This document shows, piece by piece, positions 1-64,000 of a stretch of DNA of 64,000 nt (positions within the stretch are counted from its first letter, which is position 1; each line of letters opens with the position of its first letter). Position numbers and translations under genes: made by a program. The notes below the pieces were generated by a model, which was given only the letters and a program-made list of their open reading frames with translations, did not search any database and was not told the origin of the DNA. Source of the DNA: Rickettsiales bacterium (GTDB taxonomy: Bacteria; Pseudomonadota; Alphaproteobacteria; Rickettsiales; SXRF01); assembly GCA_025464625.1 (NCBI GenBank), contig JAOAUZ010000003.1:124001-188000 (forward strand), written 5' to 3'.

Positions 1-518
1 AACAGAGTAAAATCCAAGCCTTTATGATTTCCATAAGCATAGATTACCCTATCCATAAGCTGCTTACTGCTAGAATAAATCCAACGTTCCTTCTTAATTG
101 GACCAGTTACCAACAGGCTTTCTTCCTCGTCATACGGATTATCATTGCTCATTCCATACACTTCAGAAGTTGATGGAAAAATCAGACGTCTTTTGTACTT
201 CACACAATGTCGCACAATTTCAAGATTAGCCTCAAAATCCAGCTCGAAAACCGAGAGCGGATCACGCACATAAGTGGCTGGATTAGCAATGGCAACAAGT
301 GGTAGTATGACATCACATCTTTTGACATGATATTCCACCCACTCTTTATTTATGGTGATGTCACCTTCAACAAAATGAAAGCGTGGATTTAGTAAACAGC
401 TTGCAACTTTATCTGCGCCTATATCCATAGCGTATATGTCCCAATCGCGGTGAGCGAGGATATATTCGCTTAAATGGCTACCAATAAAACCGTTTGCACC
501 GAGTATGAGGATTTTCAT
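1..518 (-). CDS. arnA: ArnA-type UDP-glucuronate decarboxylase (dehydrogenase domain only), partial
   Basis: This is an NAD-dependent short-chain dehydrogenase-fold protein that matches the C-terminal half of ArnA, which oxidises and decarboxylates UDP-glucuronate to UDP-4-keto-pentose for L-Ara4N synthesis. The sequence shows the N-terminal nucleotide-binding stretch [10 protein letters not shown], the PSTSEVYGM stretch, and the YSSSK (YxxxK) catalytic pair followed by [11 protein letters not shown], all typical of ArnA. It starts directly at the Rossmann domain, so the N-terminal formyltransferase domain of enteric ArnA is absent. The ATG overlaps the arnC stop (ATGA), so the two genes are translationally coupled. 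The 3' end lies beyond the window edge. Another UDP-sugar decarboxylase or epimerase is possible, but the arnBCT neighbours favour ArnA. Confidence 0.85.
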
Positions 519-1447
519 TTTTTCTCCAAAACTTCCTTTACCATATATCGTGGTCTATGGCGTATTTCTTTATAAATTCTGCCAACATATTCGCCAATTA
601 TACCCAGTCCGAGCATGGTTACGCTGACAAGGAAAAATAGTATAGCAAACAGAGTAAAAACCCCTTCGGCTTCCGCACCAAGAAAAATCCGCCTAAATGC
701 CATGTATAACACGAGTAGAAAACTGCCAGCAGAACAAACCATGCCAACTAGCGTAAAAAGCTGGAGTGGCACTAGTGAAAAACCAGTAACCAAATCAAAA
801 TTATAGCGGATGAGTTTATAAAGATTATAGTTGGATTTGCCCGCTGCCCGTTCTTCATGACCAACATCGATTTCTGTTGAGTTACCAGCCAGTTCTTGGC
901 TTAGGGCGGTGATAAACGGCGAAGCATCACCAATTTCCACGATTTGATCAATGATAGAGCGTTTATAGGCACGGAGCATACAGCCGTGATCGCCCATATT
1001 GATATTGGTAATTTTTTTGCGAACAATATTGGAAATGTGTGATACTGTCTTGCGCCACGCTAGATCCTGACGGTTGGCACGTCTGCCACCAACAACGTCA
1101 TGCCCTTGTTCAATGAGAGTTAGGAGTTTGGGAATATCCTCAGGTGGGTTTTGTAGGTCGCAATCCAGTGTCACTACAACTTCTCCGCGCACATGTTCAA
1201 ACCCTGCCATAATCGCTGGGTGCTGACCATAATTACGCATAAATTGCACCACGCGTATAACATCAGGGCGTTTGTCAAATAATCCCTTCAGAACGTTCTG
1301 CGAATTATCCTTGCTGCCATCATTGACAAAAATTACTTCATACGACCTACCGTAGCTATCCATCACGGGAATTAACCGAGAAAACATAATAGGCAAAGTC
1401 TTTTCCTCATTATAAACGGGAATGACGATTGATATATAAGGATTCAT
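515..1447 (-). CDS. arnC: Undecaprenyl-phosphate glycosyltransferase, ArnC-like (GT2)
   Basis: A family 2 glycosyltransferase of 310 aa. The N-terminal catalytic domain has [27 protein letters not shown] and [15 protein letters not shown], carrying the DxD-type acids. Two C-terminal hydrophobic helices (about residues 230-295) end in the [17 protein letters not shown] tail typical of ArnC/DPM1-like enzymes. In the Arn pathway it moves L-Ara4-formyl-N from UDP onto undecaprenyl phosphate at the inner membrane. It follows arnB with a 9-base gap and overlaps the decarboxylase gene by four bases. Other polyprenyl-phosphate sugar transferases look the same, so the specific role rests on the neighbours. 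Confidence 0.85.
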
Positions 1448-1456
1448 AAAGGTTAT

Positions 1457-2617
1457 TTAGCTCTTTTTCAGAACCTTTTCCAGCGATTTTATAACCCTGT
1501 CTTGCTCATCTAAGGTCATAGTGGGGAAGAGGGGTAGGCTAAAAATCCTCTCGCCAACAGAAAGGGAATTAGGGAAATCATTAGGCTTAAAACCATAATT
1601 ATCAGCATAATAGGAAAATGTATGAGTAGCTTGGTAATGCAAACCAAGCCCGATATTTTCGGTTTTCATGGCATTTATTAGCCCATCACGGTCTAGGCTT
1701 CCCGAATTTTTATTAATTAGTGGTGTTAGCAAATGCCATGCGTGAGTGTGGTCATAAGCAGGTTGTTGTGGCAGAGTTAGCTCGCTCCAATCACCCAGTA
1801 TTTCCATATATCTTTTTACAAGCGCAGCACGTTTTTCAATAAAACCGTCAAGTTCAGGTAGCTGGTGAATGCCCAGAGCCGCCTGAATATCCATCATATT
1901 ATACTTAAAACCAGCTGCCACCACATCATATTGTTGGCTACCAGTTTTGCCAAAACGGTTGAAGGCATCGCGGTCTATGCCGTGGAAACGCAGGCGTTCT
2001 AGCGTATGAATTATTGCTTTATCATCAGTGATAATTGCCCCACCTTCACCTGTAGTCATGTTTTTATTAGGGTGAAAGCTCAGAACTTGGATATCACCAA
2101 AACTACCGAGTTTTTTGCCCTTATAAACCGCGCCTATTGCATGGGCGCAGTCTTCCACCACACGCAGATTATGTTTTTTTGCTAGGGCATAAATCGCGTC
2201 CATATCACAAGGCAGCCCAGCATAATGCACAGGCATAATCACTCGGGTGCGCGGTGTTATAGCAGCTTCTATAGCGTCAACATTTATATTCAGAGTGTGA
2301 GGGTTAATGTCCACCAGAACTGGCTTGCCACCAGCCTGCACGATGGTATTTAGTGTTGCCACAAAGGTGAGGGGAGTGGTGATAACTTCATCGCCATGTT
2401 TTAAGCCAAGTGCGAGCAGCGCAATTTGCAGCCCAGCAGTTGCAGAGGAAACACAAAGAGCACGGCGACCACTATGATATTCAGAAAGCATCTGCTCAAA
2501 TTTCTGCACTTTTGGACCAGTTGTTATCCAGCCCGAGCGCAGTGTTGCCACTACTTCAGCAATAGCTTCTTCACTGATAGTTGGTTTGGCAAAGGGCAGG
2601 AAAGGTTGCTCGGTCAT
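1457..2617 (-). CDS. arnB: UDP-4-amino-4-deoxy-L-arabinose aminotransferase, ArnB-like
   Basis: A PLP-dependent DegT/DnrJ/EryC1 aminotransferase of 386 aa. It carries ESGWITTGP-like RSGWITTGPKVQKFE, VSSATAGLQIAL, VIMPVHYAGLPCDMDAI and SFHPNKNMTTGEGG, where the lysine is the expected PLP-binding residue. The C-terminal GLGLHYQATHTFSYY and RIFSLPLFPTMT also follow ArnB. The reaction is glutamate-dependent amination of the UDP-4-keto-pentose made by the ArnA decarboxylase. Its start overlaps the arnT stop by four bases (ATGA). Related aminotransferases act on other nucleotide sugars; the arnT/arnC context supports this call. Confidence 0.88.
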   Translation of the reverse strand: MTEQPFLPFAKPTISEEAIAEVVATLRSGWITTGPKVQKFEQMLSEYHSGRRALCVSSATAGLQIALLALGLKHGDEVITTPLTFVATLNTIVQAGGKPVLVDINPHTLNINVDAIEAAITPRTRVIMPVHYAGLPCDMDAIYALAKKHNLRVVEDCAHAIGAVYKGKKLGSFGDIQVLSFHPNKNMTTGEGGAIITDDKAIIHTLERLRFHGIDRDAFNRFGKTGSQQYDVVAAGFKYNMMDIQAALGIHQLPELDGFIEKRAALVKRYMEILGDWSELTLPQQPAYDHTHAWHLLTPLINKNSGSLDRDGLINAMKTENIGLGLHYQATHTFSYYADNYGFKPNDFPNSLSVGERIFSLPLFPTMTLDEQDRVIKSLEKVLKKS

Positions 2618-4353
2618 TTAATGAAATCCTTTTTTAGTAATATGGTTTTGCCATAGCGTGACATTTCAATCAGCCTACAGTCAGCATATTGTTCAATGCT
2701 CTTATAGTCTTCTTCATACACAAAAACATAAACATTGTTTTTGGATTCAGCGCATTTCTCCCAGAATTTATCTACAGTCACCAGTAAGTTTTTGGCATTT
2801 GGTGTATATTTACTGCCAAAACCAAGCTCTCCAGTCCATTCCACAATGGTTACATTACGGTTTAGATATACAGGCAAATCCTGCCAATAGCTTTTATAGG
2901 CAACCACCATGTCATCATCTTTCAATTCTTTTTTGAGAATTTCAGTTAGTGGCTTTACCGTGCGTTTATCAAACTCTGGCGCGACGAAATTTGCGGTAAG
3001 CCCCAAAATTGCACCAAAAACTATCATCAGAGTAATCAATTTTTTTCCTGAAGTACTATCGGTAATTGCCTCAATAAACAATGTGATGGCAATTAGTACT
3101 ATTGGTAACCCAATGATAGGAGATATAGATGATGTTTCATTCCCTAAAGAAGCCACAAGTAACCAAATTAGGTATGGAATCCAAATGATGACAAACAAAA
3201 ACATTGTGTTTGCGCGAAGTTTTTTTGGTGCAGTTGGCATATCCCACCAATCAGCTAATTGCTTACCAATAAGAATGAAAATCGGTGGAAAAATTGGAAA
3301 AATATATGGAATTAATTTTGAGTGAGACAAAGAAAAGAAGATAAGAGGTAGTATAATCCATATATTCAGAAATAAAGAATCTTCTTTATCCCGCATGTCT
3401 GAACAAAAAGATTTGTCGCCAGTATTTTGTTTTTTGTCGGCATTATCTTCAAAATATTTTGTATCAACATTATTTGCTGAATAAATGGAGATAATAAAAA
3501 GAATCCGACCAATCAACTGAAGAGGAGTAAATAGCAGTATCCAAGGCATTGCTCCAGCAAGCGTCACTACGATAAAAAGCCACCATGGGGCGGTGCGTCT
3601 ATGTTCATCGGTTAGGAAGCGGGTGAAATGTTCATTGATAAAATAAAAATCAGCAAATTCAGGGTGCTTTATCGCCATTAAAATATGCCATGGTGTAGCA
3701 ATGGCTAAGAATAATAATGTTCCTGTGAACAGGCGCGCTTCTTTTAGTATTTTCCAGTTTTTTGTAAGTGCAATCCAACTACCAATAACCATAGCTGGGA
3801 TTACTATCCCTATCAGCCCTTTAGTCATCACTGCCAGAGCAGCCGAAATATACATAAAATAATAAAATTTTTTCTGCTCAGTTCTTTGTGCAGCGATAAA
3901 ACTAGCGATAGTGCAGGTGAGAAAGAGTGTAACTGGTGCATCAAGCATGGCAACGCGGCTTAGACCATATCCCATAACAGAGGTGGTAAGTGCGCTGGCT
4001 GATAGTAATCCAGCCCTCCTGCCATAGAGCAATCTACCAGTTGCATAGGTCACAAGGCAGGTGAGGGTGACAACCAGAGTTGTAGCTATTCGCCCAAAGA
4101 ATTCACTACTTCCAAAACTTAAAAACAAGGTTTGCAGCCAATAAAATAGCGGAGGTTTTTCAAAATACTGCACGCCATTGATATGTGGGGTCAAAAAATC
4201 ACCAGTAGCAAGCATCTGGCGGGGGATTTCGATATAACGGGCTTCACTAGGCGTGATATATGGGCGCGCACCTAGCCCAATACAAAAGAACAAGCCAATT
4301 ACAATGAATAATATAAGCGAATCGTACCAATAACTATTTTTATTTATCATCAT
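2614..4353 (-). CDS. arnT: ArnT-like lipid A aminoarabinose transferase (GT83)
   Basis: An integral membrane glycosyltransferase of 579 aa with about a dozen hydrophobic helices. The first periplasmic loop has RYIEIPRQML and YFEKPPLFYWL, the signature of the ArnT/PMT GT-C family. The C-terminal soluble part contains YKSYWQDLPVYLNR and VEWTGELGFG, which resemble ArnT more than general mannosyltransferases. ArnT moves L-Ara4N from undecaprenyl phosphate to lipid A on the periplasmic side, lowering charge and polymyxin binding. Around residues 290-325 there is a polar insert rich in Asp, Asn and Lys between membrane helices. Start: two adjacent ATG codons, the first overlapping the mrcA stop; I used the first. 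Confidence 0.82.
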   Translation of the reverse strand: MMINKNSYWYDSLILFIVIGLFFCIGLGARPYITPSEARYIEIPRQMLATGDFLTPHINGVQYFEKPPLFYWLQTLFLSFGSSEFFGRIATTLVVTLTCLVTYATGRLLYGRRAGLLSASALTTSVMGYGLSRVAMLDAPVTLFLTCTIASFIAAQRTEQKKFYYFMYISAALAVMTKGLIGIVIPAMVIGSWIALTKNWKILKEARLFTGTLLFLAIATPWHILMAIKHPEFADFYFINEHFTRFLTDEHRRTAPWWLFIVVTLAGAMPWILLFTPLQLIGRILFIISIYSANNVDTKYFEDNADKKQNTGDKSFCSDMRDKEDSLFLNIWIILPLIFFSLSHSKLIPYIFPIFPPIFILIGKQLADWWDMPTAPKKLRANTMFLFVIIWIPYLIWLLVASLGNETSSISPIIGLPIVLIAITLFIEAITDSTSGKKLITLMIVFGAILGLTANFVAPEFDKRTVKPLTEILKKELKDDDMVVAYKSYWQDLPVYLNRNVTIVEWTGELGFGSKYTPNAKNLLVTVDKFWEKCAESKNNVYVFVYEEDYKSIEQYADCRLIEMSRYGKTILLKKDFIK

Positions 4354-6455
4354 CTTAGATTTTGCAGTTTCTGCCAGAAAGAATCACCCAGCTCCGCATC
4401 CTTCCCTTTTTTGTTAGCTGGAGAACCACCAGCGGTTTCATCAGGTCTATTAGCTAATTCTGGTTCGTTATTATGCCAAGGCAGAGCGGAGAACAAACTA
4501 CCGCCAGTTGGTAAGTCTGAAATTGGTGTATTGGCTAAAGCATTTATCATAAACCCATGCCATATCGCAGCAGGAAGAAGTCCACCAGTCACTTTTTTCA
4601 TTGGCTCATTGTCATCATTGCCCACCCATACTCCAGCCACTAAATCTGGCGTATAGCCGACAAACCAAGCATCCTTATAATCAGATGTTGTGCCTGTTTT
4701 TCCTGCTACTGGTCTGCCGATTTTTGCGGCACCGCCTGTTCCATTATTTATAACCCCCATCAGCATTTCATTCATCATACCTACTATATTTTCACTAAGC
4801 ACCATTCCTCTGCGTGGGGATGGTCGTTTATAGAGTAATTTATCATGGACTGTACGGATTTCTATAATCCCATACGGATAGACTATTGCACCACCCGCCG
4901 CCAAATGTGCATAGGCATTGGTTAGTTCCAATAAATTTACTTCAGTTGCCCCGAGCGCAATGCTTGGCAGAGGCTGCATATCAGCGGTTATTCCCAAACG
5001 TTCAGCAACGTTTATAACATTTTCACGACCGACTTTTTCACTTATCTGCACGGCGATAGTGTTTATTGATTCAGCTAGTGCCTGTCTAAGGCTCATAGTT
5101 CCATTATAACTATGGTTATAGTTTTGCGGTTGCCAACGACCGCCAGAGATTTTTATGGATAAAGGTTCATCTTCCATTATTGTGTCTGGTGTCATACCAC
5201 TTTCCAGCCCAGCTATATATACGAATGGTTTGAAGGCAGACCCAGGTTGACGCTGTGATTGAGTTGCTCGGTTATATTGGCTTTCAGCGTAGTTAATTCC
5301 ACCTATCATCACCCTAAGAGCACCGTCTGGTGACATGGCAACCATCGCTGCCTGTGAAGCATCAAGCTTTTCGCTTTGTTTATCCATAACGTCATGCAAT
5401 GATTTTTCCGCTATGGTCTGCCACTCTGGTTTTAAGGTGGTGGTCACCACCAAATCATCATCAACATTGCCGATATATTCAGGAAGTTGATCAGCTATCC
5501 AATCAGCAAAATAAAAAGTGCTTTGCGAATTTGGTTTGCGACCTTTCATCGAGTTTTCCAGTTCTTTTCTAGCACGCGCGGATTGAATTTTTGTTAGATA
5601 GCCAGCATCTTCCATATTCACTAAAACCTGATCTGCCCGTTTGCGCGATAATGCTGGGTTGCTGATTGGCGCATAACGCGATGGAGCTTTAAGAAGTCCT
5701 GCCATAATAGCGGATTCAGCCAAGGTCAAATCACGCGCGGATTTATCAAAATAACGTTTAGATGCTGCATCTACACCATAGCTTCCAGCCCCTAAATATA
5801 CGCGGTTTAAATAAATCGCTAAAACTTCTTCTTTAGAAAAGCGATATTCTAATTTGAATGCCAATAACATTTCTTTGATTTTACGAATAAAGGTGCGCTC
5901 TGGCGTAAGAAAAACATTCTTTGCAACTTGCTGGGTGATTGTGCTGCCACCTTGGACTACTCGCCTTGCCTTTATATTAGCGTATGTTGCTCGAAGCAAA
6001 CCAAACGGGTCAACACCAAAATGATGGCGAAAATTACGGTCTTCAGTGGCAATCACAGCATCAGTTAGCGAGGTTGGAAATTCATCATAAGTTATATATT
6101 CACCGTAAATATCACCGAAGCTGCCGATAATTTGTCCATCTTCCGATTTTATCAAAACACTTTGCGCCTTGGTAACTTTATTTAGATCGTCAATATTAGG
6201 CAGTGTTAAAGTCAATATTCCCAAAGATACTACGACAGTCAGTGTTCCATATATTGCTGATTTCAGAATAAATCTTTTTAGTTTTGCCAGAAAACCTCTT
6301 GCTTTGACAGCATGTGCAGCGCGATAAGAAGGGTAGTGCGAAGCAGTTTTGGTTTTAGTCTTGCTTTTTGTGACATTCCCAGAACTAGCGGTTTTCTTAG
6401 ATTTTTTTCGCTTCTTTTTAGGCAGGATTTTTTTAAATAATGATTTAAGGCTCAT
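4350..6455 (-). CDS. mrcA: Penicillin-binding protein 1A (bifunctional transglycosylase/transpeptidase)
   Basis: A class A PBP of 701 aa that polymerises and cross-links peptidoglycan. A Lys-rich cytoplasmic tail (residues 1-60) precedes one membrane anchor (about 64-86). The GT51 domain has ATEDRNFRHHFGVDP with catalytic Glu near residue 138 and QGGSTITQQVAKN. The transpeptidase domain has GSAFK (SxxK), ESINT (SxN) and KTGTT (KTG), so both active sites look intact. The family often exceeds 750 aa, so this is a compact version. It overlaps arnT by four bases, which puts lipid A modification genes in the same transcript as a cell-wall synthase. Confidence 0.95.
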   Translation of the reverse strand: MSLKSLFKKILPKKKRKKSKKTASSGNVTKSKTKTKTASHYPSYRAAHAVKARGFLAKLKRFILKSAIYGTLTVVVSLGILTLTLPNIDDLNKVTKAQSVLIKSEDGQIIGSFGDIYGEYITYDEFPTSLTDAVIATEDRNFRHHFGVDPFGLLRATYANIKARRVVQGGSTITQQVAKNVFLTPERTFIRKIKEMLLAFKLEYRFSKEEVLAIYLNRVYLGAGSYGVDAASKRYFDKSARDLTLAESAIMAGLLKAPSRYAPISNPALSRKRADQVLVNMEDAGYLTKIQSARARKELENSMKGRKPNSQSTFYFADWIADQLPEYIGNVDDDLVVTTTLKPEWQTIAEKSLHDVMDKQSEKLDASQAAMVAMSPDGALRVMIGGINYAESQYNRATQSQRQPGSAFKPFVYIAGLESGMTPDTIMEDEPLSIKISGGRWQPQNYNHSYNGTMSLRQALAESINTIAVQISEKVGRENVINVAERLGITADMQPLPSIALGATEVNLLELTNAYAHLAAGGAIVYPYGIIEIRTVHDKLLYKRPSPRRGMVLSENIVGMMNEMLMGVINNGTGGAAKIGRPVAGKTGTTSDYKDAWFVGYTPDLVAGVWVGNDDNEPMKKVTGGLLPAAIWHGFMINALANTPISDLPTGGSLFSALPWHNNEPELANRPDETAGGSPANKKGKDAELGDSFWQKLQNLR

Positions 6456-6464
6456 GATATATCT

Positions 6465-6659
6465 TTACTCATTATCTTTTTCATTCATATAAATCAGCTT
6501 TTTAACAGCGAGTTTTGCTAGTTGTTTTTTTGGCAGATTGCGCGCGCCGATAACGGATACTTCTCTAAGTGATATAGGATCAAATGCGGTAGCCTTTACC
6601 GAATTACCCATTACAACATATTCTACGATATATCCATCCTCTTTATCCGTAGGTATCAC
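6465..6659 (-). CDS. Small conserved protein, DUF6898-like
   Basis: A 64 aa protein with VEYVVMGNSVKATAFDP, EVSVIGARN and QLAKLAVKKLIYM. From memory this resembles small alphaproteobacterial DUF6898 proteins, which share the GNSVKV-AIDP and EVSIVGP pattern; I could not check this. No signal peptide or membrane segment is seen. It overlaps the end of the upstream CBS-domain gene by four bases and lies 9 bases before mrcA, so it is probably co-translated with both. Function unknown. Confidence 0.7.
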   Translation of the reverse strand: MIPTDKEDGYIVEYVVMGNSVKATAFDPISLREVSVIGARNLPKKQLAKLAVKKLIYMNEKDNE

Positions 6660-7954
6660 AGCTCTATATCGCTTTGCAGACGTGTTTCAGGACGCTTTGT
6701 CATCTTAACGCGGGTAATCTGCATGGCTGACTTCTCCATAACTGTACAATCAAAGCCATACAACGTGTGGATCTCGCCAACAGATGGAATTTCCTGCGCT
6801 TGATGGATAAGAAGACCTGCTATGGTCGAGGCATCTTCATCTGGTAGATTCCAGCCAAGCCTACGGTTCAAATCTCTAAGTGTTACAATGCCGTTTATAA
6901 GATAAGTATCATTTCCAAGCTTTTGAATATCGTTTTCAACTTCATCATGCTCATCTCCAATATCACCAACGATCTCTTCTATAATATCTTCTAATGTAAC
7001 AACTCCCTGCCAACCGCCATATTCATCAACGACGAAGGCGAAGTGCTGGCGTTTATTGCGGAAGGCGAGCAACTGGTCGCGCAGAGATGTGGTCTCAGGG
7101 ATAAACCACGGTTTATTGCAAATAGAAAGAATAGCCTCCGTTGTAAGCTCACCTTTTTGTTCACGCATAATTTTAATAAGGTTTTTTACATGCAGCACGC
7201 CTATTATATTATCCTGTTCCCCGCGCCATAAAGGAATACGGCTATGCATAGTTGATACAGCCATTTTTACCAACTCATCTGCCGATAAATCAGCATCTAA
7301 TGTCTCCACCTCCATACGGTGGATCATGATATCTTTTACTTCAATGTCATTTAGATCGAGAATGCTGCCCAGCATGTCGCGGTCTTGCTTGATCATCTTG
7401 CCTTCACGGTGGTGTAATTCAATTGTTCCGCGAATGACATCAGTGCTGGAGATAAGAGTATTGGCTTTGGTTATGTCAATTCTAAACAAACGCAATATAG
7501 TGCGTATTAGGAACTGGATAGTATAAGTAATTGGTTTGAATAATTTTATTAGTAATAATAATGCTGGGGCAAATGTAAGTGATACACGTTCAGCATTTTG
7601 GATAGCATAAGTTTTTGGTAAAACCTCGCTGAAAATTACGACTAACAATGTCATGATGACTGTTACAATAACCAATCCATTTTCATCGCCAAATAATCGT
7701 ACTGAAAGTGTAGTAGCTATTGCAGAAGCGGCAATGTTTACAGCGTTATTGCCAAGTAAAACCGTGCCAATCATTGATTCTTTATCCTTACGCAAGCGAC
7801 TAACGATCTGAGCGCGCTTGTTACCATCCATAACCAGTTGGTAAATACGGGCGCGGGAAACGGCGGTAAGGGCTGTCTCTGCTGCTGAGAAAAAAGCGGA
7901 AATTAGCAAAAACAAAAATATTATTAAGCTATAAAATATTAGTTCATGATCCAT
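6656..7954 (-). CDS. HlyC/CorC family protein (DUF21, CBS pair, CorC_HlyC domain)
   Basis: A 432 aa membrane protein in the CNNM/CorC order: a DUF21 region with about four helices (residues 1-150, including FFSAAETALTAVSRARIY and SEVLPKTYAIQNAERV), a CBS pair (about 195-320, with VKDIMIHRMEVETLD and HFAFVVDEYGGWQGVVTLED), and a C-terminal CorC_HlyC domain (about 335-425). Family members export magnesium or cobalt or respond to Mg status; substrate here is not shown. It follows aroB with a 15-base gap and overlaps the next small gene. Hemolysin labels for this family are historical and do not imply toxicity. Confidence 0.88.
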   Translation of the reverse strand: MDHELIFYSLIIFLFLLISAFFSAAETALTAVSRARIYQLVMDGNKRAQIVSRLRKDKESMIGTVLLGNNAVNIAASAIATTLSVRLFGDENGLVIVTVIMTLLVVIFSEVLPKTYAIQNAERVSLTFAPALLLLIKLFKPITYTIQFLIRTILRLFRIDITKANTLISSTDVIRGTIELHHREGKMIKQDRDMLGSILDLNDIEVKDIMIHRMEVETLDADLSADELVKMAVSTMHSRIPLWRGEQDNIIGVLHVKNLIKIMREQKGELTTEAILSICNKPWFIPETTSLRDQLLAFRNKRQHFAFVVDEYGGWQGVVTLEDIIEEIVGDIGDEHDEVENDIQKLGNDTYLINGIVTLRDLNRRLGWNLPDEDASTIAGLLIHQAQEIPSVGEIHTLYGFDCTVMEKSAMQITRVKMTKRPETRLQSDIEL

Positions 7955-7969
7955 AATAGGGTACTTATA

Positions 7970-9076
7970 TTACAAAATACAATGCTCTACAAGTATTTGG
8001 CGAATAGTATCTTCATCCACATTATTTTGGATAAATGCCTTTCCTATTCCGTGGCTTAGAACAAAAGTTAATTTGCCACTAACAGCCTTTTTATCGCGGG
8101 AAAAATGGCTCATAAGGGCATTGATATCCCAATCCTTGCGGATTGATAGCGGTGAAACTGGTAACCCAGCGTTTTGTAAATGATATTTTGCGCGTTTAAA
8201 ATCCTGTTCTGGGCAGATGCCAAGTTTTACTGATGTTGCAAAAGCCAGCACCATGCCGATCGCCACCGCCTCACCATGCAGCAATGTTTCGCTATAGCCA
8301 GTTTCTGCCTCAAAAGCATGGGCAAATGTGTGACCAAAATTTAGTAATGCGCGGATATTCTGTTCTTTTTCATCGGCAGCAACAATCGAAGCTTTAGCAG
8401 CGCAGCTTTTTATAATTGCTTTGGTTTGTATGTCTGTATTGCCAGAGAGAAGTGCTGCTACGTTTTGTTCTAGCCAGTTGAAAAAATCGGGATCGCTTAT
8501 AAATCCATATTTTACGACCTCAGAATATCCAGAAAGAAGCTCGCGTTTTGGCAAAGTAGAAAGAGTTGCGACATCAGAAAGCACTAAAATAGGTTGATGA
8601 AAACTGCCTATAAGGTTTTTGCCGAAGCTGGAATTGATACCAGTTTTCCCACCAACAGAGCTATCTACCTGTGAAAGAAGAGTGGTTGGAATCTGGATGA
8701 AATTAACGCCACGCAGCAGTGCGCTTGCAGCAAAACCAGTTAAATCACCAATAACACCGCCACCAAGAGCAATTAATACCGTGCTTCTATCAGGTTTTTG
8801 CTCCAGTAAATTCTCCATAAGACCTGAAAATGACGATAGACTTTTTGTTGCTTCTCCAGCAGGAACAATAATGCAGCGAAAACGTATTTTTGCTTCTTCT
8901 AGCGAGTTGGATAGGCGATGTAGATATAAACGCGCGACATTACTATCACTAACGATAATAACATTCTTATTTTTCAGGAGAGGGTATATATACGCTCCAG
9001 AATTTGCTAACAACCTCTCGCCGACAATTATATCATAGCCGCGTTCATCAAGGTTTACATGAAGTTTTTCAGGCAT
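7970..9076 (-). CDS. aroB: 3-dehydroquinate synthase
   Basis: The second shikimate-pathway enzyme (DAHP to 3-dehydroquinate), 368 aa, the usual length. Seen: IIVSDSNVARLY, the NAD-binding GGGVIGDLTGFAAS, IPTTLLSQVDSSVGGKTGIN, the metal-ligand regions NFGHTFAHAFE and LLHGEAVAIGM, and SRDKKAVSGKLTFVL near the C-terminus. All are hallmark AroB stretches. It overlaps the end of aroK by eight bases, giving the common aroK-aroB pair. Confidence 0.97.
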   Translation of the reverse strand: MPEKLHVNLDERGYDIIVGERLLANSGAYIYPLLKNKNVIIVSDSNVARLYLHRLSNSLEEAKIRFRCIIVPAGEATKSLSSFSGLMENLLEQKPDRSTVLIALGGGVIGDLTGFAASALLRGVNFIQIPTTLLSQVDSSVGGKTGINSSFGKNLIGSFHQPILVLSDVATLSTLPKRELLSGYSEVVKYGFISDPDFFNWLEQNVAALLSGNTDIQTKAIIKSCAAKASIVAADEKEQNIRALLNFGHTFAHAFEAETGYSETLLHGEAVAIGMVLAFATSVKLGICPEQDFKRAKYHLQNAGLPVSPLSIRKDWDINALMSHFSRDKKAVSGKLTFVLSHGIGKAFIQNNVDEDTIRQILVEHCIL

Positions 9077-9635
9077 TTTTTTCCCGCCATTTTTTAAGAG
9101 CCGTTATAATATCCTCAACTACTGTTTCATGTGGACCAAAATTGCTGTCAATGGTTATGTCTGCCTGTGCATAAATAGGATAACGCTCGTCAATCAGCTT
9201 TTGCAGAATCTCGCTTTTGTCACCAGTTTTCAATAATGGTCGATTGTCACGGCGCGATACACGTTCCAGCAACACTGGTAGGTCTGCCTTTAACCAGACG
9301 GAAATCGCTTTTTCTGAAATTGCTTCACGGATGGCTGGTTGAATAAACGCACCACCGCCAGTTGCTACAATACAGGGTGTACCCGACATAAGCCTTAAGA
9401 TAACACGCTGCTCTAGATCACGAAAAATAGACTCACCATAACTTTCAAAAATATCAGAAATACTACATCCTGCCGCCTCAACAATTTCATTATCAGAATC
9501 AATAAACGGCACATCAAGCGCATTAGCCAGTCTACGCCCTATAGTGGATTTGCCTGCGCCCATTAAACCCACTAATACTATTGGATGTGAAACAATATTA
9601 ATGGTTTTTACAGTGTTTTGTTGATTATTAGTCAT
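9069..9635 (-). CDS. aroK: Shikimate kinase
   Basis: Phosphorylates shikimate with ATP. The 188 aa protein has the P-loop GLMGAGKST (residues 23-31), the shikimate-binding FIDSDNEIVEAAG, RDLEQRVI, VATGGGAF and the lid region RDNRPLL. The first 15 or so residues extend ahead of the core fold. It is the first gene of the minus-strand run that ends in the arn genes; xerD diverges from it across about 105 bases, which should hold both promoters. Confidence 0.96.
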   Translation of the reverse strand: MTNNQQNTVKTINIVSHPIVLVGLMGAGKSTIGRRLANALDVPFIDSDNEIVEAAGCSISDIFESYGESIFRDLEQRVILRLMSGTPCIVATGGGAFIQPAIREAISEKAISVWLKADLPVLLERVSRRDNRPLLKTGDKSEILQKLIDERYPIYAQADITIDSNFGPHETVVEDIITALKKWREKNA

Positions 9636-9741
9636 TTTGCTTTATATAAATATTATCATCTTCTACCATAATTAGATGAATTATGAAATAATGCAACAGA
9701 AGCAAGTGTCTTTTCAGTGTAACTCGTACAAAAAAATATAA

Positions 9742-10719
9742 ATGGTCAGACCAACCTCAATAATAAAAACCAATAAAGAGGATAGCCTTCTCGTGGAGCA
9801 GTTTCTTGAGATGATGGTGTCTGAACGTGTTATATCCGCCGACACAATAGCTGCTTATCGTAGAGATTTGCTAGGTTTTTTGGGACATTGTCTCACCGAA
9901 AAAGCAAGATTGGTGCGTATATCTCGTGATTCTATAGAAAAATATATATCTTCTTTAAGTAGGTCAGGAATAAGTGCGCCAACAATTGCCCGTAAACTTT
10001 CAGTCCTACGCCAGCTTTTTGCTTTTTTATATACCGAGAATCATAGAATTGATGATCCAACTAGCACTATAGACTCGCCAAAACTACCGAAACGACTGCC
10101 AGCGGTACTCACACAATCTGATATACTTCTTTTATTGGAAGCGGCGCGTGGTGATGATTCTGCAAAAGGGATACGTCTGCAGGCTATGCTTGAATTGATG
10201 TATGGCGCAGGACTCCGTGTTTCGGAACTAGTTAGCCTTAAGCTGTCGGCATTGCAGATACGCGATGGTGGGACAAATATAGATGTTGATTTTTTGACTG
10301 TGCGCGGGAAGGGGAATAAAGAGCGCCTAGTTCCACTTAATGATAAATCTTGTGCCGCCCTTTCTCGTTATCTTGGTATCCGCTCCCAATTCTTGGGCGG
10401 GCAAAAAACTTCTATCTGGCTGTTTCCCTATCATCGCGCGGTTGGATATATAACCCGTCAGCAATTCGGCATTATGCTCAAGGAATTAGCTGTGAAAGCA
10501 AATATAGATCCAAAAAAATTCTCACCACATACTTTACGCCATTCTTTTGCCACTCATTTGCTTGAAGGCGGAGCTGATTTGCGGGTGATACAGGAATTGT
10601 TAGGGCATTCTGATATTTCTACCACCCAGATATACACACATGTTGCAGGCGACCGCTTGAATAAGCTGGTGCAGGAGCATCATCCTCTGGGAAAGAAAAA
10701 GGATAAAATATCAGGGTGA
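9742..10719 (+). CDS. xerD: Tyrosine recombinase XerD
   Basis: A site-specific recombinase that with XerC resolves chromosome dimers at dif. The 325 aa protein has an N-terminal SAM-like DNA-binding domain (about 15-105) and a catalytic domain with YGAGLRVSELVSL (first Arg), HTLRHSFATHLLEGG (His/Arg) and GHSDISTTQIYTHV (final nucleophile Tyr). The C-terminal stretch ADLRVIQELLGHSDISTTQ and the HHP tail fit XerD better than XerC. Divergent from aroK. FtsK, which activates XerD at division, is also in this window (59754-62075). Confidence 0.93.
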   Translation: MVRPTSIIKTNKEDSLLVEQFLEMMVSERVISADTIAAYRRDLLGFLGHCLTEKARLVRISRDSIEKYISSLSRSGISAPTIARKLSVLRQLFAFLYTENHRIDDPTSTIDSPKLPKRLPAVLTQSDILLLLEAARGDDSAKGIRLQAMLELMYGAGLRVSELVSLKLSALQIRDGGTNIDVDFLTVRGKGNKERLVPLNDKSCAALSRYLGIRSQFLGGQKTSIWLFPYHRAVGYITRQQFGIMLKELAVKANIDPKKFSPHTLRHSFATHLLEGGADLRVIQELLGHSDISTTQIYTHVAGDRLNKLVQEHHPLGKKKDKISG

Positions 10720-10796
10720 TTTATCTCCTATTTGCTTAATATAAAAATAGCCACTACAATTGAGCAATTATGAACCAAATAAGCGTATACTGATTC

Positions 10797-12722
10797 ATGC
10801 GAAACTCATTGGCACAACCGTCTTTATCACGCGATTTCGTATTGCTATCAGTAGCAGTCTTGTTCATTGTAATACTTATTTCTGGTTGGGTTACATATAA
10901 AACTTATAATAAGCATTCTGAACTTGTTACCATAGAGTTAGAAAAAGAGGCTGCCCGCATAGAAAGTACTATTTCTACGGAAATGGGTAATGCCAGCTAT
11001 ATGCTTGCTTCACTGGGTCGCCAGATTATTATTGACCCAGACCGTGACTATACAAAATTAGCTCAGGCGCTAAAATCATTTGATAATAAAAACCATATTT
11101 ACAGCATTTTCTCTTGGACAAATACTGACAAGAAAATGGTGATAAGTAGTAACAAAGGAGTTTTAAAAGAACCCGTTGATATTTCCGATCGTGATTTCAT
11201 ACAGCAGGCGGCTACTGATTCGTGGAAAATGCACATAGGCAGACCGATTGAAGGTCGGGTATCGGGCAGATGGGTGATCCCTGTCTCTATGGGAATAACA
11301 GATGATACTGGAAAATTCATAGGGATAATATCACTTAGTATTGATATAGAGGTTTTGACCAATCATATCCGTAATCTGGTGAAGCGTGATGGAGTTAGTT
11401 TTGCAGTGGTTACTAAGGATTTAGTAACTCTTACTGAAATATCTGATAGCAAAAATTTTATTAGTGATAACTTTCCTTCCAAGAAGCTTGTAGATGTGGA
11501 CCTTGATAAAAAGCCCAGTGGTTTAATTGCCAAAGGCAGCCTTCTTTGGGGGACTGGGATTTATGCTTACTATCGTGTTTCTGAAGATTTTCCATATATA
11601 GTAATGATGGGATATGATGCGAATTATAGTGATGAAACAGTTCGCACAATGCTTTGGTCTAGGCTATTATTAATTTTATCCGTAGCAATATTTCTTGTCG
11701 CATTCTTATGGATTGTGCGGGTGCGGGTTATCAAGCCAGTTCTTGATATTACAGAGATTGTTTCTTCCATATCGCGCGGAGAAAAATTTATGCCATTGCC
11801 TAAAAAGGGTTCGGTGGAGATTGAGGGTCTGGCGGCGCAAGTATACACAGTAAGTAAATATATTGATGAAAGTAAACGTATTGAAAGTGAATTGCGTAAC
11901 AAGATGTTTTTGTTAAAAAAATCTAAGGAAAACGCAGAAATTAATATGCGCAGCAAGTCAGAATTCTTAGCCTATATAGCTCAGGAAATACGCATGCCTG
12001 TAAATAATATAATAGGTTTTTCACAGGTTCTTAAAGATCAGATTTATGGAGCTATTGAAAATAAAAAATACAAACAATACTCAGCAGATATTTTTGCAAT
12101 AGCCAATCAGTTAATAAATAAGATTCAGGATATTATTGTTCATTCAAAGGTTGATGTCGGTTACATTGATTTGCAGGAGAAGCCTGTGGAATTTTCCAGT
12201 ATAGTTAGCACTTCTTTACGACAACTGACAGACAAGCTGCAGGCTAATGAAATTAGTATAAAGGTCGATCTTCAAGAGCATCTACCACGTTTACTGGTAG
12301 ATGAATTCAGGCTCCAGCAGATTATCATAAATTTATTGCTGGTCGTATTGGATGGAATTAAAGCGGATGGTTTCATAAGGCTTGAAGCAAAAATTATAAA
12401 CGAGCATCGAGAAAGACAGTTTCTTGCACTGACTATTGGCAATTCAAACTCTCTGCCAGTATCAAAGGACAGGCTATTTGCTCTTGCTTCAAGATTATTT
12501 GCTTCTATGTCTGGCGATACAAACGGTAATGGAAATACGAATGTACCAACTAGTGAATCGCCCGACCTTCGCTTTGAACTTGCTAAAATATTGGTATCAT
12601 TACACGGATGTGCATTGCACACTGAAGTTGTAGGAGAAGAAGTAAAGAGCTATGTCGTATTCTTTCCGCCGTCTCGATTGATTTTTGACGGGAATACAGA
12701 AGAGCAGATAAAAATGATTTAA
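10797..12722 (+). CDS. Degenerate membrane sensor kinase (pseudo-histidine kinase) with Cache-like domain
   Basis: A 641 aa protein laid out as a sensor kinase: TM1 (about 14-33), a periplasmic Cache-like domain (about 35-275; contains ISDRDFIQQA and GRWVIPVSMGI), TM2 (about 285-305), a HAMP-like linker (about 308-360), then HisKA-like (about 380-455) and HATPase-like (about 470-625) regions. The H-box reads AQEIRMPVNNIIGFS, so Gln396 stands where the phospho-acceptor His belongs. The N-box Asn is Val, the G1-box Asp-Gly motif is lost (TIGNSNSLPV), and the G2 glycines are gone (LRFELAKILVSLHG). It should neither bind ATP normally nor autophosphorylate. It aligns without gaps over the HisKA core to the intact kinase at 13368-14876, so the two look paralogous. 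A DivL-like regulatory role is inference. Confidence 0.85.
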   Translation: MRNSLAQPSLSRDFVLLSVAVLFIVILISGWVTYKTYNKHSELVTIELEKEAARIESTISTEMGNASYMLASLGRQIIIDPDRDYTKLAQALKSFDNKNHIYSIFSWTNTDKKMVISSNKGVLKEPVDISDRDFIQQAATDSWKMHIGRPIEGRVSGRWVIPVSMGITDDTGKFIGIISLSIDIEVLTNHIRNLVKRDGVSFAVVTKDLVTLTEISDSKNFISDNFPSKKLVDVDLDKKPSGLIAKGSLLWGTGIYAYYRVSEDFPYIVMMGYDANYSDETVRTMLWSRLLLILSVAIFLVAFLWIVRVRVIKPVLDITEIVSSISRGEKFMPLPKKGSVEIEGLAAQVYTVSKYIDESKRIESELRNKMFLLKKSKENAEINMRSKSEFLAYIAQEIRMPVNNIIGFSQVLKDQIYGAIENKKYKQYSADIFAIANQLINKIQDIIVHSKVDVGYIDLQEKPVEFSSIVSTSLRQLTDKLQANEISIKVDLQEHLPRLLVDEFRLQQIIINLLLVVLDGIKADGFIRLEAKIINEHRERQFLALTIGNSNSLPVSKDRLFALASRLFASMSGDTNGNGNTNVPTSESPDLRFELAKILVSLHGCALHTEVVGEEVKSYVVFFPPSRLIFDGNTEEQIKMI

Positions 12723-12769
12723 AACAATAAATTACAATTTATTCTTAATGTTTTACACTAAGTAATTAT

Positions 12770-13375
12770 TTAAGCAAATTTTGCTTTGTTAAGCCAAGAT
12801 TTTACCTGATGCTTTGTTTTTTCAATTTTCATTATGTCTTCTATTCTTCTATCGAGGAATGCCCAAGTTGCTTCTTGTCCAGCGCTATTATCATCTAGCC
12901 AAACTAATAAAGTTGATGAATATACCGCAGCAAGAGTCAGGCGTTTGCTATAGAAATTAAAATCAGTGGAGGCGTCGCCAATTCCAAACCAGATATTATC
13001 GACTGTTTCATAGAGTGCGCGCAGTCCGCGATGGGCATAGAACGGTAGTGAGTGCATGGCAACAGCTCTACGCACAGCCTCTCTATGTGGCATTTGTAGC
13101 TCAAGGCGTAGGCGGACAGCGGTAGTAATGCGCGCTCGGATTTTCATACCATCAAGATGGTAATGGGACAGAGCTTCCAACATCTGCTCGTCAATCATGC
13201 GCGAATAGGCATCGACAGCATCAATCGCACCACCTGAGAATACTCGTACTACATCAGTTTTCTTATAACCAGCCTCAATCGCTGCCTTACCAAGGGTTTG
13301 GACATTCCATCCATCAAACGGTACAAGCGGCAAAGCATTATTTATTATGTCGATGCGAGCTTTGGTTTTATCCAT
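12770..13375 (-). CDS. COQ9 family protein (ubiquinone biosynthesis)
   Basis: A 201 aa all-helical protein of the COQ9 family, which binds lipid intermediates and supports ubiquinone hydroxylation. Seen: a TetR-like N-terminal half (ALPLVPFDGWNVQTLGKAAIEAGY), then IRARITTAVRLRLE and, in the C-terminal domain, VDNIWFGIGDASTDFNFYSKRLTLAAVYSSTLLVWL, which is the COQ9 hallmark. The gene overlaps the upstream kinase gene by eight bases, so both are likely made from one mRNA. It ends near the degenerate kinase gene (convergent, 47 bases apart). Confidence 0.92.
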   Translation of the reverse strand: MDKTKARIDIINNALPLVPFDGWNVQTLGKAAIEAGYKKTDVVRVFSGGAIDAVDAYSRMIDEQMLEALSHYHLDGMKIRARITTAVRLRLELQMPHREAVRRAVAMHSLPFYAHRGLRALYETVDNIWFGIGDASTDFNFYSKRLTLAAVYSSTLLVWLDDNSAGQEATWAFLDRRIEDIMKIEKTKHQVKSWLNKAKFA

Positions 13376-14876
13376 TTTCTAGTTCTAGCTGTTTACTATG
13401 CAATATTTTTCTAGAGGGGGTGATTCTTAAACATTCACGAGGAAGCGTAACAGAAACTGTAGTGCCGATGCCAATACTGCTGTTAATCTCAACTACGCCA
13501 CCATGCAATGCAATAAACTCTTTTGTAAGGGCAAGACCAATCCCAATGTGGTGGTTATTTTTAGCCATCCAGCAGTTATCTTGCTGTAGAGATTCGCGTA
13601 TATCATGGCATTTCAGTTCATTTATGCCCACGCCATTATCATGTACAGAAAGGCGAATCCCACTTTTTCCATCACGGTCAACTTCTATGGTAACTTCTCC
13701 ACCAGCTTGATTAAATTTAATGGCATTGGCAACAAGGTGACCGAGTATATGTTGTATTTTAAGGCGGTCGATAAATAGCAACATATTTCCTTTTGGAACA
13801 TACGAGATTGAAACCTTGGAAGCTTGAGCGTGATGCAGCTGTGTTTTAATAACGTGTTTGATTAAATCATCAACGTGCATTTCCTCGCGTTCAAGAACCA
13901 CTCTTCCAGCATCAATATTGGCGATTTCCAATAAATCCTCAATTTTTGCGAGAAGATCATGCCCGCTCTCTTGGATATGGCGAACATAATTAGCATATTG
14001 CGGATTGTCTATCTCACCAAATACACCCTGTTCCATGATTTGTGAGAAACCTATAACAGCATTAAGTGGTGTGCGTAATTCATGGCTCATATTGGCAAGA
14101 AATTCCGAGCGCGCACGCAAGGCAAGCTCTGCTTCTAGCCTAGCTTTTTGCAGAGTGTTTTGTATTTGCATGCTTTCGTGGATATTTTCAATGAGGCAGA
14201 CATATTGATCTGCTTGGGTATGGATTGTGAATTGATACCAATAATATTTGCTATCAGAATGTTGCATCTTCAGGCGAAGAATTTCTACGCTTTTATTTGC
14301 CTCTGCCGAAGCAGATATTGGGCGCAGAACATCACTCAGTCTTTCACGAAAATCTGGGTGGAGAAGGGTGAAGAAGTTATCTCCTAATGCTGAATTTACT
14401 TGTTGATTCGTAAGTTTTTCAAAATTGCGTGATAGATAGGTGCAATTTCCAGACGGTGTAAACAGACACAGAATTTGCGTGCCATATTCGGTTAAATATT
14501 CGTATTTTTCTTCAGCGTATTTTCCTTTGGTTTGCAGAGGTTCGGAAACAGGTGAATCCAATAATTCAGAGCATTCATTTAATATGGAGTGTAATTTTTC
14601 TATCAATAAAGAATCACCAGCTGTTTTTCTCTTATGCAACTCATTCTTATACAGCGATAAAATATGCTCTGCTTCATATGACAAAACATCTCTTATTTCT
14701 GCGGAATTTTCACTGCCAATTATGATAGCAAGCGGGGACGACTCATCATCGGCACTAGCCGAGGTGAAATCTTCAGTGGATTGGCTCAAATAAGCTGACC
14801 GAAATTGCGAAAGTAACACCCTGTTTTTGCCTCTTTTTATCGTTTTTCTTCCCGTGGAAAAGCGTATGTGAAACAA
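13368..14876 (-). CDS. PAS-domain sensor histidine kinase, PleC/DivJ-like core
   Basis: A 502 aa soluble kinase with no clear membrane segment. A PAS-like region (about 140-235, with YLTEYGTQILCLFTPSGNCTYLSRNF split over its strands) precedes HisKA with the intact H-box FLANMSHELRTPLNAVIGFS and HATPase_c with N-box HLVANAIKF, G1 HDNGVGI and G2 GIGLALTKEFIALHGG. All catalytic motifs are present. The stretch from the H-box through the second HisKA helix (GFSQIMEQGVFGEIDNPQY) resembles PleC/DivJ cell-cycle kinases. It has no adjacent response regulator. It is transcribed with COQ9 (8-base overlap) and has the degenerate paralogue just beyond. Confidence 0.9.
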   Translation of the reverse strand: MFHIRFSTGRKTIKRGKNRVLLSQFRSAYLSQSTEDFTSASADDESSPLAIIIGSENSAEIRDVLSYEAEHILSLYKNELHKRKTAGDSLLIEKLHSILNECSELLDSPVSEPLQTKGKYAEEKYEYLTEYGTQILCLFTPSGNCTYLSRNFEKLTNQQVNSALGDNFFTLLHPDFRERLSDVLRPISASAEANKSVEILRLKMQHSDSKYYWYQFTIHTQADQYVCLIENIHESMQIQNTLQKARLEAELALRARSEFLANMSHELRTPLNAVIGFSQIMEQGVFGEIDNPQYANYVRHIQESGHDLLAKIEDLLEIANIDAGRVVLEREEMHVDDLIKHVIKTQLHHAQASKVSISYVPKGNMLLFIDRLKIQHILGHLVANAIKFNQAGGEVTIEVDRDGKSGIRLSVHDNGVGINELKCHDIRESLQQDNCWMAKNNHHIGIGLALTKEFIALHGGVVEINSSIGIGTTVSVTLPRECLRITPSRKILHSKQLELENG

Positions 14877-14985
14877 TTTTTATATGAAATATTGTATAAA
14901 ATTTTATGCATTATTTACAAATAATTCACACTTACGCCACTACTATATATAGTGGTATATAAAAAAAGGCACATTAAACTTGGTA

Positions 14986-15005
14986 TTGTTGCTCAAAAGC
15001 AACAA
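14986..15005. repeat. Short perfect inverted repeat in AT-rich spacer
   Basis: An 8-base stem (TTGTTGCT/AGCAACAA) with a 4-base loop lies between the kinase start (14876) and the glutaredoxin stop (15035). The surrounding spacer is very AT-rich and has another partial palindrome near 14938-14956 (CCACTA...TAGTGG). On the minus strand the T-run only comes about 18 bases past the stem, so this is at best a weak glutaredoxin terminator. Confidence 0.4.
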
Positions 15006-15034
15006 ATTATAAACAATGAATTAACAGAGTGTTT

Positions 15035-15295
15035 TTAATTAGCTAACAGAGCAGAAAGTTTTCCAGCACTTTCCAGCGCGTGAAGGTCGTCACAACCACC
15101 GACATGAGTGTCGCCAATAAATATCTGCGGAACAGTTTTGCGACCACCAGATTTTCTGATCATTTCCTGCGTCAAATCATCACTGTGAGTAACATCGATC
15201 TCTACAAAGTCATTAACCCCTTTGCGTTTCAGAAGATTTTTTGCCTTAATGCAGTAAGGGCAGTGATCTGTAGTATAGATAGTGACTTTGGACAT
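15035..15295 (-). CDS. grxC: Glutaredoxin 3
   Basis: A thiol-disulfide oxidoreductase of 86 aa, the usual size of GrxC. It has the dithiol active site CPYC at residues 12-15, TVPQIFIGDTHVGG (cis-Pro loop and glutathione-binding strand) and GCDDLHALE. It reduces protein disulfides and glutathione mixed disulfides in the cytoplasm. It stands alone, 53 bases past queG on the same strand. Confidence 0.96.
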   Translation of the reverse strand: MSKVTIYTTDHCPYCIKAKNLLKRKGVNDFVEIDVTHSDDLTQEMIRKSGGRKTVPQIFIGDTHVGGCDDLHALESAGKLSALLAN

Positions 15296-15348
15296 AAATT
15301 TCTCGTTGGTTAATATTGTTTGGTGCTAACATATTTTGGAGGTTTTGT

Positions 15349-16395
15349 CTATTGAACGTTAGCTGAGTTCAGCTCCTCTATTGCCCATAGAGTCATTTCA
15401 CATACTAAAGGTGATGTATCGTTGGTAAGGCATGAAATCACGGGGATTAGGGAAAAATCACCGCTATTACCAATAGCCACCAAAACATTGCGAATAAAGC
15501 GATCACGCCCAATGCGTTTTACTGGTGATTTATGAAATAGTGCGCGAAAAGCTGTGTCATCGAGTTTGACTAAATCTTTCAGTAATGGGGTTTGCAGCTC
15601 TTCGCGTGGGTGGTAAGCGATTTCGTTTGCTGTTTTCGCAAATTTATTCCATGGGCAGACGGCAAGGCAATCATCACAGCCGTATATTCTATTGCCAATG
15701 GCTTTACGAAATTCCAGTGGTATTTGCCCTTTATGCTCAATGGTGAGGTAAGAAATACATTTTCGTGCGTCAATTTCACGGGCGTTAGTAAAAGCTTGTG
15801 TAGGGCATATATCCAAGCATTTGGTACAGCTTCCACAATTGTCGCTTTGAATTTCATCTGGTGTTATTTTCAGTGTTGTAAAAATTGCTCCTAAAAATAG
15901 CCATGAGCCAAATTCACGACTAACCAAGCAAGTATGTTTCCCCTGCCAGCCAAGCCCTGCTTGCTCTGCCAGTGGTTTTTCCATCACAGGGGCAGTATCG
16001 ACAAAAACTTTTACCTCAGAGCTATATTCCCTTGCCAGCCAACCAGCTAGTTGCTTCAATTTTTTCTTTATTACGTCATGATAGTCTTTATTCAGAGCGT
16101 AGCAGGAAATATTGCCAACCTCTTTTTTTTCAAGTTTTTCTAGAGGATTCATTGGTGGAGCGTAATTATGACCAAGCATAATAATCGATTTTGCATCTTG
16201 CCATAACACACTGGGATTTGCTCTCCAGCTAGATCTTTCAACTAGCCAGCCCATGTCTCCATGATGGTTTTTAGCCAAAAAATCATGCAGGTTTTGTCCT
16301 GTTTCAGGAGGTAAATCGGCAGCACAAAAGCCAACTGCATCAAAACCTATTGCCTTTGCGCGGTCTGTAATTAATTTTTTTATTGCATCAGTCAT
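15349..16395 (-). CDS. queG: Epoxyqueuosine reductase
   Basis: Catalyses the last step of queuosine synthesis in tRNA, epoxyqueuosine to queuosine, using cobalamin and two [4Fe-4S] clusters. The 348 aa protein has KALAIG-type N-terminal RAKAIGFDAVGFCAADLP, FVDTAPVMEKPLAEQAGLGWQGKHT, and two ferredoxin-like Cys sets, CGSCTKCLDICPT and CDDCLAVCPW. A C-terminal HEAT-like tail (about 290-345) is present. It diverges from the nuo operon; the spacer holds the tandem repeat at 16441-16482. Confidence 0.95.
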   Translation of the reverse strand: MTDAIKKLITDRAKAIGFDAVGFCAADLPPETGQNLHDFLAKNHHGDMGWLVERSSWRANPSVLWQDAKSIIMLGHNYAPPMNPLEKLEKKEVGNISCYALNKDYHDVIKKKLKQLAGWLAREYSSEVKVFVDTAPVMEKPLAEQAGLGWQGKHTCLVSREFGSWLFLGAIFTTLKITPDEIQSDNCGSCTKCLDICPTQAFTNAREIDARKCISYLTIEHKGQIPLEFRKAIGNRIYGCDDCLAVCPWNKFAKTANEIAYHPREELQTPLLKDLVKLDDTAFRALFHKSPVKRIGRDRFIRNVLVAIGNSGDFSLIPVISCLTNDTSPLVCEMTLWAIEELNSANVQ

Positions 16396-16440
16396 GGGAA
16401 AGTTGTTAGTTGCTAGTTTGTGGTTGTTGGATATTTACTT

Positions 16441-16482
16441 TAACAACCAGTAACTAACAACCAGTAACTAACAACCAGTAAC
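16441..16482. repeat. Three tandem copies of a 14-base unit upstream of nuoA
   Basis: The unit TAACAACCAGTAAC occurs three times in exact tandem, ending 12 bases before the nuoA ATG. Just upstream (16401-16430) lie degenerate copies in inverted orientation (GTTGTTAGTTGCTAG and GTGGTTGTTGG), so the whole spacer could form a cruciform. No Shine-Dalgarno sequence is visible between the last unit and the start codon. It could be a regulatory site, an mRNA leader structure or a scar of a rearrangement. Confidence 0.9.
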
Positions 16483-16494
16483 TAGTAATAATTC

Positions 16495-16860
16495 ATGGAT
16501 CCAGTTGTTGAACAATATTTTCCTATTTTAGTTTTTCTTGCCATTGCTGTTGCTTTGGCAGTCATAATGATTTTTGCCCCGATGATTATCGGCAGGCAAA
16601 AGCCTGATGCTGAGAAGGTTTCGCCCTATGAGTGCGGATTTGAGGCGTTTGGTGATGCGCGTGGAAAGTTCGACGTGCGTTTTTATCTAGTGGCGATTTT
16701 ATTCATTATTTTTGATTTGGAAGTGGCATTTTTATTTCCATGGGCGATTTCCCTGCGCGAGATTGGTGTTGCTGGTTTCTGGTCTATGATGGCATTTCTA
16801 CTCGTGCTTACCATCGGCTTTATTTATGAATGGAAAAAAGGTGCGTTAGAATGGGAGTAA
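16495..16860 (+). CDS. nuoA: NADH-quinone oxidoreductase subunit A
   Basis: A small membrane subunit of complex I, 121 aa with three hydrophobic helices. It has KVSPYECGF-like [20 protein letters not shown] (the conserved loop Cys near the quinone site) and [25 protein letters not shown]. It is the first gene of the operon. The start lacks a clear ribosome binding site and is preceded by the 14-base tandem repeats. It overlaps nuoB by 10 bases. Confidence 0.97.
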
Positions 16861-17375
16861 ATACCGCTTCATTATCTGGTCAGGATGCCCTTCTCACTGA
16901 CGTAATGGAAGAATATAACGATAAAGGATTTGTCGTTACCAATTTTGATAAGTTGGCAAATTGGGCGCGTGCAGGAAGTTTGTGGCCGATGACTTTTGGT
17001 TTGGCGTGCTGCGCGGTGGAGATGATGCAGGCGGCCGCTTCACGCTATGACATGGATCATCTTGGTGTGGTGTTTCGTCCTAGCCCTCGTCAGGCGGATG
17101 TTATGATTGTGGCAGGAACATTATGCAATAAAATGGCACCAGCTCTTCGTAAAGTTTATGACCAGATGGCAGAGCCACGCTATGTGATTTCTATGGGTAG
17201 CTGTGCCAATGGTGGCGGTTACTATCATTATTCCTATTCTGTGGTGCGTGGATGTGATCGCATTGTTCCTGTTGATATTTATGTTCCGGGATGTCCGCCA
17301 ACCGCTGAAGCCCTAATGTATGGCATTTTGCAATTACAGAAAAAAATCCGCCGTACTGGGAGTATAATAAGGTGA
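16851..17375 (+). CDS. nuoB: NADH-quinone oxidoreductase subunit B
   Basis: The subunit holding cluster N2, the last [4Fe-4S] before ubiquinone; 174 aa from this start. Seen: [12 protein letters not shown] (the paired Cys), [15 protein letters not shown] and [14 protein letters not shown], giving the four cluster ligands. An ATG 21 bases upstream is in frame but would lie deep within nuoA; the MGVN start at 16851 fits the family better. The stop overlaps the next gene by four bases. Confidence 0.97.
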
Positions 17376-18073
17376 GTGTAGAGCTGCCGCATGGAAGAAA
17401 TTTCTATATGATTCGCCATGCTGAGACTGAGGATAATCAAAATAAAGTTGTAAGCGGCAAGGCGAGCGAAACTGTTTTAACAGATGAGGGCAGGAGGCAG
17501 GCAATGGAGGCGCGACAACTTCTTGAGAAGGTTGAGCCACCCATTGATCGTATAATTACTAGCGAAATGCACAGAGCTATAGATACCGCAAGATTAATAA
17601 GTGATAGCGATGCTCTGCGCCATGTGCCGCACAGTAAAGATAGTGGAATTAATGAACGTAACTATGGTGCAGCAGAAGGAATGTCTGATAAAGAACGTGA
17701 TAATATTAAAAAAGCGGGCAAAAAAATTGAAGGAGAAGAGCCAAAGGATATTTTGAGTGCCAGAACGATTGGAGCGATTGCAGAAAAACTGCATGGTCAC
17801 AACGGTGTACCTTTATTTGTTACTCACGGTGGAAATATCAGGAGAGTTCTGGAGCATACGTTGGGTGAGAATGTCGCAAAACGTGAATATGTCACAAACT
17901 GCACTCTGTATGAATTTGTTGCGCCTCAAGAAAAAGGTGAGGGCTGGAAGGTAAATGTTCTAGAGCTTGATGATAATAAAGAAATAAAACGCCATAATTT
18001 TGGCGAAAGAACTTCTAAAGTAAGCAGGCTGTTTAGTGGTAGAAACGAAAGAGAGATAGGGAATATTCTATGA
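17372..18073 (+). CDS. Histidine phosphatase superfamily protein within the nuo operon
   Basis: A 233 aa phosphoglycerate-mutase-like phosphatase. The phospho-His motif IRHAET (His16) is near the N-terminus, followed by [39 protein letters not shown] and [15 protein letters not shown], which gives the second active-site His. The start is GTG, overlapping the nuoB stop as GTGA, and the stop overlaps nuoC as ATGA, so it is coupled on both sides. Substrate cannot be told from sequence; the family includes sugar-phosphate, nucleotide and protein phosphatases. It is not a complex I subunit. Confidence 0.85.
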
Positions 18074-18654
18074 TATTTGAGGATAAATGGCTGGAGAGTT
18101 TTGGTGCAACCGCAGAAACTGCTGGTGGGCAGCAAGTTCTCAATGTTGCTGGTAGCAAGCTGTTGCCACTGCTAATTTCTTTGCGTGATGATAAGGACAT
18201 GTTGTTTACGCAACTGGTTGATATTGCAGGCGTTGATTTTCCCGAGCGTGCGCAGCGTTTTGAAGTTGTATATTTACTACTGAGCTTAAAGAAAAATGAA
18301 CGTTTGCGCGTGCGGGTTGTTACTGATGAAAAAACACCAATTCCTTCTTCTATATCTGTGTTTTCTTCGGCGGGTTGGTATGAGCGCGAAGCTTGGGATA
18401 TGTATGGTATATTATTTTCTGACCATCCAGATCTCCGTCGCATTCTCACCGATTATGGCTTTGAAGGGCATCCGCAGCGCAAAGATTTTCCTCTTACTGG
18501 CTATGTTGAGCTGCGCTATGACGTGGAGCAGAAACGGGTTGTGTATGAACCAGTAAAACTCAATCAGGCATATCGCAGCTTTGATTATCTTAGCCCGTGG
18601 GAAGGAGCAGACTACGTTCTTCCAGGAGACGAAAAGGCATCTGGTGCAAAATAA
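18070..18654 (+). CDS. nuoC: NADH-quinone oxidoreductase subunit C
   Basis: The 30-kDa peripheral-arm subunit, 194 aa, separate from nuoD as is usual in alphaproteobacteria. Seen: [40 protein letters not shown] and [21 protein letters not shown], the family signature. It starts by overlapping the phosphatase gene stop (ATGA). Confidence 0.97.
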
Positions 18655-18656
18655 AA

Positions 18657-19163
18657 ATGAAACCCAAAAAAACATTTACCATACGCAAAGCTCGCCTCGA
18701 AGATTTCGAGGAGATATATGATATTTTTTGCGATGTTCTGAACGAAGGGAAAACTTATTCCTATACGCTTGCGGAAATGACACCTGAAAGGTCACTCGCC
18801 TATTGGATATCTGCAAAAGGAACACACTGTATGGTTGCTGATGTGGAAGGCAAAGTCGCAGGGGTTGCTGCCGTTCGTCCGCACCGCACTGGACGCGCGC
18901 ATCATGTTGCCAATGCGTCATTTATAGTGCATCCAGATTATCGCAGGTTAGGAATTGCACGAGCATTAGGTGAAGCAGCCATAAAATATGCCAAAAAACA
19001 TGGTTATCTTGCCATGCAGTTTAATTTTGTGGTTAGTGTCAATAAAGTGGCTGTTGATTTGTGGCAATCTTTAGGATTTAAGATAGTTGGAACATTGCCA
19101 AAAGGTTTCGATCATGCTAGCAAAGGTTTAGTTGATGTTTACATTATGCACAAGTTTTTATAA
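18657..19163 (+). CDS. GNAT family N-acetyltransferase within the nuo operon
   Basis: A 168 aa acetyltransferase with the GNAT fold: FTIRKARLEDFEEIYDIF at the N-terminus, VANASFIVHPDYRRLGIARALGEAAIKYA (the acetyl-CoA pyrophosphate loop, R/Q-x-x-G-x-A) and VSVNKVAVDLWQSLGFKIVGTLP. The start two bases after the nuoC stop was chosen over an upstream in-frame ATG inside nuoC. Acceptor unknown. It lies between nuoC and nuoD on the same strand and must be part of that mRNA. Confidence 0.85.
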   Translation: MKPKKTFTIRKARLEDFEEIYDIFCDVLNEGKTYSYTLAEMTPERSLAYWISAKGTHCMVADVEGKVAGVAAVRPHRTGRAHHVANASFIVHPDYRRLGIARALGEAAIKYAKKHGYLAMQFNFVVSVNKVAVDLWQSLGFKIVGTLPKGFDHASKGLVDVYIMHKFL

Positions 19164-19172
19164 AAAACTAAT

Positions 19173-20363
19173 ATGACCACAGCAGTAGAAAAAAATACAA
19201 AAACAACTACCACCATTAACTTCGGGCCACAACACCCAGCAGCGCATGGCGTGTTGCGCCTTGTTTTAGAGATGGATGGTGAGGTTATTGAGCGTGCTGA
19301 CCCTCATATCGGTTTACTACATCGTGGTACAGAAAAGCTGATTGAGCATAAAACCTATTTGCAGGCTTTGCCCTATTTTGACCGCCTTGATTATGTGTCA
19401 CCAATGGCGCAGGAGCATTGTTATTCATTGGCAGTGGAAAAGCTGCTTGGGTGCGAAGTCCCGAAGCGGGCGCAATATATCCGTGTCATGTTCTGTGAGC
19501 TTACTCGTATCTTAAACCATATTCTTAACATCACGACGCAAGCCCTTGATATTGGGGCAATGACCCCGCTTCTTTGGCTGTTTGAAGAACGGGAAAAAAT
19601 CCTTGAATTTTATGAAAGAGCATCTGGTGCACGTTTCCATTCTGCCTATATTCGTCCAGGCGGTGTGCATCAGGATATTCCCAAAGGTTTGAATGAAGAT
19701 ATCTATAAATTCGCTGAGAATTTTACAAAATACATTGATGATGTGGATAACCTCCTTTCTGAGAACAGAATTTTTAAGCAACGCCTTGTTGATATTGGAG
19801 TGGTTTCGGCAAAACAGGCGCAAGATTGGGGTTTTTCAGGGGCGATGCTGCGTGGTTCGGGCGTAGCGTGGGATTTGCGTAAATCGCAACCATATGATTG
19901 CTATAGCGAGTTGGATTTTGATATTCCTATTGGTAAGCATGGGGATTGTTATGATAGATATTTGGTACGGATGGAAGAAATGCGCCAATCACTCCGAATT
20001 ATCAAGCAATGCGTAGAAAAAATGCCAGAAGGAGCTGTGGTTACTGGTGATCCTAAGATAGCTCCACCAAAACGCGCTCTTATGAAGCAGTCCATGGAGG
20101 CTTTGATTCATCATTTCAAGTTATATAGTGAAGGTTATCATGTTCCAGCCTCCGAAACATATACGGCAGTTGAAGCACCCAAAGGTGAATTCGGTGTATA
20201 TTTAGTTGCAGATGGAACAAATAAGCCTTATCGTTGTAAGATAAAAGCACCAGGGTTTGCTCACTTGCAGGCTCTTGAGTTTATGAGCAAAGGGCATATG
20301 CTGGCAGACGTGGTAGCAATTATTGGTACAATGGATGTTGTATTTGGCGAGATAGATCGATGA
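19173..20363 (+). CDS. nuoD: NADH-quinone oxidoreductase subunit D
   Basis: The 49-kDa subunit, which shapes the quinone pocket with NuoB; 396 aa, normal length. Seen: [67 protein letters not shown], and the C-terminal [40 protein letters not shown], all canonical. Nine bases separate it from the GNAT gene, and its stop overlaps the next start. Confidence 0.98.
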
Positions 20364-21004
20364 AAACACATAATATTATAAATATTTTGTTGGCGGTAAC
20401 GCTTGCTGCATTTCCCTTATTGCCAGCTAAGGCTAAGGCTCAAGTTCAAGCACAAGCGCAAGAACAGGCTCCAGTGGCGCAAGCCGCGCCAGCACCAACA
20501 AGTAGTTTGGATGTTTTTCCTAGACTTCCACAATCAACATTCTGCACCAAAGAGAAGCTGGTAGGTACTTGGAAGTTGCTCATGATTTATGAGGTGCCGT
20601 CTGGGAGTGAGATAGCAAAATATACTTCTAATCCTTTGCAATACTACATTTTTGAACAGGATGGTCGTTATGGTGAATATGTCAGCATATTACGCGCTAT
20701 AACAATGAAAGAGGTAAGGGAATCTGTAATAACCAAGCAGCAAAAATTGCAGCAATTTACGCTCAACAAAACTGGTCTCATGTATCTTTATAGAGATGGC
20801 ATTGTAACTGATAGTTTAGCGTGTTTTTTAGTTGCGTCGGCTAACCCCCCATTCATGACTGGGCAGATGTTGTTAATGCCACCAGAGAAGGCATCCCGCG
20901 GACGTTTGGTGAAGGTATATCAAAAAATGTATCCAGAATTGGAAGCTCCCCCTGCTGTATTATTTAAAGCCCCTGAACCTGTGGGCGATAGCGATAGTGA
21001 ATAG
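20360..21004 (+). CDS. Secreted lipocalin-like protein of unknown function in the nuo operon
   Basis: A 214 aa protein with a clear signal peptide (positively charged start, hydrophobic core, likely cleavage after AKA near residues 25-28). A Gln/Ala/Pro-rich linker (about 28-50) follows. The mature domain begins [21 protein letters not shown] and continues with beta-rich text ([16 protein letters not shown]), which is like the GTWKL opening of lipocalin-type domains; this is a pattern match only. It is predicted to act in the periplasm. ATGA overlap with nuoD. I do not recognise the family. Confidence 0.75.
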
Positions 21005-21009
21005 AAAAC

Positions 21010-21606
21010 ATGACCAGTAAATATCATTATAGACCAGAGATAGAGCCGTCTAGTTTTTCTTTTTCCCCAGAAAATTTAGTTGAGGCGCAGGCTGTCATAG
21101 CTAAATATCCAGCAGGTCGTCAGCAAAGTGCGGTTATGCCGTTACTTGCTTTGGCTCAAAAACAGAATAATAACTGGTTGCCAAAAATAGCTATGGATTA
21201 TGTGGCTGATATGCTTGGAATGCCACCTGTGAAAGTATATGAAGTGGCAAGTTTTTATACAATGTATAACCTTGAGCCAGTTGGTAAGCATTTTGTGCAG
21301 GTTTGCACCACAACACCATGTTGGTTGCGTGGTTCTGAAGCAATTGTTGATGCATGTGAAAAACGTCTTGGCATAAAAATCGGTGAAACTACAAGGGATG
21401 GTCAGTTTACCCTGCGTGAGGTTGAATGCCTTGGTGCGTGCGTGAATGCGCCTATGTGTCAGGTAACTAGCTTTGGTGGTGATGATAATTATTATGAGGA
21501 CTTATCCACAGAGTCAGTCGTTCAACTTATAGAGAGTTTAGCGCGTGGTGAGAAGCCAAAAGTTGGACCACAAAGTGGTAGAAAATCCAGCGAGCCAAAA
21601 GGCTAA
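21010..21606 (+). CDS. nuoE: NADH-quinone oxidoreductase subunit E
   Basis: The 24-kDa thioredoxin-fold subunit carrying [2Fe-2S] cluster N1a. In the 198 aa protein the four ligands lie in CTTTPC (C-x4-C) and CLGAC (C-x3-C). The N-terminal region has RQQSAVMPLLALAQKQNNNWLPKIAMDYVADMLGM and VYEVASFYTMYNLEPVGK, both typical. The stop is directly followed by the start of the CPBP-type gene. Confidence 0.97.
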   Translation: MTSKYHYRPEIEPSSFSFSPENLVEAQAVIAKYPAGRQQSAVMPLLALAQKQNNNWLPKIAMDYVADMLGMPPVKVYEVASFYTMYNLEPVGKHFVQVCTTTPCWLRGSEAIVDACEKRLGIKIGETTRDGQFTLREVECLGACVNAPMCQVTSFGGDDNYYEDLSTESVVQLIESLARGEKPKVGPQSGRKSSEPKG

Positions 21607-22170
21607 ATGCCTTCAGTGGATAGATGCCGCAATAAAATGACGAAAAGCCAATGGTTATTGCTTGAGTGTTGCCTGTTCTTTTTATTACTGCCAGTTTTTC
21701 TTTCTGTTTTAAAGGTAAGGGGTGTAATTTATCTTATCATGTGGCTGGTAACGGCCATCTGCATATTTGCTTCATACAGGTACCATGAGTACAAATTCTG
21801 GGCAGACTGGAATATCAGGGCACTTAATAGGAACTCTTTAAGGGTGATTTTCACCAGATTTTTTCCATTGGCAGTGGGGCTTTTAATTTTTACTTATATA
21901 AATGTTCCCGAGCGGTTATTTGGTTTTCCAATGGAACGACCACAAACTTGGGCAGTAGTTATGGTCTGGTATCCAATATTATCTGTGCTTCCACAAGAGT
22001 TTATCTATCGCAGTTTCTTTTTCGCCAGATATAAAACCATATTTTCAGCGCGTTTACTTGTTTTATTAAGCTCATTAAGTTTCGGTTGGGTACATGTTAT
22101 TCTGCAAAACTGGGTAGCGGTTACGCTTTGTATAATTGGTGGATTTATTTTTATCATGGGTTGGCAGTAA
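21607..22170 (+). CDS. CPBP/CAAX-type membrane protein, apparently lacking the last motif
   Basis: A 187 aa polytopic membrane protein with about five helices. The stretch [20 protein letters not shown] matches motif 1 of CPBP (Rce1-like) proteases, but the first of the two Glu residues is Gln; [13 protein letters not shown] matches motif 2 with its His. The family normally has a third motif with a further His/Asn helix, and this protein stops at MGWQ before it. The next frame stays open from here into nuoF and reads [13 protein letters not shown], which could be the missing part, so a frameshift is possible. An alternative ATG is at 21637. Inactive or regulatory rather than protease is possible. 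Confidence 0.7.
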
Positions 22171-22294
22171 AATAGGGCAAAAAAGACATAGCGGTGTAAT
22201 TAATCATATATATTTCAGTAAGATTATTGACAAAACCACGAAGTGGTGCAAACTGCAAAACCAGATTAGGTTATTGAAATCAGGAACTAAAAAA

Positions 22295-23572
22295 ATGCTA
22301 AAACAAGAAGATAGAATTTTTACCAATCTTTATGGTTTCGAGGATTGGAGGCTTGCTGGCGCGCGGGCGCGCGGTGATTGGCATAACACGGCAGCTATTC
22401 TTGCTAAGGGGCAAGACGCTATTATTGAAGAAGTAAAAGCTTCAGGGCTTCGTGGGCGTGGTGGTGCTGGTTTTCCTACAGGTGTTAAATGGTCGTTTAT
22501 GCCGAAAAAATCTGATGGTCGTCCGTCATATCTGGTGGTCAACGCCGATGAAGGAGAACCGGGGACATGCAAAGATCGTGACATGATTCGTCACGAACCT
22601 CACAAGCTAATTGAGGGCTGCTTGATTGCTTGTTTTGCCATGCGTGCTGTTGCTGCCTATATTTATATTCGTGGCGAATTTCGTGAAGAAGCGGATCGTC
22701 TGGAATATGCTATTTGGGAAGCATATGAAGCTGGTCTTATCGGGAAGAACGCTTGCGGTAGTGGTGTGGATATTGACGTATTTGTGCATCGTGGGGCAGG
22801 GGCATATATTTGTGGTGAAGAAATGGCTCTTATTGAATCTCTTGAAGGTAAAAAAGGTCAACCACGTTTGAAGCCCCCTTTCCCAGCGGCTATGGGGCTT
22901 TGGGGCTGTCCAACCACTGTGAATAATGTTGAATCAATTGCCGTTGTACCAACTATTTTACGGCGCAGCCCAGCTTGGTTTGCAGGCATTGGTCGCCCGA
23001 ACAATGTTGGAACAAAAGTATTTTGTATTTCGGGGCATGTGAACAAACCTTGCAACGTAGAAGAAGAAATGGGGATTCCACTTAAAGAACTGATTGAAAA
23101 ACACGCTGGTGGTGTGCGTGGTGGTTGGGATAATTTGCTGGCGATTATACCAGGTGGCTCTTCTGTTCCGTTGCTTCCGAAAAATATTTGTGACACCGTT
23201 CTTATGGATTTTGACAGTCTAAAAGCCGAGCGTTCAGGGCTTGGTACGGCTGCGGTGATAGTAATGGATAAATCAACCGATGCGGTTAAAGCGATTGCTC
23301 GTCTTTCCAAATTTTATACTCATGAATCTTGCGGACAATGCACGCCATGCCGTGAAGGTACGGGCTGGCTATGGCGGATGATGGAGCGCATGGTTGAAGG
23401 TTGCGCTGCTGTTTCGGATATTGATTTGATGCTTGATGTTGCTGGGCGCATAGAGGGGCATACGATTTGTGCGCTTGGTGATGCTGCGGCTTGGCCTGTA
23501 CAGGGTCTGGTACGTCATTTCCGTCCTGAAATTGAAAGACGTATTCATGAATTTAGTAGAAAAGCAGCATAA
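22295..23572 (+). CDS. nuoF: NADH-quinone oxidoreductase subunit F
   Basis: The 51-kDa subunit that binds NADH, FMN and [4Fe-4S] N3; 425 aa from the MLKQED start. Seen: [20 protein letters not shown] (NADH/FMN site), [37 protein letters not shown] and [15 protein letters not shown] for the cluster. The frame is open for 53 codons upstream, but that text is not NuoF-like and a Shine-Dalgarno-like AGGAAC lies before 22295. About 120 bases separate it from the CPBP stop. Confidence 0.97.
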
Positions 23573-23582
23573 AGGATAGTGT

Positions 23583-23930
23583 ATGAGCGAACTGATAATG
23601 AAAGCAGAAGGCGTAGACGGTCAGGTTGAGTTGATGAATGATCGTGTGGTTATTGTTAGGACAGGTGTTATGAACATGTTTAAGTTTGGGGCAAACTCCA
23701 AACGCGAAATACCTATTGGCGCAATATCTGAGGTTGTATTTAGAGCGCCTTCACTTTTTGGGATGGGTGAGTTAGAATTCGTACGCAGCGGAAGCAGCAG
23801 TGTCACTGGTGAAGGGAAGAAAAAAGTGAATCATAATATGGTAAAATTCAAAGGCAAGCAACAGGCGCAGTTTGAGAAGATAAAAGAGAAAATTTTTGAT
23901 CTGATTAATGGGCAGAAGAGTGCAAAATAA
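23583..23930 (+). CDS. Small PH-like domain protein (DUF4429-like) in the nuo operon
   Basis: A 115 aa soluble protein: AEGVDGQVELMNDRVVIVRTG, REIPIGAISEVVFRAPSLFGMGELEFVRSG and HNMVKFKGKQQAQFEKIKEKIFDLI. This order of beta strands (a conditional on a rise from -GVDGQVEL- to -IPIGAISEV- to -GELEFV-) and a final helix is what bacterial PH-like / DUF4429 / SHOCT-linked domains show. The assignment is by pattern only. It starts 10 bases after nuoF. Function unknown. Confidence 0.75.
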   Translation: MSELIMKAEGVDGQVELMNDRVVIVRTGVMNMFKFGANSKREIPIGAISEVVFRAPSLFGMGELEFVRSGSSSVTGEGKKKVNHNMVKFKGKQQAQFEKIKEKIFDLINGQKSAK

Positions 23931-23935
23931 TAATT

Positions 23936-24331
23936 ATGACTAAAGAAATTCCCCAAAAAACTGCCGAAAAAGAAATTCCAAAGACTATTACTGTGGATGT
24001 GAATACTCAGTCTTGGGCGGATGGATATGAAGCCGCTGACAAGGAATGTGCAGCCTATAGCCAGAAACCAGCGGAGAAATATTTTGGTCATACAGTATAT
24101 CAGTGGCAGCATCTTGCATTTAATTTCATCCCATTATTTCTTCTTATTGTGCTTGCCATAATATGGGTGCGTTTTCTTACTAAAAGACAAAAAAAATTAT
24201 ATTATGAAATAAATGAAAAAAATATTGAACGTATTGAACGTTCTATTGCAAAACAGGATAAGGGAATTGAAAATCAGGAAAAAACAAATGCTTTATTGCA
24301 ACAATTATTAGAAAAAATGGATAAGAAATAG
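23936..24331 (+). CDS. Single-pass membrane protein with coiled-coil tail, unknown function
   Basis: A 131 aa protein. The N-terminal half is polar and Lys-rich (residues 1-60), followed by one membrane helix (about 63-80, FNFIPLFLLIVLAIIWVRFL) and a charged heptad-like tail (about 88-131) rich in Glu, Lys, Ile and Gln. No signal peptide is seen, so orientation is unclear. It lies five bases after the PH-like gene and eight before nuoG. I do not recognise it. Confidence 0.7.
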   Translation: MTKEIPQKTAEKEIPKTITVDVNTQSWADGYEAADKECAAYSQKPAEKYFGHTVYQWQHLAFNFIPLFLLIVLAIIWVRFLTKRQKKLYYEINEKNIERIERSIAKQDKGIENQEKTNALLQQLLEKMDKK

Positions 24332-24339
24332 AGACAACA

Positions 24340-26406
24340 ATGCCAAAACTAACGATTGATGGACAGGAAATAGAAGTAGAAAATGGCACTGTAATTATAC
24401 AGGCTGCGGAGCGTTTAGGAATTGAGATTCCACGCTTTTGTTATCACGAACGGCTGGCGATTGCTGGCAATTGTCGCATGTGTTTGGTTGAGGTTTCTCC
24501 GGGACCGCCAAAGCCACAGGCTTCTTGCGCGCTTCCTTGCGCTGATAATATGGTGGTGAAGACCAATTCGCCGATGGTAAAAAAAGCTCGCGAAGGGGTG
24601 ATGGAATTTTTGCTTATCAATCATCCTTTAGATTGCCCTATTTGTGACCAAGGTGGCGAGTGTGATTTGCAAGATCAGGCTATGGCGTATGGTACTGGTA
24701 TCAGCCGATATAAAGAACATAAACGTTCCGTTGAAAATAAATATATGGGACCAATTGTCAAAACTGAAATGACGCGTTGTATCCAGTGTACGCGCTGCGT
24801 TCGTTTTGCCACTGAAATTGCTGGTGTGCCAGAGCTTGGTGCGTTTGGTCGTGGTGAGCATATGGAGATAGGGACGTATGTTGAGAAAGCACTTACTTCC
24901 GAACTATCTGGTAATCTGGTTGATTTATGTCCTGTTGGTGCGCTTACCAGCAAGCCTTATTCCTTTGCTGCCCGCCCTTGGGAGCTTACCAAAACGGAAA
25001 CTATTGATGTGTTGGATGCTGTTGGCTCTAATATTCGAATAGATAGTCGTGGCGAAGCTGTGCTGCGTGTTCTGCCGCGCATTAATGAAGATATAAATGA
25101 AGAATGGATTTCTGATAAAACTCGTCATGCTTGTGATGGTCTAAAGTTACAACGTCTGGACAGACCATATGTTAGAGGTAACGATGGTAGGTTGCGTGAA
25201 GCCAGTTGGGAAGATGCTCTTTCGTTAGTGGCAAACAAAATGAATTCATTTAAGCCAGAAGAAATTGCGGCTCTTTCTGGAAATCTTGCTTGTGGCGAGA
25301 GTGTTATGGCTCTGCGTGATGTTCTTGATAATATGGGTATTGCTAGTCGTGACTGTCGTCAGGATGGGGCTATGTATGATGTTTCCAGTCGTTCTAACTA
25401 TTTATTCAATACTAGTATAGCTGGGTTAGAACAGGCAGATGTTATTTTATTTATTGGCGCAAATCCACGTCATGAAGCAGCTATCGTAAATGCGCGTATC
25501 CGCAAGGCTTATTTGAAGGGTGGTTTGACTATATATAATATTGGAAGTGATAGCGATTTTAATTATCCAGTTTATTCTTTTGGTAATGATCCGCGCGTTC
25601 TCTCCGACATAGTTTTGGGGACACACCCTTTAGCCCAAATATTGTCTGAGGCAAAGAATCCTGTAATAATTATTGGGACTTCAGCAATTGCCCGTAATGA
25701 TGGTGAGGCTGTATTTGCCGCTGCAAAAACTATTGCCAAAAAATATGGTGTTGTTCGTGATGATTGGAACGGGTTCAACGTATTGCATCATGCGGCAGGT
25801 CGTGTAGGGGCATTGGATTTGGGGTTTGTGCCATCAGAAGGCGGGCGTAACATAGCGGAGATTTTTGCTAGTTGTGCGTCTGGGGGCGTTAAATTTGTCT
25901 ATCTTCTTGGTGCTGATGAGTTTGACATGGGGCTTCTGGGTGATGCTTTTGTAGTCTATCAAGGTAGCCATGGTGATGACGGGGCGCACCGCGCGGATGT
26001 TATTTTGCCATCTGCTGCCTATACCGAAAAAGATGCAACATATGTAAATATGGAAGGTCGTGTTCAGCGCACAAAACGCGCGGTGTTTCCTGTTGGTAAA
26101 GCAAAAGAAGATTGGATGATTTTACGCGCACTTTCTGATGTTCTTGGTAAGCCGCTTGAATATAATTCTCTCTCTCAGCTTCGTAAAAGAATGGAAAAAA
26201 TTGCCCCACATTTTGCGCAAGTTGGAGAAATTGTACCGTCTCAATGGCAGGAAGGTGGTGTACAGTCTGGTCGTGTGGTAATAAGCTCAACACCGTTTGA
26301 TGAATTTATAACCAATTTTTATATGACTGATCCTATTTCGCGGGCAAGTAAAACCATGGCTGAATGCAGCAAATCAATATATTCTCAAGTAAGAAAGGTG
26401 GCATAA
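24340..26406 (+). CDS. nuoG: NADH-quinone oxidoreductase subunit G
   Basis: The largest peripheral subunit, 688 aa. The N-terminal ferredoxin domain has CYHERLAIAGNCRMCLVEV for [2Fe-2S]. Next come HPLDCPICDQGGECDLQDQ and CIQCTRCVRFATEIAG for the His-Cys and [4Fe-4S] clusters, then a molybdopterin-oxidoreductase-like domain without cofactor (from about 220). ADVILPSAAYTEKDATYVNMEGRVQRT is the conserved C-terminal stretch. The stop overlaps the next start by one base. Confidence 0.97.
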   Translation: MPKLTIDGQEIEVENGTVIIQAAERLGIEIPRFCYHERLAIAGNCRMCLVEVSPGPPKPQASCALPCADNMVVKTNSPMVKKAREGVMEFLLINHPLDCPICDQGGECDLQDQAMAYGTGISRYKEHKRSVENKYMGPIVKTEMTRCIQCTRCVRFATEIAGVPELGAFGRGEHMEIGTYVEKALTSELSGNLVDLCPVGALTSKPYSFAARPWELTKTETIDVLDAVGSNIRIDSRGEAVLRVLPRINEDINEEWISDKTRHACDGLKLQRLDRPYVRGNDGRLREASWEDALSLVANKMNSFKPEEIAALSGNLACGESVMALRDVLDNMGIASRDCRQDGAMYDVSSRSNYLFNTSIAGLEQADVILFIGANPRHEAAIVNARIRKAYLKGGLTIYNIGSDSDFNYPVYSFGNDPRVLSDIVLGTHPLAQILSEAKNPVIIIGTSAIARNDGEAVFAAAKTIAKKYGVVRDDWNGFNVLHHAAGRVGALDLGFVPSEGGRNIAEIFASCASGGVKFVYLLGADEFDMGLLGDAFVVYQGSHGDDGAHRADVILPSAAYTEKDATYVNMEGRVQRTKRAVFPVGKAKEDWMILRALSDVLGKPLEYNSLSQLRKRMEKIAPHFAQVGEIVPSQWQEGGVQSGRVVISSTPFDEFITNFYMTDPISRASKTMAECSKSIYSQVRKVA

Positions 26407-26618
26407 TGAAACAATATAAAGTTGTTATATACCGCGAGCCGTTGCTTGGTTCTATTTTACTAATGGGAGCTAAAGTTGATCCGCGTAAATACACGGATTT
26501 TCTTAATGTTCATGCAAGAGAAGGTTGGCGCGTTGTAACCGTAGAGCGTGAATCTAGGCGTGAGTTTATAATATTTAAGAGAGAAGCTTTTGTAACTATT
26601 CTTGAGAAGGACGTTTAG
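26406..26618 (+). CDS. DUF4177-like small protein in the nuo operon
   Basis: A 70 aa protein that reads YKVVIYREP, DPRKYTDFLNVHAREGWRVVTVERE and REFIIFKRE. This is the DUF4177 pattern (YKVV..., LN..A.EGW..V, ...KR). The real start is the ATG overlapping the nuoG stop (TAATG), not the frame extension within nuoG. Soluble, function unknown; it pairs with the following membrane protein. Confidence 0.75.
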   Translation: MKQYKVVIYREPLLGSILLMGAKVDPRKYTDFLNVHAREGWRVVTVERESRREFIIFKREAFVTILEKDV

Positions 26619-26619
26619 G

Positions 26620-26856
26620 ATGAAATGGAGAGATTATTCTATTCAACAAAAACTACTTTTAGTTGTTGCCGTTTCTGTTGTTGTTACGGCATCTTTCTTT
26701 TTGCTTGAATTATGGGGATTTTCAATCCCAAAAGAATTCTTGGGTAAAATAGTTGGCACTTTTATCATAATAGGTGTGGTATCAGGGATTTTAATCGCTA
26801 TAAGTTCCAATATGAAAGAAGCAAAAAAAGACGATAAGGATAATTTTTTTAATTAG
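26620..26856 (+). CDS. Small two-helix membrane protein, unknown
   Basis: A 78 aa protein with two hydrophobic segments (about 13-31 and 42-61) and a charged tail, [12 protein letters not shown]. The ATG comes one base after the stop of the DUF4177 gene. A TTG 18 bases upstream is possible but would overlap that gene. Eight bases later nuoH begins. No family recognised. Confidence 0.65.
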
Positions 26857-26864
26857 ATGCGGAT

Positions 26865-27875
26865 ATGCCAGAATTTCTAACAGATATAATGCCACTTTTA
26901 ATTGCTCTAGGAAAAATTTTGCTGGTGGTTGTTCCGTTACTTATTTCTGTGGCGATGTTGACATTGGTTGAACGTAAAGTTATCGCAGCTATGCAACTGC
27001 GCAAAGGACCAAATGTGGTTGGTTTTTGGGGGCTGCTTCAACCATTTGCCGATGGGCTTAAATTATTCTTAAAAGAAACTATTATTCCATCGCAGTCTAG
27101 TCGTGTTATATTTCTTATTGCGCCGATGGTAACGTTTATGCTGGCACTCCTTGGTTGGGCGGTGATTCCGCTTGCCCCAGAATTTGTGATTGCCGATATA
27201 AATGTTGGGATTTTATATTTATTTGCCATTTCTTCGCTCGGTGTTTATGGCATCATCATGGCTGGTTGGGCTAGTAACTCAAAATATGCTTTTCTTGGGG
27301 CTATTCGTTCCAGCGCGCAAATGGTTTCTTATGAAGTTTCTATTGGCTTTGTGATTGTTACGGTTCTGCTGCTTGTTGGTTCGTTGAATCTTGGAGATAT
27401 TGTTCGGGCGCAATCTGGTGGCTTCTGGAATTGGCATGCTTTTGGTATCTTATTTCCGATGTTTGTGGTGTTTTTTATCTCGGCACTTGCAGAAACAAAC
27501 CGTCATCCATTCGATTTGCCAGAGGCAGAAGCAGAGTTGGTAGCTGGTTATAACGTAGAATATTCTTCAATGTCTTTCGCATTATTTTTTCTTGGTGAAT
27601 ATGCTAATATGATTTTGATGTCGGGCATGACCACTATTTTGTTTCTGGGCGGTTGGCAGCCAATAGCAGATATTGCGATATTCGCATGGATTCCACCAGT
27701 TCTGTGGTTTGTAGCTAAAGTTTCTTTTTGTCTATTTGTATTCATTTGGGCGCGGGCTACATTGCCACGCTACCGTTATGATCAATTGATGCGGTTAGGT
27801 TGGAAAGTGTTTCTTCCGCTTTCTCTAGTGTGGGTGGTTCTTATATCTGCTTATGTTGTGTATTGGACGGTATGA
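26865..27875 (+). CDS. nuoH: NADH-quinone oxidoreductase subunit H
   Basis: The membrane subunit joining the two arms and lining the quinone channel; 336 aa with about eight helices. Seen: [81 protein letters not shown] and [25 protein letters not shown]. All are canonical. Its stop (TGA) is two bases before the DedA start. Confidence 0.98.
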
Positions 27876-27876
27876 A

Positions 27877-28515
27877 ATGAGTATGAGTAAATTAGAGGCT
27901 TTTGCTGAGTGGTTGGTAGAGTTCGTTCATCATTTTGGATATATCGGAATTTTTATAATGTCATTCTTGGAAAGCACGTTTGTGCCAATTCCTAGTGAGG
28001 TAACAATGGTTCCTGCTGGTGTTCTGGTGCAGCAGGGGCATATGAATTTTTGGATTGTCATCATCATGTCAACTCTTGGTGCAGTGGCTGGCTCACTTTT
28101 TAATTATTATTTGGCATATTATTTAGGTCGCAGATTTTTCTACGCTTATGGGAAGTATTTTTTCTTTACTCATGAAAAAATTGATAAAATCGACAAGTTT
28201 TTCAGTAACCATGGTGATATTTCAACTTTTACAGGTCGATTAATCCCAGGTGTTCGCCATTTTATAGCTTTCCCTGCTGGTCTTGGACATATGAATTTAA
28301 AAAAATTCTGTATTTATACAGGATTGGGTAGTGCTATATGGATGACAACTTTGACCGTTCTCGGTTATTTTATTGGTGATAATAAAGAGATGGTTAAGAG
28401 GTATATGCCGTATGTTGTTGCTGCAGTAGTTTTTATTGCGGTTATTGCTGTGGTGCTTTATATCTGGAGGCATAATCATAAAACTAAGAAAAACGGTGGC
28501 ATTGCCAATGAATAG
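27877..28515 (+). CDS. DedA family membrane protein within the nuo operon
   Basis: A 212 aa protein with four to five helices. It has [23 protein letters not shown] near the start, [16 protein letters not shown], and [21 protein letters not shown], the DedA/SNARE-associated (VTT) signature with the conserved Arg pair. DedA proteins move lipids such as undecaprenyl phosphate or phosphatidylethanolamine across the inner membrane and depend on proton motive force. The MSMSK start was chosen because upstream codons lie in nuoH. It overlaps nuoI by eight bases. Confidence 0.88.
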
Positions 28516-28987
28516 AACAGCTAAATCTTTTTTATTAGTGGAATTGGTGGCTGGTTTTTGGCTGACATTAAAATATATGTTCAAGAAGCCTGTGACCATT
28601 AATTATCCTTATGAAAAGGGTGCGCTTAGTCCCCGCTTTCGTGGAGAACATGCTCTGCGTCGTTATCCTAATGGTGAAGAGCGTTGTATCGCCTGCAAAC
28701 TGTGTGAAGCGATTTGTCCAGCTCAAGCAATTACCATTGAGGCAGAAGCGCGAGCAGATGGTTCGCGCCGTACCACTCGCTATGATATTGATATGACCAA
28801 ATGTATATATTGTGGGTTTTGTCAGGAAGCATGTCCTGTGGACGCTATTGTAGAAACTCCAAATTTTGAATTTGCAACAGAAACTCACGAAGAACTGCTG
28901 TATAACAAGGAAAAACTACTAGGAAATGGCGAGCGTTGGGAAAGCGCAATTGCTGCAAGTTTGCTCTCTGATGCGGAGTATAGATAA
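28508..28987 (+). CDS. nuoI: NADH-quinone oxidoreductase subunit I
   Basis: The ferredoxin-like subunit with clusters N6a and N6b; 159 aa. Two ligand sets are seen, [12 protein letters not shown] and [12 protein letters not shown], with [29 protein letters not shown] before them. The N-terminal amphipathic helix ([19 protein letters not shown]) attaches it to the membrane arm. The MNRTAKS start gives the usual length. nuoJ begins at the base after its stop. Confidence 0.97.
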
Positions 28988-29611
28988 ATGGCAAATGATA
29001 TTGCAACATTGATGTTTTATGTTTTTTCGATGATGACCGTGCTATCGGCGGGCATGGTGATTTCCAGCAAAAATCCCGTGCATTCGGTATTTTTTTTGAT
29101 TCTAGCATTTTTTAATGTTGCTGGGCTTTTTGTTTTGCTTGGTGCGGAATATATCGCCATGACTTTGGTGATTGTTTATGTTGGGGCGGTTGCGGTACTG
29201 TTTCTATTTGTGGTGATGATGCTTAATATTAATTTTTCGGAAATGCGGGATGGGTTTTTAAAGTATCTTCCTCTTGGCGGAGCGGTTGCAGCAATTATTT
29301 TTGCTGAGTTTTTATTTATATTTTATAATGCGCTCGGCAGTAAAAATGCGTTTGCACCAGTGCGTAATGTAATTGAACCAAGTGCAGAAACCAACAATAC
29401 ACAGGCAATAGGTAATATTCTATACACAAATTATGCGTATCCATTTCAGATGGCAGGAATAATTTTGCTGATTGCGATGATTGGGGCGATTGTGCTAACC
29501 AAGCGTAATCGTATTGGTGTTCGTAAGCAGAATATTGCCAAGCAGCTTGCACGCACCAAGGCGGATGGCGTTGAAATTGTTTCGGTGAAATCAGGTGAAG
29601 GGATTAGGTAA
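28988..29611 (+). CDS. nuoJ: NADH-quinone oxidoreductase subunit J
   Basis: An antiporter-linked membrane subunit of 207 aa with five helices. The conserved third helix reads YIAMTLVIVYVGAVAVLFLFVVMML, which in the family contains the pi-bulge helix important in proton coupling. The C-terminal tail (about 175-207) is basic and cytoplasmic. It is packed directly between nuoI and nuoK. Confidence 0.97.
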   Translation: MANDIATLMFYVFSMMTVLSAGMVISSKNPVHSVFFLILAFFNVAGLFVLLGAEYIAMTLVIVYVGAVAVLFLFVVMMLNINFSEMRDGFLKYLPLGGAVAAIIFAEFLFIFYNALGSKNAFAPVRNVIEPSAETNNTQAIGNILYTNYAYPFQMAGIILLIAMIGAIVLTKRNRIGVRKQNIAKQLARTKADGVEIVSVKSGEGIR

Positions 29612-29614
29612 ATT

Positions 29615-29941
29615 ATGAGTCACATATTTTTTGGAGATATAGGAATTCTTCACTATCTGATTCTTTCCAGTTTGCTCTTTACCATTGGTGTATGCGGGAT
29701 TTTCCTTAATCGCAAAAACATCATCACTATTCTTATGTCGATAGAACTTATTTTGCTCTCAGTTAATATAAACTTTGTGGCGTTTTCGGTAAAACTTGGC
29801 GACCTTACAGGGCAGATTTTTGCTATGTTTATTTTAACCGTTGCTGCTGCTGAAGCTGCGATTGGTCTTGCTATACTTGTAATCTATTTCCGCAACCGCG
29901 GTACAATCGCGGTTGAGGATATTAATATGATGAAGGGGTAA
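29615..29941 (+). CDS. nuoK: NADH-quinone oxidoreductase subunit K
   Basis: A 108 aa subunit with three helices. [17 protein letters not shown] and [32 protein letters not shown] hold the two membrane Glu residues used for proton transfer. A few extra residues occur at the N-terminus relative to the usual length of about 102. It starts three bases after nuoJ and ends two bases before nuoL. Confidence 0.98.
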
Positions 29942-29943
29942 AA

Positions 29944-31860
29944 ATGATCTCTTTCATAGTATTCTTGCCATTATTTGCCTCATTGATTGTTGGTCTAAAT
30001 GTTCGCGGAATTTCTTCTAAGTTAGCTCACCAACTAACCTGTGGGGCGATGATAATTTCTGCCGTTCTTTCTGGATTAGTGTTCTGGAGTTTTGCTTTTG
30101 GCGATGGCGGGGTTCACAAAGCCGTTGTTTTGCCGTGGATTACTTCTGGTGATTTTATTGCTAATTGGACTTTGCGAGTTGACGCACTGACTGCCGTAAT
30201 GTTGGTGGTGGTAACTTGGGTTTCTGCAGTTGTGCATGTTTATTCAGTTGGCTATATGAGCCATGATGAACACCAGCCACGCTTTATGGCATATCTCTCT
30301 CTATTTACATTCTTTATGCTGATGCTGGTTACAGCAGATAATCTGGTACAGCTTTTCCTTGGCTGGGAAGGGGTGGGGCTTTGTTCTTACCTGCTTATTG
30401 GTTTCTGGTTCAAAAAACAGAGTGCATGCAATGCTGCGATGAAGGCATTTATAGTAAACCGCGTTGGCGATTTTGGTTTCGCGCTGGGAATTTTTGCAGT
30501 TTATGTGCTGTTTGGCAGTGTGCAGTTTGACGTTATTTTTTCGAATGTTGCTGCGCATGCAACAGATAAATTTATGTTTCTTGGCGGTGAATATCACGCC
30601 TTAACTTTAGTGTGTATTTTGTTATTTATCGGTGCGATGGGAAAGTCAGCGCAGCTTGGTCTGCACACATGGCTTCCTGATGCTATGGAAGGGCCAACGC
30701 CAGTTTCTGCCCTTATCCATGCTGCTACGATGGTGACTGCTGGTGTGTTCATGGTAGTTCGCTGCTCGCCCTTATTTGAACAATCGCCAGATGCTTTGAT
30801 GCTTGTGACTGTTATTGGCGCATGTACGGCATTTTTTGCAGCAACCGTTGGTTTGGTGCAGAATGATATTAAGCGGGTTATTGCTTATTCCACCTGCTCT
30901 CAGCTTGGCTATATGTTTTTTGCTTGTGGTGTTGGGGCGTATTCAGCAGCTATGTTTCATCTTATGACGCACGCATTCTTTAAGGCTTTGCTATTCCTTG
31001 GAGCAGGTTCTGTGATACATGGTTTTTCTGGTGAGCAGGATATGCGTAATATGGGTGGTGTGTGGAAGAAAATGCCAATAACCTACGCCTATATGTGGAT
31101 TGGTTCTTTGGCTCTTGCTGGGGTTCCTGTTTTTGCTGGTTATTATTCCAAGGATATGATTTTAGAGGCTGCTTACGCCCATGGTGGTATTGGTCGTTTT
31201 GCTTTTTGGATGGGTATAGCTGCGGCCTTTATGACTGCATTTTATTCATGGCGTTTGTTGTTTATGACGTTCCATGGCGTATCGCGTGCTTCCAAAGATG
31301 TATTATCACATGTGCATGAATCACCGCCTATCATGCTAAAACCTTTATTACTTCTTGCCTTTGGCGCGGTGTTTTCTGGCTGGCTTGGATATCATGTGTT
31401 TGGCTTGGTTTCAGCGGAAGGGCATTTCTGGCAAGCTACTATAGCATCACATGAAGCGATTGAACACGCCCACCATGTTCCGTATTGGGTAGGTTTTCTG
31501 CCGTTACTTATGGCAATTAGCGGTATCGGTTTGGCGTGGCTGCTATATATTTTGTCACCAGAAATTCCAAAAATGATTGCTACGCGATTCCCATATCTTT
31601 ATCGCTTCCTTCTCAATAAATGGTATTTTGATGAGCTTTATGATTTCTTATTTGTGAAGCCAGCAAAACGCATTGGGCAATATCTGTGGAAATTCTGGGA
31701 TGAGAAAATTATTGATGGGTTAGGACCAAACGGCGCAGCGCTTGTGACGCATATTATGGCTGGACGCACTTCACGGTTACAGACAGGTTATCTCTATCAT
31801 TATGCCTTTGCCATGCTGCTTGGCTTTTTAATAATTACTAGTTGGGTGGTATTTAAATAA
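29944..31860 (+). CDS. nuoL: NADH-quinone oxidoreductase subunit L
   Basis: The distal Mrp-type proton pump subunit, 638 aa with about 16 helices and the long lateral helix near the C-terminus. Seen: [58 protein letters not shown] and [20 protein letters not shown], with the conserved Glu and Lys of the pump channel. The stop overlaps the nuoM start by one base (TAATG). Confidence 0.98.
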
Positions 31861-33341
31861 TGTTGAGCATACTCATATTATTGCCTCTTATCGGCGCGTT
31901 GGTGATTATGTTGTTTACCCGCGCCGAGGGTGAGCAAAGCGCGAATGAAGCGCGCTACATAGCATTATTTACTACATTAGTTGCGTTTTTTACATCGCTG
32001 TTGTTATGGGTAGGGTTTGATTCCAGCTCGGCAGAATTTCAGTTCGTAGAAAAGGCTGCATGGTTTAAGGATTTAGGTATTAATTATCATCTTGGCATTG
32101 ATGGTATTTCTCTGTTTATGGTTATCCTCACCACCTTCCTCATGCCATTTTGTATATTATGTAGTTGGGAATCTATAACAACCCGTGTTCGGGCTTTTAT
32201 GGTGAATTTCCTATTGTTGGAAGCCTTCGTTATTGGTGTTTTCAGTGTTCTGGATGTAGTGATGTTCTACATTTTCTTCGAGGGAATGCTAATCCCAATG
32301 TATTTAATCATCGGCATTTGGGGGGGCAATCGGAGAATTTATGCAGCCTATAAATTCTTCCTCTATACACTTGCTGGCTCGGTATTATTTTTAGTAGCGA
32401 TTATTTATTTATATCTAACTTTTGGTACTACCAGCATTCCAGAACTTATTGCTGCTGGACACACTCTACCACTTTCTGTGCAGCAATATTTGTGGCTGGC
32501 CATGTTTGCGTCATTTGCGGTGAAAGTTCCCATGTGGCCAGTGCATACATGGCTTCCTGATGCTCACGTACAAGCTCCGACAGCGGGTTCAGTGATTCTA
32601 GCAGGTATTTTGCTTAAAATGGGAGCGTATGGTTTCTTACGTTTTTCTCTTCCTATGCTTCCTGATGCTTCGCATTATTTTGCGCCATTTATGTTTACAC
32701 TCAGTGTTATTGCGGTGATTTATACTTCCTTGGTGGCTTTGGTGCAGCACGACATGAAAAAACTTATAGCCTATTCCTCAGTTGCGCATATGGGCTTTGT
32801 AACGATTGGGATATTTACTTTTAACGTGCAAGGATTAGAAGGTGCTATCACTCAGATGATAAGTCATGGTTTGGTTTCTGGCGCGTTGTTCCTCTGCGTT
32901 GGCGTGGTTTATGACCGTCTGCATACTCGTGAAATCAAGGAATATGGCGGAGTGGCAACGATTATGCCGAAATATGCTTTATTGTTTATGTTCTTTACAA
33001 TGGCATCAGTTGGGTTACCTACCACCTCTGGCTTCGTTGGCGAATTTTTAGTGTTGCTCGGTGCGTTTAAGGCAAATACCTATGTGGCGTTTGGCGCAGC
33101 AACAGGTGTGGTTCTTGGTGCAGCTTACGCTCTATGGTTATATAAACGGGTGGTGTTTGGCGAAATAACCAATGAAGAGGTAAAAACCATGCCTGATGTT
33201 TCTGCCCGTGAGATTCTAATATTTATTCCGTTGCTTTTATCAGTTCTGTGGATTGGGCTTTATCCAAAACCATATTTGCATGCTATGGAGGCTTCGGTGA
33301 AGAAACTTATTATACAAACTGAAGTTGCAGGAAAAAACTAA
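31860..33341 (+). CDS. nuoM: NADH-quinone oxidoreductase subunit M
   Basis: A proton-pumping subunit of 493 aa, about 14 helices. Seen: LGIDGISLFMVILTTFLMP, FYIFFEGMLIPMYLIIGIWGG (membrane Glu), VKVPMWPVHTWLPDAHVQAPTAGSVILAG and AYSSVAHMGFVTIG. Normal length and motif set. Adjacent to nuoN with no gap. Confidence 0.98.
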   Translation: MLSILILLPLIGALVIMLFTRAEGEQSANEARYIALFTTLVAFFTSLLLWVGFDSSSAEFQFVEKAAWFKDLGINYHLGIDGISLFMVILTTFLMPFCILCSWESITTRVRAFMVNFLLLEAFVIGVFSVLDVVMFYIFFEGMLIPMYLIIGIWGGNRRIYAAYKFFLYTLAGSVLFLVAIIYLYLTFGTTSIPELIAAGHTLPLSVQQYLWLAMFASFAVKVPMWPVHTWLPDAHVQAPTAGSVILAGILLKMGAYGFLRFSLPMLPDASHYFAPFMFTLSVIAVIYTSLVALVQHDMKKLIAYSSVAHMGFVTIGIFTFNVQGLEGAITQMISHGLVSGALFLCVGVVYDRLHTREIKEYGGVATIMPKYALLFMFFTMASVGLPTTSGFVGEFLVLLGAFKANTYVAFGAATGVVLGAAYALWLYKRVVFGEITNEEVKTMPDVSAREILIFIPLLLSVLWIGLYPKPYLHAMEASVKKLIIQTEVAGKN

Positions 33342-34793
33342 ATGATTGATGTTCTTGTAAATTCTGGGATTGGTGCAATTAAGCCAGAGATTTTTCTGCT
33401 GCTTTCCACGGTATTTTTATTATTGTTTGGGCTTTATCGTGTTCCAAATGTTCGTACTTGGTTTATCTTACTTTCTCTTCTGGTGATTATTATTACTGGT
33501 TATTTGGTTGTTTGCCCGAAGCTGGCTAGTGGAGTGTTTTTAGGAGGAATGTTTGCCAGCAATTCTTTCACTATTTTTGCCAAGACACTTATTCTCGCAT
33601 CGGGCGGTTTGGTTGTGATGCTTGCCTCTGGTTTTCTGCGTGAAGAAGGTGGCAGACCGTTTGAGTTCATAATCCTGATGTTATTTGCGCTGCTCGGTAT
33701 GATGTTAATGGTTTCAGCAGCAGATTTGCTTGCGCTCTATATGGCACTGGAAATGTCCAGCCTCGCGCTTTATGTATTGGCATCGTTTAATAGTGATCAT
33801 ACCAAGTCTAGTGAGGCAGGGCTTAAATATTTTGTGTTAGGCGCACTGGCATCTGGTATGATGTTGTTTGGAATGTCGTTGGTTTATGGCTTTGCGGGAA
33901 GCACCAATTTTGAAGCACTGGGAACATTACTTACAGGTCAGTATATCATCTCAAAAGGTGTAATTCTTGGGCTTATTTTAATTATGGTTGGCTTCTGCTT
34001 TAAACTCTCTGCCGTACCATTCCACATGTGGACACCAGATGTTTATGAAGGTGCGCCAACGCCTGTCACTGCCTTTTTTGCTACCGCACCAAAAGTTGCA
34101 GCACTCGCACTATTTACACGTTTACTATTAGAACCATTCTCCCACGCAGTAGATCAATGGCAGCAGATTGTTATTTTTGTTTCGATTGCTTCTATGTTGG
34201 TGGGGGCTTTTGGTGCAATTACCCAAACCAATATTAAGCGACTTCTTGCTTATAGCTCTATCGGGCATGTTGGCTTTATGCTTATGGCACTGGCAGCGGG
34301 AAACAAAGCAGGTGTGCAGGCGATACTGATTTACCTGAGCGTTTATATTTTTATGAGTGTGGGTATGTTTGGCTGCGTACTTCTTATGAAACGTGATGGA
34401 AAATCACTGGAAAATATAAAGGATCTAAGCGGTTTGTCACAAAATAATCCGTTGCTTGCGATTGTAATTTCTATCTGCATTTTCTCTATGGCGGGGATTC
34501 CGCCAATGGCTGGATTTTTTGGCAAGATGTATGTGGTGTTGGCTGCAATCGAAGGTGGACTTACTTGGTTGGCAGTAGTCGGCGTTTGCACCAGTGTTGT
34601 TGGCTGCTACTATTATCTGAAAATTATAAAAACAATATATTTTGATGAGCCAGAAGCAAGGTTTGACAGCGCATCATCACTGCTAGTTAATGCCGCTATT
34701 GCTATCGGTACTGCTGTGACTATGTTCTTTTTCTTAGTTCCAACCCAACTCATAACTTTTGCAAAAACTGCTGCTTCTGCATTGATAAAATGA
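33342..34793 (+). CDS. nuoN: NADH-quinone oxidoreductase subunit N
   Basis: The third antiporter-like subunit, 483 aa, about 14 helices. Seen: LALYMALEMSSLALYVLASF (membrane Glu), KLSAVPFHMWTPDVYEGAPTPVTAFFATAPKVAA and LLAYSSIGHVGFMLMALAAG. It closes the complex I gene set and overlaps birA by four bases, so the downstream genes probably share the transcript. Confidence 0.98.
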   Translation: MIDVLVNSGIGAIKPEIFLLLSTVFLLLFGLYRVPNVRTWFILLSLLVIIITGYLVVCPKLASGVFLGGMFASNSFTIFAKTLILASGGLVVMLASGFLREEGGRPFEFIILMLFALLGMMLMVSAADLLALYMALEMSSLALYVLASFNSDHTKSSEAGLKYFVLGALASGMMLFGMSLVYGFAGSTNFEALGTLLTGQYIISKGVILGLILIMVGFCFKLSAVPFHMWTPDVYEGAPTPVTAFFATAPKVAALALFTRLLLEPFSHAVDQWQQIVIFVSIASMLVGAFGAITQTNIKRLLAYSSIGHVGFMLMALAAGNKAGVQAILIYLSVYIFMSVGMFGCVLLMKRDGKSLENIKDLSGLSQNNPLLAIVISICIFSMAGIPPMAGFFGKMYVVLAAIEGGLTWLAVVGVCTSVVGCYYYLKIIKTIYFDEPEARFDSASSLLVNAAIAIGTAVTMFFFLVPTQLITFAKTAASALIK

Positions 34794-35572
34794 CCATGAA
34801 CGCACAAAAGAAAAAAATAGTTTCCAATCTACTCAATGATTATCACTTATTGTCATTTGATTCTTTGGATTCAACCAATGAAGAGGCAAAGCGTCTGGCG
34901 CGTGCTGGCGGTAGTCATGGAGCAGTTATTTGGGCGAAGAAACAGAATGAAGGCAAGGGCAGGATGGGGCGTAATTGGGTTTCATCAGAGGGAAATTTAT
35001 TTGTTTCTGTGCTTCTGCAACCGCAAAAGCCACTGTCAGAATTAGCACAACTCTCTTTCGTGGCATCGGTTGCAGCCTTAGAGGCGATCGCGCCACTACT
35101 TGATGATAAAGATGCGCTGAAAACTAAATGGCCTAATGATCTGCTTCTTTCTGGGCGAAAGTTGGGCGGTATTTTATTAGAGTCATTTCGTACAGAAACT
35201 AGTGACCAGCCTTGGGTGATAGTTGGTGTTGGTATTAATATAGATAGCTATCCGCCACGCACAGAATTTCCTGCAACTTGTTTGAAGGATGCGGGGGTTG
35301 AATTGGTATCGGCAAAAATTATTTTATCACGTTTTATCCATCATTTTATCGAACGGTATGATCAGTGGTGCAGCAAAGGCTTTGCACCAATCCGCAAAGA
35401 GTGGCTGGAGCATTCATGGAACTTGAAAAAGCGTATAATAGCGCGTTTGCCAGATAATGAAATGGACGGAATTTTTGAGGGAATAGATGCAAGTGGCAGC
35501 CTTCTGCTCACTTTAGATGGCGGTAAAAAACAAACCATTCATGCAGGTGATGTATATGCTGCTAGTGATTGA
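34790..35572 (+). CDS. birA: Biotin-[acetyl-CoA-carboxylase] ligase
   Basis: Attaches biotin to acyl-CoA carboxylase carrier proteins. The 260 aa protein lacks the N-terminal helix-turn-helix of E. coli BirA, so it is the enzyme-only form. Seen: FDSLDSTNEEAKRLA, NEGKGRMGRNWVSSEGNLFVS (biotinyl-AMP loop), LKTKWPNDLLLSGRKLGGILLE and VGVGINID. A second in-frame ATG lies at 34796. It overlaps nuoN and coaX, as in other alphaproteobacterial nuo clusters. Confidence 0.95.
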   Translation: MTMNAQKKKIVSNLLNDYHLLSFDSLDSTNEEAKRLARAGGSHGAVIWAKKQNEGKGRMGRNWVSSEGNLFVSVLLQPQKPLSELAQLSFVASVAALEAIAPLLDDKDALKTKWPNDLLLSGRKLGGILLESFRTETSDQPWVIVGVGINIDSYPPRTEFPATCLKDAGVELVSAKIILSRFIHHFIERYDQWCSKGFAPIRKEWLEHSWNLKKRIIARLPDNEMDGIFEGIDASGSLLLTLDGGKKQTIHAGDVYAASD

Positions 35573-36338
35573 TGTTGGCAACACTAATGTTGTGTTTGCT
35601 GTTTTTGGTGGTGATAAGCTCGAGGGGCAGTGGCGTATTTCTACTGATGCCAGACGCACTGCAGATGAATATGGCGTGTGGCTGACGCAGGTTTTAGAAC
35701 ATTCAAAAATCGCGCCAGAAACTATCACGGGGGCAGTAGTGGCAAGTGTTGTTCCACAAGTTTTGTTTGATTTACGACAACTCGCCAAACGCTATTTTCA
35801 TACTGAGCTTATGGTGCTTGGCGATCCACGCCTTAACCTTAAAACTGGTGTTGGTGTTAAAATTGATAATCCAGCAGAGGTGGGAGCGGATAGGCTGGTG
35901 AATGCTTTTGCTGCTTGGTCGCGCTATAAAAAACCTCTTATAGTTGTTGATTTTGGCACGGCTACTACCTTTGACGTGGTAAGCAAAGATGGTGATTATA
36001 TCGGTGGGGTGATTGCTCCGGGGGTAAATTTATCGTTGGATGCGCTGCAACGCGCTGCCGCAAAACTTCCTAATATCGGCATTGCCCATCCCGCAAAAGT
36101 TATAGGAACTAATACTATTGGCGCGATGCAATCGGGGATTTATTACGGCTATGTAGGGTTGATAGAAGGGATAGTAGAACGCATAAAAGAGGAATATAAC
36201 GCGCCGATGCTGGTAATTGCCACTGGCGGACTGGCATCTTTATATGCTAAGGCTTGTCCAGTGATTGAAAATGTTATGCCTGACCTAACCATTTATGGTC
36301 TTAAGGAATTATATGAAATGAATAGTGCTGGTAGGTAG
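35556..36338 (+). CDS. coaX: Type III pantothenate kinase
   Basis: Phosphorylates pantothenate in the first step of CoA synthesis. The 260 aa protein has MLLVIDVGNTNVVFAVF (phosphate 1), GADRLVNAFAAW, VVDFGTATTFDVV and YIGGVIAPGVNLSLDAL, the ASKHA-fold motifs of CoaX. I chose the MLLVID start; in-frame starts upstream (for example 35550) would lengthen the overlap with birA, which is already 17 bases. The gene ends 16 bases before rnj. Confidence 0.95.
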   Translation: MLLVIDVGNTNVVFAVFGGDKLEGQWRISTDARRTADEYGVWLTQVLEHSKIAPETITGAVVASVVPQVLFDLRQLAKRYFHTELMVLGDPRLNLKTGVGVKIDNPAEVGADRLVNAFAAWSRYKKPLIVVDFGTATTFDVVSKDGDYIGGVIAPGVNLSLDALQRAAAKLPNIGIAHPAKVIGTNTIGAMQSGIYYGYVGLIEGIVERIKEEYNAPMLVIATGGLASLYAKACPVIENVMPDLTIYGLKELYEMNSAGR

Positions 36339-36354
36339 CATTCAAAGGAATAAA

Positions 36355-38016
36355 ATGACTTTCAACTTTTCTAAACACAAAGACGAGCTCCTTTTCGTGC
36401 CACTTGGCGGTTCTAATGAAATAGGCATGAACCTGAATCTCTACACCATAGATGGTAAATGGTTGATGGTGGATTGTGGGATTGGTTTTGCAGGTGATTA
36501 TTTACCAGGGGTGGAGATAATAGTTCCTGATATTTCTTTTATCATGGAGCATAAGGAAAATTTGCTTGGGCTGGTGATTACCCACGCGCATGAAGATCAT
36601 CTTGGTGCAGTGCCATATCTGTGGCGGGATTTGGGTTGCCCGATTTACACCACAAAATTCACCGCAGCTTTCCTGCGGCATAAAATATCAGAGATGGGTG
36701 CGGGCAAAAAACCTGTTATTCATGAAATAGCTTGTGGTGGTTCGGTGGATTTAGATCCGTTTAAGATAGAATTTATCGAAATGACACATTCAATAGCCGA
36801 GATGCAGGCAGTAGCGATTACCACCAAAAAAGGCGTGGTTATGCACACTGGCGACTGGAAATTTGATGATGCTCCGATGATTGGCAGCTTATCTGATGTT
36901 GACGCTCTTAAACGCTATGGTGATGGTAAAGTTCTGGCTATGGTTTGCGATTCCACCAACGTGTTTGAAGAAGGGCATTCAGGCTCAGAAGGTGAAGTAC
37001 GCGAGCATCTCGTGTCTCTAATAAAATCTTGTAAAAAGCGGGTTGTGGTTTCTACCTTTGCTTCCAATTTGGCGCGGGTAGCAACGCTCATTCATGCTGC
37101 GCAGGAAGCTGGGCGTATGGTGGCTCTGGCAGGTCGTTCTCTGCACCGTGTGGTGGATGCAGCGAAGCAGGCGGGCTATATAGATGAAGATATGGAATTT
37201 ATTGATGAACGCGAAGTGATGAATCTCCCGCGTGAAGATGTTCTGCTTATCTGCACAGGTTGCCAAGGTGAGCCACGCGCAGCTCTCACTCGTATTTCGC
37301 GTGGGGATCATCCTCAGATTCGGTTGCAGCCAGAAGATACAGTGATTTTTTCTTCGCGCAAAATTCCGGGGAACGAAGTAAAGATAAATGGAATTCAAAA
37401 CCGCTTGGTGCAGAAGCGCGTGGAGGTTATCACCGACCGCAATTATTATATACATGTATCAGGGCATCCAGCGCGTGATGAACTGAAAAGAATGTATGAG
37501 CTGGTGCGCCCGCGTATTGCCGTGCCAACACATGGTGAGCCACGTCATTTGCATGAGCATACCAAATTAGCGCGTAGTTTTGGCGTGAAAGAAACTGTAG
37601 AGGCGCGTAATGGCGCGGTGGTGTGGTTGGAAGAGGGTGAGGCGAGCGTTATTGGCGAAGTACATTCAGGCTATGTGGCGATTGACGGTTCATCACTTAT
37701 TCCAACCGATGGTGAGGTTATCCGTACTCGCCGTAAACTTCGCGATGATGGTGCGGTGTTTGTAAGCCTTACTTTGGATAAAGATGGTGAGTTGGCAAGC
37801 CCAGTGCAGATTGCCGCACCAGGGATTTTGGACGTAAAAGAAGATGCCGAACTGATAGTGGAATATGCAGGGGAAGTGGCAGACGCAATTGAAAATCTGA
37901 AGAAAAAAACAGGCGATGAAGTTGTAAAAGAAGCCGCTCGCCTAGTCATCCGTCGAACAATCAAGCGCGATCTCGACAAAAAACCAGTTATTGAGGTGCT
38001 GCTCGCTAGGGTTTAG
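36355..38016 (+). CDS. rnj: Ribonuclease J
   Basis: A metallo-beta-lactamase/beta-CASP RNase of 553 aa, active in mRNA turnover and rRNA processing. The zinc motif HAHEDH is at about residues 77-82, with VMHTGDWKFD and VSGHPARDELKRMYELVRPRIAVPTHGEPRHL supplying further metal ligands and the beta-CASP part. A C-terminal domain (about 450-553) is present. MTFNF was taken as the start; the ten extra upstream codons overlap coaX. This position after birA/coaX is standard in alphaproteobacteria. Confidence 0.96.
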   Translation: MTFNFSKHKDELLFVPLGGSNEIGMNLNLYTIDGKWLMVDCGIGFAGDYLPGVEIIVPDISFIMEHKENLLGLVITHAHEDHLGAVPYLWRDLGCPIYTTKFTAAFLRHKISEMGAGKKPVIHEIACGGSVDLDPFKIEFIEMTHSIAEMQAVAITTKKGVVMHTGDWKFDDAPMIGSLSDVDALKRYGDGKVLAMVCDSTNVFEEGHSGSEGEVREHLVSLIKSCKKRVVVSTFASNLARVATLIHAAQEAGRMVALAGRSLHRVVDAAKQAGYIDEDMEFIDEREVMNLPREDVLLICTGCQGEPRAALTRISRGDHPQIRLQPEDTVIFSSRKIPGNEVKINGIQNRLVQKRVEVITDRNYYIHVSGHPARDELKRMYELVRPRIAVPTHGEPRHLHEHTKLARSFGVKETVEARNGAVVWLEEGEASVIGEVHSGYVAIDGSSLIPTDGEVIRTRRKLRDDGAVFVSLTLDKDGELASPVQIAAPGILDVKEDAELIVEYAGEVADAIENLKKKTGDEVVKEAARLVIRRTIKRDLDKKPVIEVLLARV

Positions 38017-38261
38017 TGCTTACTCGCCGTGGTGTGATCCAGAGCCACCAGAAGTTGTCTGGCGTTGGCTATAATCTTATCTTGTGGAAAAGTCTCGGAA
38101 GTTGAAAACTCAACCTCAGGAGTTTTATAAACTAGGGTGCTGATTATTGGATGTTCCTTGCTTGCACTAAGCATACGTTCTGGATGTTGTTGCTCTTTCT
38201 TGTCAAAACCAAGCGTTTTTCTTATAAGCAACTGTAATTTGTTATGTTTTCTGTCATGCAT
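38013..38261 (-). CDS. Possible small hypothetical protein
   Basis: An open frame of 82 aa, convergent with rnj and overlapping it by four bases. It is polar (Lys/His/Gln-rich N-terminus) without membrane segment or motif I know. No clear ribosome binding site precedes its ATG. The interval between rnj and mce is nearly 400 bases, and apart from this frame I see nothing in it but the mce leader with its AAGGGG ribosome site near 38400. It may not be a gene. Confidence 0.3.
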   Translation of the reverse strand: MHDRKHNKLQLLIRKTLGFDKKEQQHPERMLSASKEHPIISTLVYKTPEVEFSTSETFPQDKIIANARQLLVALDHTTASKH

Positions 38262-38410
38262 ACAAACCCAAATCCATTTTTTGACCAGCGGTTAAAGAAG
38301 AAAATGCCATTGCGTGAGCTACAGAATCATAATAGCCTAACCAGCGCATATAAAAAGTGAAACTTTTGTGACAATAGTCATTTTATTCATTGATATTTTA
38401 AAGGGGATTT

Positions 38411-38815
38411 ATGATTGGAAAACTTAACCACGTTGCCATCGCTGTGCCAGATTTAGAAGCTGCTACAGTCACTTACCGTGATGTTCTAGGGGCTAACGTT
38501 TCCGCCCCGCAAGATGTTCCTGAGCATGGTGTAACGGTGGTTTTTGTAAATCTTCCCAACACTAAGGTAGAATTACTATACCCACTGGGCGAAAATTCGC
38601 CGATTGCAGCTTTTTTGGCTAAAAACACCTCTGGCGGGATTCACCACGTTTGTTACGAGGTAAAAGATATACTCGCTGCCCGTGATAAGCTGGTGGCTTC
38701 TGGCGCAAGGGTGCTGGGTGATGGAAACCCGAAGATAGGGGCGCATGGCAACCCTGTTTTATTCCTCCATCCTAAGGATTTTTACGGAACATTGGTTGAG
38801 TTAGAACAGGTGTAG
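38411..38815 (+). CDS. mce: Methylmalonyl-CoA epimerase
   Basis: Interconverts the R and S forms of methylmalonyl-CoA. The 134 aa glyoxalase/VOC-fold protein has KLNHVAIAVPDLEAA (first metal His), NTKVELLYPLGENSPIAAFL, GGIHHVCYEVKDI (second His) and GTLVELEQV (Glu ligand). A strong AAGGGG ribosome site lies upstream. No mutase gene is in the window; the gene is commonly placed here in alphaproteobacteria. Confidence 0.95.
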   Translation: MIGKLNHVAIAVPDLEAATVTYRDVLGANVSAPQDVPEHGVTVVFVNLPNTKVELLYPLGENSPIAAFLAKNTSGGIHHVCYEVKDILAARDKLVASGARVLGDGNPKIGAHGNPVLFLHPKDFYGTLVELEQV

Positions 38816-38821
38816 ATTACA

Positions 38822-39073
38822 ATGCCACTTACCTTTGCAGCTTTTACTTTCCTTAATGCGTGGTGGATTATGTTGTTCATTGCTATCCCATTTTCTGTAA
38901 AATATGCGGATGAATCGGAAAATATTCCCGCCAGTGAAAAATATGTTGCTGCTCCAAAGTCAATTCAATGGAAAAAAGCTATTATTATCGCCACTATTCT
39001 GGCAACGTTAGTTACTCTCATACTTGCGCTGGTTATTAAAAGCGGTATCGTGCCAGTGAAAAATTTAATTTAA
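38822..39073 (+). CDS. DUF1467 family membrane protein
   Basis: An 83 aa protein with two hydrophobic helices (about 6-23 and 51-71) joined by a polar loop. The opening FLNAWWIMLFIAIPFSVKY and the location between mce and proS match the DUF1467 family as I know it from alphaproteobacteria. Function unknown. Six bases separate it from mce. Confidence 0.85.
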   Translation: MPLTFAAFTFLNAWWIMLFIAIPFSVKYADESENIPASEKYVAAPKSIQWKKAIIIATILATLVTLILALVIKSGIVPVKNLI

Positions 39074-39101
39074 CATCTGAATAATAATAGAAGAAATAAC
39101 C

Positions 39102-58017: not shown

Positions 58018-58920
58018 TTAAGCCAAATCTCTCTTTGCACCAGCAATTGATGGGACAGATGGAGGAGGCGTATCACCATGACCAGCATTTGACACATGGC
58101 TGGCAACTCCCTCAAGCTCACCTTTGGCATCTGTGAGATCATAACTTGCAGGTTTTTTGAGTCTACCATCAGTTTTTGTATCCTTACTTCCTTTACGCTC
58201 AGGAGTTTGATCTTGTTGTTCAGGTGCCTTAACCTGTGCCTGTATCCTTTTTTTCTCTTGTTCAACTTCTCTAGCTAATCGAACCTGTCTGGCAACTTCC
58301 GCGTCTTCCGCAGCCTTTGCCTTTTTTTCTTCGGCTGCAGCCTTCTCTTGCTCTGCAACAAGCAACTTATTTTTTTGTTCTTCAGGAGTTATGCTTGCTA
58401 ATCTTTCGGTTTCTGGCGGTAAGTTTTTAATGTCGGCAAGAAGCCTGTCACCATCTATCCCATGTTTTGCCGCAAAAGTCCTTATCTTATGTTCTTGCGT
58501 CTTTTCAGCTAGAATTTCATTAAAACCACGGCTCTTATCCTTACTTGTGAAGGACTCTACTGCAGATTCTGCAAGAAGCGCAATTTTGCTATCACCAATA
58601 TAAGTTGCTATTGCAGAGAAAATTCCGTCATTCCAAAAACTCTTTACTACTTCCCAAGCGTTTTGTTTGGGAGCGTTTGGGTCTTTTCCTTCGGCAAGAA
58701 TTTTTTGTTGTGAAGGAAGCCAGTTTTCAATAACAGATTGATTTGCCTTAACGGTGGCTTCACTCCCAGAACCACCAGCAAGCTCACCATCGCGTGCTTT
58801 CCTAACAGCGGAAGTCATAGCATTGTTTGCATCACCTACTGCAGCAGCCTTAGTTAAAAGCTCGAGTCTTTCGCTAACAATCTTATCCGTAAGCACTACA
58901 CCTGATGTATCAACAGTCAT
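58018..58920 (-). CDS. Hypothetical charged, coiled-coil-rich protein
   Basis: A 300 aa soluble protein of unknown family. After a helical N-terminal part (about 1-165, Ala-rich) comes a strongly charged segment (about 185-235) made of Glu, Lys, Ala and Gln, likely a long helix or coiled coil. The C-terminal 60 residues are disordered in appearance, rich in Pro, Gly, Ser and Asp. No signal peptide or membrane helix. It stands alone between tig and lolA, with about 195 bases before tig and 150 before lolA. Confidence 0.7.
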   Translation of the reverse strand: MTVDTSGVVLTDKIVSERLELLTKAAAVGDANNAMTSAVRKARDGELAGGSGSEATVKANQSVIENWLPSQQKILAEGKDPNAPKQNAWEVVKSFWNDGIFSAIATYIGDSKIALLAESAVESFTSKDKSRGFNEILAEKTQEHKIRTFAAKHGIDGDRLLADIKNLPPETERLASITPEEQKNKLLVAEQEKAAAEEKKAKAAEDAEVARQVRLAREVEQEKKRIQAQVKAPEQQDQTPERKGSKDTKTDGRLKKPASYDLTDAKGELEGVASHVSNAGHGDTPPPSVPSIAGAKRDLA

Positions 58921-59069
58921 ATCGAACCTGCTTAAAATTAAACTTCTCTAGCATCAATCTAGCATGTCTTAAGTTTTTGTTGTGTGAAAATTTTGTGACA
59001 ATATTGTGTATGCCGTTAAAAAATCGTAGACTATTTCCTAATAAGCTGAATTTAAACAATAAAAACAGA

Positions 59070-59753
59070 TTAGTTCATGCGCGCTGGGTTCTTAGATTTG
59101 CGCGGATCACGGAAATCAAACAGTTTTTCATCAATTTTTGCCCCGAAATTGGCGTTATTGAGCGATACTGTAGTAACTTGCCCGCTGGTATCGGTCACCA
59201 CCATATTGCGGATAAGCAGAGGTTTATCAGAAAATTCAAGGATTAACTGCCCGTCGGTTGGTCTTTCCTTTTGAGAAATTCCGATGCGGATTGTGCCTGT
59301 TTTTTCTTCAAATGAGATGATTCCCACCGAGTTATCAAAACGGATTTTTTCCTGTGCGAGGAAGCCAATCAGTGTTGAATCGAGGGGGATGTAGCTTATT
59401 TGTTCCAGCTCATAATCATAATAAACCATTTGCGAACCATTTGCGACCATCAGAATTGGTGTAGGAGGGTTATATTGCCAGCGCATCATTCCAGGGCGTT
59501 CTAAGAAAAATTTTCCGCTGGTCAGACCGCCGTCAGGCGCAACTTGGGTGAATTCTGAAGTAATGGTGGTGAGACCACTCAGATAATCCTGCACTCGCGT
59601 GATGGTTTTTTTATGTTTGGCAACTTCACTGTCAGCAAGGAAAGCCACGGCAGGTTTTGCTGGTTTTTCATCATCGGCATGGGCTGACGTTGTTACCAAT
59701 AATGACACGAATATTACAACAACGCACTTCAACTTAGGCGAATATTTTATCAT
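59070..59753 (-). CDS. lolA: Outer membrane lipoprotein carrier protein LolA
   Basis: Periplasmic carrier that takes lipoproteins from LolCDE to the outer membrane. The 227 aa precursor has a signal peptide (about 1-26, cleavage after SAHA). The mature part has RVQDYLSGLTTITSEFTQVAPDGGLTSGKFFLERPGMMRWQY and TPILMVANGSQMVYYDYELEQIS, the LolA hallmark. The start follows the ftsK stop directly, as is usual in alphaproteobacteria. Confidence 0.95.
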   Translation of the reverse strand: MIKYSPKLKCVVVIFVSLLVTTSAHADDEKPAKPAVAFLADSEVAKHKKTITRVQDYLSGLTTITSEFTQVAPDGGLTSGKFFLERPGMMRWQYNPPTPILMVANGSQMVYYDYELEQISYIPLDSTLIGFLAQEKIRFDNSVGIISFEEKTGTIRIGISQKERPTDGQLILEFSDKPLLIRNMVVTDTSGQVTTVSLNNANFGAKIDEKLFDFRDPRKSKNPARMN

Positions 59754-62075
59754 CTAACTATCTTCCCGAACCAAAACTTCGCGCTTGCCCACATGGTTGG
59801 CAGGACCAACAACACCTTCGCGTTCCATCTGTTCAATGATTGATGCGGCGCGGTTATATCCAATTTTCAAGCAGCGTTGGATATAACTGGTTGATGCTTT
59901 GCGATCGCGGGCGACAATGGAAACCGCCTGATCATACATTTCATCTTTTTCGCCTTCTTCACCAAACGCGCCTTCCTCATCATCATCGCGGGTGACATCT
60001 TCGATATAGCTTGGTTCACCCTGTAATTTGAGGTGGGCAACGACTTGCTCGACTTCTTTATCACTAACGAAAGGTCCATGCACGCGGGTAATACGACCGC
60101 CACCCGCCATATATAACATATCTCCTTGTCCTAGTAATTGTTCTGCACCTTGTTCGCCTAATATTGTTCGGCTGTCGATGCGTGATGTAACCTGAAAGCT
60201 GATACGGGTAGGGAAATTGGCTTTGATAACGCCAGTGATTACATCCACACTCGGACGTTGTGTTGCCATGATAATGTGGATACCAGCAGCGCGTGCCATT
60301 TGTGCCAGACGTTGGATAGAGCTTTCAATATCTTTTCCTGCTACAATCATAAGGTCTGCCATTTCGTCGACCACGACAACGATAAATGGCAGCTCGTTCA
60401 TATCCAGAGGCACTTCTTCAATGATTGGTTCGCCAGTATCAGGATTAAACCCTGTCTGCACTTTGCGGGTAAGCTGGTTGCCGCGCGCCTTAGCATCACG
60501 GAGTTTTTTATTATATCCTTCAATGTTGCGCACAGCATGATTATTCATCAGGCGATAGCGATTTTCCATTTCTTTCACTGTCCATTTAAGAGCTACCACC
60601 GCTTTCCCTGGCTCAGTTACCACTGGTGAAAGGAGGTGAGGGATACCATCATACACAGATAGTTCCAGCATCTTCGGGTCGATCATGATAAATTTGCATT
60701 CTTCAGGTGTCAGGCGGTAGAGCAGTGACATAATCATAGTATTAATAGCAACTGATTTACCAGAGCCAGTAGTACCCGCTACCAGCAAATGTGGCATGCG
60801 CGCGAGGTCAACAATAATTGGCTCACCACCAATATTTTTGCCAAGTGCCAGAGGTAGTTTTGCATCTGATGCAGAAAATTCTTCCTGTTCCAGCATTTCA
60901 CGGAAATAAACAGTTTCGCGGTAAGCATTGGGCATTTCTATACCGATTGCATTTCTCCCTGGTATGACGGCGATACGGGTTGAAATGGCACTCATCGAAC
61001 GGGCAATGTCATCGGCAAGCCCAACTACCCTTGAAGATTTAGTTCCTGCTGCTGGCTCTAATTCATATAGCGTAACCACAGGACCAGGGCGAATCTCTAC
61101 GATATTACCATTTACCCCGAAATCCTGCAAAACAGATTCTAGTAGTTTAGCGTTTTGTGTCAGTGCGGTTTCAGACAGCGTTGTTTTACGTCCTCTCGGG
61201 GGCTGACTCAGTAATTTTATCGACGGCAGTTCATAATCACCTTGTGGCAAAGCCAGAGCCGCTTGCACTTTTGGTTTTGCACGGGCAGTTTTTTCTACTT
61301 CTTTCGGCTGCGATTTTTTACTTACGCGTGGAGCGCGTTGTTCTGGCTCTTCATCTTCTTCTTCGTATTCATCTTCTCTGTTACGATTTATCCAACCCAT
61401 TAGCCGTTCGCGTAGTGTAGGGCGAGGCTCTGATTCTTCTATTTCATAATTATCAGTAGAAAATTTACGTTGTATGAATGAAAAAACTATACCTGATGCC
61501 ATTAAAAACACCTTTTTGGAGATTCTCACTACTTCTTTCCATTCCTCCCATTTCATGCCAAAGGAAAGAGATGCTGCAATGAACGTTATAACAGCAACAG
61601 CCAATGTGAATAATTTACTCTTGAATAAGGTGAACAAAGAATCATGAATCATCATTCCTATCGAACCGCCAAGACCACCTTTAATCAGCCACGACATTGG
61701 CGGGTCTATTTTTGCAAGCAGGCAAGAAGTGAGAACCATTGTAACAATCAGCAGACTCAAACGTATCTGTAGAAAGGCGATGCTTGAACCATTCATTAGT
61801 TTTATGCTCCATGCAAGTGGCACTAAAGCAGTAAGAACACTAGACAGACCAAGAAATTGCAGCATGAGATCGGCAAGCAAAGCCCCAGCATAACCACCCA
61901 TGTTGGTAACATTGTTTGAAGTAGCCTGATTTAATGATGGATCCGCTTGATTGTAAGTTAGGAGCGAAAGCAACAAAAATATGGAAAATGTACAGAGGAT
62001 AGCCCCCATAAGCATCTTAAGTGGGTGCCGCTCCGCCTGCGGAGCATAAGATATTAAAGTTTGCCGTGTAACCAT
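59754..62075 (-). CDS. ftsK: DNA translocase FtsK
   Basis: Septal DNA pump that coordinates chromosome segregation and activates XerCD at dif; 773 aa. The N-terminus has four to five membrane helices (about 20-200), then an acidic linker (about 225-285, Glu/Arg-rich). The motor has VAGTTGSGKSVAINTM (Walker A), VVVVDEMADLMIVAGKDIE (Walker B) and IHIIMATQRPSVDVITG. The C-terminal gamma winged helix (ARDRKASTSYIQRCLKIGYNRAASIIEQME) reads KOPS. Complete. Confidence 0.97.
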   Translation of the reverse strand: MVTRQTLISYAPQAERHPLKMLMGAILCTFSIFLLLSLLTYNQADPSLNQATSNNVTNMGGYAGALLADLMLQFLGLSSVLTALVPLAWSIKLMNGSSIAFLQIRLSLLIVTMVLTSCLLAKIDPPMSWLIKGGLGGSIGMMIHDSLFTLFKSKLFTLAVAVITFIAASLSFGMKWEEWKEVVRISKKVFLMASGIVFSFIQRKFSTDNYEIEESEPRPTLRERLMGWINRNREDEYEEEDEEPEQRAPRVSKKSQPKEVEKTARAKPKVQAALALPQGDYELPSIKLLSQPPRGRKTTLSETALTQNAKLLESVLQDFGVNGNIVEIRPGPVVTLYELEPAAGTKSSRVVGLADDIARSMSAISTRIAVIPGRNAIGIEMPNAYRETVYFREMLEQEEFSASDAKLPLALGKNIGGEPIIVDLARMPHLLVAGTTGSGKSVAINTMIMSLLYRLTPEECKFIMIDPKMLELSVYDGIPHLLSPVVTEPGKAVVALKWTVKEMENRYRLMNNHAVRNIEGYNKKLRDAKARGNQLTRKVQTGFNPDTGEPIIEEVPLDMNELPFIVVVVDEMADLMIVAGKDIESSIQRLAQMARAAGIHIIMATQRPSVDVITGVIKANFPTRISFQVTSRIDSRTILGEQGAEQLLGQGDMLYMAGGGRITRVHGPFVSDKEVEQVVAHLKLQGEPSYIEDVTRDDDEEGAFGEEGEKDEMYDQAVSIVARDRKASTSYIQRCLKIGYNRAASIIEQMEREGVVGPANHVGKREVLVREDS

Positions 62076-62214
62076 TTCTTAATATGTCTTACTCTATATA
62101 TTGTTTTTTGTAGTATGAAATACAATTAGCAGAAACAAAAAAATGATAAAGGTGTTTTCTTTGTAAATATCTAAAATATATATAAAATTGTAAATAAGTT
62201 TTTTTGTTTATCTC

Positions 62215-62242
62215 TTGACCAACAAAGGGTTTTTTATAATAA
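62215..62242 (+). promoter_or_regulatory. Possible promoter of the Flp pilin genes
   Basis: TTGACC at 62215 is followed by TATAAT at 62235 (spacer 14) or TAATAA at 62237 (spacer 16), about 62 bases ahead of the first pilin ATG. The -35 is good but spacing is short. The gap between ftsK and the pilins (62076-62303) is AT-rich and holds no gene. Confidence 0.35.
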
Positions 62243-62303
62243 TGGTTAATAGCTGAAACATTCAGCCGTTTTGTTAGTCAACCCGCTTAAGGAGAATATT
62301 TTT

Positions 62304-62477
62304 ATGAATACCATGATTCGTCTTTTCAAGTCAGAAGATGGTGCTACCGCAATCGAGTACGCTCTTATTGCAGCACTTGTTTCTATTGTTGCCATCGTTG
62401 CTATGGGCAGTGTTGGTACACAAGTAAGCAACTCATTTAGTAAAGTTGCAAGCTCACTTACTTCTGCTAACCGCTAG
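62304..62477 (+). CDS. Flp/Fap-type pilin, copy 1
   Basis: A 57 aa type IVb pilin of the Flp family. The N-terminus MNTMIRLFKSEDGATAIEYAL holds the prepilin cleavage region with the Glu-Tyr after GATAIEY, then a long hydrophobic helix (about 20-38). A good AAGGAG lies nine bases before the ATG; an upstream in-frame ATG was rejected because of this site. Secretion would need the tad machinery, not in this window. Confidence 0.9.
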   Translation: MNTMIRLFKSEDGATAIEYALIAALVSIVAIVAMGSVGTQVSNSFSKVASSLTSANR

Positions 62478-62563
62478 TAGTCGGATCTTAGTTTATTTGT
62501 TAATTGTTAAATGGGCGTACTTAGTTTAGTTAGTTTAACCAAGCTTTCAAGGAGAGTATTTTT

Positions 62564-62737
62564 ATGAATACCATGATTCGTCTTTTCAAGTCAGAGGATG
62601 GTGCTACCGCAATCGAGTACGCTCTTATCGCTGCGCTTGTTTCTATTGTTGCCATCGTTGCTATGGGCAGTGTTGGTACTGAAGTAAGCAACTCATTTAG
62701 TAAAGTTGCAAGCTCGCTTACTTCTGCTAACCGTTAA
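62564..62737 (+). CDS. Flp/Fap-type pilin, copy 2
   Basis: A second 57 aa pilin that is the same as copy 1 at every residue but one: Gln40 is Glu here. The DNA is also nearly identical, including the AAGGAG ribosome site and spacer of the same length. A recent tandem duplication is the simplest reading. It is followed by a strong terminator. Confidence 0.9.
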   Translation: MNTMIRLFKSEDGATAIEYALIAALVSIVAIVAMGSVGTEVSNSFSKVASSLTSANR

Positions 62738-62756
62738 TAGCTAGGTATTTTTTAAG

Positions 62757-62790
62757 AGGGCGGTGCTACTTAGTAGCGCCGCCCTTTTTT
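62757..62790 (+). terminator. Rho-independent terminator of the pilin genes
   Basis: GGGCGGTGCTACT pairs with AGTAGCGCCGCCC (one G-T) around a one- to three-base loop, followed by six T on the plus strand. It lies 19 bases past the second pilin stop. Confidence 0.93.
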
Positions 62791-62803
62791 ATTTAGCAAT
62801 TAT

Positions 62804-63613
62804 TTATTTAGCAATCAGCCCATTTTTCTTGGCAAATTCTAATACATTCACAGCTATTGCTGTGCTATCAAAATTATTATGCCCGACATCATGAAAGAAT
62901 ATAGCTTCTTTTGACGAGTTGGCAGCAGCGAGCATCATTTTCCCGTGCCTAATTGGGATGGTCTCATCCAGTTCACCATGTATTATGAGTAATGGTGACC
63001 GCACTTTTGATATTTTATCGATTGAGTCAAAATTATCCAGCAACACTAACCTCACTGGTATAAAGAAATAAATTTCTGCGGCACGACCAGTTACAGATGT
63101 ATAGGGAGCCTGCAATACCATAGCCCCGACTTTGAATTCAGTAGCTATTTGGACGGATACGCCAGTTCCAAGAGACTCCCCGTATATTATAATATTTTGC
63201 AGAGGAATATTTTTTACTTCTGTAAGAAAGGTAATTGCCGTGCGACCATCTATATATAATCCTTGTTCGCTTGGTTTTCCCTCGCTTTTACCATAGCCAC
63301 GATAACTTATGGCAAGAACCCCAAAGCCTTTACCAGCAAGTGCTGAGTAAATTCCCGCGCGATTACCCATATGTGAAGCATTGCCATGAAAATATAATAT
63401 AGTTGGCATATTGTTCTCAGCTTGTTTATACCAAGACTGAAGGGAAACACCATCACTGGTCTTAAAAAATTCCTCTATAAAATTAGTAAGACCGTATTGG
63501 TCTGGGGTGCCGAGTTGTTTATCTGGAAAATACAGGAACTGCCTCTGGAATATAGCCATAAAGACTACGAGTCCGATGTATAATGCAGGTGCTGCGCTCA
63601 GTAAATAAAACAT
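62804..63613 (-). CDS. Membrane-anchored alpha/beta hydrolase
   Basis: A 269 aa hydrolase with an N-terminal hydrophobic anchor (about 5-25). The fold shows the oxyanion region LYFHGNASHMGNRAG, the nucleophile elbow YGESLGTGVSVQ (Ser) and GELDETIPIRHG (Asp), with the final His in DVGHNNFDS. This is the arrangement of the BEM46/ABHD13 group. Substrate unknown. It ends facing the pilin terminator. Confidence 0.9.
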   Translation of the reverse strand: MFYLLSAAPALYIGLVVFMAIFQRQFLYFPDKQLGTPDQYGLTNFIEEFFKTSDGVSLQSWYKQAENNMPTILYFHGNASHMGNRAGIYSALAGKGFGVLAISYRGYGKSEGKPSEQGLYIDGRTAITFLTEVKNIPLQNIIIYGESLGTGVSVQIATEFKVGAMVLQAPYTSVTGRAAEIYFFIPVRLVLLDNFDSIDKISKVRSPLLIIHGELDETIPIRHGKMMLAAANSSKEAIFFHDVGHNNFDSTAIAVNVLEFAKKNGLIAK

Positions 63614-63684
63614 GCTGTCCGTCTTTATTTATCTTCATTGTACCAAAGATTACGGATTATTTCATTATTATATAACGAAAAAAG

Positions 63685-64000
63685 CTATTTCTTATTGCCG
63701 AGCTGGATATCAAGCAAATCCACAGCAGTATCCTTAGCTGGGCATGGGGCATGATTAATTATTTCTGGCTGTTCTTTCAGTAGTTTTGTACATTCTATGT
63801 CGCAAGATTTCGCCAGTTTTATAGCACTCTTTGATGTACCAGCGGAACTGCGTGCCATTTCACATTCTTTGGCTCTTTGTTTGGAAGTTTTTCCCTTTGT
63901 AACTTTTGGCTGTAGAGCGATTGCCGATCCATCATTGCCAGATATTGGTGGATTAGTAGTGGTATTTATTGGTTGGTTGACGGAAGGGTGGGGGGACGAA
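63685..64000 (-). CDS. Partial hypothetical protein at the window end
   Basis: An open frame of about 105 codons ending with TAG at 63685 and running off the window on the minus strand. The visible part is rich in Lys, Ser, Thr and Pro, with four Cys (in CEMARSS, SCDIECTKLL and HAPCPAK). The spacing of Cys suggests disulfides and a periplasmic or secreted protein, but no signal peptide can be seen from here. Family not recognised. Confidence 0.55.
   Translation of the reverse strand, partial: SSPHPSVNQPINTTTNPPISGNDGSAIALQPKVTKGKTSKQRAKECEMARSSAGTSKSAIKLAKSCDIECTKLLKEQPEIINHAPCPAKDTAVDLLDIQLGNKK

Follow-up and report, generated by a model that had tools for sequence, protein, structure and literature searches.

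The open reading frame at positions 10797-12722 (forward strand) of a 64,000-nucleotide stretch of a Rickettsiales contig, referred to here as the window, encodes a genuine and maintained, apparently fully non-catalytic, relative of the sensor kinases. Judging from its sequence, the 641-residue protein is probably a sensor anchored in the membrane, with a histidine-kinase core that has been turned into a non-catalytic protein-binding module. Given both the loss of its motifs and its long retention across a large group of bacteria, this pseudokinase most likely signals by binding partners, a mechanism that analogy with described systems also makes likely.

The gene starts with an ATG, has no internal stop and lies 77 bp 3' of xerD on the same strand. 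From the N-terminal to the C-terminal end, it encodes a first transmembrane helix (residues 14-32; 10836-10892), a periplasmic dCache_1 sensor (residues ~46-280; 10932-11636), a second transmembrane helix (residues 291-309; 11667-11723), a HAMP-like stretch followed by a helical linker (residues 310-382; 11724-11942), a DHp (HisKA) helical hairpin (residues 383-455; 11943-12161), and a degenerate HATPase_c-like domain devoid of N, G1 and G2 boxes (residues 461-641; 12177-12719), all on the forward strand. The two membrane helices are placed by hydropathy and column conservation, and the HAMP-like segment by HAMP matches in orthologues. The sensor, located between the two helices, is recognised by Pfam dCache_1 over residues 52-205 with 45.9 bits, narrowly above the cut-off of 45, which bears out the Cache-like periplasmic sensor proposed in the preliminary description of this DNA; the orthologues of family f1 reach 48 and 60 bits, and residues 117-271 match PDB entry 3lif. 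The DHp, also seen in the structure model, is recognised by Pfam HisKA (residues 386-451, 34.9 bits for a curated cut-off of 26.9). Response_reg has no Pfam match in the protein, which thus ends without C-terminal receiver domains.

The HisKA score identifies the protein as a relative of HisKA-type histidine kinases, but the H, N, G1 and G2 boxes of an active kinase are all missing. Gln396 (codon 11982-11984, forward strand) aligns to the phospho-acceptor His (AQEIRMP versus SHELRTP), as had been claimed earlier. The loss of the N-box Asn, G1 and G2, part of the same claim, is confirmed by the alignment, with NLLLVVLDG, IGNSNSLP and SPDLRFELAK in their respective places, and by the lack of any Pfam HATPase_c match at E-values up to 1. 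Deprived of its ATP pocket and of a phospho-acceptor, the protein is predicted to perform neither autophosphorylation nor phosphate relay. The HExxT phosphatase motif is absent as well, QEIRM being found instead. It is very unlikely that the protein acts as a transmitter phosphatase needing neither His nor ATP: 86% of the f1 proteins retain Glu at +1 and 43% retain Thr at +4, but HExxT, which is required in RetS (PMC5992135), is broken in 4/4 members of the window genus, all of which have Gln for the His and either Met or Leu at +4, and the reading is disfavoured for this genus.

Homologues were sought first in 55 relatives and then, in an extended search, in 344 genomes of the order. Full-length orthologues occur throughout the window genus (58-71% identity) and in family f1, where 15 of 16 genomes carry one; that of G010 is a fragment without the core, and the genome lacking the gene is 74% complete. 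The preliminary description had proposed to look for the Gln in homologues from related genomes: it is present in 13 of the 14 f1 orthologues with a readable core, the other having Thr (G004), so this is no one-strain loss. The ATP pocket is retained in none of these 14. The extended search added degenerate relatives in families f5, f13, f17, f21, f26 and f29. The f17 and f21 proteins combine a retained His with a decayed pocket. In f26 the site is occupied by Ser; in f5 and f29 it varies, with Gln, Glu, Ser and His among its residues. Pfam HATPase_c scores descend from 96 and 91 bits in the intact kinases of f9 and f4 to 46 in f21, 27 in f29 and 25 in the f1 genome G011, down to no match in the window protein. 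The His-retaining orthologues at L053, L052 and L058 (families f21 and f17) are candidates for phosphatase or HPt-like activity.

A tree built from 47 whole proteins gathers the degenerate ones, from seven family-level groups, in a single clade (support 100/97). Since decayed columns could pull degenerate rows together, a tree was also made from the sensor half; it gives the same split with weaker support (93/57) and is consistent with a single degenerate clade, while not proving it. The state of the ATP pocket requires one change, on one branch, as compared to 15 for the His-site residue; the single change assumes that the intact rows are orthologous, f4 and f9 being the nearest and informative ones, while some of those from f27, f18, f19, f7 and f14 may be kinases that resemble them in architecture without being orthologous. 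Mapped in this way, the decay of the pocket falls on one branch; the His persists in some lineages and has given way to other residues repeatedly in others.

Such losses raise the question of decay of the gene itself. Synonymous sites are saturated between the pseudokinase and its counterpart in G003, the genome of the nearest relative, which makes the dN/dS ratio unusable, and the proportions pN and pS were used. Gene-wide, pN is 0.18 for a saturated pS of 0.84; the active neighbour kinase, compared to its own G003 counterpart, gives 0.20 and 0.79. Identity to G003 is 86% in the Cache domain, 77% in the linker and 78% in the DHp, versus 42% in the ATPase-like part. The active neighbour displays the reverse: 56% in the part preceding the DHp (the sensor), 89% in the DHp and 81% in the CA domain. 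These comparisons indicate that constraint in the pseudokinase has shifted away from catalysis, towards sensing and the DHp; the ATPase-like terminal domain is the one part where it may be reduced. A gene decaying under relaxed selection is therefore hard to credit: its ATPase-like part does evolve fast (pN 0.35), but the frames of its orthologues stay open at full length over a saturated synonymous distance, the Gln is kept, and the gene-wide pN is no higher than that of the active neighbour. Decay of the whole gene was rejected, the sensor and DHp not drifting at the synonymous rate; the earlier opinion that a frame open over 641 codons is no simple decaying gene agrees with the full-length orthologues and the constraint retained, and the relaxed-selection test argues the same way.

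Within the core, mean column conservation in f1 is 0.78-0.80 in the lower DHp and hairpin, 0.40 at G1 and 0.34 in the lid. The best conserved part is the hairpin motif QVLKDQIYGAIENKKYKQYSADI (residues 410-432; 12024-12092, forward strand), with the f1 consensus QVMKDQLYGPIENRKYRQYASDI. This motif, conserved within f1, is variable in f5 and f29, which makes a single docking partner for the whole clade doubtful. The columns that are near-invariant over the whole clade belong almost all to the sensor, the membrane-flanking segments and the linker, and not to the DHp, so the hairpin partner need not match across families. Among them, R12-D13-F14 at the start of the first membrane helix reaches 95-100% conservation over the degenerate proteins, and E341, E358, E365 and K369 of the linker are invariant.

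An AlphaFold2 model, built from only 4 sequences, has a pLDDT of 70 and a pTM of 0.58. The strands and helices of the ATPase-like domain are fairly confident and come in kinase-like order, in line with a possible GHKL-like fold; the lid region is not confident. A full-length model (pLDDT 46) is too poor for use. The top PDB matches of the former are histidine kinases, including the RetS kinase region, the RetS-GacS DHp co-complex and DivL, with a whole-length TM of ~0.4; they support at most the fold class and no specific relative.

In the preferred reading, the periplasmic dCache domain would sense a cue, and the second membrane helix, the HAMP-like stretch and the conserved helical linker would carry the signal to the dimeric DHp hairpin. 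The hairpin would then, most likely, dock in a signal-dependent manner to some component of the PdhS/DivJ/PleC network. Candidates for this partner are response regulators (DivK or PleD, for instance), as for DivL, and active kinases contacted through their DHp, as for RetS and RocA; these are two sub-modes of the best explanation rather than competitors of it. Counting against this reading, the remodelled C-terminal domain may have some activity of its own.

The network itself is suggested by NCBIfam, whose best match is PdhS (79 bits), with DivJ lower (48 bits); neither comes anywhere near its equivalog cut-off. This ranking fits an origin from a PdhS/DivJ/PleC-type kinase, and the PleC-like core of the preliminary description holds in that sense. 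ChpT is encoded in the window genome, and divK-like and pleD-like genes lie there side by side (L084:1489-3267, G000 contig C6); that they are DivK and PleD is our assumption from domain order and gene order, as in Caulobacter. A separate DivL-like protein is encoded at L065:6643-8664 (G000 contig C1). It has a Tyr in place of the His, and its ATP domain looks intact; the DivL structure 4q20 is among its best PDB relatives (1.4e-36).

DivL binds DivK~P without catalysis (PMC4211667), and by analogy a DivL-like mode of action is possible for the pseudokinase. Its DHp would bind phosphorylated DivK (or PleD) and pass the information to another kinase, giving cell-cycle control a periplasmic input. 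We hold this first sub-mode tentatively. It draws on the proximity of the core to the PdhS and DivJ models, on the presence of divK-pleD and ChpT, and on the good conservation in f1 of the hairpin, the half of the DHp to which response regulators dock. It has to contend with the Tyr-type protein already present in the genome, and with the fact that DivL, apart from its Tyr, keeps the H, N, G1, F and G2 boxes (PMC4211667), none of which is left here; the positions by which DivL contacts DivK are also kept in part only (in f1, Arg at +3 in 71% and Asn at +7 in 79%, +12 being variable). Orthology to DivL was rejected on account of the Gln, the missing motifs and the separate Tyr-type protein.

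The second sub-mode is equally tentative: the DHp would enter mixed complexes with an active kinase and raise or lower its activity. A degenerate ATPase domain is common to RetS, RocA and the pseudokinase, the f17 and f21 relatives, with an H box and a decayed pocket, resemble a RetS-like intermediate state, and RetS structures are among the top matches of the model, although at a TM of ~0.4 these reflect the general fold. Against it, no kinase gene is conservedly paired with the pseudokinase. The neighbouring kinase, encoded by the minus strand at 13368-14876, is intact, as described earlier (HATPase_c 70.9 bits, HisKA 63.6 bits in Pfam), but it is not the nearest paralogue: slightly higher scores are reached by two further kinases of the genome. 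Its identity to the pseudokinase is ~22% over the DHp and ATPase-like region, and the alignment, formerly thought gapless, needs several gaps in the ATPase-like part. The order xerD-pseudokinase-COQ9-kinase is common to the window genome and G003 only; the proposed pseudokinase/kinase pair does not extend further, and pairing with the adjacent kinase was rejected as a general rule. At 12770-14876 (minus strand), this PAS-HisKA-HATPase kinase gene and the COQ9-family gene share 8 bases, the stop end of the former running into the start of the latter. The two likely form one operon, and G003 has the arrangement as well.

A more recurrent neighbour, new relative to the preliminary description, is an unannotated family of hydrophobic proteins of ~330-510 residues with several moderately hydrophobic segments. 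In many relatives, 1-4 copies lie upstream of the pseudokinase gene on the same strand: this is the case in f13, f29, two f5 loci and nine f1 loci, none of the latter in the window genus or g2. The copies are often in tandem and often just downstream of groEL, between it and the pseudokinase (L044:8624-12348 and L045:8474-10506, minus strand; L051:3594-6977 and L057:3515-4519, plus strand; L136 and others). The family has no match in Pfam or PDB, and its NCBIfam match is at chance level. For a partner of the pseudokinase, this linkage offers the strongest lead. The sensor could work with the linked proteins, the kinase core serving for dimerisation only, a reading that we consider rather doubtful. 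The direct upstream position of the copies, the groEL-linked loci, and the near-invariant residues of the sensor, membrane-flanking segments and linker speak for it; proximity, however, does not amount to interaction, and the linkage is absent in f17, f21 and f26. The window genus has lost it too, the window genome keeping two members away from the pseudokinase, on contig C6 (L157:7032-8132; L158:6704-7723). Its wider version, an order-wide pseudokinase family in which the pocket was lost first, the His was then replaced many times, and the sensor works with the groEL-linked family as a two-part device without phosphotransfer, appears unlikely.

ATP/ADP translocase is absent in the window family and present in up to five copies in the other families of the order. 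The free-living Mitibacteraceae and Athabascaceae, which possess flagella and chemotaxis, likewise have no translocase (PMC9352585). By this analogy, the Rickettsiales bearing the pseudokinase are probably free-living. The protein would thus add a probable regulator to lineages near the origin of host dependence in Rickettsiales.

To our knowledge, pseudo-histidine-kinases of bacteria are known from a few single cases. The degenerate clade offers what look like living steps of the loss, from an intact kinase through a decayed pocket with a His to the loss of everything, and as the sensor and hairpin are still selected, the role of a kinase fold after catalysis becomes testable by comparison. 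The catalytic PdhS, DivJ and PleC kinases are the closest by NCBIfam, in the HisKA region, and the pseudokinase falls far short of their equivalog scores. RetS of Pseudomonas aeruginosa, which modulates GacS, also associates a membrane sensor and a HisKA domain with a degenerate HATPase without G boxes, and does not autophosphorylate (PMC5992135), but it has the His, HExxT and two receiver domains, all missing here. RocA of group A Streptococcus is comparable by its features, being a membrane pseudokinase with an ATPase domain without kinase residues that works through another kinase, CovS (PMC7028121); it differs by a six-helix membrane sensor and a dispensable His that is retained. An evolved ChrS variant provides a further precedent (PMC9491836). 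Caulobacter DivL is, like the present protein, an alphaproteobacterial pseudokinase with a replaced His in a genome encoding DivK and PleD, but it has a Tyr, preserved ATP-domain motifs and PAS domains (PMC4211667) in place of the Gln, wrecked pocket and dCache sensor found here. By these features, the pseudokinase goes further than DivL, RetS and RocA, since its phospho-acceptor has disappeared together with the entire pocket.
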